DNA from: Oleiharenicola sp.
Lineage (GTDB): Bacteria > Verrucomicrobiota > Verrucomicrobiia > Opitutales > Opitutaceae
Direction of reading: 5' to 3'
Length of the DNA: 64,000 nt
NCBI GenBank assembly: GCA_025363455.1
Contig: JANYDW010000016.1
Coordinates: 1 to 64,000 of the forward strand
Shown: piece by piece, positions 1 to 64,000 of the stretch
Layout: every line of letters starts with the position of its first letter
Numbering within the stretch: the stretch's first letter is position 1
The notes under the pieces: model-generated
Told to the model about the DNA's origin: nothing
Databases searched by the model: none
The model's input: the letters and a program-made list of their open reading frames with translations, nothing else
Translations under genes and position numbers: made by a program

Positions 1-61
1 ATGCCGCATGTCGGTGCCCGTCCTCCGACCGAAACCCGGGCGCGGTACGGCATAAAACGGG

Positions 62-265
62 ATGCGGCATAACGCCCGTTATACCGCATACGGCATAACG
101 GGTGATCCGGCACCTTCAGCGGCCGACGTGCAGGTGACCCGGCAACTCCGGGAAGCGGCTAGGACGGTGGACATCGAACTGCTGGACCACGTCATCATCG
201 GCCGGGCCGGGGCCGATCCCCGGGGTCGGGGATTCAGCTCATTCCGTGAGGCGGGCGTCCTGTAA
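62..265 (+). pseudogene. radC: RadC/JAB-domain protein, C-terminal remnant
   Basis: Translation TGDPAPSAADVQVTRQLREAARTVDIELLDHVIIG...FSSFREAGVL matches the RadC C-terminus; the HNHPSGDP metal motif is disrupted (HNARYTAYGITGDP). Confidence 0.7.
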
Positions 266-435
266 TGGGCTACAACAGCCAGCCGGGGCGGCGCGATGGC
301 CGGCTTCAACTCTGATCTGACCGAATTTGTCGAAAACGGCACGTAAATGGCCATGCACAGAAGCATCACACCTGTCATTTGTTTATTATAGCTCAGGATA
401 AACACTTATACATATTATTCCCGTTTCATCGGGCA

Positions 436-484
436 ATTTCGTTTGCAAGGTGATGCGTCTGACAGCATACCTTGCAAACGAAAT
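436..484. promoter_or_regulatory. 16-bp perfect inverted repeat overlapping the abiEi start (putative autoregulatory operator)
   Basis: ATTTCGTTTGCAAGGT (436-451) / ACCTTGCAAACGAAAT (469-484), with inner ATGC/GCAT pairing; the right arm reaches into the likely ATG at 483. Confidence 0.7.
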
Positions 485-1301
485 GAGCGACCCCGCAGAG
501 CCACGAAACCGTCAGACCAAAGCAGCCGCAGCATTTGTCGACGAACAGCTGAAAGTCGGTCGCGTCGGTTTTCCAATGTCACAGTTGCTAGAAGCGACCG
601 GTCTGACGCCGGAAGCGGCCAAGAGTCAGCTGCGCCGCCTTGCGCCTCGCGTAGCCCGGGTTTCGGTGGCGCATCCCTTCTTCCTGATCGTAACGCCCGA
701 AAACCAGTCGACCGGCGCCCCCCCGGTCGAGTGGTGGCTCGATGACTATTTCGCTTGGCTCAAACATCCTTACTATTTGGCCCTCCAATCCGCGGCGAGT
801 GCCCTCGGCTCCAGTCCCCAATCCATCCAAGTGACGCAGGTGATGACGGACACGGCCCGCCGGCCCATCGAACTCGGACGCTTGAAGATTATTTTCTTCG
901 TAAAGCGCCGCATCGGCCGCACGCCGACCCAACAACTGCTGAACGCCTTTGCGCCGACCCGCGTGAGCACGCCTGCCGCCACAGCCTTCGACCTCGTCCG
1001 CTATGCCCCGCGAATCGGCGGCATCGGCCGGGTGATCGAAACCCTCCGGCCACTCTTGTCCCAGATCCACGGGCCGGAGTTGCGAGAAGTGCTCGAATCC
1101 GAAAACGAAATCGCCACCGCCCAGCGCCTCGGCTTTGTCCTCGAAAAAACCGGGCAAACCAGGCTCGCCTCCCTCGTGGAAAAATGGCTGCCCGGCAAAC
1201 GGCCACTCACCCCGCTCGTTCCCGCGCCGGCCGGCCGGCCGGGGGCGCCCCTTGCGGCGCGCTGGCGTGTCGTCGACAACTCCGGAGAATTTAACCCGTG
1301 A
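483..1301 (+). CDS. abiEi: AbiEi-like antitoxin (type IV TA)
   Basis: ORF 450-1301, likely start ATG 483; N-terminal wHTH-like region, GTGA overlap with a downstream AbiEii-family nucleotidyltransferase. Confidence 0.7.
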   Translation: MSDPAEPRNRQTKAAAAFVDEQLKVGRVGFPMSQLLEATGLTPEAAKSQLRRLAPRVARVSVAHPFFLIVTPENQSTGAPPVEWWLDDYFAWLKHPYYLALQSAASALGSSPQSIQVTQVMTDTARRPIELGRLKIIFFVKRRIGRTPTQQLLNAFAPTRVSTPAATAFDLVRYAPRIGGIGRVIETLRPLLSQIHGPELREVLESENEIATAQRLGFVLEKTGQTRLASLVEKWLPGKRPLTPLVPAPAGRPGAPLAARWRVVDNSGEFNP

Positions 1302-2143
1302 ATCCACTGACCCGCCGCGACGTACTCGCCCATCAAGCCGTGGTTCCCTGGCCCAACCAGCGGCAGGTCGAACAGGACCTGCTGCTGTGCCGCGCCATGG
1401 CCGCACTGTTCAATGACAAGTTTCTCCTCAGCCAGATCGCGATGCGCGGCGGCACCCTGTTGCACAAGGTGCATCTCGCCCCGGCCTCCCGCTTCAGCGA
1501 GGATATCGACCTGGTCGTCTTCGGCGACCGGCCCGAGGGCCATATCGAGGCCGCGATCCGGCGGGTGCTGCGCGACCAGCTGGGTGAACCGACAGACAGC
1601 ATTTGGGACGACCTCAAGCTGGCGATCAGGAATTTCGCGAAGCCTTCGCGGGTGCTGCGCCTGACCTACGAGGTTCCGTCGGTGAGCGCAGCCGGCCCGA
1701 ACATGGTCATCGTGGTCGAGGCCAATGTGACCGAACGGAAGCCCCACCGCGAAATCGTACAAAACCCCTTTGAGTTTCCGTTCCAGGGGAGCCCGGTGCA
1801 GGCGGTGCTTAACGGCTACGACCTCCATGAAATGCTCGGCACCAAGATGCGCGCCCTGTTTCAACGCAAGCGCGGGCGCGATCTCTTCGACCTGTATTGG
1901 GCACTAATAGCCGACAATCCGAAGGTCGACCCGGCCCTCGTCATCGACTCCTTCCTGCACTACCTCAAGCAGGAGGGCGGCAGCGCCGCCCGCGCCGAAT
2001 TCATCGGGATTCTCGATTCGCATCTGGCCGACCCCGGCTTCTGTTCCGACATGGAGCAACTCCTGCGCGTCGGCTTATCCTATGATCCCCAGCAGGCCGG
2101 CGCATTCGTGAAAGAACGCCTCTTGGGACTGCTGCCGAAGTAA
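1298..2143 (+). CDS. abiEii: AbiEii/AbiGii-family nucleotidyltransferase toxin
   Basis: Motifs GGTLLHK...RFSEDIDLVVFG and KRGRDLFDLYWAL typical of AbiEii (DUF1814). Confidence 0.85.
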   Translation: MNPLTRRDVLAHQAVVPWPNQRQVEQDLLLCRAMAALFNDKFLLSQIAMRGGTLLHKVHLAPASRFSEDIDLVVFGDRPEGHIEAAIRRVLRDQLGEPTDSIWDDLKLAIRNFAKPSRVLRLTYEVPSVSAAGPNMVIVVEANVTERKPHREIVQNPFEFPFQGSPVQAVLNGYDLHEMLGTKMRALFQRKRGRDLFDLYWALIADNPKVDPALVIDSFLHYLKQEGGSAARAEFIGILDSHLADPGFCSDMEQLLRVGLSYDPQQAGAFVKERLLGLLPK

Positions 2144-2200
2144 GCGCGGGCTTTGACGCATTTGCGGTGGCACCACAAGGAGTCGTACACATTCAAGTAC

Positions 2201-2217
2201 GCGCCGGCGGCGCTTTT
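2201..2217 (+). terminator. Possible rho-independent terminator after abiEii
   Basis: GCGCCGGCGGCGCTTTT hairpin plus short T-run. Confidence 0.4.
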
Positions 2218-2245
2218 CCCATCAGCTTTTCGATCATTCTTCGCC

Positions 2246-3130
2246 TCAGCGCAGCTGCTGATCGAGCGTCCGCAACTTCGTCAAGGTGGAGGGGTTCACC
2301 GAGAGCCATGTGATCATGCCATAGGCGGTTTTCATAGCTTCCTCCTTGACGGGCAAATCTCGCTCGCTGCCGTCGAACACGCCCGTGAACCATTGCGACA
2401 TTACGGATGCGCTTTCTCTGATGTCCGGGGACGGCTTCACCGCTTCAGCCAAAGCCACGGCGGTGGCCGAACCAGCAACGGGCGTCGGCAACTTTTTCAC
2501 AAAGATGAACCCGTATTGGCGCAAAGCGGCCGAAACGACGAACCATGGCTCTTTGCCGTCGCGCCACACGACGAATGCGCAGGGATGAGTCAACGAGTCC
2601 TCGAATCTGCGCGCCGTGCTCTGCAGGGAGGTTCCCAACTCGTTCGCAGTCCTGCGCATGGCCGCCAAACCGAAGCCCGTGCGTTCAATCACGGCTCGAA
2701 AGCGCACCTCAGGCATGAGCACCCGTGAGGCGAAAAAATCGGCTTCGACTTCCACGTAGAGTTTCGCATTCGCCTTGTTGCAAAATGACGGATGGTGCGG
2801 GGCGACTCCGCTGCAAAGCGCCGCATGGTGCTCGGGAATCAGATAGTGAGCCAGTTCGTGGGCGAGGGTAAAGCGTGCGCGGCCTTCATGGCGCGGACCG
2901 CAACGCTGCACGTTGCAATAGACGTGGAAAGTTCCGTCCTCATGGTGGAGCATGCCATCAAAATGTGGCCCATAGTTGTCGTAGCTGATAGCCTCGAACT
3001 GGCCGGCGGCGGCCTTGATCTGCTCCGACTGCGGCAGCTGGCGCAGCGCCGACGGATGGCCCGCGGCGGCCATGGAGGCGGCGGTGGCGTTGGCCGTGGC
3101 GTGGACGGAACTGACAGGGGCGACGGGCAT
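2246..3130 (-). CDS. Chimera: FlgJ N-terminus fused in frame to ImmA/IrrE-family metallopeptidase
   Basis: Residues ~1-48 (ALRQLPQSEQIKAAAGQFEAI) resemble the FlgJ rod-binding start; the remainder has RARFTLAHELAHYLIPEH (HExxH) and EVEADFFASRVLMPE typical of ImmA/IrrE. Confidence 0.75.
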   Translation of the reverse strand: MPVAPVSSVHATANATAASMAAAGHPSALRQLPQSEQIKAAAGQFEAISYDNYGPHFDGMLHHEDGTFHVYCNVQRCGPRHEGRARFTLAHELAHYLIPEHHAALCSGVAPHHPSFCNKANAKLYVEVEADFFASRVLMPEVRFRAVIERTGFGLAAMRRTANELGTSLQSTARRFEDSLTHPCAFVVWRDGKEPWFVVSAALRQYGFIFVKKLPTPVAGSATAVALAEAVKPSPDIRESASVMSQWFTGVFDGSERDLPVKEEAMKTAYGMITWLSVNPSTLTKLRTLDQQLR

Positions 3131-3133
3131 GGG

Positions 3134-4315
3134 CTAGTTGATAATGAGCTCGGCCTGGAGGGCGCCGGAGCGTTTCAGGGACTGGAAGATCGCCATCATG
3201 TCCCGCGTGGAGACGCCGAGGGAGTTGAGGGCGGCGGCGAGCCGCTCGATGCTCGGGGGATCGTTGAGGATGGTGAAGCCGCCCTTGCCCTCGTTGACGG
3301 AGGTTTGCGTGCTGTTGACCGAGGTGGTCTGGCCGGAATTGTTGAAAGAGTTGGGCTGGCTGACACCCTGGTTGCTCGTCACCGTGATCGTGAGCGAGCC
3401 GTGGGCGATGGCCACCTGCGAAAGGCGAACCGTGGACGTGGCGACAATGGTGCCGGTGCGCTCGTTAATGACGATGCGCGCCAGGGTGTCCGGCTGGACT
3501 TCGACGGTGCCGAGATCGGCCAGGAAGGTGACGTCGTTGCCGCGGTATTCCGCGGGCAGGCTGACCTTGACCGTGGCGGCGTCGATCGCGTGGGCCGAAG
3601 CGGGGAACTTGGTGTTGATGGCATCGGCCATGCGGGCAGCCGAAGTGAAGTCGGGATTGCGCAGCAGGAGGCGCAGGTTGTTGTCGCGCACGAATTCCGC
3701 GACAATCTCACGCTCGACGATGGCGCCATTGCTGATGCTGCCGACCGTCGGGTGATTTTTCTGCACCGTGGCGCCACCGGCACCGCCGGAGCCCCCGATG
3801 AAACCGCCCACGGCGACGGGGCCTTGCGCGACGGCATAAACGCGGCCGTCGGCCCCGAGCAGGGGGGTCTGGAGAAGGACGGCGCCTTGCAGCGTCTTGG
3901 CGTCACCCATGGCGGCAATTGTGACGTCAATGCGCGCGCCGGGCTTGAGGAAGGGTCCGATGTCGGCTGTAATCATGACGGCGGCGACATTCTTGGCCTT
4001 GATGTCGGTGGGCGAGACCGTGAGGCCGTAGCGCTGGAGAATGTTGGACACGGCGTGGAGCGTGGACGCCGCGTTGCTGTCCCCGTCGCCCGCGAGGCCG
4101 ACCACGAGCCCGTAGCCGACCAGTTGATTGTCGCGTCCACCTTCGACGAGGGTGATGTCCTTCACGCGCATGGCGTGGAGCGAAGGGCTGAAGAGCTGAA
4201 GGGCGGAAAGACTGAGGAGGAAAAGGCAGCAGGAGCGAAAAGCTGAACGACGGAAAGAAGCCGACCACCAAGCGGTGAGGCGGAAAGTCGGGAAATTCTG
4301 CGTCCGTGCATTCAT
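3134..4315 (-). CDS. flgI: Flagellar P-ring protein FlgI
   Basis: MRVKDITLVEGGRDNQLVGYGLVVGLAGDGD and C-terminal PPSIERLAAALNSLGVSTRDMMAIFQSLKRSGALQAELIIN. Confidence 0.95.
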   Translation of the reverse strand: MNARTQNFPTFRLTAWWSASFRRSAFRSCCLFLLSLSALQLFSPSLHAMRVKDITLVEGGRDNQLVGYGLVVGLAGDGDSNAASTLHAVSNILQRYGLTVSPTDIKAKNVAAVMITADIGPFLKPGARIDVTIAAMGDAKTLQGAVLLQTPLLGADGRVYAVAQGPVAVGGFIGGSGGAGGATVQKNHPTVGSISNGAIVEREIVAEFVRDNNLRLLLRNPDFTSAARMADAINTKFPASAHAIDAATVKVSLPAEYRGNDVTFLADLGTVEVQPDTLARIVINERTGTIVATSTVRLSQVAIAHGSLTITVTSNQGVSQPNSFNNSGQTTSVNSTQTSVNEGKGGFTILNDPPSIERLAAALNSLGVSTRDMMAIFQSLKRSGALQAELIIN

Positions 4316-4342
4316 GTTCAGTTTTTCAGTTCTTCAGCTTTT

Positions 4343-4984
4343 TCAAAACGGCCGGAGCTTCTCGTAGAGCTTCGAAAGCCAGCCGCGCTTTTGAGCCTCG
4401 GTCAGGGTGCCATCGCTGACGAACTCCACCCGCGCTTCGGCAATGTTGGTGGACAAGATGGTATTGTCGGCGCTGATATCCGCCGGCCGCACCAGGCCGT
4501 GCAGGATGACATGCTGCGTCTCGCCCGAAAAGGTGACCATGCGGGCGCCCTCGATGACGAGGTTGCCGTTGGGCAGTACGTCGGTAACGAGCACGGCCGC
4601 GCGAGCCGTCAGGCTCTGGGAATTGTTGACCGAGCCGCCGCCTGAGAAATTGGACTTGCCCTTGGCGCTGCTGGCGGGGAGCTCGCCGTTATGAGTGAGC
4701 AAGCCGCTGGCGGCCTTGCTGAAGATGAACTGGCTGATGGCATCCTCGAGGCTGGACTCCCGGCTGGAGGATTTGGTCTGCGCGCTGGTGGCGTTGGCGG
4801 ATTCTGCCACTACGACCGTTAGAATATCTCCGGCGCGCGAGGCCTGGCGGTCAGCCGTCATGCCGCGCTCCACCCCGGTGCCAGTTGGCCACAACGAGCC
4901 CGCGCCCACGACCGGAGAGGTCGCGAGGAGCAGCGCGGCGAGGCCGGCGACAAGATTAGAAGCGGACCTGGACATGGTTTTCAT
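4343..4984 (-). CDS. flgH: Flagellar L-ring protein FlgH
   Basis: SLWPTG...DRQASRAGDILTVVVAESANAT, GNLVIEGARMVTFSGETQHVILHGLVRPADI; likely start at 4984. Confidence 0.93.
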   Translation of the reverse strand: MKTMSRSASNLVAGLAALLLATSPVVGAGSLWPTGTGVERGMTADRQASRAGDILTVVVAESANATSAQTKSSSRESSLEDAISQFIFSKAASGLLTHNGELPASSAKGKSNFSGGGSVNNSQSLTARAAVLVTDVLPNGNLVIEGARMVTFSGETQHVILHGLVRPADISADNTILSTNIAEARVEFVSDGTLTEAQKRGWLSKLYEKLRPF

Positions 4985-5759
4985 CAACGACGAAGGCGGT
5001 AAAATCCTTGCGGGATTCGATATTGCGGAGCGTGACAGCCTCACCCTGGGCACCGCTCTGGAGGGCGATCGCCTTCATGGTGATGGAGAGGTTGCCCTCG
5101 GCGGCGCTGACCTCGACCATATCGCCTTTGCGGACCAGCGGTCGGCGGGCGATATCGCGCCAGGTGATCACGCGGCCGGTGTTGACCCCGCGGGTGAAGA
5201 GAAAGGTCTGGTCGCCGGCGGTGGCGGGCAGCGCATCGCGCTCGCGGAAAAGATCCACCCGGCGGGACTCGAGCAACGCGGGATCGAAGACGGCGCCCGT
5301 GGTGACGGGCTGGCGGGTCACCCAGGCATCGCGCCACAGGGCGGCGCGCAGCGTCAGGGTCAACTCGCCGGCGGCAGCTCCATCCGCCACGAGGCGGCAG
5401 CGCACCATCATTGCAGAGGCAGCGACGGAGGGAAATTCGGTGATGACCATCTGCCAGTCGGTGGCGGTCAGCGCGGGGGGCGTCCAGGCGCGGAGCAACT
5501 CCAGCTGGAGTTCGCCCTCGAGGTTGAAGTGCGCGGTGAGCTCGCGGGTGAGTGCGGCCGCGCAGGCCTCCTGAGTGAGCGGGACCCGCGCTGCCGGGGT
5601 GGCGTCGGTGCTGGCAGCCGCGCGGGCGGAATGGCTGAAAAGCTGAAGGACCGAAAGGCTGAGAAAAAGGCTGAAAGAGCGAAAAGCTGAAGGGCGGAAG
5701 AAGGTAAGCCAGCAAGGAACAAGGCGGAAAGTCGGGAAGTTGTGGGTCCGTGGATTCAT
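4956..5759 (-). CDS. flgA: Flagellar P-ring assembly chaperone FlgA
   Basis: SAF-domain region GRVITWRDIARRPLVRKGDMVEVSAAEGNLSITMKAIALQSGAQGEAVTLRNIESRKDFTAFVVDENHVQVRF; position between flgG and flgH. Confidence 0.9.
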   Translation of the reverse strand: MNPRTHNFPTFRLVPCWLTFFRPSAFRSFSLFLSLSVLQLFSHSARAAASTDATPAARVPLTQEACAAALTRELTAHFNLEGELQLELLRAWTPPALTATDWQMVITEFPSVAASAMMVRCRLVADGAAAGELTLTLRAALWRDAWVTRQPVTTGAVFDPALLESRRVDLFRERDALPATAGDQTFLFTRGVNTGRVITWRDIARRPLVRKGDMVEVSAAEGNLSITMKAIALQSGAQGEAVTLRNIESRKDFTAFVVDENHVQVRF

Positions 5760-5800
5760 GTTCAGCTATTCAGTTCTTCAGCTTTTCAGCTTTTTTTGCC

Positions 5801-6583
5801 TCAGCGTTTCAGGTTGGCGACGTTCTGGAGCATTTCGTCGGAGGCCTGGATGGACTTGGAGTTCACCTCGTAGGCGCGCTGGGCGACGATTAGGTTCACC
5901 ATCTCTTCAACGATATTGACGTTGGAGGCCTCGACATAGCCCTGGATGGTGCGGCCGAAGCCTTGCTCGGCCGGGTTACCCGACTCGGGTGTGCCGGAGG
6001 CGGCGGTTTCCTCGTAGAGGTTGCCCCCGAGCGAGCGCAGTCCGGCGGGATTGGAAAAACGCGTCAGGTTGAGGCGGAAAGACTGGGTGCCGCTGGAGGT
6101 CTGCACGGTGACGGTGCCATCCTCGGCCACGGCGACCGAGCTGGCGCCGGCGGGGATCGGCTGGAAGCCGCTCAGGACCGGCAGGCCGTCGATCGTCACA
6201 ACCTGGCCCTGGGCATTGGTCTTGAAGGAACCGTCGCGGGTGTAGGCGAGTGTGCCGTCGGCGCGCTGGATCTCGAAGAAGCCATCGCCCTGGAGGGCGA
6301 TGTCGAGCTTCTCGCCGGTGTTGGTGAGCTGACCCTGGGTGAAGACCTTGGAGGTGGACGCGACGCGCGCGCCATTGCCGATCTCGATGCCGGTGGGAAC
6401 GATGTTGCCGCCGCCCGAGTCGGAGCCCGAGGCACGGGGCTTCTGGTAAAGCAGGTCTTGGAACTCGATCTTGCTGCGCTTGAATCCCGGGGTGTTCACG
6501 TTCGCCAGGTTGTTGGCGATCGTGTTGAGGTTGAGTTGCTGGGCCTCCATGCCGGTGGCGGCGGAGTAGAGCGATAGGTTCAT
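5801..6583 (-). CDS. flgG: Flagellar distal rod protein FlgG
   Basis: LYSAATGMEAQQLNLNTIANNLANVNTPGFKRSKIEFQDLLYQ ... EVNSKSIQASDEMLQNVANLKR. Confidence 0.96.
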   Translation of the reverse strand: MNLSLYSAATGMEAQQLNLNTIANNLANVNTPGFKRSKIEFQDLLYQKPRASGSDSGGGNIVPTGIEIGNGARVASTSKVFTQGQLTNTGEKLDIALQGDGFFEIQRADGTLAYTRDGSFKTNAQGQVVTIDGLPVLSGFQPIPAGASSVAVAEDGTVTVQTSSGTQSFRLNLTRFSNPAGLRSLGGNLYEETAASGTPESGNPAEQGFGRTIQGYVEASNVNIVEEMVNLIVAQRAYEVNSKSIQASDEMLQNVANLKR

Positions 6584-6802
6584 GCGCGGGAGGGGTTGAG
6601 GAAATTCATCCGCATCACGACTGGGGCCGGCCCGGCCCCATACCGGGCGCGGCCATGCAGTCGTGATTGCGGTTGTCTATATGGGGAAGTCATGTGGGAA
6701 AGGGCTGAAAGACGGAAAACTGAAGGGCTGAAGCGCAGATGTTCGGGGATGTCGTAGGTGTAGTCGTTCAGCTTTTCAGTCATTCGGTTCTTCAGTCATT
6801 TG

Positions 6803-7552
6803 TCAGCCTAGGGCCTCGAGGGCCTTCTGCATCTGCTGGTCGATGGTCGTGATCATCTTCTGGTTGGCCTCGTAGGCGCGGGAAATGATGACGAGGTCGA
6901 CCATCTCGCGGAGAGGCTGGACGTTGCTCTGTTCCAGATAACCCTGCATCAGGTCGGGCTGCTCGACCGGGGTCATGTTGGCGCCGTTGCCAGCGCTAAA
7001 CATGCCGCCCGCGGTGGGTATGAGCGCGGCGGTGTTGGCGAATTTCTGGATGGAAAGTTTGCCGAGGGACGTGCTGCCTTGGAAAAGAGTACCATCCTGG
7101 TTGACGTTGACGGTTCCGGCACCGGGCAGGAGTACAAAGGGGTCACCATTGGTATTCATGACCTCGAGGCCCCCGGAGGTCACCAGGGTGCGATCAGGCC
7201 GCAGCCGGAATTCACCGCTGCGGGTGTAGCCCATCGTGCCATCGGGCAACTTGATCTCGAAGAAGCCGTCGCCTTGGATGGCGATGTCGAGTTCGCGGCG
7301 GGTGGGCATGGTCTCGCCCGAAATATAGTTGATGCCCGCGGAAGTCTTGGGAAACACCGCCGGCGTGCCCGCATCATGGCCGAGCTTGGAATGACTGTCC
7401 GGATGGATTTCACCGGCCGTCTCCGTGCTGAACTCGATGGTCCGCTTCCGGAAACCGGTGGTCTGCGCCGAGGTGATATTCTGGGATACATTGTCCTGCC
7501 AGCGCTCCAGGGCGGCGAGCGATGCGGCACTTTGATAGAGGCCAATGTTCAT
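6803..7552 (-). CDS. flgF: Flagellar proximal rod protein FlgF
   Basis: Flagellar hook-basal body protein, shorter than FlgG; DIAIQGDGFFEIKLPDGTMGYTRSGEF...REMVDLVIISRAYEANQKMITTIDQQM. Confidence 0.9.
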   Translation of the reverse strand: MNIGLYQSAASLAALERWQDNVSQNITSAQTTGFRKRTIEFSTETAGEIHPDSHSKLGHDAGTPAVFPKTSAGINYISGETMPTRRELDIAIQGDGFFEIKLPDGTMGYTRSGEFRLRPDRTLVTSGGLEVMNTNGDPFVLLPGAGTVNVNQDGTLFQGSTSLGKLSIQKFANTAALIPTAGGMFSAGNGANMTPVEQPDLMQGYLEQSNVQPLREMVDLVIISRAYEANQKMITTIDQQMQKALEALG

Positions 7553-7566
7553 GTTGACCCCGGTTT

Positions 7567-7582
7567 AGCACCGCTGATGCCA
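7567..7582 (-). promoter_or_regulatory. Candidate sigma-54 promoter upstream of flgF
   Basis: Minus strand TGGCATCAGCGGTGCT: GG-N10-GC spacing, close to TGGCACG-N4-TTGCW; unusually close to the start codon. Confidence 0.4.
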
Positions 7583-7703
7583 ATCGATATTCGCCTCACT
7601 TTAACCACTTGTCTGCAGTGACTTAAATCTTTCTGAGTTTTCACTCCAGGAGGCCGCCCACCTCCCCTGCTCCACCCCGGCAATTCTTGCCCGCAATCGG
7701 ACC

Positions 7704-7922
7704 TCAGCTCCCGGCCGGATAAAGGCACTCGACCTCGACCTTCTCGCCGCAGGCGCAGGTGACGATGATGCGCATGACCTTGTCGCCCTGCTTCACGACC
7801 TCAACCGACGGACCCTCGGCGGCGGGACGGGCGGCTCCGGTCGGCGCCACTGCCTTGTGGACGTGGGGGGCGCGCAACGGGGCGGCATCAAGGGTACGCT
7901 TACCAGTTAGAAAGGGTTTCAT
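7704..7922 (-). CDS. Small conserved-looking protein in the flagellar cluster (VTCACGEKVEVECLYPA)
   Basis: 72-aa ORF in the flagellar gene block, same strand, just downstream of motB. Confidence 0.5.
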   Translation of the reverse strand: MKPFLTGKRTLDAAPLRAPHVHKAVAPTGAARPAAEGPSVEVVKQGDKVMRIIVTCACGEKVEVECLYPAGS

Positions 7923-7932
7923 GATGAAAGGG

Positions 7933-8838
7933 TCAGTGAGTACCTGAGGCGAGGGTTGGTCTGCCTTCGCGCAAAGGGCTTCCGCCTTCGCTCAGCTTCG
8001 ACGAGACATGTCGGCGAGGTTCGTCCGGCGGCGAGGCCCCAGGCGAAGCGGGTGGCGGGACCTGCGGCTGGACCGCCGGCACCGAGTTGCCCTTGGCGGA
8101 ATTGCTCTTGCTGACGGCCAGGCTAAGCGTGATGCGCTGGTTGGACTCGGAAGCCGGGTTTTCATTGGGCAGCGGACGGGTGGCGGCAAAACCGGTGACA
8201 CGCTCGATCAACCCAGGCTCCACCGCATAATACACGAGCTTGCGCCGGGCGGCGTTGGCGCGATCCGAGGATAGCTCCCACGCGGTGTAGTCCTCGCGCT
8301 TCAGGGCGAGGCCCTCGCGCGTGTGCCCGTCGATGGTCACGCGGAAATGATGCCGGTCAATAAGCCAGGCCATGGATTGCATCAGGTGGACGCCCCAGTC
8401 CGTGAGTTCGGCGGAGTCGCCCTTGAACATCGGCTGCTTGGACCGGTCGTAGAGCGTGATCCGTAATCCATCCGAGGTGACCTGGATATCAATCGGTTTT
8501 TGGTCGAGATTCTGGTCGAGGTGCAGCAGGCGGTAAAAGTCGGCGGCCACGGAATTGAGGAAACTGAGCTCGATGTGCTTGTCGTTGTTCTTCGCCTTGA
8601 CGGCGGACTGCTCCGACTTGCTGCTGCTGCTGCTGTTGTTGTCGCCCTGCTTGTTGAAAGGCATGATACCCGAATGATCCACCAGCGGGGACGAAAACGG
8701 GTTCTGGAAATACTTGGAGGTCGCGATGAGGATTTCCTTGTCCTGCGCCGAGATCCACAACACGAGGAAAAGCGCCATCATCGCGGTCATGAAGTCCGCG
8801 AACGCCACTTTCCAGGCTCCTCCTCCGCCGGCGCTCAT
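7933..8838 (-). CDS. motB: Flagellar motor protein MotB
   Basis: MSAGGGGAWKVAFADFMTAMMALFLVLWISAQ TM/plug region plus OmpA-like C-terminus (VTIDGHTREG...ELSSDRANAARRKL); start refined from 8892. Confidence 0.92.
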   Translation of the reverse strand: MSAGGGGAWKVAFADFMTAMMALFLVLWISAQDKEILIATSKYFQNPFSSPLVDHSGIMPFNKQGDNNSSSSSKSEQSAVKAKNNDKHIELSFLNSVAADFYRLLHLDQNLDQKPIDIQVTSDGLRITLYDRSKQPMFKGDSAELTDWGVHLMQSMAWLIDRHHFRVTIDGHTREGLALKREDYTAWELSSDRANAARRKLVYYAVEPGLIERVTGFAATRPLPNENPASESNQRITLSLAVSKSNSAKGNSVPAVQPQVPPPASPGASPPDEPRRHVSSKLSEGGSPLREGRPTLASGTH

Positions 8839-8850
8839 GATGGGAAAAAG

Positions 8851-8958
8851 GAAGAAGGAGGAATTAAGAATGAAGAAGCCGAACCACTCCATTCGAGCGA
8901 TCCGACCGCAAACCGGCGGGTCTGTGCTTCTTCATTCATCCTTCTTAATTCTTAATTA
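8851..8958. repeat. Imperfect inverted repeat between motB and motA
   Basis: GAAGAAGGAGGAATTAAGAATGAAGAA (8851-8877) opposite TTCTTCATTCATCCTTCTTAATTCTTAATTA (8928-8958). Confidence 0.7.
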
Positions 8959-9810
8959 TTTGCCAGAGCCCAGCCCCTTGACGGCGGTCTCCAGCTCCTC
9001 GGCGCCGGGCTGGACGGAGCTGTCGAGGGAGCGGCGGGCGACCTCGATGGCGGTGAGCGGGGCGAGGCCCTTGGCGAAGCCGGCGACGGCGTGCATGATG
9101 CAGTTCAAGAACAGCATCTCCGAGGCGTTGTTGGAGCGGATGCGCCCGGCGAGCGGGTTGACGAAGCCGTAAGCGCAGAAAATACCCAGCATGGTGCCGG
9201 TGAGCGCCGCGGCCACCTTTTCGCCGACCACCTCCGGGCCCTCGGCGATGGCGGACATGGTGTTGATGATGCCCAACACGGCCGCAACGATGCCGATGGC
9301 GGGAAGCGAGTCTCCGATCATCTGCATGGCGTGCACGGGGTGATCCATCTCGACTTCCTTGGCCTTCAACTCGGCCGCCATCAAGTCCTCCAACTGGTCG
9401 GGCTTGATCTTCCCGTCGATGACGGGCTTGAGGCCGTTCACCAGGAAAAGCAGTCGCTCGTGATGGGCCAGCACACTGGGGTATTTTTGGAAGAGCGTGC
9501 TTTTGGTGGGTTCCATCACGTGTTCCTCGAGAGCGATGAGGCCGTTGCGGCGGCCCATCATGAAGAGCTCGTAGAGCAGCTTCAACACGTCAAAGAAGTC
9601 CTTCTTGCCGGCGATCTTGCCGGCCAAGGCGTCCTTCGTCTTGTGGATGATCTCGACGCGGCGCGGGTTTCCCGTGGTGTCATCGCAGGCGGCGCGAGCG
9701 ATCGCCAGGGCATTGAGCGCCCCGTCGAACAGCATCAGCACGAGCTGGCCCGGGCTGGCCGTGAGGATGGAGTTGGCACGGTACGCCCGCGCGTAGTCCT
9801 GGGCGTACAT
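8956..9810 (-). CDS. motA: Flagellar motor stator protein MotA
   Basis: PVHAMQMIGDSLPAIGIVAAVLGIINTMSAI...VAAALTGTMLGIFCAYGFVNPLA. Confidence 0.94.
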   Translation of the reverse strand: MYAQDYARAYRANSILTASPGQLVLMLFDGALNALAIARAACDDTTGNPRRVEIIHKTKDALAGKIAGKKDFFDVLKLLYELFMMGRRNGLIALEEHVMEPTKSTLFQKYPSVLAHHERLLFLVNGLKPVIDGKIKPDQLEDLMAAELKAKEVEMDHPVHAMQMIGDSLPAIGIVAAVLGIINTMSAIAEGPEVVGEKVAAALTGTMLGIFCAYGFVNPLAGRIRSNNASEMLFLNCIMHAVAGFAKGLAPLTAIEVARRSLDSSVQPGAEELETAVKGLGSGK

Positions 9811-9823
9811 GGCCGGCGCTGGC

Positions 9824-10105
9824 TCAGTCAGCCTGCTCGTCCGGATCGGGCGAATTGAGGATCACCCGGCCCACCTGGCGAAGGATCGCCGGCGATGGAT
9901 AGGAGGGATCGGCGGCCAGCAGGCGAGCCCGCGCCACCACCTCGGGGCGAATCTCGGGCTGGTTGGCCAGGGCGGACTTGAGCGCGGCCGTATGCTCAGG
10001 GGCAAAACGGTCGGCCTCAGGGCCTTGGGGCGAAGGCGTCTTGGTATGGTGCACCACGCCATCAGGGCGCAGCACACGGTCTGAAGAAGAGGTAGAATTA
10101 ATCAT
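9824..10105 (-). CDS. Possible FlgM-like anti-sigma-28 factor / conserved flagellar-cluster protein
   Basis: 93 aa; C-terminus IRPEVVARARLLAADPSYPSPAILRQVGRVIL resembles the FlgM C-terminal region; preceded by a sigma-28-like promoter. Confidence 0.4.
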   Translation of the reverse strand: MINSTSSSDRVLRPDGVVHHTKTPSPQGPEADRFAPEHTAALKSALANQPEIRPEVVARARLLAADPSYPSPAILRQVGRVILNSPDPDEQAD

Positions 10106-10175
10106 GGGCTTTCGTTGAGAAGCACGGTCAGCCTCTGACTGTTGTTACAGGGAACGCCGTTAAGTGACAGGGTTA

Positions 10176-10202
10176 TAATCGTCGCCCGAGGGGCGGACTT
10201 TA
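10176..10202 (-). promoter_or_regulatory. Candidate sigma-28 (FliA) promoter upstream of flgM-like/motAB
   Basis: Minus strand TAAA-N15-GACGATTA (consensus TAAA-N15-GCCGATAA). Confidence 0.6.
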
Positions 10203-10241
10203 GGGGGAAAATAGGTAAAGCGCTTGGCAAGGTACGGCCCA

Positions 10242-10905
10242 TTATCGGGGGGGCAGGGTGTGAAACATGATCGCGGCAGCCACGGCGCCGAAGCGCGTCG
10301 GGCTCTGGAGCACGGCGGGGGGTGGAATCGACCGGAGCCAGCCGATCGCCCTCCCGGTTAAATTGGCGGACACTGTTGACCATTTTGTCATCCGCCGCCG
10401 AAAAGACCTCGTCAAAGGCCCAGATCAGGCGGACGTCACGGACTGTGGCCAGCTTGGCCCGCAACCCGAGGGTGAGCGGCCGGTAGGCGTGCAGAACCGT
10501 GAGGTCGGTGAACAGCACGGCGTCGACGGCGTACTTCTCCGCAAGCTTCTCGAGAAATCCATGCGGGAGCGCCGCCGTGGAGGCGAAGTCACCGGCCCCG
10601 AATAGGTGCGCACAGTCCTCCCGGGACACGACCACGACCTCGAAACGCATTTGCCGCTGCAGGGTGGTCAGCAGCACGGGATCCAAGGCCGCGGTGATTT
10701 CCGCGGACGCCGCCTCGCCACCGTGGAGAGGCAGAAGGGCAATCCGCTGGATGTCCGGGGCCAGCTGAGCGTCGCCCCGGAAATTCACCGGGGTCAAGAG
10801 CGGGCGCGCCTGCTCCCCCTCGAGCCAGGTGGGCAAGGAGGCGCAGCCGGTGACCGCGGCCAGCAGGGAAGTCAGCACGATGGGCAGGAGAATTTTGATC
10901 TTCAT
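10242..10905 (-). pseudogene. Lipoprotein, apparent +1 frameshift in a G6 tract
   Basis: Lipobox LLAAVTGCASLP; removing one G at 10317-10322 restores ...VDSTPAVLQSPTRFGAVAAAIMFHTLPPR*. Confidence 0.6.
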
Positions 10906-12641
10906 CTTTTGCTGGAGCTTGAGCCGGACCCGGATCCGACACCAAAGGCGTTCGAGATCGTCTGGCTCTGTTGCTGGATCTTGGATTGGGCCGACTCCAT
11001 GGCGATGAAGCTGTTGGTGAGTAGCTCACGTTGCTGGGTGAGCCGGCGCTCCATGTCGGCGATTTGCGTGTCCAGGGCGCTGTTGGTCTTGGCCAACCGG
11101 TCCTGGGAGTCGCTGCCGGAATGGATGAGCTTGCCGACCAGCGTGTCGAACTTGGCGGCGAAGCCCGTGCTGGAGGTGTTGAAGAATTTCTCCAGGTCCG
11201 TGGGGTGGTCGGCGAGGGCGGCGTCGAGCTTGACGGAATCCTTGATCGACATCTGGCCGTCTCGATCGAGGTCGAGCCCGAAGTCGCTGATCTGCTTGAT
11301 CGTGTCGCTCAGGCCGGGGATGGTGTTGAACGCCAGCGAGCGCATTTGCCGGGCCCAATCCTGCACGTCCCGGTTGCTACTGAGGACGGAAGTGGTGACC
11401 TTGCCGTTGGTCGAGGTGATCTTGCTCTTGTCGTCGATGTAGGACTGCACGGCATTGTAGGCCGAGAGGAAATCCTGGATCTTGGCGCGCATCTTGGCGG
11501 TATCGGCGGCGACGGTGATGGTCTGGGTGGTGGCACTATCCACCGTGACCGACAGCCCGGCGATGCCATGGGCCGTGCCATCCAGCGTGTTGCTGGCGCT
11601 GATCAGCGTGGGCCCGCCGTCGATGGAATACTCGGCGTTCTTGCCGCTCACCGCGGTGTAGCCGCTGGTCAACCGCAGGGCGCCGAGCAAACCGCCGGCG
11701 GACTCGCTGAGCGTGATGCCGAGATCGCCGGTCGTGTTGTTGGCGAGAACCACGCGGTCATTCACCGCGTCGTAGGACCCGGTGACCCCCGCGCTCGAGG
11801 CGTTGATGCGTTTGAGCACCGTGCTCATGGAGTCGGTGTTGACGTTGTAGGCGATATCCACGCCATTGATGCTGAAGGTACCCGCACCCGCTCCGTCGAC
11901 CGCGGTGATGGCGGTTTTCAGGCCCGCCGTGGCAAAAGGGGTGCTGACACGCGCTGTGCCCAACTTGCCGTAGCTGGCGACCGTGTCGGTGCCATTGTTA
12001 GCCAGCTTGAGGACCTGCAGGAAATTGCTGGTATCGTTCGCTGCGCCCAGAGTGATCGTCGCATTGCTCGCGCTGGCCAAAGTGATCTTGTCGTCCGCCG
12101 CGCTATAGGTGGCGGTCACATCGTTGCCGGTCGCGGTGTGGATGGCGTTGAAGACGTCCTCCAGCGTGTCGGTGGTGGCGACGGTGATCGGGTGACCGTT
12201 GACGGTGAACTTGCCCGCGGTAACCACCCCGGCCGTGCGCATGGTGGCCAGCGTAACTCCGGCGACGCTGTCGGTAGCGCTGATCCCACCCGTGATATCA
12301 ACGACTCCATCGCGGCGCGCCTTGGTGGCGACCTGGCTGACCGCGATAGCGTGGCTGCCCGTGGCGGTGCCCGAGGTCGAGGCCAGGGTCCAGGTCGAGC
12401 CGGTCGTGCCCGAAACGGTCGTGCGGCCCGAAAACAGGGTCTGGTCCTTGATGTTGGTCACCGCCGTTTGGAGGGCGGTCAATTTGGTTCCGAGACCCTT
12501 GATGGCCGCGGCTTGCTGGTCATTCTTGTCCTGCTCCCGCTGGATCCGGTCCACCGGGGCATGCTCGAGCTGCATCAATTGGTCGACGAGCGACTTCCAA
12601 TCGAGGCCAGAGGCGAGTCCTGAGAGTTGTAAGCCTGCCAT
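10902..12641 (-). CDS. fliD: Flagellar hook-associated protein FliD (filament cap)
   Basis: MAGLQLSGLASGLDWKSLVDQLMQLEHAPVDRIQ...; C-terminal ALDTQIADMERRLTQQRELLTNSFIAMESAQSKIQQQSQTI. Confidence 0.95.
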   Translation of the reverse strand: MAGLQLSGLASGLDWKSLVDQLMQLEHAPVDRIQREQDKNDQQAAAIKGLGTKLTALQTAVTNIKDQTLFSGRTTVSGTTGSTWTLASTSGTATGSHAIAVSQVATKARRDGVVDITGGISATDSVAGVTLATMRTAGVVTAGKFTVNGHPITVATTDTLEDVFNAIHTATGNDVTATYSAADDKITLASASNATITLGAANDTSNFLQVLKLANNGTDTVASYGKLGTARVSTPFATAGLKTAITAVDGAGAGTFSINGVDIAYNVNTDSMSTVLKRINASSAGVTGSYDAVNDRVVLANNTTGDLGITLSESAGGLLGALRLTSGYTAVSGKNAEYSIDGGPTLISASNTLDGTAHGIAGLSVTVDSATTQTITVAADTAKMRAKIQDFLSAYNAVQSYIDDKSKITSTNGKVTTSVLSSNRDVQDWARQMRSLAFNTIPGLSDTIKQISDFGLDLDRDGQMSIKDSVKLDAALADHPTDLEKFFNTSSTGFAAKFDTLVGKLIHSGSDSQDRLAKTNSALDTQIADMERRLTQQRELLTNSFIAMESAQSKIQQQSQTISNAFGVGSGSGSSSSKR

Positions 12642-12670
12642 AGTAGGAGCGGGGACACTGCCCCACCCCT

Positions 12671-12697
12671 TCATCGGCCACCCCCGGGGGAAGTTTA
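12671..12697 (-). promoter_or_regulatory. Sigma-28 (FliA) promoter for fliD
   Basis: Minus strand TAAA-N15-GCCGATGA (7/8 match to the -10), ~30 bp upstream of the fliD start. Confidence 0.7.
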
Positions 12698-12822
12698 GCC
12701 CGCAAACGGTATTTTTCGGGCCGTTTCCGGGCCGGCGCGCGGACCCCTTTCCCCGAGTGAAAAGGCCGGCCGAAAAAATCCGCCGCGGCAGGGCGCGAAA
12801 AAATAAATCCGTGCCAACGCGC

Positions 12823-12850
12823 TAAATATTTCCCGCATCCGCGCCGTTAT
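12823..12850 (+). promoter_or_regulatory. Possible sigma-28 promoter for the first flagellin
   Basis: TAAA-N16-GCCGTTAT; one nt longer spacer than ideal. Confidence 0.35.
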
Positions 12851-12954
12851 TTGCCCTGCCGCGAATCAGAACCAAGGCCGGACCGCCCAGGAGCCGTTTT
12901 CTCCCGGGCCGAATGCGACACGGACGTCGCAAATTAAAATCAAGGAAGATCACC

Positions 12955-13767
12955 ATGTCAGTCGTCATCAACAGCAACTTCGCCGCGACCGTCGCGTCGA
13001 ACAACCTCGCCGCCTCGAACGATATGCTCCAAAAGAGCATGAACCGTCTCTCGAGCGGAACGAAAATCGTCAACCCCGCGGACGATGCGGGCGGCCTCGC
13101 CGTCTCCATGAAATTGTCCGCCGCGGCCAAGCGCTCCGGCGCCGCTGCCAGCAACATCGGTAACTCGGTCTCATTCCTCCAGTCGCAGGATGGCGTCCTC
13201 AAGGTCGCCGGCAAAGTCCTCGAGCGCATGGGCGAACTGCGGACCCTGTACGATGATCCCACCAAGAACAGCAACGACAAGGCCAACTACGATTCCGAAT
13301 TCGTCGCCCTGCAGAGCGAGCTGAGCTCGCTGACGAGCAACACGTTCAACAGCGTGGATCTCTTCGGCAGCGGCAGCCTCTCGGTTTCCGTCTCGGAAGA
13401 CGGCTCCTCCGCGGTGACGATCACTGCCAAGGACCTCGCCGACTCCGCCGCCGGCATCGGCACGCTCACCGATACCGCCATCGCCAGCCTGGCCGGAGTC
13501 ACCCTGAGCGACATCACCGACGCCATCCAGAACGTGGCGACCTTCCGCGCCAACAACGGCGCCGAGCAGAGCCGCCTCGGCTTCGCCCAGGAGGTCCTCA
13601 CGGTCAACAAGGCCAACCTCGAATCCGCCAACAGCCGCATCATCGATGTGGACGTGGCCGAGGAATCCACGCGACTCGCGCGTTGGAACGTCCTCGTCCA
13701 GGCCGGCACCGCCATGTTGTCGCAGGCCAACCAGAGCGCCCAGGTCGCGCTCAAGTTGCTCCAGTAA
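12955..13767 (+). CDS. fliC: Flagellin (270 aa)
   Basis: MSVVINSNFAATVASNNLAASNDMLQKSMNRLSSGTKIVNPADDAGGLAVS... D0/D1 signature; C-term NVLVQAGTAMLSQANQSAQVALKLLQ. Confidence 0.96.
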   Translation: MSVVINSNFAATVASNNLAASNDMLQKSMNRLSSGTKIVNPADDAGGLAVSMKLSAAAKRSGAAASNIGNSVSFLQSQDGVLKVAGKVLERMGELRTLYDDPTKNSNDKANYDSEFVALQSELSSLTSNTFNSVDLFGSGSLSVSVSEDGSSAVTITAKDLADSAAGIGTLTDTAIASLAGVTLSDITDAIQNVATFRANNGAEQSRLGFAQEVLTVNKANLESANSRIIDVDVAEESTRLARWNVLVQAGTAMLSQANQSAQVALKLLQ

Positions 13768-13980
13768 ACGCTGGATGGATCGCCCCGCGCGGGGCCGGAG
13801 TGATTGCCGGTCCCGCTGCGTCAAAAAGTGCGGTTGTCTATATGCGGTTCTTTCCCCCCTTCGGCGCGTTTTGCGACGTGCCGCTCCCTTTGAGGCATTC
13901 GCCTCGAACAGCGTGATCCGGCGCTGCCAATCCGGGTCCGTGGCGACGACGGAAGGTCGCACAAATCAAGGATAGATACC

Positions 13981-14795
13981 ATGTCAGTCGTGATTAACTC
14001 CAACTACGCGGCCACGGTTGCCTCAAACAACCTGTCTGCCTCGAACTCCATGCTGCAGAAAAGCCTTAACCGGCTTTCCAGCGGTTCGAAAATCGTCAAC
14101 CCGTCCGATGATGCGGGCGGTCTCGCTGTGTCGATGAAGCTGTCTGCCGCGGCCAAGCGCTCGGGCGCCGCCGCCAGCAACATCGGCAACTCGGTGTCGT
14201 TCCTGCAGTCGCAGGACGGCGTCATGAAGGTTGCCGGCAAGGTTCTCGACCGCATGAGCGAGTTGAAGACCCTCTACACCGACCCGACCAAGAACAGCAA
14301 CGACCTCGCGAACTATGATTCCGAGTTCACCGCCCTGAAGAGCGAGCTCAGCTCCCTCTCACCAGCGAGACGTTCAACAGCGTCTCCCTGTTCGGCAGCT
14401 CTGACCTCGCGGTCAACGTCTCCGAAGACGGCGCCCAGAGCGTGACCCTCACGGGTCGCGACCTGTCCGGCACCGCCAGCGGCGTCGGTACCATCACCGA
14501 CACGGCCGTTGCCTCGCTCGCCGACATCAACCTGAGCGACATCACCGATGCGATCCAGAACGTGGCCACGTACCGCGCCCAAAACGGCGCCGAACAGAGC
14601 CGCCTCGGCTTCGCCCAGGAGGTCCTCACGGTCAACAAGGCCAACCTCGAATCCGCCAACAGCCGGATCACGGATGTCGACGTCGCCGAGGAGAGCACCT
14701 CGCTCGCCCGCTGGAACATCCTGGTCCAGTCCGGCACCGCGATGTTGGCTCAGGCCAATCAGAGCGCGCAAGTCGCCCTGAAGCTCATCGGCTAA
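13981..14795 (+). pseudogene. fliC: Second flagellin, 2-nt frameshift at CTCTC (14356-14360)
   Basis: ORFs 13981-14445 (frame 1) and 14442-14795 (frame 3) are the two halves; deleting 2 nt restores 270 aa, the same length as flagellin 1. Confidence 0.85.
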
Positions 14796-14932
14796 TAGGT
14801 CTCCAGTCAGTGGTTGTTCTGATTCGCCCAACCACGCCGGCCGCCCGCAAGGGCGGCCGGTCCTGGGCGAAACAGGACGCCGCAGACGGGGATGTCAGTC
14901 AGGCCCAAAGGGGCCCTAGTCTATCCGTCAAG

Positions 14933-14962
14933 AAGCCCCCGGCTGCCGCTGGGGGCTTTTTG
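14933..14962 (+). terminator. Rho-independent terminator downstream of flagellins
   Basis: AAGCCCCCGGCTGCCGCTGGGGGCTTTTTG. Confidence 0.75.
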
Positions 14963-14990
14963 CGTCCGGGTGATTCGGTTTGGTTTTTAC

Positions 14991-15194
14991 CCACTAATTG
15001 GTTTCGCCAATGGCGAAACTTTCAGAGTCCCCTCCGGCTGATTGCCTCCGGAATATATTCAGGGTCTGCTAATCGCAGACTTTTTCATCCCCAATATAGA
15101 CCAGCCAGCGATTAGCTGGCCCGAAATCCTATGCTGGAGACGATTAGTCGAACGGGTCCAATTAGGTTTTGCCGTTGGCGAAACCCATTAGCGG
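14991..15194. repeat. Multi-hairpin interspersed element, copy 1
   Basis: CCACTAATTGG ... CCATTAGCGG ends; serial hairpins TTTCGCCAATGGCGAAA, GTCTGCTAATCGCAGAC, GCCAGCGATTAGCTGGC, TTTTGCCGTTGGCGAAA; related copy at 38742-38934. Confidence 0.8.
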
Positions 15195-15293
15195 ACAGAA
15201 GGCAGCACTCGTCGAACACCGCCTAGGCGTAAAAGTGGCAACTCGACGCGGACAAGACCGAAAGGCCATTGGGGTGCGACTGAATCGGGCGTA

Positions 15294-15412
15294 GGGGTCA
15301 GGTTGCGGACATTGATATTTTCCGCAGGGCAGATCGGGCAGAGTCAGGCCGCCGCGGCCACGAACGGGGAACGGGATGACCGCTTGACGAGCCTAGCAAA
15401 CAGCCTGACCCC
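15294..15412. repeat. Short element bounded by GGGGTCAGG / CCTGACCCC
   Basis: GGGGTCAGGTTG (15294-15305) vs CAGCCTGACCCC (15401-15412); 11/12 inverted match. Confidence 0.5.
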
Positions 15413-15476
15413 ACGATTTCAGCCCTTTTCCGAAACGCTGATTGCCCGAGAATGGTTTCTCCCTTATTTTGCCCTC

Positions 15477-15968
15477 ATGAACCGGTGTCGTATGTGGTCT
15501 TCCGTTACGACACTTCTTTTCCTCTGCATGGCTTGCCGTCTCGGGGCAGCAGAAGACAAGCCCATCTCGATTTCGCTCGAGCGGACAGGGTGCTTCGGCA
15601 CATGCCCAAGCTACGTTCTGACCATTCTTCGTGACGGTAACGTGACGTTTGAGGGACGTGAATACGTGAAGAGCAAAGGTGTTTTCAGAAAGAAGATCGG
15701 GACGGCGACGCTGACATCGCTATTCAAGAAGATTGAAGAAATCCATTTCTGGGAGCTGGAAGATAGCTATCGAACCAAAATAAATCCTGATGGCAGTATT
15801 TCTATGATCACCGATATGCCGACCCAATACGTGACCGTGCGATCAGCCACGAAAAGCAAGAGGGTTGAAGACTACTACGGCACTCCTCCTGGAGTTAAGG
15901 ATTTGGAAAGATTGATCGATGAAGTTGCCGGCGTGTCCGAGTGGGTTGGCAAGGAAATGAAGCCTTAA
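15477..15968 (+). CDS. DUF6438-domain secreted protein
   Basis: ISISLERTGCFGTCPSYVLTILRDGNVTFEGREYV; signal peptide from the refined start 15477. Confidence 0.7.
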   Translation: MNRCRMWSSVTTLLFLCMACRLGAAEDKPISISLERTGCFGTCPSYVLTILRDGNVTFEGREYVKSKGVFRKKIGTATLTSLFKKIEEIHFWELEDSYRTKINPDGSISMITDMPTQYVTVRSATKSKRVEDYYGTPPGVKDLERLIDEVAGVSEWVGKEMKP

Positions 15969-16221
15969 CCAGTAGCAATGAGGATGTTCCGGAGGGGGCA
16001 GATATCTCCAGACCCACCAGGCGAAAAGACGACGCCCTGTCCAAAATCGGTCCGTTCATTCGTTGAATGAGTGGTCGAAGATCCATACCCATGAGCAAAC
16101 AGAGATTCCTAAACGTCCCGGTCGCCGACCCGACCAAGTCGAGCAAGACCTTGAAACCGGCCAGGGATACTCGTGAAGCCGAATAATACTGTTGGGCAAT
16201 TCAAGCCATCACTTCCAAAGC

Positions 16222-16617
16222 ATGAAAATTGATACGAACATTCCCAAAGACATCGACGAGTACATCGCAGGATTTCCCGCTGAGGTTCAGGCCAAACTTC
16301 GAAAGGTGCGGACGACGATTGCGAAGGCAGCGCCCAGATCCAAAGAAGCCATCAAGTACCGGCTACCCACGTTTGTGCAGAACGGAAACCTGGTCCATTT
16401 CGGCGCCTTCCAGAAGCACATCGGCGTCTATGCGATGCCGACGGGACACGCGAAGTTCCAGCGCGAGTTAACGGCCTACGAGAGTGGCAAAGGTTCGGTC
16501 CAGTTTCCGATCGATAAACCGATTCCCTATGCGCTCATTGGCCAGATCGTGAAGTTCAGGGTGCAGGAAGACGCCGCGAAATCCGCCACCCGGAAGCAGA
16601 AACCCTCGCGCAGATGA
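16222..16617 (+). CDS. DUF1801 (YdhG-like) protein
   Basis: DIDEYIAGFPAEVQAKLRKVRTTIAKAAPRSKEAIKYRLPTF...HIGVYAMP. Confidence 0.8.
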   Translation: MKIDTNIPKDIDEYIAGFPAEVQAKLRKVRTTIAKAAPRSKEAIKYRLPTFVQNGNLVHFGAFQKHIGVYAMPTGHAKFQRELTAYESGKGSVQFPIDKPIPYALIGQIVKFRVQEDAAKSATRKQKPSRR

Positions 16618-16656
16618 TCGCGGTTCATTTTTAACGCCAAACCATATCTTCAAATC

Positions 16657-17136
16657 ATGAGTACTTCACCTCTGAACACCCAGTCCGTCACAGCGCGACG
16701 ATCGGCCGAAGCCCAGCTGCGCACCCTTGTCATCAAATTCGCGCCCGCACATGAACGGCTGGTAGGCGGAATGCGACGGTGGCTACGAAAACGTCTGCCC
16801 GCCGCCCATGAGGTGGTATATGAATACCGCGACTGCTTTGTCATCAGCTATTCACCGACCGAGCGCGGCTACGAGGGCGTTATTGCACTCCGCGGGAGCG
16901 CGGAAGGCGTCAGACTCTACTTCAATAGCGGCAAAGGATTGCCGGATCCGGCAAAATTGTTGCAGGGGTCCGGAAGCCAGGCTCGCTGGATCCCCGTGGA
17001 TGGCGCGTCCACTCTCGCTCGTCCGGCGGTCTTGCGGCTGGTCGACGCGGCCCTCGCCCGCAATCGCGTGCCGTTTGCGCGCACCGGCCGCGGCCCGGTG
17101 GTCATTCGTTCGAAATCGGCCAAGCAGAAGAGTTGA
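16657..17136 (+). CDS. DUF1801-like protein
   Basis: AHEVVYEYRDCFVISYSPTERGYEGVIALRGSAEGVRLYFNSGKGLPDPAKLLQGSG. Confidence 0.55.
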   Translation: MSTSPLNTQSVTARRSAEAQLRTLVIKFAPAHERLVGGMRRWLRKRLPAAHEVVYEYRDCFVISYSPTERGYEGVIALRGSAEGVRLYFNSGKGLPDPAKLLQGSGSQARWIPVDGASTLARPAVLRLVDAALARNRVPFARTGRGPVVIRSKSAKQKS

Positions 17137-17156
17137 TTGGGACCATGTCGGATGCA

Positions 17157-17219
17157 GGAGGGGCTTTATGCCCCGACTTGACCGATGGCGAGTGTAAGGT
17201 CTGAACATAAAGCCCCTCC
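17157..17219. repeat. REP-like inverted repeat
   Basis: GGAGGGGCTTTATG (17157-17170) / CATAAAGCCCCTCC (17206-17219), 14-bp perfect arms. Confidence 0.7.
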
Positions 17220-17275
17220 CACATTCAAGCCGTTTGGCTCAAACCGAATTTGAAGACGTCCCTTGGGATTGCGTC

Positions 17276-18358
17276 CTACCCGACCAGCTGGCGCAGATCG
17301 GTCGCTACCCCTGCTTCCGCCAACGCGGTAGCCACCACTGCACCCACGGTCTCGTGGGCGTTGAAGTGTTCGTGGATCAGGTGACGCTCCGCTGTGCTCA
17401 TGGCCAGCGCGCACTCACAGGCGTCGGCCAATGACACCAGGTCACCGTGGCGGTAACGCACGATCAGGCCTTCGGCATGCAGATCCTCCAGCCGGCCCCC
17501 CTGCCGGGAATCCTCGCTGACGGGGACCATGCCAAGGCAGCCGGACCAGAATGGCCGGTCCGTGTGCGTCGCGCTCATGGCCGGCGTGGCGAACATCCGC
17601 CCCTCCGGGCACAAGCCAACCTTGTAGCGGTTCAGCGTGGCCCGCGCATCCACCGGCGTGCTGTGGTCGTAACTCGCCACGAAGCGGTCCTTGAATTTCG
17701 CCTTCAGGAAATCGAGCTGGCGCTGCCGGTGCGGCGTCAGGCCCATCTGCGAACCGAGGAAATAGATCCTTTCCTCAGGAGCTGCATTAAAATGCGCCTC
17801 GCCCGGAGCGAAATTCGCCACCCAGCTCCGATGATGGGTCAGGCAATCCCGCTTCAGCCGTGCGCGACCTTCCGCGACCAAGGGCGCCTCATCGTGGATC
17901 AGGACGTCGAGATAGGGTGCGATTGCGTTGAAACAGGGCATGGAGCGGCTCGCCTCGTCGAAGGCGTAGAACAGGTGTCACACGTCAGACTTCGCCAACA
18001 GGGCAAATACCTTGCCCGCCAGTTCTCCCAGCGCCTGCGGCTGGTGCGCCATCGTGATGAGCCAGCGCTCCTCGCCGGGTTCGCGCGGAGCCTTGGCCAG
18101 GTCAAGCAGCCCGGCCTTGCCGGTGACCCAGGCGGGGAGAAACTCGAGCTCAGGCTGGCGCAGCGCCGCAAAACAGCGGGTGTTCGCCGCATACCAGTCG
18201 CAATCCAGCCGCGCCTTGCGGAGCAGGTCGGGGTTGAGGGGATTGGTGACCAGCGGCCGCAAGTCCATGGCCGGCACCCGCGGTAGATAGGCCGCCGCCG
18301 GCTCGAGCCCAGCGGCCCACGCATTGAAATAGCAGACGCGGATACGGCGCGAGATCAT
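17276..18358 (-). pseudogene. Glycosyltransferase-like protein split by an in-frame TGA (17978-17980)
   Basis: ORFs 17978-18358 and 17276-17941 lie in the same frame; the sequence reads ...ALLAKSDV*HLFYAFDEASRSMPCFN... Confidence 0.75.
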
Positions 18359-18398
18359 GGACGGTCAGACCAAAGGCGGATTCCCGGGTCGTCCAAGG

Positions 18399-21300
18399 CT
18401 AGCGCCGGGCCGGCTGTTTCTGGGTCCACTGACGGACCTGATATTGGGCCCGCTGCTGGAAGGCGGCCGAGAGACGGCCCGCGCCAAAGGGGGAGAAGAT
18501 ACTACTAACCCGCGCCATCAGATCACTGGTGCGCCCCGTGAGGTTTTCCAGGATCAAGGCACAAGCGAGCACTTCGCCAAAGTTCATGGCCGTTACCGCA
18601 TCGTTGGTCGGCGGCAGGGTGACTCCACTGATCGTCTTTTCGGGCAACGCCTGGAAGCCCAGTTCAATACCCAGCCCGAAGATGGCATTCGAAACATAAC
18701 CCCTGATGACATCGCGCACACCGGGGCCGGGCTCGGCCTGGGGCCATAATTCCTCGATCCGGGCGACGGAGAGTCGCACCACCTTGTCACAGGCAACCAA
18801 CAGTTCCGGCGTCGACATCCGGAAGCCCAGCCACCTTTGCACCTCCGGCCTGGGCCCGAGCTGCTTCGCGAGATGCAGCAGATTGGGCACACTGGTGGTG
18901 AAACTCCGGAGCAGTCCGTCAATGGAGATAGGTTTCAGGTGACGGCCCGTGGCCGAGCCCGTGACCTGGTTGGTCGCTCCCGCGGCGGTGAGACGATGCG
19001 CCAGTTCCAGCTCTTCCCAGCCCCATTTTTTGAAGGTCGGGTCGAAACGGAAGGCGTGGCGGTCAAACAACGATCGCTTGAAGGACCAGTTGTCCGTGTA
19101 CCATATCGTCCAGTCGACCGGGCCATGGTGATTGATCAACCGGGGATTTGCCCGAGCGCCGAGAATCTCGCCCAGCGGGCCGGAATCAACCCCCCACTCC
19201 AAGCTGCCGAGATGGGTCGACCCTTCCGCCCGGTTCTTGCGGTGGAAACGCCAGTGATCCTCGATGAAATTCCTGGTGGGCAAAATATCACTGTCGCAGA
19301 TAACGACGACTTCCCCGCGGGCCGTATCGATCCCGGCGTTCACCGCCGCCGCCCGGCCACGGTTTTCCTGCCGGTGCAGCCGGAACCGGTCGCCCAGTCC
19401 GGCGATACTGACCGGCACTTCGCTCCCATCATCCACGACCACCACTTCGAAGGGCACATTCGCCTTCTGGCCGGCGTAAGCCTCAAGCACCGGCTGCAGG
19501 AGATCCTGCCGGTTGAACGCCGGAATCACGACCGTCAGGGGCAACTGCGGGGCGGAGACGACTTCGACCGTTTGCTTCGGCTTGACCACGTAGATCAGGG
19601 TGTGGCCGAGCTCGTCAATCCGGGCCGCGGCCTCCGGCGGCTCATTGCGCACCGCCTGTTCCTCGTCGCGCACGTCTGGCGCGGAACCCGCCCCGGCCGT
19701 GGACCAGGTCGTGGTGCCGATCGCCCAGCCGGATTCGGCCAGGAGCGACCGGAACTCCGCCGGCGTGAAATCGTTGCGCCAAAGGGGATGGCGGTAGGCC
19801 GCACCCGGCCGGCGGGACACATGCCGCATGTTGAAATAGGAGACGATCAGGTGTCCGCCCGGCCGCAGCCGGCGCTGCAACTCGCGCAGGATCGCTTCCG
19901 GTCGCTCAATATACTCGAGGATGCCGGAGCAGACGATGACATCATACGGTTGTTCATCGAACAAAGGTATCCCCCGCTCGAGGTCGGCCGGCACCAGCCA
20001 GCCGCGACGGGCCGAGCGCACGGCCGATTCGCTGACATCGCACCCGTGGTAGGTCCAGGCAGGCGAAAGCGCCGCCCCGACCGTCCCGGCACTGCAACCG
20101 ATATCAAGCAGGCGCGAGCCACCGATGCCTTCGGCCAGTTCGACGATCTTGCGCAAGCGGCGGTGAAACACGTCGTAGTGGGCGGATTCCTTTTCCCACA
20201 CGCGGCGCGGGTCGTGGGCCGCCAGCCTGCTGCCGGAGACGGCCGGGACCGAGGCCACCGGGGCGCGATGAACCGCGACCGGCTGGGCCGGAGCCGGCTC
20301 GACGCGTGAGGCTTCAGCCGGTTCGCTGGCAGGTGCGAACAATTCCGGCCAGGCTTGCGGACCCCGGGCCGACGAGGCGGACAAAGCCGGCACCGCGCCC
20401 GTGGCGGGAACGATCCGGGCCAGCAGCTGGAAGTTTACCCGGGCCTTGGCCTGGATTTCCGGAATCGCCCGGGCGAGGTGCCCCTCGATCACCGTCGTGT
20501 CGACCAGCAACCGGCAGGCCAGCCGCCAGAGATTCCGCTGGTTCATTTCTCCCAACGGCAACACGAGATCGTGCAAGCCGAGACGCTCGAACCAGCCGTT
20601 CACCTTGAATTCATAGGCGATGCCGCCAACGGGGACCCCGGCGGTGGAAGCAAGGATAGCCGCATGCATGCGCGTCGAGAGGAAAGCGCGACACGTGCCC
20701 AGCACGCCCTTCAGCAGCCGGGGAGGAAGACTTTCGGTGCAGACGGCGGCGGAGCCCTTCTCCTCCATCAGGTCATAGACCTCACGCAGCGCGATGCTGT
20801 CGTCATTGCCGAGCTCCCGCTCCCGCTTCTGCACTCCGGGGTGGTTCTCGGGAGGAACCGTGGTGCCGATAAGCAGTACCGGGACCTTGAACTCGCGGAT
20901 TACCCGGTCAGCCACGCGGGCCATGTCACGGAAGGCCGAGGCCGGCGTGCCGGGATAGTGACGCACGGAAATACCCAGCGCGCCGCGCGGCCACCCATGG
21001 CGCTTCATCAGCCGGTCCACCTCGTCCGCCGGAGCGGGTGCGAGGTCGACCGCGAGGTCGGCGGTCAAGGCCGCATGGGGTGCAACCCCGGTGCGGTGCA
21101 TCCAGGAGAATGAAGGGACATCGCGGGCCCCGATGACCGGGATCCGCGCAAAGGTCGCCCGGGCCGCCAGGCGCAGGCCGGCGCTTTCAATCGGTCCCAA
21201 ACTCTGGCCCACCACGGCGACCCGCACGCCGGCATCAAGCGCCCAGTTGTAATGCAGCAAGCGAGAGAGAAAGACATAGGCGAACGGATTGCCCGGCGTG

Positions 21301-21608
21301 GCATTCAGGAAGTAGCCGCCGGTCGAGACCACGAGGTCGCTCCCGCGGTAGGCCGCCTTGAGTGCATCCAGTCGCGGGTCCAAGCCGTCAACAGCCGCGA
21401 GTTGGGCCTGCCATGATTCCTCGTCGAACGCCAGCACGTCGGGCAGCACGCGAACATCCGCGATGGATTCACACCCTTCCGGGAAGTGGGCGGCGATGGT
21501 AAGCTCGGCCTTGGGATACATGGCCCGCAGGCCGTCGAGCAGGCCCTCGAGGATGGCCCGATCGCCCGCGTTGTAGACCGACCAGATGTCAGAGATGAGG
21601 ATTTTCAC
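18399..21608 (-). CDS. Three-domain protein: polysaccharide pyruvyl transferase + SAM methyltransferase + GT2
   Basis: N-term SDIWSVYNAGDRAILEGLLDGL (PS_pyruv_trans); LLDIGCSAGTVGAALSPAWTYHGCDVSE (MTase); LPLTVVIPAFNRQDLLQPVLEAY...DSDILPTRNF (GT2). Confidence 0.85.
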   Translation of the reverse strand: MKILISDIWSVYNAGDRAILEGLLDGLRAMYPKAELTIAAHFPEGCESIADVRVLPDVLAFDEESWQAQLAAVDGLDPRLDALKAAYRGSDLVVSTGGYFLNATPGNPFAYVFLSRLLHYNWALDAGVRVAVVGQSLGPIESAGLRLAARATFARIPVIGARDVPSFSWMHRTGVAPHAALTADLAVDLAPAPADEVDRLMKRHGWPRGALGISVRHYPGTPASAFRDMARVADRVIREFKVPVLLIGTTVPPENHPGVQKRERELGNDDSIALREVYDLMEEKGSAAVCTESLPPRLLKGVLGTCRAFLSTRMHAAILASTAGVPVGGIAYEFKVNGWFERLGLHDLVLPLGEMNQRNLWRLACRLLVDTTVIEGHLARAIPEIQAKARVNFQLLARIVPATGAVPALSASSARGPQAWPELFAPASEPAEASRVEPAPAQPVAVHRAPVASVPAVSGSRLAAHDPRRVWEKESAHYDVFHRRLRKIVELAEGIGGSRLLDIGCSAGTVGAALSPAWTYHGCDVSESAVRSARRGWLVPADLERGIPLFDEQPYDVIVCSGILEYIERPEAILRELQRRLRPGGHLIVSYFNMRHVSRRPGAAYRHPLWRNDFTPAEFRSLLAESGWAIGTTTWSTAGAGSAPDVRDEEQAVRNEPPEAAARIDELGHTLIYVVKPKQTVEVVSAPQLPLTVVIPAFNRQDLLQPVLEAYAGQKANVPFEVVVVDDGSEVPVSIAGLGDRFRLHRQENRGRAAAVNAGIDTARGEVVVICDSDILPTRNFIEDHWRFHRKNRAEGSTHLGSLEWGVDSGPLGEILGARANPRLINHHGPVDWTIWYTDNWSFKRSLFDRHAFRFDPTFKKWGWEELELAHRLTAAGATNQVTGSATGRHLKPISIDGLLRSFTTSVPNLLHLAKQLGPRPEVQRWLGFRMSTPELLVACDKVVRLSVARIEELWPQAEPGPGVRDVIRGYVSNAIFGLGIELGFQALPEKTISGVTLPPTNDAVTAMNFGEVLACALILENLTGRTSDLMARVSSIFSPFGAGRLSAAFQQRAQYQVRQWTQKQPARR

Positions 21609-24600
21609 GATGAAGATTGGGCGAGCGCGATGACCTGCCGGTAATGTTTCTCAACCTGCGGCGCGATGACCTCGGGCCGGAAGCACTCCGCCACCGAGGC
21701 CTGGGCCGCGCCACTCAGGGATTCCGCGAACAAGGGCTGTTCCAACAGCCGCAAGGTCGCGTCAAACACCGCATCAGGTTGCGTGGGATCGACCAGCAGG
21801 CCGGTGCGTCCGGTCGCGATCATCTCACTCATGCCGCCGTTCCGGCTGCCGATCACCGGTGCGCCGGCTGCCATCGCCTCGAGGCACGCGTAAGGAAAGT
21901 TTTCCTTCCGCGAGGGCAGCAACACGGCGCCGGCGGTGGTGAGCTCTTCCGCGAGCTGCTCGCGGCCCAACGATCCGAGGATGTCGACGCGGGAGTGCAG
22001 GTCCGGCGGAATGCGCGACAAAAGGGTCTGCTTCATCGAGGCTCCGTCCGGCCCGGAGGCGGTGTCCGCTCCCGCCAGGCGCCAATGCACATCAGGTAGG
22101 CTGCGCATCACGCGCACCATGGGCGCGACCGCTTCGATCACCCCTTTTCTGGCTTCCAAGCGCCCGACGTAGAGCACAGTCCGGCCCGGCTGGCGGGCCG
22201 GCACCGCACCCGGGACAAACGGATTGGGAATCGCCTTCACCACGCCCTGGGGCAGGGCAAAAAGTTTCTCCACCTCGGGAATCAGCCAGCGCGATGGACT
22301 GGTGAAGCCCAAGGCGTTCCGGACGGCGATTCGCTCCAGCGCGTGCAGCGCCTCGACGAATCCGCCCGAGACCCCGGCGCCGTTCCAGGCAAAAACCAGC
22401 TTCGCGGGCGTATGGAATTTGACCACATACGGGACATCCGGGCAGACCGCCCGCACCAGCGCGGCCTCGCCGGCCCAGTCGGGCGCCTCGATGATGTCGG
22501 CGGCCAGCGACTTGTTGCTCTCGAGCGCCAGCGCGACGGTGTAGGCGCGATCGTAATATTCCTTCGCCTGGACCACCTGCTTCCGGTCGAAAGGTTCCTG
22601 CCAGAGATCGAGCGGCGCCGACCGGGTGTAGAGACGGACGATCCGCACGCCGTTGACGGTCGCCTCGGTGTCGGTTGAACCCAGCGAACGGGAAAGGACC
22701 GTCACCTGATGGCCGCGGGCCGCCAGCGCCGGCGCCAGATGGGCCACATAGGTGCCGATGCCGCCAAAGCCGGTTTCCGGCGGGAATTCCGAGGAGATGA
22801 AAAGAATCCGAAGCTTTTCGCCCGTCTCGCGGACCGGCGCGGCAGTCGGAGCAACCGGGGTCACCTTGGCCCCAGCCTGTTGGGCGCGCTCAAGTCCCTG
22901 GAGAAGCAGGCGGTCGGTCGGATGGTGGCCGAGCGCGCGTTCGAACGCCGCCGACGCGCGACCTCCCTCCCCGGCGGCGAGTAGAACCCGGCCGAGTGCT
23001 GACCACGTAGCCGGGTCATGCGGATCGGCGGTCACCGACCGCTCCAAGGCACCGGCAGAATCGGACAAACGCCCGACCTGCCACAAAGCGAGACCCAGCT
23101 CATACGCAAAATCGGCGCGTTGCGGGGCCAGTTCGGCAGCCCGGCTGAGCGCCTCCAGGCCGGCCGACCGGGTAAGGTTGCGCTCGGATTCGGCCTGCTT
23201 GTCGGCCAGGCGAAACGTGATCTGACCCAGCCAAAACGACGCGGTGGCCAGTTGCGGATCGATCTTGGTCGCGCGCAAGGCGAGGGCCCGGGCGGCGGGC
23301 AAATCGGCGTCAGCCATGTGGCGCATCACCGTTGAGAGCATGCGTTCGGCGGGGCGTTGCCGTGAATCGACCTGGCGGGCGGCCAGTTCAAGCAACGCGA
23401 TCCGTGAATCCCCGGGGGCAATCTCCCGGGCCTTGGCGATCATCTTGGTGCAAAGCTCAGGTTTGCCGCCCCCGAGGGCGACTTCGGCAATGACGAGGCA
23501 CGCATCGATCGAACGCGGGTTGACCTCGAGGGCCTGGCGGGCGAAATCGAGCGCGCCCCCGGCATCGCAATGGTGCAGGCGATGGCGTGCCTCGGCGGCG
23601 AGTTTGTCGAAAACCGGGCCGGCATCGGCCGCCGGCAACCCGAAGAAGGCCACGCCCTCGCGCAAGGCAACCAGTCCCGCTCCGCCCACCTGTGCGGCCA
23701 GCTGTGGCACTTGGGCGGGCGTGGCATCCCAGCACCACAGGCGCGGCGCCGGGAGGGAGGAGAGCTTGAGGGCACGCGTCGCGGCCGTGACGAAATAATC
23801 GGGCGACTCGCCTTCCGCGAAGGAAGAGGCGACCTGAACTCGCGGCAACGTGGCACAAATCCGGGCAAAATCGCCCGGCACGGTATCGTCGACCAGCACG
23901 CGAACCATCTCGGCCGTGCTGTGCAGTTTCTGCACATGCTCGTAGACCGCAAGAGCCGCCACATAGCGCGCGGTATTGCCTTTGAAGGGTGAACCCACGG
24001 ACTTGGCTGGCGCCGGCAGCGCGAACATCGGGTCCTCCCGACCGTCGAGCACGAGTTGCTCCAAAAGCTGGCGGCGGCGATTAAAATTCAGGTGTTGGTC
24101 AAACCAGCGGGCGGCAGCCTCGCCGATGCCCCTCGCCTCGGCGGGATGCGCGAGGTAGTGTCGGGCCTGTTCGACCAGTTCGCCGGCGTTGCCGTAGCTC
24201 ACGTATTCCCTGCCGTCCTGCCAGAGGGCACCCACGCCGGATTGCGGTGCGAGCCGGTCCATGAGCATGAGCGAACCGGCGGCGGTGATTTCGAGGGCGC
24301 GCAGGTTGAGATCGGCGTTGGCGGTGGCGTTCAGGCCAATCAACGAGGAGCCGTAAAACTCCAGCGACTCGCGCTGCGTGCCTTCGCGGAAGTTGAGCGG
24401 CAGCCCTGCACCCGCGAGCGCGCCGGCCAGCGCCAGGCGACGCTGATAAAGGTTGCTGGACTGACCGATGAGCACGACGCCGGCGGAGCGCTCGTCGCGC
24501 CGCACGCCCCGCACCACGCCGTCCCGATGCGGGAATGTCAGGCCCGGCAGCCAGGAAAGATTACGAATGCCCGCGGCCCGGAACAGCTCCAGGTGATGCC

Positions 24601-24970
24601 GGGTGTAGAGCATGATATGCCGGTCGAACTTCTGGGCCGTCAGGTAGCCGATCATGCCGAGGATCGGCTTGGTCATGTGGTGCGTGTCGGCGATGAGGGC
24701 AATCTTCGGACACTTGAAGGCGGCCAGATTTTTCGGGATGCTGAACCAGCTGGAGTCGACCAGGCACACAACGGCCTCGGGCTGCTGTTCGGCCGGCAAG
24801 CGGGCCGCGATGGCTGCCAGGTCATACTCGCCCTTCGGAGTCGCCAGCGAGATCACCCGACCATCGATGACACGATCCGAAAAGAACGGCCCGCAGTTTA
24901 CCTGCTCGTCCGAAAGAATTGGCGGAGCCATGTAGTGCGGGGCAGAAACGGTCGCGAGCAGGATGCGCAT
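21605..24970 (-). CDS. CgeB-like domain + TPR + GT4 glycosyltransferase fusion
   Basis: N-term paralogous to the next gene; TPR region; C-term RILFISSEFPPETGFGGIGTYVAHLAPALAARGHQVTVLSR...PSRKENFPYACLEAMAAGAPVIGSRNGGMSE (GT4). Confidence 0.85.
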   Translation of the reverse strand: MRILLATVSAPHYMAPPILSDEQVNCGPFFSDRVIDGRVISLATPKGEYDLAAIAARLPAEQQPEAVVCLVDSSWFSIPKNLAAFKCPKIALIADTHHMTKPILGMIGYLTAQKFDRHIMLYTRHHLELFRAAGIRNLSWLPGLTFPHRDGVVRGVRRDERSAGVVLIGQSSNLYQRRLALAGALAGAGLPLNFREGTQRESLEFYGSSLIGLNATANADLNLRALEITAAGSLMLMDRLAPQSGVGALWQDGREYVSYGNAGELVEQARHYLAHPAEARGIGEAAARWFDQHLNFNRRRQLLEQLVLDGREDPMFALPAPAKSVGSPFKGNTARYVAALAVYEHVQKLHSTAEMVRVLVDDTVPGDFARICATLPRVQVASSFAEGESPDYFVTAATRALKLSSLPAPRLWCWDATPAQVPQLAAQVGGAGLVALREGVAFFGLPAADAGPVFDKLAAEARHRLHHCDAGGALDFARQALEVNPRSIDACLVIAEVALGGGKPELCTKMIAKAREIAPGDSRIALLELAARQVDSRQRPAERMLSTVMRHMADADLPAARALALRATKIDPQLATASFWLGQITFRLADKQAESERNLTRSAGLEALSRAAELAPQRADFAYELGLALWQVGRLSDSAGALERSVTADPHDPATWSALGRVLLAAGEGGRASAAFERALGHHPTDRLLLQGLERAQQAGAKVTPVAPTAAPVRETGEKLRILFISSEFPPETGFGGIGTYVAHLAPALAARGHQVTVLSRSLGSTDTEATVNGVRIVRLYTRSAPLDLWQEPFDRKQVVQAKEYYDRAYTVALALESNKSLAADIIEAPDWAGEAALVRAVCPDVPYVVKFHTPAKLVFAWNGAGVSGGFVEALHALERIAVRNALGFTSPSRWLIPEVEKLFALPQGVVKAIPNPFVPGAVPARQPGRTVLYVGRLEARKGVIEAVAPMVRVMRSLPDVHWRLAGADTASGPDGASMKQTLLSRIPPDLHSRVDILGSLGREQLAEELTTAGAVLLPSRKENFPYACLEAMAAGAPVIGSRNGGMSEMIATGRTGLLVDPTQPDAVFDATLRLLEQPLFAESLSGAAQASVAECFRPEVIAPQVEKHYRQVIALAQSSS

Positions 24971-24989
24971 GGGAGGCCGTTGGCTGGAT

Positions 24990-26393
24990 TCAGGAGGCGA
25001 GTTGCTGCATCGGAGAGCCCTCTTCGGCGGGAGCGGACGCCACCGGCACCACCGGGGCGATGCGGCAGAGGACGGCCACGTCATCGCTGACGGGCGTGAA
25101 GCCGGCAGGAGCCAGGTAGTCGTTCAGCACCGCCCGGTCTTGGGGCAGCGCGTTGCAGCACCAGATGCGCGGGGCATTGATCTCGGCCGGGACGATCTCG
25201 TCATCCCGGGTGAAAATCGCAATGTGCGCCTCGGTGGAAACCGGACCGCGCACGACCTGGACCCGGGGCAGCGTCGCGCAGACCGCCGTCACGTCCTCCT
25301 CCACGCCGGGGGTGAGCACGACACGGACCTTTTCCTCGGTGCGGTGCAGTTCCTGCACGCCCTCGTAGACCATCATCGTTTGCAGCAGGCGATCAGTATC
25401 GCCGGTAAAATACTTGCGGACCGGGGTGGTCGCCTCCTCGGCGAAGGCGGGTGCCGGCGTGCCGTTGACGAGCAATTCCTGGAAGGCCGCGCGACGCAAG
25501 GGGGCGTTGAACAGCCGGTCAAAGAGCGCGGCGCCGGCGTGGCCGACCTTGGCCGTTTCGCGGGGATGCGCCAGCGCGTGGGTGGCGCGCTCGACCAGCT
25601 CGTCCACGGAACCGTAGGTGAAGATGTCCTTCCCCTCGGTGAAAAGCCGGAACAGGCCCGATTCGGACGCGAGGCGGTCGGTGAGGAGCGCGGCGCCGGA
25701 GGCGATGATCTCGAAGACGCGGAGATTGAGGTCGCCGTTCAAGCTGGCGTTGAAGCCCAGCAACGAGTCGCCGTAGAAGTCGAGCGCGTCGCGCTGGGGC
25801 AGCGGGCGCTGGTCGACGGGCAGATCGGCGGCCCTGAGCGCCGCGAGCAGACGGGCGCGCTGCGGATGGATTTTTCCGGCCTGACCGACGAAGGCAAGGC
25901 GCGGGGCGCGCTTGCGGGCGCGGGCGGCGCGGACCGTGGCGTCATCATGCGGCAGGGTGAGACCCGGGAACCAATGGAGGTTGCGGAAGCCGGCCGACTG
26001 GAAAAAAGGCAGGTGGTGGCGGTCGTAGAGGAAGATGATGCGGTCGTAGGGCTCGGTGGCCGCATACTTGAACATGCCAATGAGTGGCGAGGTCTGGTGA
26101 TGCGTGTCGGCGACGAGCAGGGCCTTGGGCCCGCGGAACAACGCGAGATTTTTGGGCAAGTTGCGCCAACTGGAGTCCACAAGGCTGACGATCGCGTCGG
26201 GCCGCTGGCTGGAAGGAATCTTCGCGAGGAGCGTGGCGATGTCGTATTCGCCGACCGGGGTGCGGAGGGTCACCCACTCACCGTCGGGCGTCTGGGCATC
26301 GGGCCAGTCCGGACCGGCGATGATCTGGGTCTCGCCCAACAGCGGGGGAGCCATGTAGTGGGCGGGGGGACCGGTCAGGAGCAGGACACGCAT
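24990..26393 (-). CDS. CgeB-like glycosyltransferase
   Basis: MRVLLLTGPPAHYMAPPLLGETQ...FYGDSLLGFNASLNGDLNLRVFEIIASGAALLTDRL; start refined from 26498. Confidence 0.7.
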   Translation of the reverse strand: MRVLLLTGPPAHYMAPPLLGETQIIAGPDWPDAQTPDGEWVTLRTPVGEYDIATLLAKIPSSQRPDAIVSLVDSSWRNLPKNLALFRGPKALLVADTHHQTSPLIGMFKYAATEPYDRIIFLYDRHHLPFFQSAGFRNLHWFPGLTLPHDDATVRAARARKRAPRLAFVGQAGKIHPQRARLLAALRAADLPVDQRPLPQRDALDFYGDSLLGFNASLNGDLNLRVFEIIASGAALLTDRLASESGLFRLFTEGKDIFTYGSVDELVERATHALAHPRETAKVGHAGAALFDRLFNAPLRRAAFQELLVNGTPAPAFAEEATTPVRKYFTGDTDRLLQTMMVYEGVQELHRTEEKVRVVLTPGVEEDVTAVCATLPRVQVVRGPVSTEAHIAIFTRDDEIVPAEINAPRIWCCNALPQDRAVLNDYLAPAGFTPVSDDVAVLCRIAPVVPVASAPAEEGSPMQQLAS

Positions 26394-26667
26394 AAGTGGA
26401 GGGGGCTTCCCCCCTAGAGCAAAACCAAGGCCTGACGCTCCCCCGCCCCGCGCAAGCAACTGGTTCGCAGCGATAAGAAAATTTCTTAATTCAACCATTC
26501 CCCGTGAATTTCACCCTGCCCGGCAAGCACTCCCACTTCCGGCAAAAATTACCGGGCGGGCCCAATCAGGTAACTATCACTCGCTCCCCACTTCCACACC
26601 TACTCTTCCAACCTCACGTCCATGCTAGGACGAGACGTTTTTGGGATCAGACTCTTCCCGACCACTC

Positions 26668-26724
26668 GTAGTCTATTAAACTACATACACCCACGCCGAG
26701 TTTGTAGTTTAATAGACTACAAAC
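26668..26724. promoter_or_regulatory. Two palindromes (GTAGTCTATTAAACTAC and GTTTGTAGTTTAATAGACTACAAAC)
   Basis: 26668-26684 is the exact reverse complement of 26704-26720; same core as the palindrome at 27122. Confidence 0.75.
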
Positions 26725-26736
26725 CTCCGAGCTTTT

Positions 26737-27108
26737 TCAGGCGATGATCTCCCGGCCACGCTGCCGGGCGCTCAGCCACGCGAGCAGGAGTAGTGTGCGC
26801 TCGGCGTCGAGACAGCCGCGTTCGGCTTTCAAACAGACGTGGAGGCGCTGCCGCGGCAGGCCGAGCAGACGGGCGAGTTGCACCTTGCTCCCACGCTTGC
26901 GCAGGTGCGGGCGCACCTGGCGGACGAGTTCGTTCCAGAGCGGTGTGTCTGGCCCGGGCAGCAGTGTCAGCCCGCGCTTGGGCGCCCGACGCCGGCGCCG
27001 GGCATCGGCGGCGCGACTGGCGGCCGCCAAGGCATCCTGAAACAAATAGAGCGCCGCCAGGCCCGGCGGTTCGTCGATAATCTTGCTGATTGGTTTATAG
27101 GCACACAT
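26737..27108 (-). CDS. Small HTH-type (XRE-like) DNA-binding protein
   Basis: RPHLRKRGSKVQLARLLGLPRQRLHVCLKAERGCLDAERTLLLLAWLSARQRG. Confidence 0.55.
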   Translation of the reverse strand: MCAYKPISKIIDEPPGLAALYLFQDALAAASRAADARRRRRAPKRGLTLLPGPDTPLWNELVRQVRPHLRKRGSKVQLARLLGLPRQRLHVCLKAERGCLDAERTLLLLAWLSARQRGREIIA

Positions 27109-27121
27109 GGCTTTTCGGGGC

Positions 27122-27146
27122 GTTTGTAGTCTAATAGACTACAAAC
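27122..27146. promoter_or_regulatory. 25-bp palindrome upstream of the HTH gene (putative operator)
   Basis: GTTTGTAGTCTA-A-TAGACTACAAAC, 12-bp perfect arms, 14 nt upstream of the start codon. Confidence 0.75.
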
Positions 27147-27576
27147 TGGTCTGGGGGAATTGGTTCAGTCGAACGGGCTGAAGCGCGGCGAACGGGCGGC
27201 GGACGCAGAGACCGATTTGCGTGGGCCGCAAGGGTGGTTGGTCTGCTTCGCACCAAGAGTGGAGGACCGACCCGCAAGAGTTGCCATGATGCTTTCGCCA
27301 CCGGGCTCAGGTTGGTCTGAGCCGAGTCCTGCTGCCAGTGGAGAAACGACACGGGATGATTGTCCATACACGCAGCCCGTGTAGAAATGAGTTGAGCTTT
27401 CTGCCGGTGACAAAGCAACGGGTAAAAGGTCAATCCGATGAACCCGGGGGTTGAACTTCAGGCAGATATCCCGTCTCACTTCGGCACGGGCCGTAACAAT
27501 GCAAAGCTCAACTTAGCTGAGGTGAATATGCTGCGGGCAGATACAGTATAGCTGCGGTCGCCCTGTTAGCTACCGC

Positions 27577-28803
27577 TCACTCGTACCGCAGGGCCTCGAT
27601 CGGGTCGAGGGAGGCGGCCTTCCACGCGGGGTAGTAGCCGAAGCCGATGCCGATCGCCGAGCATACGGCCATGCCCGCGATGGCCCAGCCCCAGGGGAAA
27701 ATCGCGGTGGCGTTGAGCATGGTCGCGACGACGTTGCCGCCGATCACGCCCACCGCGATGCCGACCAGTCCGCCCGCCAGCGAGAGCACGACGGCCTCGA
27801 TGAGAAACTGGGAGAGGATGTTGCGCTTCTTGGCGCCGATGGATTTGCGGATGCCGATCTCCTTGGTGCGTTCCGTCACGCTGACGAGCATGATGTTCAT
27901 CACGCCCACGCCCGAGGCCAGCAGGGCAATGGCACTGATGACAAAGGCGCCGACCGCCACGACGCCAGCGATGTTGTTGAAAGCCTCGATGAGGGAATCG
28001 TTGGAGAAGATCTCGAAGTCATTGGAGTCCTCCGGCCCGCGCTCGCGCACGAGGCGCATCGTGCCGACGGCAGATTCCTGGATGGCGGCCAGGCCGGCCT
28101 GGCTGGGGGCCTGGACATTGATGCTGATGGAACGGCCGCGCCGGCCATAGGCATCCAGGAACCGGGTGATGGGGATAATGGCGAAATTGTCCATGCTCTG
28201 GCCAAAGGAGGAGCCTTTGTGGCCGAGCAGGCCCACGACCGTGTAGTTCTGCCCGTCGATCCGCACCATGTGCCCGATCGGGTTTTCGTTGATGAAAAGT
28301 TTCTGGGTTAGTTCGTCACCGAGGAGACAGACGGGGCGGGCAAACTCCACGTCGTCCGGCCCGATGTTGCGGCCGACCGCGATTTCGAAGTTGCGGGCGG
28401 TGATCAGGTACTCGTCGGCCCCGCCGAGCAGGACGTTGGGGTTGGTGCGGCGGTCGAGGTAGGTGGCCACGCGGCCACCCCGCCGGAGCATGAGCCCGAC
28501 CTGGGCCGAGTCACCCATCAGCTGCTTGAACCGGGCCGCCTGCGGGTAGGTGATGTCGCGGCGGTTGGCAAAACGCTGGCGCGGATCGCTGAAGTTGATC
28601 GCCGGATATTTGGAGAACTGAAAGCTATTTGCCCCGAGGACATTCAGTCCCGATTCAATCGAGCCGCGCAGGCCGGTGATGACCGTCATCACGCCGATGA
28701 CGGAGAATACACCCACGGCAATGCCGAGCATCGTAAGTCCCGAACGCAGCTTGTTGGCCTTGAGTGAGTCCAGCGCCAGGCGGAGGATTTCGGAGAAGTT
28801 CAT
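27577..28803 (-). CDS. MacB-like ABC transporter permease
   Basis: MNFSEILRLALDSLKANKLRSGLTMLGIAVGVFSVIGVM...; C-term GFGYYPAWKAASLDPIEALRYE. Confidence 0.9.
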   Translation of the reverse strand: MNFSEILRLALDSLKANKLRSGLTMLGIAVGVFSVIGVMTVITGLRGSIESGLNVLGANSFQFSKYPAINFSDPRQRFANRRDITYPQAARFKQLMGDSAQVGLMLRRGGRVATYLDRRTNPNVLLGGADEYLITARNFEIAVGRNIGPDDVEFARPVCLLGDELTQKLFINENPIGHMVRIDGQNYTVVGLLGHKGSSFGQSMDNFAIIPITRFLDAYGRRGRSISINVQAPSQAGLAAIQESAVGTMRLVRERGPEDSNDFEIFSNDSLIEAFNNIAGVVAVGAFVISAIALLASGVGVMNIMLVSVTERTKEIGIRKSIGAKKRNILSQFLIEAVVLSLAGGLVGIAVGVIGGNVVATMLNATAIFPWGWAIAGMAVCSAIGIGFGYYPAWKAASLDPIEALRYE

Positions 28804-30047
28804 TCGTAACGCAACGCCACCACCGGGTCGAGCTTGCTGGCGGACCAGGCCGGGGCGAAGCCGCTGAAGATGCCCGTAAACACCGAGACCACGAGCCCGA
28901 TGACCACGAGGCTGGTGGAGAAGACGAGCGGGAACGACGGTGCGATGACGCCGACCACGGAGGTCAGGCCGGCCGCCAGCGTGAGCCCGGCCACCCCGCC
29001 GACAAAGCAGATGGCCACCGCCTCGATGAGAAACTGGAGCAGAATGGTGCGGCGGCGGGCGCCGAGGGCCTTGCGCGTGCCGATCTCCTTGGTGCGTTCC
29101 TTCACGCTCACGTAGGTGATGTTCATGATGCCGATGGCGCCAACGAAGAGGGCCAGGCCGGTGATGAAGAGACCGGCCAGCGCCACGCCGTTCTTGATCG
29201 GGTCAAGCTGTTCCCGGATGGTGCCCTGCTCGTTGATGCTGAAATCATCACGCTTTTCTGGCCCCAGCATGCGGAGCCGGCGCATGAGGCCCTGCAACTC
29301 ATCCTTGGCCTCGGCCATGCGGGTGCCATCGACCTGCACGCGGATCTCGCAGTCCTCCCCCACCCGGTAATACCGCCGGTAGGTGGTGAGCGGCATGGCG
29401 ACCATGGAATCCCAGCTGAACAGGCCGAGGAAACTGCCCTGTTTGGCCGCCACGCCGATGACCGAGAAATTCTGATCCTTGATCCGGATCGTCTTCCCGA
29501 GCGGCGAGTCGTTGGGGAAGAGTGCGTCGGCGACGTCAAATCCGATGAAACAAACGTTCGTCCCGGCCTGGCCCTCGAAGTCGCTGAAGAAGCGCCCCTC
29601 CCTAATGTCGGAACGGGTGATCCGGGCGTAGTCCGCCGTGGTGCCGAGCGTGTAGATGTTGTTCAGCCGGTATTCGCCGCGGATGATGGTGGTGAAACGC
29701 TCCGCCGCCGGCACGGCCAGCTTGAGCGTGGTGCCGGGATTGGTGGCGATCCACTCGTTTATCTGGCGGGCATATTCGTGGCGGACGGGACGGCGGTTGC
29801 GGTAATTCCACCAATCCTCGATATTGCCCCAAGGCCATTTGGTAACATAGAGCAGGTCGTCGCCGAACCCCGCAAAGCTGCGGTCCACCCCGGCATCGAT
29901 GCCCTTGATCGCCGTGCCCATGAGGGTGACCGCCACGATGCCGATGATGACTCCGAGGGCCGTGAGGGCCGAGCGCAGCTTGTTGGCCCGGATCTGGGCA
30001 AATGCGATCCGCAGGGACTCGGTGAGCTCGTAGTAGAGGCGTCTCAT
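28800..30047 (-). CDS. MacB-like ABC transporter permease (second type)
   Basis: MRRLYYELTESLRIAFAQIRANKLRSALTALGVIIGIVAVTLMG...SASKLDPVVALRYE. Confidence 0.9.
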   Translation of the reverse strand: MRRLYYELTESLRIAFAQIRANKLRSALTALGVIIGIVAVTLMGTAIKGIDAGVDRSFAGFGDDLLYVTKWPWGNIEDWWNYRNRRPVRHEYARQINEWIATNPGTTLKLAVPAAERFTTIIRGEYRLNNIYTLGTTADYARITRSDIREGRFFSDFEGQAGTNVCFIGFDVADALFPNDSPLGKTIRIKDQNFSVIGVAAKQGSFLGLFSWDSMVAMPLTTYRRYYRVGEDCEIRVQVDGTRMAEAKDELQGLMRRLRMLGPEKRDDFSINEQGTIREQLDPIKNGVALAGLFITGLALFVGAIGIMNITYVSVKERTKEIGTRKALGARRRTILLQFLIEAVAICFVGGVAGLTLAAGLTSVVGVIAPSFPLVFSTSLVVIGLVVSVFTGIFSGFAPAWSASKLDPVVALRYE

Positions 30048-30128
30048 GGGATTTTCGATTTTGGATTTCCGAATCTCGATTTCGAACGTGGGAGGGGCTT
30101 TACGCCTCGACTGTTTCGCCCCAGACTC

Positions 30129-30234
30129 CACACACCCCGCCCTGCCGGGCACCCCTCTTCATAGAGGGGATTGTCGCAGCGAAGGCTTGATTCCCCTCTC
30201 TCAAGAGGGGTGGCGCTGTGCGCCGGGGTGTGTG
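30129..30234. repeat. Nested palindromic element, copy A
   Basis: CACACCCCG...ACCCCTCTTCATAGAGGGG...CCCCTCTCTCAAGAGGGGT...CGGGGTGTGTG. Confidence 0.85.
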
Positions 30235-30340
30235 CGCGACACCCGAAAGCAAACGCGCCCTACACGCGCTACCGGACGATCCGTCTTCGGGCGTTGAGTT
30301 ACGGGGGTTCATGAAGAAATCGAAAATCGAGAATCAGGGG

Positions 30341-31072
30341 TTAAACCGTCTGATCCGATTCAATCAATCCGTCGCGCAGGCGGACAATCCGGCGGGCGTG
30401 CCGGGCAACGTCCTCCTCGTGGGTGACCACGATGAGGGTGTTGCCCAGTTCATAGAGGTGCTCGAAGAGATCCATGATCTCGACGCCAGTCTTGGAGTCG
30501 AGGTTGCCGGTGGGCTCGTCGGCGAGGATGATGGACGGGCGGGTCACGAGGGCCCGGGCGATGGCCACGCGCTGGCGCTGGCCACCCGAAAGCTCGTTGG
30601 GCCGGTGGTGCATGCGGTCACCGAGGCCGACATCCGTCAGGGCCTGCGCAGCGCGCTGGAGGCGCTCGGAGCGGGACAATCCGGCGTAGATCAGGGGCAG
30701 CTCGACGTTATGCAGGGCGTTGGAGCGCGGCAGGAGGTTGAAAGTCTGGAAGACGAAACCAATCTCACGATTGCGGATGTCGGCCAGTTCGTCGTCGACC
30801 ATGGACGCCACATTCTTGCCGTTGAAGTCGTAATGCCCGGCCGTCGGTGTGTCGAGGCACCCGAGCATGTTCATGAGAGTGGACTTGCCCGAGCCGGAGG
30901 GTCCCATGATGGCCAGGTACTCGTTCCGTCGGATGGTGAGCGCCACCCCGCGCAAGGCGTGGATGGTCTCTTCGCCCATCTGGTAGAGCTTGGTCACGCC
31001 ATCAATCTGGATGACCAGCTGGCCGGGGGGACGGACGGAGCGCGCGGCTGCGGGAGCGGATGAAGCGGTCAT
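30341..31072 (-). CDS. MacB/LolD-like ABC transporter ATP-binding protein
   Basis: Walker [34 protein letters not shown]. Confidence 0.95.
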
Positions 31073-31104
31073 GGTAGGAGACGGCGGGATCAGCGATCCC
31101 CGCC

Positions 31105-32487
31105 CTACAGTCGCTTCCTCTCGTCCGGCTTCTTCGGAGGTTCGAGGCGGATCTTGTCGCCGTCCTTGAGCATCCGGGTGATGGTGCTGAACGGGCCGGA
31201 GACGATCTCGTCGCCCTTCTTGAGGCCGGAAGTAATTTCCATGTGGGTCGAGTCGGCGATGCCCGTCTTGACCGACACCATCTTGACCGTGTCGCCGGAG
31301 CGGAGGAAAACGACGCGTTGGAGGGCCTCGCGGTCGGCGCGCTCGCGTTCGCGCTGGTCCTTCTGGTTGACCGCGGCGGCGGCGCCCTCGCCCTTGGTTT
31401 CCTTGGCCTTCTTGTCCCGGTCCCCGGCAAGCTCGTCGATGGTCTTGGCCCCCTCGCGGCTGCGCACCGTGACGGCCTGGATAGGCACAGCGACAACGTC
31501 GGTGACGGTCTTCGTCTCGATGTCGGCGTTAGCGCTCATGCCGGGTCGGAACGCGGCGTCACGGTCGGTGATGCGGATCTTGACGACAAAGTTGGTGACT
31601 TCCTCCTGCGTGTTCTGGCCGAGGGTGCGGGCGGTGGAGGCGATCTCCCAGACCTCGCCGTTGAACCGTCGGTTCGGATAGGCATCCACCGAGATGCGGC
31701 CCTTGTCGCCAATCTTGACGTTGACGACGTCGTTCTCGTTGACGTTCACCCGCACCTCCATCTTGGCGAGTTCCGCGACGCGCATAACTTCGGTGCCGGC
31801 AAACTGGCCGGTACCCACGACGCGCTCACCGACCTCACTGGTGCGGGAGGTGACCGTGCCGTCGATCGGCGAATAAATCACGGTCTTGCTGAGCTGTTCC
31901 TGGGCCTGGGCCAGCAGGCCCTCGGCGCTGCGGATCTGCGCCAGGAAATTGTCGTAGTTGGCTTGGGCCTGCTCAAAAGCCGTGCGGCTGGCGGTGAATT
32001 CGGCATCGGAGATCAGCTGCTTCCCGTGGAGGTCCTGGCTGCGCTTGTAATCTTCCTCGGCCTTGAGCAGCGAAGACTTGGTCTGGATGGCGGAGGCCCG
32101 CGCCGAAGCCAGGGCGGCCTCCCGCTGGTCGAGCTGGTACTTGTAGTTGTCGGGCTTGATGCGCACGAGCAGGTCGCCCTTCTTGACGAGGGCGCCCTCC
32201 CGCAGCGGCAACTCGGTGATCTCGCCGGACACCTCGGGCGCGATCTTGACCTCGATCTCGGGCTGGACCTTGCCCGTGGCGTTGACGCTCTGGATGATGG
32301 TCTTGATGATGGCCTTTTCTGTCGTCACCACCAAGGCCTTGTCCTTGCCCTTGTTCTTGATGATGGCACCGGCCACCACGGCCACGAGCAGCAGCAGGCT
32401 GCCGATGACAAGCCAGAGGCGTTTGCGGGAATTCTTCTTCGGCGTGACGTTTGCCGGGGTGGAGGGAGGGTTGGCAGGTGCAGACAT
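31105..32487 (-). CDS. MacA-like membrane fusion protein
   Basis: [25 protein letters not shown]...; RND/ABC adaptor features [37 protein letters not shown]. Confidence 0.9.
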
Positions 32488-32594
32488 GAGATTCAGTAGG
32501 TCGGGTAGATTGGGAGAAATATACGGGGCTTGGCCAGCGCTTTGTCCAGTCCTGCAAATACGGCAGGCTCCCGGCGGACCAGGCTGCTCTATGC

Positions 32595-33836
32595 CTATTC
32601 GTAGCGCAGGGCCTCGATCGGATCGAGGGATGCGGCCTTCCACGCCGGGTAGAAGCCGAAGCCAACGCCAATCCCCGAGCAGACCAGGAGGCCGATGGCC
32701 GCCCAATCCCAAGGGAAGACCACCGAGGCATTGAGCATCAGGGCCAGGCCGTTGCCGCCCGCCACTCCGAGCAAAATGCCCATCACGCCACCCGCCAGGG
32801 AAATGGCCACCGCCTCGATCAGGAATTGGGCGAGGATGCTCTTTTTGCGGGCGCCGATGGACTTGCGGATGCCGATCTCCTTCGTGCGCTCAGTCACGCT
32901 GACCAGCATGATGTTCATGATGCCGACCCCGGCGGCCAGCAGCGCGATGCCACTGATGACAAAGGAGCCGGCCGCCACGGCGTCAGCCACCTTGGCAAAG
33001 GAGGCGATGAGCGACTCGTTGGAGAACAGGTCGAAATCGTTGTCGTCCTCCGCCTTCAGCCCCCGGGCGATACGCATGGCGGTGATGGCCTTGTCGATGG
33101 TCTCGTTGTAGAGATCATGCGAAGGGGCCTGCGTGGCAATGTTCAGCGACTGGCGCGTGTTGCCGAACTCCATCGCGAACCGGGTGATCGGCACGATGAT
33201 GAGTCCGTCCTGGCTCTGGCCGAAGGAGGTTCCGCGCGCGGCCAAAATGCCGATCACCGCATAGGTGCGGCCGCGCACCTTGATGACCTTGCCCAAGCCG
33301 GACTCGGCCGGGAACAGTTTCTTGTTCACATCCTCGCCGATGACGCAGATCGGCCGGGCCAGGTCGATATCCGCCTGGGTGAAATTGCGACCGACGCCGA
33401 CGGTATAGGAGTTGGCGGGAAAATAGTATTGGTTGCCACCGGCAAAGGTCAGGTCGGGCGAAGTCTTGCGATTGAGATAAGTCGCCTGCGCCGCGCCTTG
33501 GGCTCCGAAATCATACAGCTCAAGGCTGATGATCTCCGCGACGCCCTCCATCAACTGCTGGTAACGCTGCCCTTCCTTGACCGTGATATTGCGGCGCTGC
33601 TGGAATTTGCGGTTGTTGCCGTTGTTGAAGCCGGCCGGATATTTTTGAAACTGAAAGGCGTTGGCGCCGAGTTGGGAGATGCCCGACTCGATCGATCCCC
33701 GCAGGGCGGTCACGGTGGTCATGACGCCGATGACCGAGAACACGCCGATCGTGATGCCGGTCATGGTCAGAAAGGACCTGAGCTTGTTCACCCCAAGCGA
33801 ACCGAGGGCCATCTGCAGGATTTCGCGGAAATTCAT
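32595..33836 (-). CDS. MacB-like ABC transporter permease (paralog of 27577-28803)
   Basis: MNFREILQMALGSLGVNKLRSFLTMTGITIGVFSVIGVM...GFYPAWKAASLDPIEALRYE. Confidence 0.9.
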   Translation of the reverse strand: MNFREILQMALGSLGVNKLRSFLTMTGITIGVFSVIGVMTTVTALRGSIESGISQLGANAFQFQKYPAGFNNGNNRKFQQRRNITVKEGQRYQQLMEGVAEIISLELYDFGAQGAAQATYLNRKTSPDLTFAGGNQYYFPANSYTVGVGRNFTQADIDLARPICVIGEDVNKKLFPAESGLGKVIKVRGRTYAVIGILAARGTSFGQSQDGLIIVPITRFAMEFGNTRQSLNIATQAPSHDLYNETIDKAITAMRIARGLKAEDDNDFDLFSNESLIASFAKVADAVAAGSFVISGIALLAAGVGIMNIMLVSVTERTKEIGIRKSIGARKKSILAQFLIEAVAISLAGGVMGILLGVAGGNGLALMLNASVVFPWDWAAIGLLVCSGIGVGFGFYPAWKAASLDPIEALRYE

Positions 33837-33849
33837 TGGACTATGAGTG

Positions 33850-35103
33850 CTATTCGTAGCGGAGGGCCACAACCGGATCGAGGCGCGAGGCGCCCCAGGC
33901 CGGGGCGAAGCCCGACACGATGCCGGTGGCAATCGAAACCACCATGCTGATGATCACCAGGCTCCCCGAAAAGACGACCGGCAGGCTCGGCATGGTCGAC
34001 TGCAGGATCAGGCACAGGCTGAAGGTCAGGGTCAGACCAATCAGGCCGCCGATCAGGCAGATCGAGACGGCCTCGATAAGGAACTGCAGGAGGATGCTGC
34101 GCCGCCGGGCCCCGAGGGCCTTGCGGGTGCCGATCTCCTTGGTGCGCTCCTTCACGCTGACAAAGGTGATGTTCATGATGCCGATGGCGCCAACGAAGAG
34201 CGACAGGCCCGTGATGAACAGACCGGCGAAGGCAATGCCCTTCTTGATCGGATCGAGCTGCTCGCGGAAGGCTTGCTGTTGGTTGATGGAGAAATTGTCG
34301 CGTTCGCCCGGGAGCAGTCCGCGCACGCGTCGCATCGCGCCAATGAGTTCCTCCTTGGCCTCTTCCATGCGATTTTTGTCCTTCACCTTCACCCGCAGCT
34401 GGGAGCTGTTGGAATTGAAGCTGAAATATTTCCGATAGGCGTTTAGCGGCACCATGACCTGGTTGTCGAAGCTGAAGAGGCCGAGGAACGCTCCCTGCTT
34501 GGCGAGCACGCCGATGACCGTGAAGGGCTGGCCGGAGATCTTGACGCTCTGGTCCAACGGCGAACTGTTGGGAAAGAGCGCCTCGGCCACGTCGAAACCC
34601 AGTACGCAAACCTGGCGGCCACCCGCAGACTCGGTGTCGTTGAACAGCCGCCCCTCCTTGAAATCGGCGGACATCATCTGCGAATAATTCGCGGTGGTGC
34701 CCACGATCTGCACCCCGCCGATCTGGTTCTCGCCGGTCTTGACCGGGCCACCCCGGGCGGCCACCGGCACCGCGACTTGCAGCAAGGAATCCCGGGAATC
34801 CTCGATGACGCGGTTGAGCTGGTCCGACATCTCCGGGCGGATCAGCGGGCGATTCTGATAGTTCCACCAGTCGTCGACCCGGCCCCACGGCCATTTCTGC
34901 ACGTAAAGCACGTCGTCCCCCAACATCGCCAGGCTGTTTTGGAAGCCCACGTCGATGCCGTTGATGGCGGTCCCCATGAGCGTGACCGCGACAATGCCGA
35001 TGATGACACCGAGGGCCGTGAGGACCGACCGCATCATGTTTGCCCGGATCTGGGTGAGCGCGATGCGGGAGGACTCGCTGAATTCGTTCCAGAGGCGTTG
35101 CAT
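33850..35103 (-). CDS. MacB-like ABC transporter permease (paralog of 28800-30047)
   Basis: MQRLWNEFSESSRIALTQIRANMMRSVLTALGVIIGIVAVTLMG...GASRLDPVVALRYE. Confidence 0.9.
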   Translation of the reverse strand: MQRLWNEFSESSRIALTQIRANMMRSVLTALGVIIGIVAVTLMGTAINGIDVGFQNSLAMLGDDVLYVQKWPWGRVDDWWNYQNRPLIRPEMSDQLNRVIEDSRDSLLQVAVPVAARGGPVKTGENQIGGVQIVGTTANYSQMMSADFKEGRLFNDTESAGGRQVCVLGFDVAEALFPNSSPLDQSVKISGQPFTVIGVLAKQGAFLGLFSFDNQVMVPLNAYRKYFSFNSNSSQLRVKVKDKNRMEEAKEELIGAMRRVRGLLPGERDNFSINQQQAFREQLDPIKKGIAFAGLFITGLSLFVGAIGIMNITFVSVKERTKEIGTRKALGARRRSILLQFLIEAVSICLIGGLIGLTLTFSLCLILQSTMPSLPVVFSGSLVIISMVVSIATGIVSGFAPAWGASRLDPVVALRYE

Positions 35104-35166
35104 ATTATTTCTGATTTTTTGGTTTCCGATTTTTGTTTGCGGCCGCGGCAAGGGCTTCCCGCCCTA

Positions 35167-35270
35167 CACACCCCGCCCTGTCGGGCACCCCTCTTCATAG
35201 AGGGGATTCCCGCGACGATGGTCTGGGGCCCCTCTAGCAAGAGGGGTGGCGCCATGCGCCGGGGTCTGTG
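35167..35270. repeat. Nested palindromic element, copy B
   Basis: CACACCCCGCCCTGTCGGGCACCCCTCTTCATAGAGGGG...CCCCTCTAGCAAGAGGGGTGGCGCCATGCGCCGGGG; same operon position as copy A. Confidence 0.85.
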
Positions 35271-35374
35271 AACTGCGCCTGAAGCCAGACCCACTGGATT
35301 CTTCGCTTTGCTCAGATTGACAGAGGTGGGTGGTCATGGGTTGTTCGAGAATCGAGAATCCAATATCGAAAATC

Positions 35375-36127
35375 CTAATTCTGGCGCACGTCGCTCTCGA
35401 TCAGGCCGTCGCGGAGCCGGACAATGCGCCGGGCGTGGCGGGCGATGTCCTCCTCATGCGTGACGACGATGATGGTATTACCCTGGGCATACAGATCCTC
35501 GAGCAGCTGCATGATCTCTTCGCCCGTGCGGGAGTCGAGATTGCCGGTGGGCTCGTCGGCGAGGATGATGGAGGGGTTGTTCACGAGCGCGCGGGCGATG
35601 GCGACGCGCTGGCGCTGGCCGCCGGAGAGCTCGTTGGGCTTGTGCCCCATGCGCTCGCCGAGACCGACACTGTGGAGCACCGCGATGGCCCGGTCCCGCC
35701 GGGCCGATGGGGACAAACCCGCATAGATGAGGGGCAGCTCGACATTGGCCAACGTGGAGGAGCGCGGCAGCAGGTTGAAGGTCTGGAAGACGAAACCGAT
35801 CTCGCGGTTGCGAATGTCCGCCAGTTCGTCGTCGGACATGCTGGAGACATCCTTGGCGGTGAAGTGGTATTTGCCGGTCGTGGGAGTATCGAGACAGCCG
35901 AGCATGTTCATCATGGTCGACTTGCCGCTGCCTGACGGGCCCATGACCGCCAGGTATTCATTGCGACGGACGTTGAGGGAAACCCCGCGCAAGGCATGGA
36001 CGATTTCTTCGCCCATCTTGTACTCCTTGGTGACGTCCTCGATTTCAATGACGACGGAACCTGGCTCGCGATAATGGCGCGAGCCGGTGGCAGTGGGAGC
36101 GGGGGCAACGGTCATGGCGGGCGGCAT
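35375..36127 (-). CDS. MacB/LolD-like ABC transporter ATP-binding protein
   Basis: [36 protein letters not shown]; near-identical to the 30341-31072 product. Confidence 0.95.
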
Positions 36128-36133
36128 CAGGGG

Positions 36134-37513
36134 TTATTTCTTTTCCTCGACCGGCTTCGCCTTTTCCAACACGACCGCGGCCCCGTCTTTCAGTCGGCGG
36201 CTGATGGCCGCATAGGTGCCGGAGACCACCTCATCCCCGGCCTTCACGCCGCTCTTGACCTCGATGTGGGTGTTGTCGGCGATGCCGGTCTCGACCTTTT
36301 GCATGCGGACCTTGGCGCCGGATTTGATGAAGATGACCCGCTGGAGCTGATCGCGGGTGCGGCGGGCCTGGGTCTTTTCATCAGCGACCTCGAGGTCGTT
36401 GCCGGACTTTTCTTTGGCCTCCTTGGCCTTCTGCTGCTGCAATTCCTCGGTGGTTTTGCCGCCTTCCGCGCGGACGGTGACGCTCTGGATCGGCACGGCG
36501 ATGACGTTCTCCACGGTCTTGGTCTCGATGTCGGCCGTGGCGCTCATGCCGGGGCGGAGCTGGATATCGCGGTCGGTGACCCGGATCTTGACGAGAAAAT
36601 TGGTGACCTCGGTGGACTGGGCGGCCGACTGGGAGGTGACCGTCGCACTCCCCTGCGCCGAGGAGCTGATCTCGGACACCGACCCGGAGAATTTCCGGCT
36701 GGGATAGGCATCGATGCTGATGATCGCGTGGTCCTTGATCTTCACGTTCACGATGTCGTTCTCGTTGACCAGGACGCGGAGTTCCATGTTGCCGAGATCG
36801 GCAATGCGCATGATCTCGGTGCCGGCAAACTGGCCGCCGCCGATGACGCGTTCGCCCACCTCGCTGGTGAGCGAACTGATCGTGCCGTCCATCGGGGCAA
36901 ACAGGGTGGTCTTTTCGAGCGAATCGCGGGCCTGGGTAAGCGAGCCCTCGCCGCGGCGAATCTGTGCCTGCGATGAAGCGTAATCGGCTTTCGCCACATT
37001 CAGGTTGGTCTGCGCCGTCGTAAAGTCGGCGTCCGACACGAGTTTCTTGGCATAGAGTTCCTGCGACTGCTTGAAGTCCTGTTCGGCTTTCGTGAGGTGG
37101 GCCTGGCTGAGCACGCTGCTCGCCTTGGCGGAGGCCAGGGCCGCATCCATCTGCTCAAGCTGGGCCTGATAGAAGTCGGGCTTGATCTTGACGAGCAGCT
37201 CCCCCTTTTTCACCGCCGCGCCTTCCTTGACGGGGATGGCGATGATCTCGCCGCCGACTTCGGGGGAAATTTTCACCTCGCTCTCGGGCTGGACCTTGCC
37301 CGTGGCGGTAACCACCTGGGTGATCGTCTTCACAAAGGCCTTTTCGGTGGTCACCGGAATGCCGGCTTCCTTGCCCTTGTTCTTGACGATGACGCCTGCC
37401 ACCACGGCCACGAGCAGCACCAAGCAGCCGAGGACGATCCAGAGGCGTTTGCGGGATTTTTTCTTGGGCGCAGCGGAAGCCGGAGTGGAGGGAGGGTTCG
37501 CAGGTGCAGACAT
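36134..37513 (-). CDS. MacA-like membrane fusion protein
   Basis: [25 protein letters not shown]..., close paralog of 31105-32487. Confidence 0.9.
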   Translation of the reverse strand: MSAPANPPSTPASAAPKKKSRKRLWIVLGCLVLLVAVVAGVIVKNKGKEAGIPVTTEKAFVKTITQVVTATGKVQPESEVKISPEVGGEIIAIPVKEGAAVKKGELLVKIKPDFYQAQLEQMDAALASAKASSVLSQAHLTKAEQDFKQSQELYAKKLVSDADFTTAQTNLNVAKADYASSQAQIRRGEGSLTQARDSLEKTTLFAPMDGTISSLTSEVGERVIGGGQFAGTEIMRIADLGNMELRVLVNENDIVNVKIKDHAIISIDAYPSRKFSGSVSEISSSAQGSATVTSQSAAQSTEVTNFLVKIRVTDRDIQLRPGMSATADIETKTVENVIAVPIQSVTVRAEGGKTTEELQQQKAKEAKEKSGNDLEVADEKTQARRTRDQLQRVIFIKSGAKVRMQKVETGIADNTHIEVKSGVKAGDEVVSGTYAAISRRLKDGAAVVLEKAKPVEEKK

Positions 37514-37587
37514 GGGATTTCAGTTGATCGATTAGATTGGGAAAAAAACCGCGGGTGTGGCCCGCACCAAGTCCCGGCCCATAACAC

Positions 37588-37615
37588 ACAGAGGGGTCCC
37601 TGCGGACCCCTCTGT
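37588..37615. promoter_or_regulatory. 12-bp-arm hairpin/operator upstream of the first MacA gene
   Basis: ACAGAGGGGTCC-ctgc-GGACCCCTCTGT, no T tract. Confidence 0.5.
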
Positions 37616-37857
37616 AACACAACTGATAACTGCGAACGGGCGGAGGTTGGCGCAGGGCGAGCGGGCGGTGAATGCCAGAGCGATGAAACGGGTGGTTTCC
37701 GCGGCAAAACGCCCGGGCGCGGTGGCCAGCAGGCAAGACGGGCGGATAAGGTCGGGCATGGCGGTATCACACCCGGGGCGGAGCCAAAGTTGCAGCCTGT
37801 TTTGATGAATGGAGCCGGGGGAGGATGAATGGACGCCACGGTCCGGCCGGCCCGCGG

Positions 37858-38598
37858 CTACCCGCCGGCCTGCTCCCACGCGAGCGCCGCGCCCACGATG
37901 CCTGCGTCGTTGTGCAGACGGGCCGGCACCACCCGGGCCCGGGCGCGGATGTACCGCATGAACTTGGCGGATTTCTTGCTCACCCCGCCACCGATGATGA
38001 TCAGGTCGGGCGAGAAGAGGCGCTCCATCACGGCCAGATAGACATTCACCCGAACCGCCCACTGCTGCCAGTCGAGTCGGGCGCGCTTGCGCACCGCGGC
38101 CGCGGCATAGCGCTCGAAAGGCTTGCCCCGCCACGGGACATGGCCGAGCTCGGCGTTGGGGAAAAGTTTCCCGCCGTAAAAGAGCGCCGAGCCGATGCCG
38201 GTGCCGAAGGTCAGCAGCAGCACCGTGCCGGTCCGGCCGCGTCCGGCGCCGAAGGCCATCTCGGCGAGTCCGGCCGCATCCGCGTCATTCAGCAACTGGA
38301 CGCGACAGCCCGTGGCCCGGCGGAAAAGGGTCAACCCGTTCTGGTTTTCCCAGACGCGGCCGAGATTGCCGACGGCGCCGATGCGCCCGGCCTTGATAAT
38401 GCCGGGAAAGCCGAGGCCGACGGGCCCCTTCCATTGGAAGTGGCGGGCGATCTCCCGAGCGGCGGCGAGACCCTCTTTGAGCGAACAGGGGGACTTGATC
38501 TCCACGCGATGCCGCTCGGCGAGGAGCCGGCCGGTCTTGGTGTCCACGGGCGCGCCCTTGAGGGCCGACCCGCCGATGTCGATGCCGAGAACTTTCAT
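37858..38598 (-). CDS. ppgK: ROK-family kinase, polyphosphate glucokinase-like
   Basis: MKVLGIDIGGSALKGAPVDTKTG...LLTFGTGIGSALFYGGKLFPNAELGH. Confidence 0.85.
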   Translation of the reverse strand: MKVLGIDIGGSALKGAPVDTKTGRLLAERHRVEIKSPCSLKEGLAAAREIARHFQWKGPVGLGFPGIIKAGRIGAVGNLGRVWENQNGLTLFRRATGCRVQLLNDADAAGLAEMAFGAGRGRTGTVLLLTFGTGIGSALFYGGKLFPNAELGHVPWRGKPFERYAAAAVRKRARLDWQQWAVRVNVYLAVMERLFSPDLIIIGGGVSKKSAKFMRYIRARARVVPARLHNDAGIVGAALAWEQAGG

Positions 38599-38625
38599 GA
38601 TGGACGGGCAGCCTAGGCGAGAAAT

Positions 38626-39070
38626 GGCCCGCGAATCACGCGAATAAACGCGAAACCTGAAGAGAAGACCAAGGTGTGTCTTCAAACCTTCGCCCGGCAG
38701 CCCTAAGACCGGCTTGGCTTGATGGGGCCAAACCAGAGTCACCACTAATGGAATTTCGCCAACGGCGAAATTTTGAGCAAGCGGCTCCGGCTGATCGCCT
38801 GCGCAATGGGTTCAGGGGGCCCGCTAATCGTGGGCAGGGTAAGTCTGCGATCAGCAGACCCAAACCGGCCGGCGTAGGCGATTAGCCGGAGCGGTCACCG
38901 TAGATTTCACCTTTGGTGAAATCCAATTAGCGGTTCACTTCCTTCGTGTTCCAAGGGTTTGAAAACAGGTCCTAAGCAAACAAGCAGCAACGCAGCCCGA
39001 TCGGTACTGGTCAGGCTTTGGACTGAATATCGATCAGTTCCATTCGCGCCAATTCGCGTGATTAGCGGGC
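38626..39070. repeat. Inverted repeat pair GGCCCGCGAATCACGCGAATAAACGC ... ATTCGCGTGATTAGCGGGC (locus A)
   Basis: 38626-38654 and 39042-39070; related pair surrounds a GxxExxY gene at 42188-42647. Confidence 0.65.
38742..38934. repeat. Multi-hairpin interspersed element, copy 2
   Basis: CCACTAATGGA...TCCAATTAGCGG ends; hairpins ATTTCGCCAACGGCGAAAT, GTCTGCGATCAGCAGAC, ATTTCACCTTTGGTGAAAT. Confidence 0.8.
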
Positions 39071-39520
39071 AAACTCTCCGACGGCTTTGATTTCCGCCGG
39101 CGTGGCGGCGCGCAATGCCACCAACTCCACTTCGAAGTGCAGTTCCTCGCCCGCCAGCGGATGGTTCGCATCGAGCAACACCTCGTCGCCCTCGATGGCC
39201 ACCACGGTCACCACCGGCGCCTGGCGATCAGGCCCGGTCTGGAACTGATCCCCTACTTTCACCTCGTCCATCGGCAGACGGACCCGCGGAATCTTCTGCA
39301 CGAGTTCCGCCTCGCGCAAACCGTAGCCCCGCTCGGGCGGTACAACCACCTGGCGCGTTTCGCCCTCGCTCATCCGCAAAAGCGACTCCTCGAGGCCCTC
39401 GATGATCTGCCCTGCGCCCTCCAGGCAAGACAGCGGCGCCGCGCCGCGGGAGGTGTCGAGGATGCGACCATCGCGGTTGCGCAGGGTGTAGTGAAAGGTG
39501 AAGTGGCGGGGGGCGGCCAT
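39062..39520 (-). CDS. slyD: SlyD-like FKBP-type peptidyl-prolyl isomerase
   Basis: TFHYTLRNRDGRILDTSRGAAPLSCLEGAGQIIEGLEESLLRMSEGETRQVVVPPERGYG. Confidence 0.88.
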   Translation of the reverse strand: MAAPRHFTFHYTLRNRDGRILDTSRGAAPLSCLEGAGQIIEGLEESLLRMSEGETRQVVVPPERGYGLREAELVQKIPRVRLPMDEVKVGDQFQTGPDRQAPVVTVVAIEGDEVLLDANHPLAGEELHFEVELVALRAATPAEIKAVGEFAR

Positions 39521-39528
39521 GGCGGCAA

Positions 39529-39642
39529 GCGAAACGCCAAACGCCAAAATGCCAAACGCCAAACAACCCCAAAAACAAAAGCCCAAAATGCCCGCCCTCT
39601 TCGTGATTGGAACTTTTTTGGCGCCTGGAGTTTGGCGTTTGG
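39529..39642. repeat. AAACGCCAAACGCC inverted repeat between slyD and ybbP
   Basis: AAACGCCAAACGCCAAAATGCCAAACGCCAAAC versus TTTTTTGGCGCCTGGAGTTTGGCGTTTGG. Confidence 0.7.
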
Positions 39643-39665
39643 ATTTTTTTCCGGCGTCCCGCCGG

Positions 39666-42182
39666 CTAGGTTTCCTCGCGAAGAATCGCCAACGGCGGAT
39701 GACCGCTCACCCCACGGTTGGCGAGCCAGCCCGTGATGATGGTCAGGGCCGTCACCGCCGCCACCGCGCCAGCCAGCAAAGGGAGTGGAGGCAGCGCCGG
39801 GACCTTGAAGAGGAAGCGCGCCAGCAGGAAATTCGCGGCGACCGCGAGTCCGCCGCCGGTCGCCGCGGCCAACAAGCCGAGCACGGTGTATTCCGCAAAC
39901 ATGATCTGCCGCAACTGCCCGCGCTGCGCCCCGAGGGTCCGCAGCAGCACCGCCTCGCGCACGCGCTGGTGCCGGCCCATCAGCACGGCGCTCACCAGCA
40001 CCACCAGACCGGTGATCACCGTGAAACTGGCAAGGAACGAGACCGCCCACGCGATCTTGGTGAAGATCCCGTCGAGCATGCCCAGCACAAAGCCTAGGTC
40101 GATGGTGGACACGTTGGGCAGTTCCCGGGCGACCGCCCGCTGCAGGCGGGCCGTGTCCGCGGGAGTCGGCGCCTTGGCAGCCGCGGCGAAGGTCACCGGG
40201 GCGCCGTCCAGCGGCCCCATCGGGAACACGAAGAAGAAATTCGTCTGCATCCGCCGCCACTCGACCTGCCGGATGCTGCCGATGACGGCCGCAACGGGCA
40301 CGCCCTGCACGTTGAAGTCCAGTTCGTCGCCGAGTTTCAGCTGGAGGTCCTTGGCCAGGCTTTCCTCGATGGACACCGGCACCCGGGCCGCGCCGGCGGG
40401 CACCGCGCCCTCGAACTTGCCGGCGATCACCTTCTCCGCCGTGTCGAGCGCGGCGCGGTAGGTGGAACGGTACTCGCGCCGCAGCGCCCAACCGGGCAGG
40501 GAGTTCGTCTTGTCCGCCACCAGCTCCTCGGCCGTGCGGCCCTTCAGGCTGCTGAGCCGCATGGTAATGATGGGAGAGATTTTCACCAGCGGCACACCCT
40601 CGCGCAGCGCGATGGTCTTGAGCGGTTCGAGCTGGTCGGCCTGCACGTCGAAGAACATCAGGTTGGGCCGTTCGCCCGCACCCATGCCGCGCAGCTGCGC
40701 CAGCAGGGAGGAGCGCACCAGCAGGAGCGTGAGCAGCATGAAGGTCCCGAGCCCGAGCGACATCATCAGCAGCAGCGTGCGGTTGTTGGGCCGGTGCACG
40801 TTGGCCACGCCCTGCCGCCAGGTGTAGGGCAGACGGCCGGTCGGGGCCCGCCGGGCCAACCAGATGAGGCCGCGGGCCGCGCCGGTCAGCACCGCGAAGC
40901 TCACGCCCATCGCCGCGCTGAAGGCCAGGCCCAGCTTCCAGCTCGAAGTCTGCAGCGCGGCAAAGCCAAACACTGCCGCACCGATCGCCGCATAGACCGC
41001 CCAGCGCCACGGATCAGGGCGGTCCTCGTCCTCGTAACCCGAGCGCAACACGTGCAGCGGCGAAATCCGTCGCACCTCGAGCAATGGCAGCAGAGTGAAC
41101 AGCGCACTGACTCCCACCCCCGCCGCCACGCCCTTCAGGATGGCCGGCCAGGAAATCACAAACTCGATCTGATAGGGCAGCAAATTCCGGAGAAGGAGCG
41201 GGAGCGCAAACTGCAGCGCAAGGCCCAGCCCCACACCGAGGCTGCTGCCGGCCAGCCCGAGACCGAGACCCTGCGTCAGGTAAATCGCAAACCCGGTCCG
41301 GGCGCTCGCCCCGAGGCAGCGGAGGATCGCCACCGTGGCCAGGCGCTGCCGGATGAACACGTGCATCGCGCTCGCCACGCCCACCGCGCCGAGGAATAAC
41401 GCGAGAAAGCCCACGAGACTGGTGAAGGCGAAGACGTTCTTGAGCGCGTCACCGAGCTGCTCCTTGCGCTCCTCGGCCGTGGCAAAGTTCAACCGCTCGC
41501 TCCGCAGGTCTTCGCGGAGCTTTCGCTCGACGGCTTTCGCGTCGATCGCGAGCGGCAGCTTCAGATAGGCGGTGTGCGTCGACAGACTGCCGCGATTGAG
41601 CAGGTTCGTGGCCTGCAACGCGGGCATGGACACCTGCACCCGCGGCGCGAACATGGCGGCAAAGGGCGACTGGCCGGGATATTTTTTCAGCACACCGACC
41701 ACCGTGAACCGGGTCGGCCCGAGTTTGATCTCGCCGCCAATGGCGAGCCCCGCCGAGGTGAGCAGCGCTTCCTCCACGACGGCGTTGTTGCCCTCAGGCA
41801 GCCGGGTCAGCGCCCCGGCCGGGACCGTCTCGACGTCGCCATAAAACGGAAACCCGCCCTCCACCGCGGTCAGCTGAACGAGCCGGTGCCCGGTGTCGCC
41901 GAACGTGGCCATGGTCGTCGTGGCGACCCCGAGGGCCATCTCACCGCCAGCGGCGCGCAGCCGGGTCAGCGTTGTCTCGGAAAATTTCTGCCGGCCCGAC
42001 GCCGAGAGGTCGGCGCCGAGCAATCCCTTGGCTTGGGCGTCCACCGCCGCGCGCAAGCTGTCACCCAGCGAGCTGATGCCGATAAGCGCGGCCACACCCA
42101 GCACGATGGACAGGGAATAGAGCAGCAGGCGCCGCCGGCTCGCCCGCGTGTCCCGCCAGGCCATTTTGAGGATGAAATTCAT
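39666..42182 (-). CDS. YbbP-like ABC transporter permease (838 aa)
   Basis: Two FtsX-like domains; MNFILKMAWRDTRASRRRLLLYSLSIVLGVAALIGISSLGDSL...; adjacent to ybbA-like ATPase and tesA. Confidence 0.88.
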   Translation of the reverse strand: MNFILKMAWRDTRASRRRLLLYSLSIVLGVAALIGISSLGDSLRAAVDAQAKGLLGADLSASGRQKFSETTLTRLRAAGGEMALGVATTTMATFGDTGHRLVQLTAVEGGFPFYGDVETVPAGALTRLPEGNNAVVEEALLTSAGLAIGGEIKLGPTRFTVVGVLKKYPGQSPFAAMFAPRVQVSMPALQATNLLNRGSLSTHTAYLKLPLAIDAKAVERKLREDLRSERLNFATAEERKEQLGDALKNVFAFTSLVGFLALFLGAVGVASAMHVFIRQRLATVAILRCLGASARTGFAIYLTQGLGLGLAGSSLGVGLGLALQFALPLLLRNLLPYQIEFVISWPAILKGVAAGVGVSALFTLLPLLEVRRISPLHVLRSGYEDEDRPDPWRWAVYAAIGAAVFGFAALQTSSWKLGLAFSAAMGVSFAVLTGAARGLIWLARRAPTGRLPYTWRQGVANVHRPNNRTLLLMMSLGLGTFMLLTLLLVRSSLLAQLRGMGAGERPNLMFFDVQADQLEPLKTIALREGVPLVKISPIITMRLSSLKGRTAEELVADKTNSLPGWALRREYRSTYRAALDTAEKVIAGKFEGAVPAGAARVPVSIEESLAKDLQLKLGDELDFNVQGVPVAAVIGSIRQVEWRRMQTNFFFVFPMGPLDGAPVTFAAAAKAPTPADTARLQRAVARELPNVSTIDLGFVLGMLDGIFTKIAWAVSFLASFTVITGLVVLVSAVLMGRHQRVREAVLLRTLGAQRGQLRQIMFAEYTVLGLLAAATGGGLAVAANFLLARFLFKVPALPPLPLLAGAVAAVTALTIITGWLANRGVSGHPPLAILREET

Positions 42183-42187
42183 GCTTT

Positions 42188-42647
42188 GGCCCGCGAATGA
42201 CGCGAATAAACGCCAATCAGGTTCTTGTTTTTGCTATGCGTTTCCATTCGAGGCCCGGATAGTGACCGAAATTCACCAGCACCCCGAGTTGGTAGCCAGT
42301 GGCATTTAGATAATTCAGAACCTGAGCGACATGGTCGTCGGTGAGCTTCTCAACGGCCTTGAGTTCGACCACGATCTTATCCTGGCAGGTAAAATCGGGA
42401 GAATAGGTATGCTTAATCGGCTGCCCTTTGTAAGTCAGACGAAGCGGCGGTTCGTGAACAAATGGGATGGCTTGCAGACCGAATTCCAATTCCAAACAGT
42501 CATGATAGACTGGCTCCAAAAATCCACAGCCCTTGTCGTTATATACTTCAAAGCAGGCGCCCACGATCTGGTAGCACTCCTTGGCATAGATCAGCTCATT
42601 CATGGTTTCTCCTTTCATTCGTGTTGATTCGCGTGATTCGCGGGCCC
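42188..42647. mobile_element. Inverted-repeat-bounded cassette carrying a GxxExxY gene (locus B, putative)
   Basis: GGCCCGCGAATGACGCGAATAAACGCCAAT (42188-42217) and ATTCGTGTTGATTCGCGTGATTCGCGGGCCC (42617-42647). Confidence 0.4.
42217..42603 (-). CDS. GxxExxY protein (PDDEXK-like)
   Basis: IVGACFEVYNDKGCGFLEPVYHDCLELEF...DKIVVELKAVEKLTDDHVAQVLNYLNATGYQLGVLVNFG. Confidence 0.85.
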   Translation of the reverse strand: MNELIYAKECYQIVGACFEVYNDKGCGFLEPVYHDCLELEFGLQAIPFVHEPPLRLTYKGQPIKHTYSPDFTCQDKIVVELKAVEKLTDDHVAQVLNYLNATGYQLGVLVNFGHYPGLEWKRIAKTRT

Positions 42648-42667
42648 GGGGTTGATGGTTTACTGAT

Positions 42668-43354
42668 TCAGGTGGTTTCATCCGAGATCACGGCCCCGCT
42701 GCGTAACCGGATGATGCGCGACGTGCGGCCGGCCAGTTCGAGGTCGTGGGTTACCAGCACCAGCGTGGTGCCGCGTTCGCGGTTGAGGCCGAAGATGAGG
42801 TCCACCATCGCGTGCGCCGTGTCACCGTCGAGGTTGCCGGTCGGCTCGTCGCAAAAGAGGATGCGTGGCCGGTTGATGAAAGCCCGGGCCAGCGCGACCC
42901 GCTGCTGTTCCCCGCCGGACAGCTTCACCGGGTAGTGGTCGAGCCGCTCCCCCAGCCCCACCCGTTCGAGCAGCCCCCGCGCCTCCTCCGCCTGGCCGGT
43001 CTCGCCCCGGAGTTCCAACGGCACGAGGACGTTCTCGAACGCGGTCAGGGTGGGAATGAGTTGGAAATTCTGGAAAACGAACCCGACGCACTCATTGCGG
43101 ACCCGGGCCCGGCCGTCCTCGTCGAGGCTGCCGATCTCGCGTCCGGCCAGCTCCACGGAACCCGAGGAGGGCCGGTCGAGCCCGGCACAAAGGCCGAGCA
43201 GGGTCGTCTTGCCACTACCCGAAGGGCCGACGATGGCGCAGGTGCCGCCGGCCAGCAGCGTGAAGGACACCTCGTGCAACACCGTGAGGGGCCCGGCGGC
43301 CGTGGGGTAAGTCTTGGTCAGGCGCTGGACATTTAGAATAGGTTGCACGATCAT
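42668..43354 (-). CDS. YbbA-like ABC transporter ATP-binding protein
   Basis: [47 protein letters not shown]; divergent from tesA. Confidence 0.93.
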   Translation of the reverse strand: MIVQPILNVQRLTKTYPTAAGPLTVLHEVSFTLLAGGTCAIVGPSGSGKTTLLGLCAGLDRPSSGSVELAGREIGSLDEDGRARVRNECVGFVFQNFQLIPTLTAFENVLVPLELRGETGQAEEARGLLERVGLGERLDHYPVKLSGGEQQRVALARAFINRPRILFCDEPTGNLDGDTAHAMVDLIFGLNRERGTTLVLVTHDLELAGRTSRIIRLRSGAVISDETT

Positions 43355-43367
43355 AGAGGAATTCCGA

Positions 43368-44018
43368 ATGCGCGTGAACAAGAGTGAACTTAACCCAAAG
43401 CGCAAAAGCCAAACAGGGTGGACGGTCATCCTGGCCCTGTGGCTGGCCGCCGGACTGGGCGCGGCGGAACCGAAGACCATCGTGTTCTTCGGCGATAGCA
43501 TCACCGCCGGCTATGGCGTGGACCCCGACGAGGCCTATCCGGCCGTCATCCAGCGCAAGATCGAGGCGGCCGGCCGGCCCTGGCGGGTGGTCAACGCCGG
43601 GTTGAGTGGCGAAACCACGGCGGGCGGCCTGCGCCGGCTCGACTGGATCCTGCGGCAGCGCGTGGACATCTTCGTCCTCGAACTGGGTGGCAACGATGGA
43701 TTGCGGGGAATACCCCCGGCCACCACTCGCTCCAATCTGGAACGCATGATTGAACGCATCCACCAGCGCTACCCGGGCGTAAAGGTGGTCATCACCGGCA
43801 TGCAGATTCCCACCAACATGGGCCCGGAATATACGCGGGACTTCGCCGCTATTTTCCCGGAGGTAGCCCGGGCGAGCGGAGCCGTGCTCATCCCCTTTCT
43901 GCTCGACCGCGTCGGCGGGGTGCCCACCCTCAATCAGCCCGACGGAATTCATCCGACCGCCGAAGGCCACCAAATCGTCGCTGACACCGTATGGCGCACG
44001 CTGCAACCGCTGCTATGA
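43368..44018 (+). CDS. tesA: TesA-like SGNH arylesterase/lysophospholipase
   Basis: IVFFGDSITAGYGV, GGNDGLRG, QPDGIHPTAEGH. Confidence 0.92.
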   Translation: MRVNKSELNPKRKSQTGWTVILALWLAAGLGAAEPKTIVFFGDSITAGYGVDPDEAYPAVIQRKIEAAGRPWRVVNAGLSGETTAGGLRRLDWILRQRVDIFVLELGGNDGLRGIPPATTRSNLERMIERIHQRYPGVKVVITGMQIPTNMGPEYTRDFAAIFPEVARASGAVLIPFLLDRVGGVPTLNQPDGIHPTAEGHQIVADTVWRTLQPLL

Positions 44019-44920
44019 CCACCCACCGCCGACTTCTCCTGCTTTTGGTCCCGCTGGCCCTTGTGGCTCGCGCCCAGGAAGGAGCTGCGACCAGTTGGAT
44101 TGAAAACCTGCACCTGACCGCCAGCGGTGGCGCCGCCTGGGTCAACAACCTCAGCCGCACTTCTTACGAACCCACCCGCAAGGATGCCACCACGTATGAG
44201 TTCAAGCTCAGTGGCGGCCAGCCCCGGCAGCTCGCGTCCAGCGTGCTGCTCGTGGCCAGCGGGGAGATCAACACCCTGACCGTGCCGGAATATAATCTCG
44301 CCGACAATCTCCGGGCCGGCGGACGTCTTGCGCTCCAGAAAAAATTCGGCCTGGGCCCGCTCGCGCCTGTGCTGCAGTTCAGCGCCGGGCTCACCTACAA
44401 GGCGGCCCGCTTCGCTGATGACCGGGGTTGGACCACCGAGGCCGGCGTACAACTCGCCCAGCGCGTGCTGCCCAACCTGCGGCTGGCCGCCAGTGCCCAG
44501 TGGCTGGAACACGCGGCTCCGGATCCCTACTTCGATCTCAACCAACGTTCCTATTCAGTCGAGGCCAACTGGGACATCGGCGATCGCTGGAGCCTGAACG
44601 GCAGCGTCAGCCGGCTGTCAGGCAACATCGTGGCCAATGCCGCCTGGCCCGTCTGGGCGCAAGCCCTCAACGGCGGGCTAGGCACGAGCGTGCAAAATTA
44701 TTATGCCTCGCGGCCTTGGGCGATAACCAACATTTACGGCCCGAACTGGGTCACCTATAATGTCGAGGCCCACGTGGACCTGTGGTCCGCGACGCTCACC
44801 TACGCCCTATCGGATCATACCTCAGTGGAATTGCGCAAGAGTGCGGCCTATGTGATCAACGAGATCGGCATCCGCTACCCCACCGATTCGTGGGGGCTCA
44901 GCCTCACCCACCGGTTCTAA
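44015..44920 (+). CDS. Outer-membrane beta-barrel-like protein
   Basis: Signal peptide; alternating strands; terminal aromatic residue (LSLTHRF). Confidence 0.55.
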   Translation: MTTHRRLLLLLVPLALVARAQEGAATSWIENLHLTASGGAAWVNNLSRTSYEPTRKDATTYEFKLSGGQPRQLASSVLLVASGEINTLTVPEYNLADNLRAGGRLALQKKFGLGPLAPVLQFSAGLTYKAARFADDRGWTTEAGVQLAQRVLPNLRLAASAQWLEHAAPDPYFDLNQRSYSVEANWDIGDRWSLNGSVSRLSGNIVANAAWPVWAQALNGGLGTSVQNYYASRPWAITNIYGPNWVTYNVEAHVDLWSATLTYALSDHTSVELRKSAAYVINEIGIRYPTDSWGLSLTHRF

Positions 44921-44931
44921 CCCCGCCCGGC

Positions 44932-45561
44932 ATGAAACCAACCCTCCTTCTCCTACTCGCCGTCACCGTCCTCTCCGCCCGCGCCGCGGAATATTCCTGC
45001 ACGATCAGCAGTGCCAAGGGCGCGCCGGTCGCCGACGCCGTGGTCTCGCTCGTCCCGCTCGACGCCCCCGTGCCGCCCGTGCCGGCAGACGCCCACGTTG
45101 AGATTGCCCAGCAGGATCAGGAATTCACTTCCTACGTCACCGTCGTGCAGGCGGGAACCAAGGTGGTGTTTCCCAATCGCGACTCGGTGCAGCATCACGT
45201 CTACTCGCTCTCGAAGCCCAAGAAATTCGAGTTGCCTCTCTACAATCCCGGCAAGGCTGAATCCATCGTCTTCGATGTCGCCGGGCTGGTGACCATCGGC
45301 TGCAACATCCATGACTGGATGATCTCCCACCTCGTAGTCGTGCCCACGCCCTGGTTCGCGAAGTCCGACGCCGCAGGCACGGCCAAAATCACCGCCCCGG
45401 CCGGGCGGTACCGGCTGGAGATCTGGCATCCGCGGGGCGCGGTGGCGGCAAAGGAGCTGACGCTGGCGGACAGTGCCGCGACCAAGGAAACCGCCGTCCT
45501 TACCCTGAAGCCGGACCGCCGGGTACGGCGGTCCGTCGGGACCAAGACCGGCGGCTACTGA
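44932..45561 (+). CDS. Periplasmic cupredoxin-like (methylamine-utilization-type) protein
   Basis: SVQHHVYSLSKPKKFELPLYNPGKAESIVFDVAGLVTIGCNIHDWM copper-site pattern. Confidence 0.75.
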   Translation: MKPTLLLLLAVTVLSARAAEYSCTISSAKGAPVADAVVSLVPLDAPVPPVPADAHVEIAQQDQEFTSYVTVVQAGTKVVFPNRDSVQHHVYSLSKPKKFELPLYNPGKAESIVFDVAGLVTIGCNIHDWMISHLVVVPTPWFAKSDAAGTAKITAPAGRYRLEIWHPRGAVAAKELTLADSAATKETAVLTLKPDRRVRRSVGTKTGGY

Positions 45562-45565
45562 CCCC

Positions 45566-47323
45566 GTGGCTCTCCGGATTTTCCGCTTCCGGCGCTTTAG
45601 CACCCAGTTGCTCCTGCTGCTGGCGGGGTTGTTCGCCGTCGTGCAGCTGTCGGTTTACCTGCTCATCTCGCGGGTCAATGAGCGCAATGCCATCGAACAC
45701 ATCCATCAGAACCTGCAGATTGGTGCGCGTATTTTTCACCAAAACCTTTCGGAGCGGATTATTTTCCTGACCGGCACCGGCAAGACCATGGCCAACGATT
45801 ATGCGATCCGTCTGCTGCTCAAGCAGGAGCACCTGGATGCGCAGACCCTCGCCTCCAACCTGCGCAGCTACGCCGAACGGGTGGACGCTCCCGTGCTCAC
45901 GCTCTTCTCACCCGAAAGCGAAGTCTGGGGCACGAACAAGGAGGGGTCCGGCACCGAAAACGTCGGCCCATTCCAATACTTGATCCGCCGGGCCACCGAG
46001 AATGATATGGAGCAGGCCAGTGGCTTCTCCTACCTGGCGGGCCAGCTGCATGTCCTGGTCGTCGTGCCGCTCTACGCGCCCAAGCCCAACATTGCGGCCT
46101 GGTTCGGCATCGCGTATCCCATCGACACCGAGCGCGCCCGCGAAATCAAGCGGACCACGCTGCTGGATGTGACGTTCAGTTCGGCGGAGAACGAACCCCA
46201 CCCGAGGGTGCTGGCCACCACGCTCGCCCCCGGCATGGCAGAGAAACAGACCGGACCAAACTCGGCCGCCGCCGGCATCATGGATGGCATCCACACCATC
46301 ACCTTGGGCGGCGAACCGTATGTCACCCTCTTCGAAAAGCTGGAGTTGCTGGGCGAGGCCCCGGCGCGCATCGCCCTGCAACGATCCCTGACGGCCGAAC
46401 TGGCTCCGGCGCGGGAGCTGGAAAGACTCGTGTTATTCATTTCCCTCGTTGCCCTGGCCGCCGCGACGTTGGTCATCTTTGGCATCGCCCGCGGCGTCAG
46501 CCGGCCGATGCGGGAACTCGCCCGGCACACCAACCTCGTCGCCGCCGGCGACTACACCCAGCGCATCGACCTGCCGCGCGAGGACGAGCTCGGGCAGCTG
46601 GCCTCCGCCTTCAACCACATGACCGAGGGCCTCGCCGAGCGCGACCGCGTGCGCAATCTCCTCGGCATGGTCGTGTCGCCCGAAATCGCGACCCAGCTGC
46701 TGCACTCCGACCTCAAGCTCGGGGGCGAGGAACGCGTGGTCACCGTCCTGTTCTGCGACCTGCGCGACTTCACCAGCTTTAGTGAGAAGATGCCGCCGAC
46801 CGAGGTGCTTACCCTGCTCAACCGCTACCTGGACCGCATGAGCGGCATCATCGAGCAGCACGGTGGCGTCATCGACAAATACATCGGCGATGCGATCATG
46901 GCGCTCTTTGGCGCCCCGGTGGCCACCCCCGATGCGGCCCGCGGAGCTGTGGCTGCCGCCCGGGATATGGCCCGCGCCTTGGAGGTCCTCAATGCCGAGT
47001 TGCAAGCCGAAGGTAAACCCGTGCTCGCCTTCGGTATCGGCATCAACACCGCCCAGGTCGTCGCCGGCAACATGGGTTCCAAGACCCGGCTCAACTACAC
47101 TGTCATCGGCGACGGCGTGAACCTGGCTTCCCGGCTGGAGGGCCTGACGAAGGATCCCGCCTACGCCACGCCGATCATCATTAGCGAGGCTACCCTCGCG
47201 GCGATCGAGCCCCGGCCGTCCGCGCGCGCGCTCGGCGAGGTGCGGGTCAAGGGCAAGGCTGACGCCGTGAGAATCTACGCCCTTTCGGCCCGAGGCGAAA
47301 CCAAGCCACCTTACTCGGTGTAG
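45566..47323 (+). CDS. Membrane class III adenylate/guanylate cyclase with sensor and HAMP domains
   Basis: HAMP region after a TM; VTVLFCDLRDFTSFSEKM...GGVIDKYIGDAIMALFGAP...NYTVIGDGVNLASRLE. Confidence 0.9.
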   Translation: MALRIFRFRRFSTQLLLLLAGLFAVVQLSVYLLISRVNERNAIEHIHQNLQIGARIFHQNLSERIIFLTGTGKTMANDYAIRLLLKQEHLDAQTLASNLRSYAERVDAPVLTLFSPESEVWGTNKEGSGTENVGPFQYLIRRATENDMEQASGFSYLAGQLHVLVVVPLYAPKPNIAAWFGIAYPIDTERAREIKRTTLLDVTFSSAENEPHPRVLATTLAPGMAEKQTGPNSAAAGIMDGIHTITLGGEPYVTLFEKLELLGEAPARIALQRSLTAELAPARELERLVLFISLVALAAATLVIFGIARGVSRPMRELARHTNLVAAGDYTQRIDLPREDELGQLASAFNHMTEGLAERDRVRNLLGMVVSPEIATQLLHSDLKLGGEERVVTVLFCDLRDFTSFSEKMPPTEVLTLLNRYLDRMSGIIEQHGGVIDKYIGDAIMALFGAPVATPDAARGAVAAARDMARALEVLNAELQAEGKPVLAFGIGINTAQVVAGNMGSKTRLNYTVIGDGVNLASRLEGLTKDPAYATPIIISEATLAAIEPRPSARALGEVRVKGKADAVRIYALSARGETKPPYSV

Positions 47324-47763
47324 GCGGCGGGCGGCGCTACCTCCAGCTTCGCGCTCACGTCAGCCGGAATCGGCTGGGCCATCATCTTGCCCGCGGCGTC
47401 AGACGTCACGCACACGGCCGCAATTTCGCCCTGCGCCATGACGGCGGGGAGCACTCGTCCGGCCACGACCTGGCGGAACTGGAAGACATAGATGACGGCC
47501 CGCGTGCGGATTTCCTTGATCAGGAGTCGCACCTCCACGGTGTCGTTGAAGCGGAGCGGTGCCTTGTAGCTGCATGAGGCGCTGACGCGCGGCCAGCCGA
47601 CGACACTGCCCGGCACAAACGAGATCAGCGGCAGTTCCAGTGAGCGGTAAAACCCCGCCTCGCACGCTTCCATCCAACGGAAGAAATTGGAGAAATGCAT
47701 AATTCCGGCCATGTCAGTCTCACTGAATTCGACAATGCGGGTGAGGCGGAACACGGAGGGCAT
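47311..47763 (-). CDS. Acyl-CoA thioesterase (hot-dog, YbgC/FadM-like)
   Basis: IVEFSETDMAGIMHFSNFFRWMEACEAGFYRSL. Confidence 0.8.
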   Translation of the reverse strand: MPSVFRLTRIVEFSETDMAGIMHFSNFFRWMEACEAGFYRSLELPLISFVPGSVVGWPRVSASCSYKAPLRFNDTVEVRLLIKEIRTRAVIYVFQFRQVVAGRVLPAVMAQGEIAAVCVTSDAAGKMMAQPIPADVSAKLEVAPPAAYTE

Positions 47764-47826
47764 GACCGGAGGATTTCCTCCCCGGCCGGCTTGGCAACCC
47801 GTTTCCCTGCGGCCCGCGCCTTTCGC

Positions 47827-49059
47827 TCAGACGCCCATCCAGAGCGCCCGGCCACGCCGCGCGACATAGGGGAGCAGGAAGCGCAACAGGCAGGCCACCA
47901 GCGCCCAGGTGGCAAGTTGGGCGAGGATGAGGGTGGCCTTGAGCAATCCCTGGGCGAGGGGCAGAGACCAAGGACCGATGAGGAGGTTGAGCACCACCGC
48001 CATCCCGCCTTCCAGCCAGACGACGGCCAGCAACAGGAACCAAGCAGCGCGGGCCCAGCGCAATTCCACCCGATCGACCCTGCCCTGCCTCCATAACCAC
48101 GGTAAAAGCCACACCGCGAATACCAGCTTGTAAACATAGGACGACCCCAGGAAGAAAAGCCCGGCCACCAGCGCGGCGCCACACATGAATTCCCGCTCGG
48201 CCGCGCGCTCTGGTCCGGATCGGGGCGGCTCCGGGTCGTTCATTTTCCCATAGCCGAGGACACCGGTCCAGACCAGGAGCAGAATGGCGGGCGCCAACCA
48301 GCCCAGTGCCGCAGTGATTTCCAAGTTTCTCAGGAGCACCGGGGCGCCATAGGCATAAAGCCAATCCGGCGCGGGGACGAACCGGGCGGCGCTTTGCCAG
48401 CCCTGCACCAGCCCGGGCCAGGCCAACAAAAGCACCAGTCCGTAAAGCCCGACCCCGGCCGCCAGCGCGCGACGGCTGCGCAGATCCAGCAGGACGATGA
48501 GCGTAACCAAGGGGGAGTATTTCAGCACCGCCGAGACGGCGAAAAGAATTATCCCCAATGCCCGCCAATACCACGGTTCGCGACGGAAGCACACCAAGCC
48601 AAGACTGATCATCACGAAAACCACCAGGTCGTTGTTCGCCCGGTTCACCGCCAGCAACAGGGCTGGAGAGACCAGCAGCAGGAACAGGGCGATACCCTCG
48701 CGACGCGTGCCCGGGCGCACCAAGCCCACGCTGATGAGCAGCACAATCGTTACCAGCATGGTCCCGAGCCAAAGGGTGTCCGACCGGCCCAGGCCGAGCC
48801 AACCAAGGGCAAACCACCAATTGGAATAAACATGGGGCCGGTGATAAGGATCGAAATCATTGGGCAGAAACGGATCCACCCCAGCCCGCTGCGCGTCGTT
48901 CGCTGCCAGGATTCCATACAGATCCATGAACGGCCGTTGGGCCTCGCCGATCCCTGTTGCCACCCAGACCGACGGAAAGCGGAAGCAGGCCAGCCAGACC
49001 ACCGCGACGAGGCCGGCGACCCAGAGACCATGGCGCCAGGAGGACGACTCGGAAGGCAT
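47827..49059 (-). CDS. GT87/DUF2029-like membrane glycosyltransferase
   Basis: Multi-TM; LYGILAANDAQRAGVDPFLPND...NRANNDLVVFVMISLGL; start refined from 49260. Confidence 0.65.
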   Translation of the reverse strand: MPSESSSWRHGLWVAGLVAVVWLACFRFPSVWVATGIGEAQRPFMDLYGILAANDAQRAGVDPFLPNDFDPYHRPHVYSNWWFALGWLGLGRSDTLWLGTMLVTIVLLISVGLVRPGTRREGIALFLLLVSPALLLAVNRANNDLVVFVMISLGLVCFRREPWYWRALGIILFAVSAVLKYSPLVTLIVLLDLRSRRALAAGVGLYGLVLLLAWPGLVQGWQSAARFVPAPDWLYAYGAPVLLRNLEITAALGWLAPAILLLVWTGVLGYGKMNDPEPPRSGPERAAEREFMCGAALVAGLFFLGSSYVYKLVFAVWLLPWLWRQGRVDRVELRWARAAWFLLLAVVWLEGGMAVVLNLLIGPWSLPLAQGLLKATLILAQLATWALVACLLRFLLPYVARRGRALWMGV

Positions 49060-49144
49060 GGCCGGAGATTTGGCGACCCGGGAATATTGGCAACGCCCTT
49101 CAACGACGGCTTGAGTCCCAACCCGGCGGCCGTAAAGTTCCGGC

Positions 49145-49846
49145 ATGAACCTCCTGCTCCGTCTTCTCACCGTGGGCACCCTGCTCACCGCTTCCGTCAG
49201 TTTCGCGGCCGACGCCTTCCAGGGCAAGGTCAGCCTCGCCATCACTTCGGGCAAAGGCAAAGCCCAGACACTGAACTACTCCATCAAGGACCAGAGACTC
49301 CGGATGGACATGGATGCCGAGGGACACTCCATGTCAACCATCATGGACATGGCCAAGCTCGAGGTGCTGATGCTCATGCCCGAGCAGCAAATGTACATGG
49401 TCGTGCCGCTCAAGAAGCCGGTCGAGAAAGTCATGGAAAAGCAGGGCGAAAGCACGGCCGACATCGAGGTCACTGGCAAAACCGACACGATCCTCGGTTA
49501 TAAGTGCAATCAAATCCTTGTGAAGGACAAGGGCACCGTCACCGAGATGTGGGTGGCCGAGGGGCTGGGTACCTTTATGGGCATGGGCAACAAGGGTGGC
49601 GGCGGCCCATTTGGTGGTGGGAAACCCGCCGCCGCAGCCAAGTGGGAGGAGGCCCTCAAGGGCAAGGGCGGCTTTCCGCTGCGGGTGATCACGACTGACG
49701 CCAAGAGCAAAGAGTCCTTCCGGATGGAGGCCACCAAGATCGAGCCCGGCACGCTGCCCGAAGCGCTTTTTGTCCCGCCCGCCGGTTACTCGAAATTCCA
49801 GATGCCCAATTTCGGCGACCTTAATCCATTCAAAAAACGAGAGTAA
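49145..49846 (+). CDS. DUF4412-domain secreted protein
   Basis: Signal peptide; MDMAKLEVLMLMPEQQMYMVVPL...GYKCNQILVKDKGTVTEMWVAEGLG. Confidence 0.7.
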   Translation: MNLLLRLLTVGTLLTASVSFAADAFQGKVSLAITSGKGKAQTLNYSIKDQRLRMDMDAEGHSMSTIMDMAKLEVLMLMPEQQMYMVVPLKKPVEKVMEKQGESTADIEVTGKTDTILGYKCNQILVKDKGTVTEMWVAEGLGTFMGMGNKGGGGPFGGGKPAAAAKWEEALKGKGGFPLRVITTDAKSKESFRMEATKIEPGTLPEALFVPPAGYSKFQMPNFGDLNPFKKRE

Positions 49847-49911
49847 TGATCCCGGGGGCAAGCCCCGAGGCATTGATCAGACCCGCCAGGCCGCTGTTGC
49901 TGGCCGTTTTT

Positions 49912-49987
49912 TGTAGGAGCCTGCTTGCAGGCGATTCGGAACGCCCGCCGGACCGACCGCACAATCGCCTGCAAGCAGGCTCCTACA
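49912..49987. repeat. Paired REP (BIME-like) inverted repeat
   Basis: TGTAGGAGCCTGCTTGCAGGCGATT (49912-49936) / AATCGCCTGCAAGCAGGCTCCTACA (49963-49987), perfect 25-bp arms. Confidence 0.9.
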
Positions 49988-50158
49988 TCCCGATCAAAGG
50001 CCGGGCATATCGCCCGGCCTGAATTTTTTGGGGAGTTCGTGTGGCTCATCCGCCAACGCTAACGGCTTCCGCCGCCGCCAAGGTTACCCGCCAAGAGCGG
50101 CGCTGACCGCGACCAAGGGCCATGGCGGCCTGTCGGCGAGATAAATCCCTGGCGGGAC

Positions 50159-50812
50159 TTACTGGCCGATCTTGAGCAAGTCGGGCGCAGTCCAGTAGCC
50201 AGCGTGATCCGCCACCTCTGCCCGAACCTTGGCGACCGTCTCGGGTTGCACCTCAGGCGCTTTGTTACCCAACTCGGCCCGGACATACGAAAGCACATTG
50301 GCGATCTGCTCGTCTTTCAGGACAGCCCCGAGGGGGGCCATGACGTTGTTGAAATCAGTGCCATTGACCGTGATCGGGCCGTTGAGACCCTGCAGGACAA
50401 TCCGGATGACCCGCTCCTCGGGACCCTGAGCCCACTCGGAGCCGGCTAACGGCGGGTACTGGCCGGGAACGCCGAGGCCATTCGCCTGGTGGCAGGTGGC
50501 ACAGGTGGAGAGGAAAATCTTTTTGCCGAGTTGCGCGCGGGTGAGGGCCACCGCCCCGGCAGCGCCGGGCTTCTCGCGCTTGGCATGCTCGTTGACGACG
50601 AGCGGGTCGAAACGGACGGCATTATGCGCCATATAGATCGAGCCGAAAAACACGGCCGAGCACATCACGCCGAGCAGCACAAGCGGTGTCAGGGAGTAAC
50701 CATCTTTCTTCTCGGGCTTCTGGCTCTGCAGCCGGGCGTGGACCTGCTGGATGCTGTCGTCGGAAGCAGCGGACTGCTCCACCTTGAAATTGTTATCGAG
50801 TTTCGGGCTCAT
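50159..50812 (-). CDS. Membrane-anchored monoheme cytochrome c
   Basis: CATCHQANGLGVPGQYPPLAGSEWAQG; start refined from 50977, overlaps the upstream stop. Confidence 0.85.
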   Translation of the reverse strand: MSPKLDNNFKVEQSAASDDSIQQVHARLQSQKPEKKDGYSLTPLVLLGVMCSAVFFGSIYMAHNAVRFDPLVVNEHAKREKPGAAGAVALTRAQLGKKIFLSTCATCHQANGLGVPGQYPPLAGSEWAQGPEERVIRIVLQGLNGPITVNGTDFNNVMAPLGAVLKDEQIANVLSYVRAELGNKAPEVQPETVAKVRAEVADHAGYWTAPDLLKIGQ

Positions 50813-50813
50813 C

Positions 50814-51608
50814 TTAGTGGCCGCCCTCCTTGGGCTTTTCAGCGGGGGCTGCGGAAGTCTTGGCGGCGCCGGGGGCGGCTGGAGTGGTGGCACCCGACGG
50901 AGGCTTGGCGACCGGAGCAGCTGCTGCCGCCGGCTTGGCCTTGGCTTCGCCGCCTTCCTCGGATACGCCCGGGGCATTCAGGCTGCGCTCGGTGGGATAG
51001 TCGTAGTTGTCCTGCAAACTCCGGAGGTAAGCCACGAGGGCCTCGGCCCGGGCGGTGGGCACGACCTCAAAGCCGGCCACCAGCCCGGCGCTGGCCGGCA
51101 TCTTGACCGCCTTGTAGGAGGATTGGTTGCCCGCGAGCGGGCGCACCTCGAACAGGAAGCGATAAGCCGGCATGCCGTGCGCGAGGGCCTCGCCGGCCAC
51201 CGTGGACTCGGGCGCGTAGAGTAACTTGTAGAGATACTCGGCATCGGGCTGGCGCTTGCCGACATTGCGCAGGTCAGGGCCGAGGCGGCTCTGGCCGATG
51301 AACGTGCTCTGGTCACGGATGTAATCGCGAGCGTAGCTGCCGCGTTCGCCCCACCCGCGCTTGATATCCGGGCCGGTTTCATCATGGCGGACCTGCTGGG
51401 TGTGGCAGCTGACGCACCCGAGATCCTGGTACACAAGGCGGCCCTGATTCGCCAGACCCGAAAGGGGTTGCGGGTTGAGGGTCTCCTCGATCGGGTCCTT
51501 GAACTGAGCGAGGCTACCGATCTGCCGGTGCGCCGCGAGGAGCAGGCCAGCCCAAGAGGTGGCGAGGATCGCGAAAACGCCGAGGAAGAGGGTCAATCCG
51601 TTTTTCAT
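50814..51608 (-). CDS. CcoO-like cytochrome c (cbb3-type subunit II)
   Basis: GRLVYQDLGCVSCHTQQVRHDETGPDIKRGWGERGSYARDYIRDQSTFIGQSRLGPDLRNVGKR. Confidence 0.9.
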   Translation of the reverse strand: MKNGLTLFLGVFAILATSWAGLLLAAHRQIGSLAQFKDPIEETLNPQPLSGLANQGRLVYQDLGCVSCHTQQVRHDETGPDIKRGWGERGSYARDYIRDQSTFIGQSRLGPDLRNVGKRQPDAEYLYKLLYAPESTVAGEALAHGMPAYRFLFEVRPLAGNQSSYKAVKMPASAGLVAGFEVVPTARAEALVAYLRSLQDNYDYPTERSLNAPGVSEEGGEAKAKPAAAAAPVAKPPSGATTPAAPGAAKTSAAPAEKPKEGGH

Positions 51609-53062
51609 GCGTGGCCCTCCTTGGCCGCGAGGCTCAGGGCCGGGGGCGGGTTGATCTGCGCAACGGGCGTACCCTGCGAATTGAAGGGGCAGGCGATCCA
51701 AACAAAGTTGATCAGGAAGGCCACATGGCCGACCAGCAACACGCCCAGCACGACGGAATTGAAAGTATGCCAGCCCGCCAGCGCCCGGGTGATCTCGGCA
51801 AACTTCACCGCGGGGTCATTCAGCAAGTGCCCTTGCTGCCAGCCAGCGGCGGCCAGACCGATCGTCATGAGCACAAGGCCGAGTACCGTGGCGCCGAAGT
51901 GCGCCTGCACGAGGGCGGTCGAGCGCCATTCCTTGCCGGTCAGGCGCGGGAGGAAGAAATAGGCGGCACCGAACATGGCGGTGGAGAAACAGCCGTAGAA
52001 CAGCAGCCAGTCGCGCAGGCCGGTGAGCAGAGTGAACTGGGCGACAGCGGCGAAGCTCCGCAGCGAAAGCGCCAGCCCCAGCACGGAGCTGAGCAGGAAA
52101 CCCGCGATGCTGAGCACGATGAAACGGAGGGTCAGGCTGCCACCGACCGAACCATAGCGGCCGGACAGGGTGCCGAGGAAATTGAGGCTGAGGATGACGA
52201 GAGGCAGCACCAGCATCATGCTGCCGACGATGCCGAGCGTCGGGATCCAGACCGGCACGGGCGCGCCGATCAGCCGGCTGCCCCCGGCAATGGCCGTCGA
52301 GGCCACCAACCACCAGAAACCGAGCGGCGCCAGATAGTAGTTGCTGATCGGCTTGCCGAGCAGCTTGGGCAGGAAGTAGTAGATGGCCGCGAGGGCGACG
52401 GGCGCGAACCACAGGCCGTAGAGACCGTGGACATACCAGGCGTTGACGACGGGCTGAAGCACGCCGCGCACCGGGGCGCGGAAGAGCATCACCTGGGCAA
52501 TGGTGTACAACCACGGGAACCAGAAAGCGGCGCCGAAGAGATACCACTGCGAGGCGTAGACGTTCTCCGTGTTGCGGATGCTAAAGGTGGTGACGACCCA
52601 GACGCCAATGATGGCATACGCCACGAGCAGGATCAGGGTTACGAAGCGCGGCATCTCCAGCAGCTCGAAGGAGGTCGAATAGCCGGCCAGGATGCCACCA
52701 ACGCCTAGAGTGACGCCGAGATTCCAGAACTTGGCGGCGACAAACAGCCAGCCCCCATGACGGAGTGTGGTGGCGGATAACCGCGCCATCAGCCAGAGGC
52801 CGAAGGCGAAAGCGGCGTTCATGCCCCAGCCGTAGACGAGGGCGTTCTGCGCCGCGGGCGCCAGTCGGCCATGGGTGAACCAGGCGCAATCTGCGAGAAA
52901 GGACGGGGTGTGCAGCTGAATGGCCGCAGCCAGCTGCAGGGCTCCGCCGAGCAGCAGCCAGAGCAAAGCCGAACCGAGGAAGACGAGCACAGGCCACTTG
53001 GCGGAGGCGTCGATCTCCGCCTGCTCGGCCCGGGCGTTGGTTACGTTTGAATTCATCGGCAA
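51605..53062 (-). CDS. CcoN-like (cbb3 oxidase subunit I) homolog lacking canonical ligand histidines
   Basis: Multi-TM heme-copper-oxidase-like fold; WYVHGLYG...YYFLPKLLGKP...LSGRY; DWLLFYGCFSTAMFGAAYFFLPRLTGK where HVH would be expected. Confidence 0.75.
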   Translation of the reverse strand: MPMNSNVTNARAEQAEIDASAKWPVLVFLGSALLWLLLGGALQLAAAIQLHTPSFLADCAWFTHGRLAPAAQNALVYGWGMNAAFAFGLWLMARLSATTLRHGGWLFVAAKFWNLGVTLGVGGILAGYSTSFELLEMPRFVTLILLVAYAIIGVWVVTTFSIRNTENVYASQWYLFGAAFWFPWLYTIAQVMLFRAPVRGVLQPVVNAWYVHGLYGLWFAPVALAAIYYFLPKLLGKPISNYYLAPLGFWWLVASTAIAGGSRLIGAPVPVWIPTLGIVGSMMLVLPLVILSLNFLGTLSGRYGSVGGSLTLRFIVLSIAGFLLSSVLGLALSLRSFAAVAQFTLLTGLRDWLLFYGCFSTAMFGAAYFFLPRLTGKEWRSTALVQAHFGATVLGLVLMTIGLAAAGWQQGHLLNDPAVKFAEITRALAGWHTFNSVVLGVLLVGHVAFLINFVWIACPFNSQGTPVAQINPPPALSLAAKEGHA

Positions 53063-53065
53063 GGG

Positions 53066-53371
53066 TTACTTCTTCGCGTGATCGCGGATGGTGAGTTCGA
53101 TCGCGCGGTCGATGGGGAGACGGACCACACCAGCCTTCTGGTCGAGCCAAGCGTAGCTGGCGGCCTCGGCTTGTTCCTTGGTCCGGTGCTCGGCCAACAA
53201 TTTCCTGCGATCATCCGGGGTGCGGACGCCCTCGACCGCCTGCACAGCGGAGGCATGGGGCGTGTAGACCTTCTTCGCCAGCCAGGCAAAGGAGGCAAAG
53301 CATAGGATCACGATCAGGGCCGTGAAGACCGGCGTGCGGTGCGGGAAGGAGAAGTTGGTGGAATCACTCAT
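53066..53371 (-). CDS. Small single-TM protein in the ACIII operon
   Basis: 101 aa, FTALIVILCFASFAWLAKKVY TM; tight spacing with neighbours. Confidence 0.5.
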   Translation of the reverse strand: MSDSTNFSFPHRTPVFTALIVILCFASFAWLAKKVYTPHASAVQAVEGVRTPDDRRKLLAEHRTKEQAEAASYAWLDQKAGVVRLPIDRAIELTIRDHAKK

Positions 53372-53374
53372 GGC

Positions 53375-54664
53375 TTAATGGGCAGCCGGGACCGCGCCGG
53401 ACTCCGGGGCCGTCGCCTCGTGATGAGTGAGCGACTCGACGATGCGGGGATCGCGGATCGGGATGAGTTTGGCGGTGCTGAAGCTCCGCAGGTAAGACCA
53501 GGCACAGATACCGCCGATGCCAACGACCGAGGACAGCACCCACAGAAGGTTGAGCGAGAGGAACGGGAGCGGCTGGTCCTGCTCATCCTTGAGGGCCGGC
53601 AGGACGTTGTAGCAGAGGTCAATGAGGATGACGACAGCGACCACGCAGCTGACGTGCAGCGCGGGCCCGAGGGTGGCCTTGCGGCGGTAGGACAGCCACA
53701 TCAGGAATGGATAAAAGAAGTGTCCGAAGAGAAGCAGCATGCCGACCCAGACCCAGTCGCCGTGCTCGCGGATATTGTACCAGAAAGTTTCCTCGGGGAC
53801 GTTGGCATTCCAGATCAGAAAGTATTGGGAGAAGGTGACGTAGGCCCAGAACACCACGAAGGCAAAGGCCAGCGCCACGAGGCAGTGCAGCTGGTTGGTG
53901 TTGTAAATCCCCTTGTAGTCGCCGCGGTGGTAGAGCCAGAAGGTAATGACCACCCCGATCGCCATGGCGCCGCGCATGCAATTGGCGAAGAACCACACGC
54001 CGTACATCGTGGAGAACCAGTGATACTCAAGGCTCTTCATCCAGTAGATGGCGGCAAAGGACAGTGACAGGGCGGTTAAGACGATGCCGGCTGCAGCCGT
54101 CCGGCGGTTCCGATAGGTCCACTTCGGATCACCGTCGTGGTCCTGGGCGAAGGAAGCCTTGCGGAACAGGGCCGACAGGCCGATCCAGATCCCGAAGAAA
54201 GCCACCGACATGCCCGTGAACATCGGCAGGTTCAGGAAGCCCGACTTCTTCACGTAAAGCGGATCGGTCCCGACCGTGTGACCGCCGTGAATCACATGCC
54301 CGGTGTCCATCCACGGCCAGATGAAGCCGGGCTTCATCCAAGCCGAAACCAGCAGAGGCAGAAACAACACGGCGAGCCACGTGAAGGCCGAGGTCCCGTG
54401 TTCGAATTGGCGGCGGATTACCGTCGACCAGCCCGAATCGGTGAGATGGTGGATGATGATCAGCAGCAACATCCCGACCGCAATCGCCACCCAGTAGGAG
54501 ACGCCGACCACGTACGACAGCGCGACGCCGCGGGCGTCACCGACTACGAGACCGAGCGCGGTGACGGCGAGGCCGGCGAGGCCGGCCATCAGGAATTTGT
54601 TCGCCAGAGAAGCGGTGGCAGCGGCCCGTTCGACAGGCTCAGGGCTATGGACAGGTGCGCTCAT
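53375..54664 (-). CDS. actF: Alternative complex III subunit ActF (quinone-binding NrfD-like)
   Basis: Multi-TM; GWSTVIRRQFEH...NQLHCLVALAFAFVVFWAYVTFSQYFLIWNANVPEET. Confidence 0.85.
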   Translation of the reverse strand: MSAPVHSPEPVERAAATASLANKFLMAGLAGLAVTALGLVVGDARGVALSYVVGVSYWVAIAVGMLLLIIIHHLTDSGWSTVIRRQFEHGTSAFTWLAVLFLPLLVSAWMKPGFIWPWMDTGHVIHGGHTVGTDPLYVKKSGFLNLPMFTGMSVAFFGIWIGLSALFRKASFAQDHDGDPKWTYRNRRTAAAGIVLTALSLSFAAIYWMKSLEYHWFSTMYGVWFFANCMRGAMAIGVVITFWLYHRGDYKGIYNTNQLHCLVALAFAFVVFWAYVTFSQYFLIWNANVPEETFWYNIREHGDWVWVGMLLLFGHFFYPFLMWLSYRRKATLGPALHVSCVVAVVILIDLCYNVLPALKDEQDQPLPFLSLNLLWVLSSVVGIGGICAWSYLRSFSTAKLIPIRDPRIVESLTHHEATAPESGAVPAAH

Positions 54665-54665
54665 G

Positions 54666-55307
54666 TTACTTCAGCCCTCCGCGCTGGTCCGGGGGGACAT
54701 CGTCGAGGGTGCCATGGTGAGAGCGCTGGAGGGCGCGCACGTACGCCACCACGGCCCAGCGGTCATCGGGGCTAAGCTTGTCGGCGTAGGGGAACATCGT
54801 ATTCTTGCCGTTGGTGATGGTGTTGAAGATCTCGCCCTCGGGCATCGTGCGCAGGCGGTCGTCGTGATAGGTCGGGGTGGCGACCATCCCATAGGACTTG
54901 GTGATACCCTGCCCGTCACCGAGCTTGCCGTGGCACGGGGCGCAGTAGATCTCGAAACGGCCCTGCCCGCGGCGAAGGAAAGCCTCGTTCACGGTCAGGT
55001 CCGGCGGAAAGCCGCGCAGGAATGATCCGTCGGCGTTCTTGCCGGCGTAATGGACGTCATCGGCCTTGAGGAAAGCGGGGTCGGCCTGATCCGCGCTCCG
55101 GCCGAAGGGCACGGTGCCGGCGGGGATCGGGCGATCGGCACGGCCGTCAGCGAAGAACTTGGACTCCGCCTGCGGCTTGTATTTCGCCTGGTGGTCCATG
55201 TCGGGGAACAACTCGATCGGCGGGCGGGTGGCGGGCATGCCGCGAAAGCCCATGACGGACACGAGCAGCACGACGAGGAAAGCGAGGGTGTAGTAGGCGT
55301 AGCGCAT
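54666..55307 (-). CDS. actE: Alternative complex III subunit ActE (monoheme cytochrome c)
   Basis: RGQGRFEIYCAPCHGKLGDGQGITKSYGM. Confidence 0.85.
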   Translation of the reverse strand: MRYAYYTLAFLVVLLVSVMGFRGMPATRPPIELFPDMDHQAKYKPQAESKFFADGRADRPIPAGTVPFGRSADQADPAFLKADDVHYAGKNADGSFLRGFPPDLTVNEAFLRRGQGRFEIYCAPCHGKLGDGQGITKSYGMVATPTYHDDRLRTMPEGEIFNTITNGKNTMFPYADKLSPDDRWAVVAYVRALQRSHHGTLDDVPPDQRGGLK

Positions 55308-55308
55308 C

Positions 55309-55839
55309 TTATTCCTCGATTTCGACGATGTCCTTGCCGCCGGCCTTCGCGAGGAGGTCGCGGGTTGCAGCGGCGTTGAATTTCGGGTCGTTGGCCTCGA
55401 TCACAATGTAGAAGCGGTCGTCCAGGGCGCGGACGAATTGCGGGGCCTTCATCACCGGATGGTAGTGCATGGGCAGCTTGTTCAGGAAAAACATGCCGCC
55501 GATTGTGGCGAAGGCCGTGAAGAGAATCGTCAGCTCGTAGGAGACCGGGAAGGCGAACATCGGGCTGAACATTGGCTTGCCGCCGACGACCAGCGGATAC
55601 TCGACCCAGCCCAGCCAGGCGATGAACGACATGCCGGTGCAGAAGCCGGTGATGCCCCCGGCGAGCGAGAAGCGCGGCACCTTGGAGCGGCGCACGCCCA
55701 TGGCGTAGTCGAGCCCGTGGATGGGGAAAGAAGTGAGCGCGTCCCACTGCGAGTAACCGGCATCGCGCACCTGCTCGCAGGCCTGGTAAAACTGCGGGAC
55801 GGTGTCGAAGGCAGCGATGATTCCGAAATTCTTCTTCAT
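55309..55839 (-). CDS. actD: Alternative complex III subunit ActD (DUF3341)
   Basis: FGIIAAFDTVPQFYQACEQVRDAGYSQWDALTSFPIHGLDYAMGVRRSKVPRFSL; start refined. Confidence 0.9.
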   Translation of the reverse strand: MKKNFGIIAAFDTVPQFYQACEQVRDAGYSQWDALTSFPIHGLDYAMGVRRSKVPRFSLAGGITGFCTGMSFIAWLGWVEYPLVVGGKPMFSPMFAFPVSYELTILFTAFATIGGMFFLNKLPMHYHPVMKAPQFVRALDDRFYIVIEANDPKFNAAATRDLLAKAGGKDIVEIEE

Positions 55840-55849
55840 GGCGGATACC

Positions 55850-57283
55850 TCAGTGTTTGGCCGCACCGTGCGGGTCCGCGGCGGGAATGACCGCCTTGAT
55901 CTCCGACATCGGCATGATGGGCACGAAGCGGATGAAGAGGAGGAACAGGAAGGAGAAAACGCCGAAGGTGCCAAAGAAGGTGAAGATCTCGACGATCGAC
56001 GGCGAGTAGTAGCCCCAGCTCGACGGCAGGAAGTCACGGGCAAGCGAGGTAACGATGATCACAAAGCGCTCGAACCACATGCCGACGTTGACGAAAATAC
56101 AGAGAATCCAGACCAGCGTGGTGTTCTCGCGCACCTTCTTAAACCAGAAGAACTGCGGCGTGATGACGTTGCAGCTGATCATGATCCAGTAGGCCCAGGC
56201 GTAGTGGCCGAACGCGCGGTTGATGAACGCGAAGCCCTCGTAAGGATTCGCGCCGTACCAGGCGATGAAGAACTCCATCGAGTAGGCGTAGCCCACCATG
56301 GTGCCCGTCGCCAAAATGATCTTACACATGCAGTCGATGTGATACTGGGTGATCAGGTCCTCGAGCCGGCAGATGGCGCGCAGGGGCAGCATTAGCGTGA
56401 GCACCATGCCGAAGCCGGAGAAAATGGCGCCCGCCACGAAGTACGGCGGGAAGATTGTCGTGTGCCAGCCGGGGATCAGCGAGACGGCGAAGTCGAACGA
56501 CACGATGGTGTGCACGGAGAGCACGAGCGGGGTGGAGACGCCGGCGAGGATCAGGTAGGCCATCTCATAGTTGCTCCACTGGCGGTTGGAACCGCGCCAG
56601 CCCATGGCGAAGAAGCCGTAGATCCGCGCCTTGAACACATTGCCCGCCGCGGTGAAGCGGTCGCGCAACGTGCCGAGATCGGGGAGCAGGCCGATGTACC
56701 AGAAGAGCACCGAGACCGTCCCGTAGGTCGAGACGGCAAACACGTCCCACTCGAGCGGCGAACGGAAATTTTGCCAGATGCCGTTGGAGTTGGGGAACGG
56801 GAACAGGTAGCCCGGCAGCACGGCGAACCAGATGCGGCCGACGTGGAAGACCGGGAAGATCGCGGCACAAACGACGGCGAAAATCGTCATGGCCTCGGCC
56901 GGGCGGTTGATCGAGGTGCGCCACTTCTGGCGCAGCAGGCAGAGGATGGCCGAGATCAACGTACCGGCGTGGCCGATGCCGATCCAGAACACGAAGTTGA
57001 CGATATCCCAGGCCCAGTTGACCGGGTTGGCGTGGCCCCAGACGCCGACTCCGGTCGAGACGAGATAAGTCAGGCCGCCCACCGTGAACGAGGCGACGAT
57101 CGACGCGCAGCCGAAGCACCACCACCACCACACGGGGGTTTTGCCTTCGACGAGGCCACAGATCTTTTCTGTGATCCAGTGAAAGTCCCGGTGATGCTCC
57201 ACCAGGACCGCCCGCGGAATGGGCGCCGGATTGACCTCGGCAAGAATGGCGGGAGCGGGGTGATCAGAAACGTGGGCGGACAT
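55850..57283 (-). CDS. actC: Alternative complex III subunit ActC (NrfD/PsrC-like)
   Basis: [50 protein letters not shown]. Confidence 0.92.
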
Positions 57284-60200
57284 CAGTTATGCCCTCCGTG
57301 TTCGCCGGCGGGTTTCTCCGCCTCATGGCCATGCGCGGCACCGTGCTCGGTGTGGCCGTTCTTTCTATTGTACTCGACGCGGCTGAGAGGGAGCGCGGAA
57401 TAGTCCGGCATGAGCGGGTTCGGGTTGCGGAGCTTGCCGAGGTAGGTGGTGCGCGGGCGGACGTTAAGGTAGCCGAGGACGGCGTAGTCGCGGTCCTGGC
57501 CCTTCAGCTTGGAAACCTGGCTTTCCGGATTCTTGATGTTGCCGAAGACAATGGCTTCGACCGGGCACACCTGCTGGCAGGCGGTCTTGATCGTGCCGTC
57601 GGGAATCTCGACGTCCCCGCTGGCGCCGGCCTTCCGCTTCTGGGCGATCTTGGCCTGTTGGACGCGCTGGACGCAATAGGTGCACTTCTCCATGACGCCG
57701 CGCATGCGCACGGTGACATCGGGGTTCTTCACCATCTTGACCAGCTCCGGCATCTCGTCCTGGTGGCCGAGCGGGCCCATGTAGAGGGCGTCGAGAGCGC
57801 GCTTGTTGAAGTCGAAGAAATTGAAGCGGCGGACCTTGTACGGACAGTTGTTCGCGCAATACCGGGTGCCGATGCAGCGGTTGTAGGCCATCACGTTGAT
57901 GCCTTCGTCATCGTGCACCGTTGCGTTGACCGGGCATACCGTCTCGCAGGGCGCGAGCTCGCAGTGCTGGCAGGTCATGGGCTGCATCGAAACCTGGGGG
58001 TCCTCGGGGAGGATCTTGTTGCCCTCGGCGCCGAAGGCTTCGGGGTCGGCCTGGCCGTCGGAATAGTAGCGGTCGAGGCGGATCCACTGCATCTCGCGGC
58101 CGCGGAGGACCTGTTCCTTGCCGACGATCGGGATGTTGTTCTCGGCCTGGCAGGCCACGATGCAGGCGTTGCAGCCGATGCAGGTGTTGAGGTCGATCGA
58201 CATGCCCCATTGGTGGATGCCGTCGAGGTTGGGCGTCTCGTAGAGGGAGTTGCCGCGGGGAGTCTCAGTGGCGCGGGCGATGGCGAGCTTGCTGCGCTCG
58301 GCGGCAGGCAGTGCAGCGAATTGCTCGGGCGTGTAGTCGCCGTAGACCGCCGGGGAGTGACCCTCCATGCCGATGCCGGTAACGAACGCGGGGTCGGACT
58401 TGTAGCTGTGCTCCCCCTCGTAGTTGGCCTCGCGCACAATGTCGCGACCTTCCATCGACCAGTGCTCCTGGGTGTTGGCGAGCTTCATGCGCGCACCGGT
58501 GTCGCGGAGAGTCGCGCCGGTGGCGAAGCCCATGGCGTCGGTCGTGCGGACCGGGTAGGCGCTGAAACCGGCGCCGGTCCCGATGTGGCCAGACTTGGTG
58601 CGGCCGTAGCCGAGCGGGAGAACAACGGTGTAATTGGCGAGACCCGGCTGGATGTGCACCGGGCCGGTGACTTTGCGGCCGTTGACGGTCACTTCGAAGA
58701 GGCGGGCGTTCTCCTTGCCTTGGTAAAACTCGGCTTCTTCCTTGCGCGCGACTTGCAGCAAGCTGCCGTGGGGGACGATGCCGAGGTCCTTGGCGAGGCG
58801 CGGGCTGACAAGAATGGCGTTGTCCCAGGCAATCTTCGTCATCGGGTCCGGGCACTCCTGCAGCCAGCCGTTGTTGGCGAAGCGGCCGTCGTCCATCTTG
58901 TGGTCCGTGGCGAAGCGGACCTCGAGGTTGGCAGCCGAAAGCGCAACCACTGACGGGTTCTTCGCAAAGGCCGAGCCGGAACGCGCCGGATCAAAGGCGA
59001 CGCTGACGACCGGGTAGGCCGAGCCCGCGAGCTGGCCATCGTGGAGGAACTTCTCAAACGCCTTCTTACCGTCACCGCTGGAAAGCTTGCCGATCGTGGT
59101 GAAGACCTGCACGTAGGCGTCGGGGGTCTCCTCGCCGGCCACGCGGGCCAGCAGCTCGACCTCGGACAGGCCGTTGAACAACGGCATGATCATCGGCTGC
59201 ACTGGCACGACTGTTCCGTCCACCGTGCGGGCGTCGCCCCACGACTCGAGATAGTGCGTCGCGGCGAGGTGCGTGCCCGACAGGGCGGAAGTCTCGTCTT
59301 GGTAGTAGCCGAAGCGGATGACCTCGGGCACGGACTTCAGTGACGCTCCGAACTCCAGATCGGCGGGCGCGTTGTAGGCCGGGTTGCCGTTAAGGATGAA
59401 AAGGGTCTTAACCGCGCCGCCTTTGATGGCGGTGGCAAGGGCGGCAATGGTCGAGGCGGCCGTAGGCTCGACGGCGGCGAAATCGATCGTCTTGCCGAGG
59501 TTGCCGAGGAAGGAATTGATCGCGTAAGCCAGCACATGAACCTGAACGGGCTGGTGGGCTCCGGCGACCACGAGGCTCTCCCCCTTGTGGGCGAGCAGGT
59601 CGTTCGCGCATTCCTCGATCCATTTGTCCTTGTTGGGAAAATCGAGGCCCGCGGTCAGCGAAGCGAACTTGTCCGTCCCGAGGACCTTGTTGGCGAGCGC
59701 GGCGGTGAGCGCCAACATGTGGCTGCTGGCAACGCGCAGGCGATGATCGGCCATGCTGCCGGTGAGGCTGAAGCCGCTCTCCGCCACGTACAGGCGGTTC
59801 ATCGGGTCTTCCGGCTTGGTTACGCGGCGACCCTTGGCGAACTCACGGGCGTAGTAGAGCGAGCCGGCCTCGGCGTGGAAGAAATCGGCGTCCAAGCTGA
59901 CGATGCGCTTGGCGGCGGCGAAACGGTAGAGCGGCTTGACGTTCTGACCGAAAGCGGCCTGCGCAGCGGCGACCGGCGGCTCGTCTTGCACGGGCTCGTA
60001 TTCCGCCCAGATGGCGCGAGGAAATTGCTTCTTCAGGTTCGCTACAAGGCGGGTGCGGGTGGGCGAGGCCGATTCATCGGCCAGGAAGGCGAGACCTTCG
60101 CCATTGCCGGCGTAGGTCTTGTGAATCTTCGCGAGCAGCTCGTTGACGTCGGCGATGTTGAGGGTCTTGGCGCCCGAGGTGTGGGTTGTGGCGCGCTCGG

Positions 60201-60651
60201 GATCGTAGAGATCGAGAACCGAGGCTTGGGCGAGCAGCGTGCTGGCGCCGCCATGCGGGAGGTAGCTGGGGTTGCCCTCGAGCTTCGTCGGGCGGCCCTG
60301 GTGCGTCTCAGCGAGCAGCGGGATGGCCGATTTACGCAGCGGCATCGCGGTGGCGAAATAGAGCGGCAGGCCGGGCACGGTGTATTCGACCGACTTGCCG
60401 TAGGGCAGGATGTGCTTCTCCGGGCGGCGACAGCCGGCGAGACCCAAGCCGCCAAGGGCGAACGAGGCCGCCATCAACCGCATGAACTGGCGACGATCGA
60501 CCCCGTCCATGACGGCGGCGCCCTCGGGGAACTCGCGGGCGAGATGCTCGCGGAAACCGGGCGTGTCGGCCAGCTCGTCGAGGCTCCGCCAGTATTTCGG
60601 GCCGGTTAGCTCGCGTTGCGCGGGGGCGGAATGATCAAATTTGCGTTTCAT
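57283..60651 (-). CDS. actB: Alternative complex III subunit ActB (Fe-S/molybdopterin-like)
   Basis: Tat-like [22 protein letters not shown]; ferredoxin motifs [44 protein letters not shown]. Confidence 0.95.
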
Positions 60652-61304
60652 CAGCGATGGCAGCCGGAGCAGCTGGTGGGCGGCATGACCTTCCAGTCAT
60701 GAATGAATTTCTTGGCGTCCTCAAGGCGGCCCTGCACAGCGAGGGTCGGGGAATCGAGATTAAAGACATCCTTCGGATCGCGGATGCGCTCGGCAGGATT
60801 ACGGTGGCAGTCGAGGCACCAGCTCATGCTGTGCGGCTTGTCCTGGCGGACGACCGTCATCTCGTTGACCTTGCCGTGGCACTCGACGCAGCTGACGCCG
60901 CGATTCACGTGTACGGAATGGTTGAAGTAGACGTAGTCGGGATTGGCGTGGATCTTGACCCACGGCACGGGATCACCGGTGCGGTAGCTCTCGCGCACGA
61001 TCTCCAGCAGCGGGCTCTGGATCTTGATCGCGCTGTGGCAATTCATGCAGGTCTGGGCGGCCGGCACGCTGGAGGTGGCTGATTTCTCGACCGAGGCGTG
61101 GCAATAGCGACAATCGATGCCCAACTGGCCCGCATGCAGGCTGTGTTCAAAGGGAACGGGCTGGACCGGCTGGTAGCCGACGCGCAGGTAGGCCGGCGTC
61201 GCGTAGTAGGTGATTCCAGCCGCCGCGACGCCACCGAGCACGCCAAGAAAGATCAGGATCTGCAGGGGCAGAGCATTGGCTGATTTCGGGAAGATCTTGG
61301 ACAT
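60651..61304 (-). CDS. actA: Alternative complex III subunit ActA (pentaheme cytochrome c)
   Basis: Five CxxCH motifs: CRYCH, CMNCH, CVECH, CLDCH, CSGCH. Confidence 0.93.
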   Translation of the reverse strand: MSKIFPKSANALPLQILIFLGVLGGVAAAGITYYATPAYLRVGYQPVQPVPFEHSLHAGQLGIDCRYCHASVEKSATSSVPAAQTCMNCHSAIKIQSPLLEIVRESYRTGDPVPWVKIHANPDYVYFNHSVHVNRGVSCVECHGKVNEMTVVRQDKPHSMSWCLDCHRNPAERIRDPKDVFNLDSPTLAVQGRLEDAKKFIHDWKVMPPTSCSGCHR

Positions 61305-61518
61305 GGAGGTGACTGACGGAATTCGCGCGAACGAGAGGGATCGGTAGGCGGGCCCTCAGGTTAAGCGAAGAATCCTAACTGGCAGGTGGTGTGCTGTGAA
61401 AATGCCCCCCGAGCAAAGAAGCCGTCCGGGCAATGTAAAACAAAATTTCCACCCAACCGTAAGCCGGAGACAATATTAACCCAACTGCGGAGCTGAATTT
61501 TACCGCTAATCCCGCGCG

Positions 61519-62190
61519 TCAGGCAATCCGCTCCAATTTCTCGTATCGATTCAGGCGTACACAATCGGCATAAAGATCCGCATCCTGCTCGTTCAAGGCC
61601 ATGATCGCCCGGCGGACCGCGGGATCAAGTTGGTAACACCCGGACAGTTTCTCGGGATTAACATTGTCCCGCCGCGAGGACGGGGCAGGGATGGCCAGCA
61701 ACTGGGCCATCAATCTCAGCGACGGCTCGAATTCCTCCACAATGCCAATGAAGAGGAAATCCTTCGGTTTCTTGCTGCCGAAGAAGCGGGTCATTTCGTT
61801 TCTCACCAAGGGCAGGGCCGCGTAATCGGTCAAAGACAGCTTTTTTTGATGCAACTCGTGACAAACGGGATGCTTGGGATCCGGGTCACGGAGCCGGTGG
61901 TGATAAGACGAAATAACCCTTTCAACGGGATCCCTCACCCAGGTGATCAATTCGGCGTGCGGGAATTTTCGGGTCAGTTGATCGGTTTGATAATGACCAT
62001 GCACGCAGGCGGCATCGGATGGCACTTCACCCAAGACTCGCCCCCAAGCATCGGTAATCTCCCAGTAGTGCAGCACAAATCCCGGTCCGAAATGTTCCTT
62101 CAGTATATTCCGGATACTGACGCCCGCAGTCTTGGGAATATGTATGCTGAGATATTGGCTACGAGTTGTTGAAGGGCCGGAGTTCATCAT
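61519..62190 (-). CDS. Sulfotransferase (Sulfotransfer_2-like)
   Basis: LSIHIPKTAGVSIRNILKEHFG (PAPS loop), TWVRDPVERVISSYHHR. Confidence 0.85.
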   Translation of the reverse strand: MMNSGPSTTRSQYLSIHIPKTAGVSIRNILKEHFGPGFVLHYWEITDAWGRVLGEVPSDAACVHGHYQTDQLTRKFPHAELITWVRDPVERVISSYHHRLRDPDPKHPVCHELHQKKLSLTDYAALPLVRNEMTRFFGSKKPKDFLFIGIVEEFEPSLRLMAQLLAIPAPSSRRDNVNPEKLSGCYQLDPAVRRAIMALNEQDADLYADCVRLNRYEKLERIA

Positions 62191-62305
62191 TAGTTAGAAT
62201 GACAATTGTTGATCACAAAACTGCTATTCGGTGGCCCAACCGAATAACAGCAGACGCCAGGCCAAAGCCTAGGTTACGACTTTGACCACTTGGTCTAACA
62301 ATTGT

Positions 62306-62848
62306 TCAATCCAACCGGTCGCGACAATACCCTTCCAACTCAATGAGTAGATCGTTAGCCAAACGCAGGTCGGTCGGCACTCGCAAATCATGTGCCGTTG
62401 GCGCCTCGAAAACTGAATCCATTCCTGTAAGCAGAGGCAATGTTCCCGCCGCCGACCGCTGGTAGAGACCCTTGGGATCCCGCTGCTGGCAAACCGCGAG
62501 CGAGGCATCCACCCAGACGAGATCGAGATGGTCTTGCCCCACGATTTCCCGCACGAGACTCCGCAAGGTCTCCCGGGGCGTGATGAAAGCAGCGACCACC
62601 ACCTGACCCTGCGCTGTCGCAAGTGCGGCTAGTTCCGCAGCCCGCCGGATATTTTCCCAACGGGCCTCGTCGGTAAATCCCAGATCACGGCACAGTCCGG
62701 CCCGCAAGGCATCCCCATCCAGCAGCAATACCGTCCGGCCCTGATTCCGCAATATTGCCGTCAAGCCCGTGGCAAGCGTGGTCTTACCCGCACCGCTCAG
62801 GCCAAAAAACCAGAATACATGACCCGGTCGCATAGGCTCAATTGACAA
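62306..62848 (-). CDS. cysC: Adenylylsulfate (APS) kinase
   Basis: VFWFFGLSGAGKTTLATGLTAIL, LLDGDALRAGLCRDLGFTDEARWENIRRAAE. Confidence 0.92.
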   Translation of the reverse strand: MSIEPMRPGHVFWFFGLSGAGKTTLATGLTAILRNQGRTVLLLDGDALRAGLCRDLGFTDEARWENIRRAAELAALATAQGQVVVAAFITPRETLRSLVREIVGQDHLDLVWVDASLAVCQQRDPKGLYQRSAAGTLPLLTGMDSVFEAPTAHDLRVPTDLRLANDLLIELEGYCRDRLD

Positions 62849-63539
62849 ATTCCCCGTCGCGCATCGGCTTGATCTCGTCGCAGCGGTTGGCGATGTCCGG
62901 ATTGTGGGTCACCAAAACCACCGCTTGGCCATTTTCCTTGGCCAACCGGGTCAAGAGGTCGAAAACTATGCCCGAATTCTTCGCATCGAGGTTCCCGGTC
63001 GGCTCGTCGGCGAGGATAATGGCCGGCTGGTTGGCCAGGGCGCGGGCGATGGCGACGCGCTGTTGTTCACCGCCGGAAAGCTGGGTGGCGAGGCGGTGCG
63101 TCTTGTCGCCCAAGCCGACGTCATTCAGCAGCGAGGCGGCGCGCGCTGCCATCTCGTCCTCGGCCAGCTTGCCCAGTTTCCGCATGGGCATCATCACGTT
63201 GTCGAGGGCGGAGAATTCCTGCATCAGGAAGTGGAACTGAAAGACAAATCCGATGTGCTCGCCCCGGGCCGCCGTGCGGTCGGAGTCACTGCTATTCGAC
63301 ATCAGCTGGTCGCGGATCCAGATGGAGCCGTCATCCGGCCGGTCGAGCAAGCCGAGGAGGTAAAGGGTCGTGCTCTTGCCACAGCCGGAAGGACCGACGA
63401 TTGCCGTGACATTGCCGCGCCGGGCCTCGAAGGACACGCCACGAAGCACGTGCACCCTCCCCTCCCCCTGACCGAGATAGCGGTGCAGATTGGTGCAGCG
63501 CAGGGCGATATCCGCGGTGCTATTTACCTTGGCGCTCAT
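62838..63539 (-). CDS. lolD: LolD-like ABC transporter ATP-binding protein
   Basis: [55 protein letters not shown]. Confidence 0.9.
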   Translation of the reverse strand: MSAKVNSTADIALRCTNLHRYLGQGEGRVHVLRGVSFEARRGNVTAIVGPSGCGKSTTLYLLGLLDRPDDGSIWIRDQLMSNSSDSDRTAARGEHIGFVFQFHFLMQEFSALDNVMMPMRKLGKLAEDEMAARAASLLNDVGLGDKTHRLATQLSGGEQQRVAIARALANQPAIILADEPTGNLDAKNSGIVFDLLTRLAKENGQAVVLVTHNPDIANRCDEIKPMRDGEFVN

Positions 63540-64000
63540 TGCGACGTCCCCCGGATGATGTCACCCGGCTCGAGGCGCGCGGCTCGGCGGGCGGGGATTA
63601 TCGCCGCCGTCATGACCACCACACCGGCGGTGATCGTGCCAACGACATAATGCCAGATGGACCAGTGGACTTGGAAATTGTCGGCCGAGAAAATGCCCCT
63701 GAGGTGGATCGGGTACTTCGACACGCCATAGGTAACGCCGGCACCCAGCAACCAACCGCCAACAGTGCCTATGACCAGAACGATCGCACCAAGCCAGATG
63801 AAGATCCGGGCAATATCCTGCCGGGTGTAGCCCATGGATCGCAAGATCGCGATCTCCTTGGTTTTCTCGATGACGATCATCGCGAGCGTGTTGAACATGC
63901 CGAGGCCCGAGATCAAGATGATGGTCGAGACGGTTAACGCCGCAGAAATCTGCAGGGCGTGGAAAGCTTCCAACCAGCTCACCTCCCGCTCCTGCCAGCT
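63536..64000 (-). CDS. LolC/E-like ABC transporter permease, truncated by window end
   Basis: SALTVSTIILISGLGMFNTLAMIVIEKTKEIAILRSMGYTRQDIARIFIWLGAI; N-terminus lies beyond 64000. Confidence 0.9.
   Translation of the reverse strand, partial: SWQEREVSWLEAFHALQISAALTVSTIILISGLGMFNTLAMIVIEKTKEIAILRSMGYTRQDIARIFIWLGAIVLVIGTVGGWLLGAGVTYGVSKYPIHLRGIFSADNFQVHWSIWHYVVGTITAGVVVMTAAIIPARRAARLEPGDIIRGTSQ

Follow-up and report, generated by a model that had tools for sequence, protein, structure and literature searches.

How does a bacterium come to encode a zinc peptidase at the place where the flagellar gene flgJ should stand? In the window, by which we mean the whole stretch of 64,000 nucleotides of Oleiharenicola sp. 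DNA analysed here, the gene flgI is followed by one uninterrupted reading frame, 294 aa long and on the minus strand (3130-2246, stop codon counted), which begins as FlgJ and continues as an ImmA/IrrE-type protease. The sequence-only reading of this DNA took the frame for an in-frame FlgJ::ImmA/IrrE chimera at the flgJ position, joined at about 2986. Herein both parts of the frame and the genes around it (Table 1) are compared with related genomes; the genome itself is a fragmented assembly of 83 contigs, 94.94% complete.

Table 1. Features around the fused frame, with positions in the window
Feature	Position	Strand	Basis and remarks
radC 3' remnant	48..265	+	near contig end; named RadC by eye
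AbiEi antitoxin gene	450..1301	+	Pfam
AbiEii toxin gene	1298..2143	+	Pfam; convergent with the fusion
ImmA/IrrE (PprI/CapP-type) metalloprotease part	2246..2989	-	about 246 residues; HELAH and ExE present
Fusion junction	2986..2989	-	4-bp microhomology ATCA; relatives' flgJ and DNA alignment to G333 immA
FlgJ-derived 5' part	2987..3130	-	residues 1-48; match to relatives' FlgJ
flgI, intact, directly upstream of FlgJ::ImmA	3134..4315	-	PF02119, 3.5e-125
flgH, flgA, flgG, flgF, intact	4343..7552	-	
motB, intact	7933..8892	-	
FliS::MotA in-frame fusion ORF	8956..9810	-	FliS residues 1-~58, then the last 232 residues of MotA; joined somewhere in about 9654-9640
fliD, intact	10902..12674	-	
Flagellin gene 1, intact	12913..13767	+	
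Flagellin gene 2, frameshifted near 14350	13981..14789	+	G016 homologue intact

A chimera of two intact parents

The 5' and 3' parts of the frame have separate intact parents, namely the flgJ genes of four same-genus genomes (G007, G020, G016 and G003) and the immA gene of G333, a genome of a different genus in the same family (Opitutaceae). Residues 1-48 are 82, 67, 64 and 62% identical to the FlgJ proteins of the four genomes in that order, which have 107-112 aa and are encoded directly after flgI in each; for the protease half, a search of 373 genomes of the order gave as nearest relative an intact 296-aa protein of G333 (80% identity). Since each half has strong homologues of its own, the chimera is not a product of chance, and the homologues confirm the description given by the sequence-only reading. 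Its estimate of the join is confirmed as well. The relatives' flgJ reads GAGGC(C/G)ATCAT where the window has GAGGCTATCAGC, and a convincing alignment of the G333 immA DNA with the window starts only at ATCAGCTACGAC; this comparison puts the junction at 2989-2986, on four bases that both parents read in one codon phase (Ile); the junction peptide is AAAGQFEAISYDNYGPHFDG. Both parents are cut at the join: ImmA has lost about 50 residues of its N-terminus, and FlgJ about 60 of its C-terminus.

The FlgJ of Opitutaceae is a rod-scaffold protein without a muramidase domain, and the fusion has in common with it the first 48 residues, the start codon and the coupling to flgI. These residues are mostly N-terminal to the rod-binding domain and barely reach into it, so that, unlike in FlgJ, the domain is gone after its first residues, and the rod-binding profile PF10135 has no match in the fusion. 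The frame starts 3 nt past the flgI stop and the flgJ-type start is conserved, so the protease does stand behind the start signals of the flagellar operon, as had been proposed. The proposal that FlgJ function is lost also holds, in that a genome-wide search found neither a second FlgJ or rod-binding protein above the PF10135 cut-off nor the 3' half of flgJ. No FlgJ N-terminus was found on the other ImmA relatives, which occur in 13 of the 373 genomes of the order and at 17 loci of a GTDB-wide scan, nor did we find a relative with flgJ and immA near each other.

The protease half without its partners

The 3' part is derived from an ImmA/IrrE (M78) metalloprotease of the PprI/CapP type and is predicted to fold well. 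It matches PF06114 with E = 5e-9 (36.5 bits against a cut-off of 22), and the HExxH zinc motif and the downstream Glu ligand (H91, E92 and H95 with E127/E129) are invariant in 18 sequences. CapP and PprI are DNA-damage-linked proteases that cleave repressors. Foldseek leads from the predicted fold of the fusion to CapP and IrrE/PprI with E of about 1e-9, and the best PDB sequence match is CapP (E = 7e-6); with these proteins (PDB 3dti, 8sln, 7t5t) the fusion has in common the fold over the whole protease part, HExxH and ExE, and a C-terminal sensor-like domain. Unlike them, it has low-confidence FlgJ residues in place of the N-terminal helical segment, and a cognate partner gene was not found with the one query used. 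Block-mean pLDDT is mostly 86-96 from residue 51 and below 50 for residues 1-32, while the intact G333 protein is predicted with 89.5 overall and with a firm N-terminal helix that is absent from the fusion.

In G333 and other Opitutaceae, immA is located behind a sigma-factor-like gene and a gene of about 118 aa, divergent from a multiubiquitin-E2-E1/JAB operon, where E1 and JAB are assigned by Pfam and the sigma-like, multiubiquitin and E2 labels are our own reading; the sigma-like and 118-aa proteins of G333 have no Pfam match. This trio beside the multiubiquitin operon (G333, G059, G014 and G384) is the home context of the closest protease relatives, but none of those neighbours was found in the present genome, where a single query against the whole genome gave no native ImmA partner genes.

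Missing genes and a second scar

In the relatives, flgJ is followed by FlgN, FlgK and FlgL, and a profile search of 12 relatives placed FlgK some 1 kb past flgI in every one of them (the G005 copy is split over two contigs). In the present genome the 3' part of flgJ, flgN, flgK and flgL are absent from the whole assembly in DNA and protein searches, and the FlgK profile has no match.

Moreover, a second fusion, FliS::MotA, is located 6.5 kb from FlgJ::ImmA. Pfam finds FliS at residues 8-58 (profile positions 2-51 of 115) and MotA_ExbB at 122-232, and the join lies around GAGATCATCCACA, where the parents are alike and in codon phase. In G016 these parents stand on one strand in one neighbourhood, about 45 kb apart (C2:283861 and 238201), and in G003 about 40 kb apart. 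The interval in G016 holds flhA, flhB, fliR, fliQ, fliM, flgE, flgD, fliI, fliF, fliE and rod genes, together with a sigma-70-type factor and a CheA-like kinase. Five of its genes were searched genome-wide, and FlhA, FliF, flagellar FliI, FlgE and FlgD are all absent from the present genome, the sole matches being weak ones to other ATPases and to FlgF/FlgG; the five are present in relatives, some of them partial in the fragmented G007 and G020. At both fusions, genes that would stand between the parents are missing, so that the core and the hook-filament block of the regulon are both gone, and an in-frame scar would mark each deletion.

The accessory tail of the contig

On the far side of the fusion, the contig (C55) begins at window position 1, 3 kb from the flgJ junction. 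The AbiE toxin-antitoxin system said to adjoin the chimera is there, with Pfam matches for AbiEi (PF09407, 6e-21) and AbiEii (PF08843, 1e-25). As for the radC remnant proposed beside it, the radC-like fragment (about 48-261) matches many genomes at the DNA level; its identity as RadC was assigned by eye. The immA part is derived from accessory DNA, to which the AbiE genes and the radC remnant adjoin. An inverted repeat, TTTGCAAGG...CCTTGCAAA, detected by self-match at 436-484 at the start of the AbiEi gene, is a candidate operator of that gene. An overlap of this tail with contig C16 by assembly was considered and rejected, as the two have only a radC-like match of 73%.

Probable origin of the fusion by deletion

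With a probability of roughly three in four, we consider the fused frame to be born from a deletion, one of two large ones by which the flagellar regulon was recently dismantled. The first would have run from about codon 58 of fliS into motA, removing about 45 kb by comparison with G016; the second would have begun at codon 48 of flgJ, taken out flgN-flgK-flgL and stopped within immA in an accessory region, immA having presumably stood downstream and in the same orientation until then. Both would have been joined at short codon-phase microhomologies, leaving FliS::MotA and FlgJ(1-48)::ImmA(~51-296) in frame, and both probably belong to the living genome rather than to faults of assembly. The AbiE genes and the radC remnant on the far side indicate that the second deletion ended in accessory DNA. 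If transcription of the old flagellar operon persists, the flgJ start may serve for translation of the fusion, which retains the zinc-peptidase and sensor-like domains; having no native partner genes, it has in all likelihood not yet acquired a selected role. FlgJ::ImmA is thus mainly a trace of recent motility loss and not a purpose-built gene, and the orphan protease started from flgJ signals is most simply a passenger.

The explanation originally offered for the chimera was that an accessory island carrying immA, AbiE and radC had landed inside flgJ, in which case the rest of flgJ together with flgN-flgK-flgL would lie on an unassembled or unbinned contig. The adjoining AbiE genes and radC remnant speak for such an insertion, and with the contig end no more than 3 kb away the far flank lies beyond the assembled sequence; for this reason the insertion keeps a small share of the probability, although it is unlikely. 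Against it, the join cuts through ImmA, and the partner genes upstream of it are absent, so that this edge is no natural end of an element; none of the four missing pieces (flgJ 3', flgN, flgK and flgL) is present in a genome that is 94.94% complete; and the FliS::MotA scar reveals deletion acting in the same regulon. Because both parents are truncated, the downstream flagellar genes are gone and a second deletion scar exists, deletion is preferred over insertion, and the landing of an island inside flgJ is not supported.

Less probable still is a false joining of reads or contigs from two organisms or loci, as might be suspected in a fragmented, metagenome-type assembly with the flgJ junction close to a contig end. 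At the join the parents have no more than about 4 bp in common, much less than the k-mer of an assembler, and the contig is without N and has no repeated 21-mer at either junction. In tetranucleotide composition the 3-kb tail is ordinary for the contig (a deviation as large or larger is seen in 79 of 98 windows), and both of the independent in-frame joins go together with the genome-wide absence of genes.

The least probable account, which is compatible with an origin by deletion and could hold on top of it, is a working new gene, that is, a partner-free protease sensing ssDNA or stress, made from flagellar signals and kept by selection once motility was lost: the join is in frame, the flgI-coupled start is conserved, and the catalytic and C-terminal sensor-like domains are intact as judged from motifs and predicted fold, but an in-frame join is expected by chance one time in three, both junctions fall on microhomology that is in codon phase, the protease has lost its native 50-aa N-terminus and all its partner genes, and the fusion was found in no other genome (373 genomes of the order; 17 GTDB-wide loci). 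A balanced rearrangement, with a reciprocal frame of the ImmA N-terminus and the FlgJ C-terminus, is rejected, as the ImmA N-terminus and partner genes have no match in this genome.

State of the flagellar regulon

This cell is not expected to be able to assemble a flagellum, and the loss of motility, raised by the sequence-only reading as something that may have happened, can now be called very likely, with no second FlgJ copy found. With G016 as outgroup, ten remaining flagellar genes or gene parts have 155 amino-acid and 298 synonymous changes found only in this genome, and 154 and 264, respectively, found only in G007 (Fisher p = 0.44). There is hence no overall sign of relaxed constraint in this comparison, which fits a recent loss, and from these counts the flagellar loss looks recent; amino-acid changes are raised in this genome for fliD and p267, and so are synonymous ones. 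Another way to read the intact and unrelaxed genes is that the cell still has flagella and the missing genes are merely unassembled. In the genus at large, FlgI is absent from 9 of 20 genomes, which implies that flagellar loss recurs. For annotation, the intact-looking flgFGAHI operon is poor ground for calling this bacterium flagellated.

Relation to known deletion-born fusions

It has been described that deletions fuse gene fragments and that the new ORF spreads with the deletion (Kaul, Rossine, Brinda and Baym 2026, preprint, PMC12803068), for example yjcO-lysU in the LTEE, and acrR-glcD and mlaE-htpX in the split of M. tuberculosis and M. bovis. According to that study, its examples from the M. 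tuberculosis complex are without catalytic domains, and a clear new beneficial function was not found. The present case probably belongs to this documented kind, in which a large deletion fuses the beginning of one ORF with the final part of a second one that reads in the same direction, and the fusion rides on the deletion. It is unusual in two respects, as one lost system has given rise to two fusions, each at a deletion of its own, and one of them, FlgJ::ImmA, retains a complete-looking enzyme core. It offers a fresh case in which deletions removing a costly system can mint new ORFs, as well as a natural test of whether deletion-born fusions get expressed and kept.

A recurring protease locus in Opitutaceae

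Apart from the fusion, the trio and the divergent multiubiquitin/E2-like/E1/JAB genes form a locus that recurs, at L067 (the G333 locus, 4891-9396), L068 (6514-11066), L041 (538-5143), L042 (4567-8759), L069 and L112. This recurring locus is possibly a defence system of ubiquitin-like type under the control of the protease. Very large helicase/methylase-like genes adjoin the multiubiquitin loci (L067 9621-14798; L042 11-3997), which suggests mobile elements.

Follow-up and report, generated by a model that had tools for sequence, protein, structure and literature searches.

Widespread and probably repeated loss of heme and copper ligands from a cbb3-like subunit I linked to alternative complex III in Verrucomicrobiota, and its plausible retention as a membrane platform

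Alternative complex III (ACIII) has been described from Flavobacterium johnsoniae and Rhodothermus marinus, in both of which it occurs with an aa3/caa3 oxidase (PMC8552683, PMC8361435). For F. johnsoniae, both direct contact between ACIII and the oxidase and other routes by which electrons leave ACIII have been established or suggested (PMC8552683). For verrucomicrobial methanotrophs and Opitutaceae, a C-type (cbb3) oxidase beside ACIII has been noted and is treated as functional (PMC8498564, citing Refojo 2010; PMC6688271).

The locus analyzed here lies in a window of 64,000 nucleotides, namely positions 1 to 64,000 of contig JANYDW010000016.1 from Oleiharenicola sp. (Opitutaceae; assembly GCA_025363455.1). 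On the minus strand the genes follow each other in the order actABCDEF, a small protein, ccoN-like, ccoO-like, and ccoP-like (Table 1), and the actABCDEF set, recognized by profiles and synteny, marks the operon as one for ACIII. The ccoN-like gene therefore sits between a CcoO-like gene and the ActF and small-protein genes, the neighbors that an earlier sequence-only reading had named. The stop of ccoN and the start of ccoO overlap (ATGA), and similarity searches placed the 101-aa protein at this position, after ActF and before CcoN, in most of the syntenic ACIII-CcoN loci. No oxidase gene is present downstream of the operon in the window genome. From the operon linkage we infer an association of ACIII with the N, O, and P proteins.

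Table 1. Genes and ligand-column residues of the ACIII-linked locus in the window
Feature	Position	Strand	Basis or remark
ActA, five CxxCH	60651..61304	-	PF14522, QrcA-like
ActB, molybdopterin-oxidoreductase-like + Fe-S domain	57283..60651	-	Fe-S and TAT-variant domain profiles
ActC, NrfD-like	55850..57283	-	PF03916
ActD	55309..55848	-	PF11821, E 4e-58
ActE, monoheme cytochrome c	54666..55307	-	PF13442
ActF	53375..54664	-	synteny and phmmer between loci; no Pfam/NCBIfam match
Small protein of 101 aa, with an apparent membrane helix at the N terminus	53066..53371	-	no Pfam/NCBIfam match
ccoN-like gene	51605..53062	-	485 aa from TTG 53062; likelier start ATG 53056; stop 51605
R57 (propionate-side Arg) to A68	52859-52861	-	alignment
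H60 (low-spin heme b ligand) to A71	52850-52852	-	alignment
H207 (CuB ligand) to H212, sole ligand retained	52427-52429	-	alignment
Tyr251 (active-site Tyr) to T256	52295-52297	-	alignment
H257 (CuB ligand) to S262	52277-52279	-	alignment
H258 (CuB ligand) to R263	52274-52276	-	alignment
Ser262-Arg263, old H257-H258 columns	52274..52279	-	genus: Arg 18/18, Ser 16/18
H345 (heme b3 ligand) to R350	52013-52015	-	alignment
H347 (heme b ligand) to W352	52007-52009	-	alignment
Arg350-Asp351-Trp352, old H345/H347 columns	52007..52015	-	the same in all 18 sequences of the genus
CcoO-like monoheme cytochrome c, 264 aa, CVSCH and MPAY present	50814..51608	-	FixO PF02433, E 5e-15
CcoP-like membrane cytochrome c, 217 aa, one CxxCH (CATCH)	50159..50812	-	PF00034/PF13442

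The CcoN-like protein matched the COX1 profile (Pfam PF00115) with an E value of 8.6e-44 and 150 bits (cut-off, 34.8), and phmmer comparison with solved cbb3 CcoN chains gave E values of 3e-28 for 9g6b and 2e-26 for 3mk7; collinearity with the cbb3 CcoN structures extends across ~390 residues. By these comparisons, the protein is homologous to cbb3 subunit I, chance resemblance being excluded, and belongs by descent to the heme-copper oxidase (HCO) superfamily. It does not qualify as a heme-copper oxidase in the enzymatic sense, since one of the six heme/CuB histidines is present, and it scored 122.4 bits against the curated ccoN equivalog TIGR00780, for which the cut-off is 583. With regard to the cbb3-type (C) family, the active-site Tyr251, the residue that can be cross-linked to a CuB His, is absent (Thr256 stands in its place), and monoheme CcoO and cytochrome c CcoP partners are co-encoded. 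An identity as NO reductase (NorB-like HCO) was rejected, because its three FeB His and its heme His ligands fall in the same columns, which are lost.

To assign the ligand columns, we used HMMER/MAFFT alignments, with columns numbered according to Pseudomonas stutzeri CcoN (3mk7) and window residues according to the predicted protein (P0001). Six of the seven residues that comprise the six histidines and Tyr251 are gone from the window protein, the survivor being H207. These data bear out what the sequence-only reading had observed, i.e., a CcoN-like oxidase subunit at this very position (here assigned to the minus strand) that has lost the heme b His, the CuB His-His, and the helix-X heme His pair but kept one CuB His. 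For the last motif, that reading had relied on a gapped alignment to DWLLFYGCF, in the place of which HMMER/MAFFT gave R-D-W; the conclusion of loss held, and the alignment with CcoN placed no histidine at five of the six His ligand columns. All 18 aligned sequences of the genus have Ala at the H60 column, and H212 is retained by most of the genus, with Asn or Gln in close sisters. The alignment is anchored by members of the family that bear the ligands: their identity with the window protein is 36-49%, and all seven residues stand at the aligned columns. A misalignment masking shifted ligands was rejected, given that the columns are fixed by these ligand-bearing sisters and that no alternative conserved His was found. 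Loss of the heme b, heme b3, and CuB cofactors is strongly supported, absence of bound heme and copper being what the ligand columns predict. As judged from these residues, the ligandless subunit cannot reduce O2 in the manner of a cbb3 enzyme, in agreement with the earlier proposal that it is not an O2 reductase.

A CcoN-like homologue was found in 50 of the 57 relatives, in a few of which the sole match is a true CcoN, and the family also occurs in Planctomycetota (L055 and L058). Alignment of 77 ACIII-linked CcoN sequences yielded two groups: 17 carry all six His plus Tyr (H-H-Y-H-H-H-H), and 60 have lost the set. None of the latter has more than three of the six histidines, 53 have at most one, and the active-site Tyr is retained in a single sequence. 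Ligands are retained in some Opitutaceae-level relatives (L026-L030). The replacements at the seven columns vary by lineage, for example, FQSSDYY, QQAATLH, SHAAEIL, HSGQKFL, and SESSHFV. Where the sequence-only reading had looked to other ACIII operons for the same substitutions, loss of the ligands proved to be widespread, and the replacements in other lineages are quite different. One family (L095/G067 and L129/G210) has kept the low-spin heme b pair H60/H347 together with Arg57 and has lost the heme b3-CuB center. In addition, a loop cysteine about 12 residues ahead of the lost H60 (Cys59 in the window protein, 52886-52888) recurs in several lineages, in 38 of the 60 ligandless sequences altogether, and is absent from all 17 ligand-bearing ones; a disulfide partner for it was sought, and no consistent or convincing Cys was found.

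These patterns bear on the suggestion of a new redox module in the sequence-only reading, under which the protein would still take part in redox chemistry through a cofactor site that has moved or arisen anew, such as a heme with different ligands, a site for quinone, or a different metal. The new residues R263 and R350-D351-W352 are strongly conserved (18/18), and the family with the low-spin heme b pair indicates that partly redox-active forms can exist. However, the sole column with His in at least 60% of the ligandless sequences is H384, also found in cbb3, the ligandless sequences share no conserved pair of His, Met, or Cys that could serve as substitute ligands, and the replacements differ between lineages. 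The suggestion thus finds little support, and we consider it unlikely.

Each of R57, E122, W203, T215, S240, H337, and Y251 is present in less than 30% of the divergent ligandless sequences, and H257, H345, and H347 are mostly lost too, all of these columns being conserved in the ligand-bearing group; the window protein itself retains E122. In terms of the cbb3 structures, the lost columns correspond to ligands, to residues on the propionate side, and to most positions of the K pathway. By contrast, 85-100% of the divergent ligandless sequences retain the Trp, Pro, and Gly positions of the fold, and Y223 and H384 are also among the retained columns. Since Y223, a K-pathway position, is present in 98% of them, the subunit might have been kept as a proton or ion pathway or as a conformational coupling element for ACIII after electron transfer was lost, and energy conservation by ACIII is itself unsettled (PMC8498564). 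Nevertheless, T215, S240, and Tyr251 of the same pathway are lost in most ligandless sequences, and this explanation appears rather improbable to us.

Bona fide oxidases were then sought elsewhere in the window genome, and they are present, as the sequence-only reading had thought worth checking. The genome encodes CoxBAC on contig C62, the CoxB of which bears a CxxCH toward its C terminus, and a CcoNO fusion with all ligands, which is split between the ends of C68 and C10; a search of this genome for cytochrome bd subunit I found none. In none of 37 genomes was the ligandless form the only HCO, whereas the ligand-bearing form was so in 3 of 14 (Fisher test, p 0.017, with no correction for kinship). 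In G046 (99% complete) and G191 (98%), the ligand-bearing form is the only HCO subunit I recognized, and cytochrome bd had no match in either genome; thus, the ligand-bearing ACIII-linked form is probably a working oxidase. G041 resembles these two genomes but is 80% complete. A CoxA gene directly follows N-O-P in seven loci outside the window's family, six of them ligandless (L099, L105, L106, L107, L108, and L110) and one ligand-bearing (L093), and at an eighth locus (L101) CoxB alone was detected after N-O-P.

Additional HCO copies were seen in some relatives. At L120 (G033:C1:3318500-3338000), a second ligand-bearing CcoN copy lies beside CoxA/CoxB without ACIII genes, and the ACIII operon of the same genome carries a ligand-bearing copy as well. 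Two Opitutaceae-level genomes (L084 and L085; contexts L121 and L122) encode yet another C-type-like HCO, complete in its His residues and the Tyr, which adjoins a CcoO/CcoP-like diheme cytochrome and is distinct from both canonical CcoN and the ACIII-linked group.

Could the ligandless subunit be a neutral leftover of a lost oxidase, which the operon has yet to shed? Divergence of N relative to Act has a median of 1.00 in ligandless and 0.56 in ligand-bearing lineages (p 9e-7, with kinship not corrected), and the faster evolution of N would suit such a relic, as would the many other oxidases in the genomes concerned. Yet pairwise dN/dS of the ccoN-like gene, estimated by simple NG86 on GC-rich DNA, was 0.08-0.31 for close pairs in the genus (0.59 for the deeper pair L045/L049), and wherever a genome of the genus had a match, the gene was free of internal stop codons. 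This purifying selection on a stop-free gene rules out a pseudogene and largely refutes the relic, and persistence over families and orders of the phylum is too long for an unselected membrane protein. We therefore regard a neutral leftover as very improbable; the faster change of ligandless N looks like the loss of heme constraint on a fold that is still selected rather than a dead gene.

The number of ligand losses was estimated from trees of the operon genes. The tree from concatenated ActB-F places the two ligand states in sister position several times: L092/L096, L115/L102, L114/L091, L090 with L100 and L109, and L093 with L095, L101, and L108. Unordered parsimony on this tree gave 8 changes, and 11 losses were counted when regain of the seven residues was disallowed; collapsing weakly supported branches left the figure the same, although the collapse was perhaps ineffective. 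The CcoO+CcoP tree also interleaves both ligand states, in agreement with Act, and one single loss was rejected by the AU test on the Act alignment (p 1.5e-5 with all ligandless rows; p 1.4e-4 with the 25 nearest). The CcoN tree, in contrast, groups most ligandless sequences, with 2 losses as resolved and ~4 ligandless groups as supported. Of three Act-type sister pairs tested against it, two were not rejected (p 0.18 and 0.11) and one was (p 0.026). The conflict between the Act and CcoN trees could come from long-branch attraction, from convergence, or from an exchange that affected only the N gene. Given the counts from the Act and CcoO/P trees on one side and from the CcoN tree on the other, at least two losses are secure and about 8-11 likely. 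An HCO subunit I without cofactors is widespread in Verrucomicrobiota and probably of multiple origin.

The explanation that we find fairly likely is that a degenerate cbb3-like core has become a cofactor-free membrane platform, docking CcoO and CcoP to ACIII and passing electrons to other oxidases. Such a scaffold role is plausible and fits several lines of evidence: ligands and active site were lost together, the gene is under selection, Act-N-O-P synteny holds in divergent genomes whichever the ligand state, the CxxCH motifs of CcoO and CcoP are present at every locus in which those genes were found, and other oxidases are present. The ancestor would have had an ACIII-CcoNOP complex, with menaquinol oxidized by ACIII and electrons delivered via the cytochromes c to a working O2-reducing center. 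In this genus, as in many lineages related to it, all three cofactors (heme b, heme b3, and CuB) would have disappeared, but the membrane protein would have stayed, along with its two cytochrome c partners. The ligandless subunit would then dock CcoO and CcoP to ACIII, and the electron path may run from ActA/ActE to CcoO, on to CcoP, and finally to a separate oxidase. In the window genome this is presumably caa3-like CoxBAC or the cbb3 enzyme of the distant CcoNO genes, and in several class-level relatives the CoxA-type enzyme encoded directly downstream.

Several observations count against the platform. CcoO and CcoP have membrane anchors of their own and may thus not need one, and the variability of H212 in sisters and the lack of a trailing oxidase gene in the window operon also weigh on the negative side. 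Furthermore, the CcoO axial Met column, which lies in a gappy region of the alignment, is Met in 35 of 42 loci, and the seven exceptions are all ligandless. These seven (L049, L056, L097, L098, L100, L105, and L117) retain CxxCH; a ligand swap or misalignment is possible, and relaxed constraint, which would tell against the platform, might be involved.

More tentatively, and with somewhat less confidence than doubt, we propose that the O2 center of an ACIII-linked cbb3-like oxidase has been dismantled repeatedly, ~8-11 times, with the protein and the cytochromes kept as supercomplex adaptors and with one intermediate carrying low-spin heme b only. If true, there would be a class of cofactor-free HCO subunits acting as adaptors between ACIII and other oxidases. 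A catalytic core turned structural, with ligand-bearing sisters at hand, would make it possible to separate the parts of a supercomplex that serve assembly from those that serve chemistry.

PmoA (PF02461) was detected in six class-level genomes and marks them as those of verrucomicrobial methanotrophs. Five of the six (G096, G108, G125, G197, and G309) have an ACIII-linked CcoN-like gene, ligandless in every case, and no other convincing CcoN was found in these five, the top TIGR00780 score being 34 bits versus the cut-off of 583. Automatic annotation and published accounts that see a "cbb3 oxidase" in the ACIII-linked genes of Opitutaceae and of verrucomicrobial methanotrophs would credit many species with a high-affinity oxidase. 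Such an oxidase cannot come from a ligandless locus, and predictions of microaerobic physiology are affected accordingly.

Compared with the known systems, the published C-type oxidase next to ACIII in methanotrophs and Opitutaceae has the same arrangement, an Act operon and then cco-like genes, and is most likely the same locus; the difference is that the active site is absent in the five PmoA-bearing genomes and the window genus. Going by the residues it encodes, the ACIII-linked locus in these genomes cannot provide an O2-reducing center, and our literature searches, the coverage of which was incomplete, found no report of the ligand loss. With cbb3 CcoN/CcoO/CcoP (P. stutzeri 3mk7/5djq and 9g6b), the window locus shares fold-level homology, the N-O-P order, a monoheme CcoO-like protein, and a cytochrome c CcoP-like protein, but it differs in the loss of five of the six His plus the Tyr, in the linkage to ACIII, and in a CcoP-like protein with a single heme motif. 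With the ACIII systems of F. johnsoniae and R. marinus, it shares the ActABCDEF set, a probable role in quinol-to-cytochrome c electron transfer, and a partnership with a terminal oxidase, known in those systems and presumed in the window, whereas in the window an inactive C-type core and two cytochromes c occupy the place at which the oxidase is expected.
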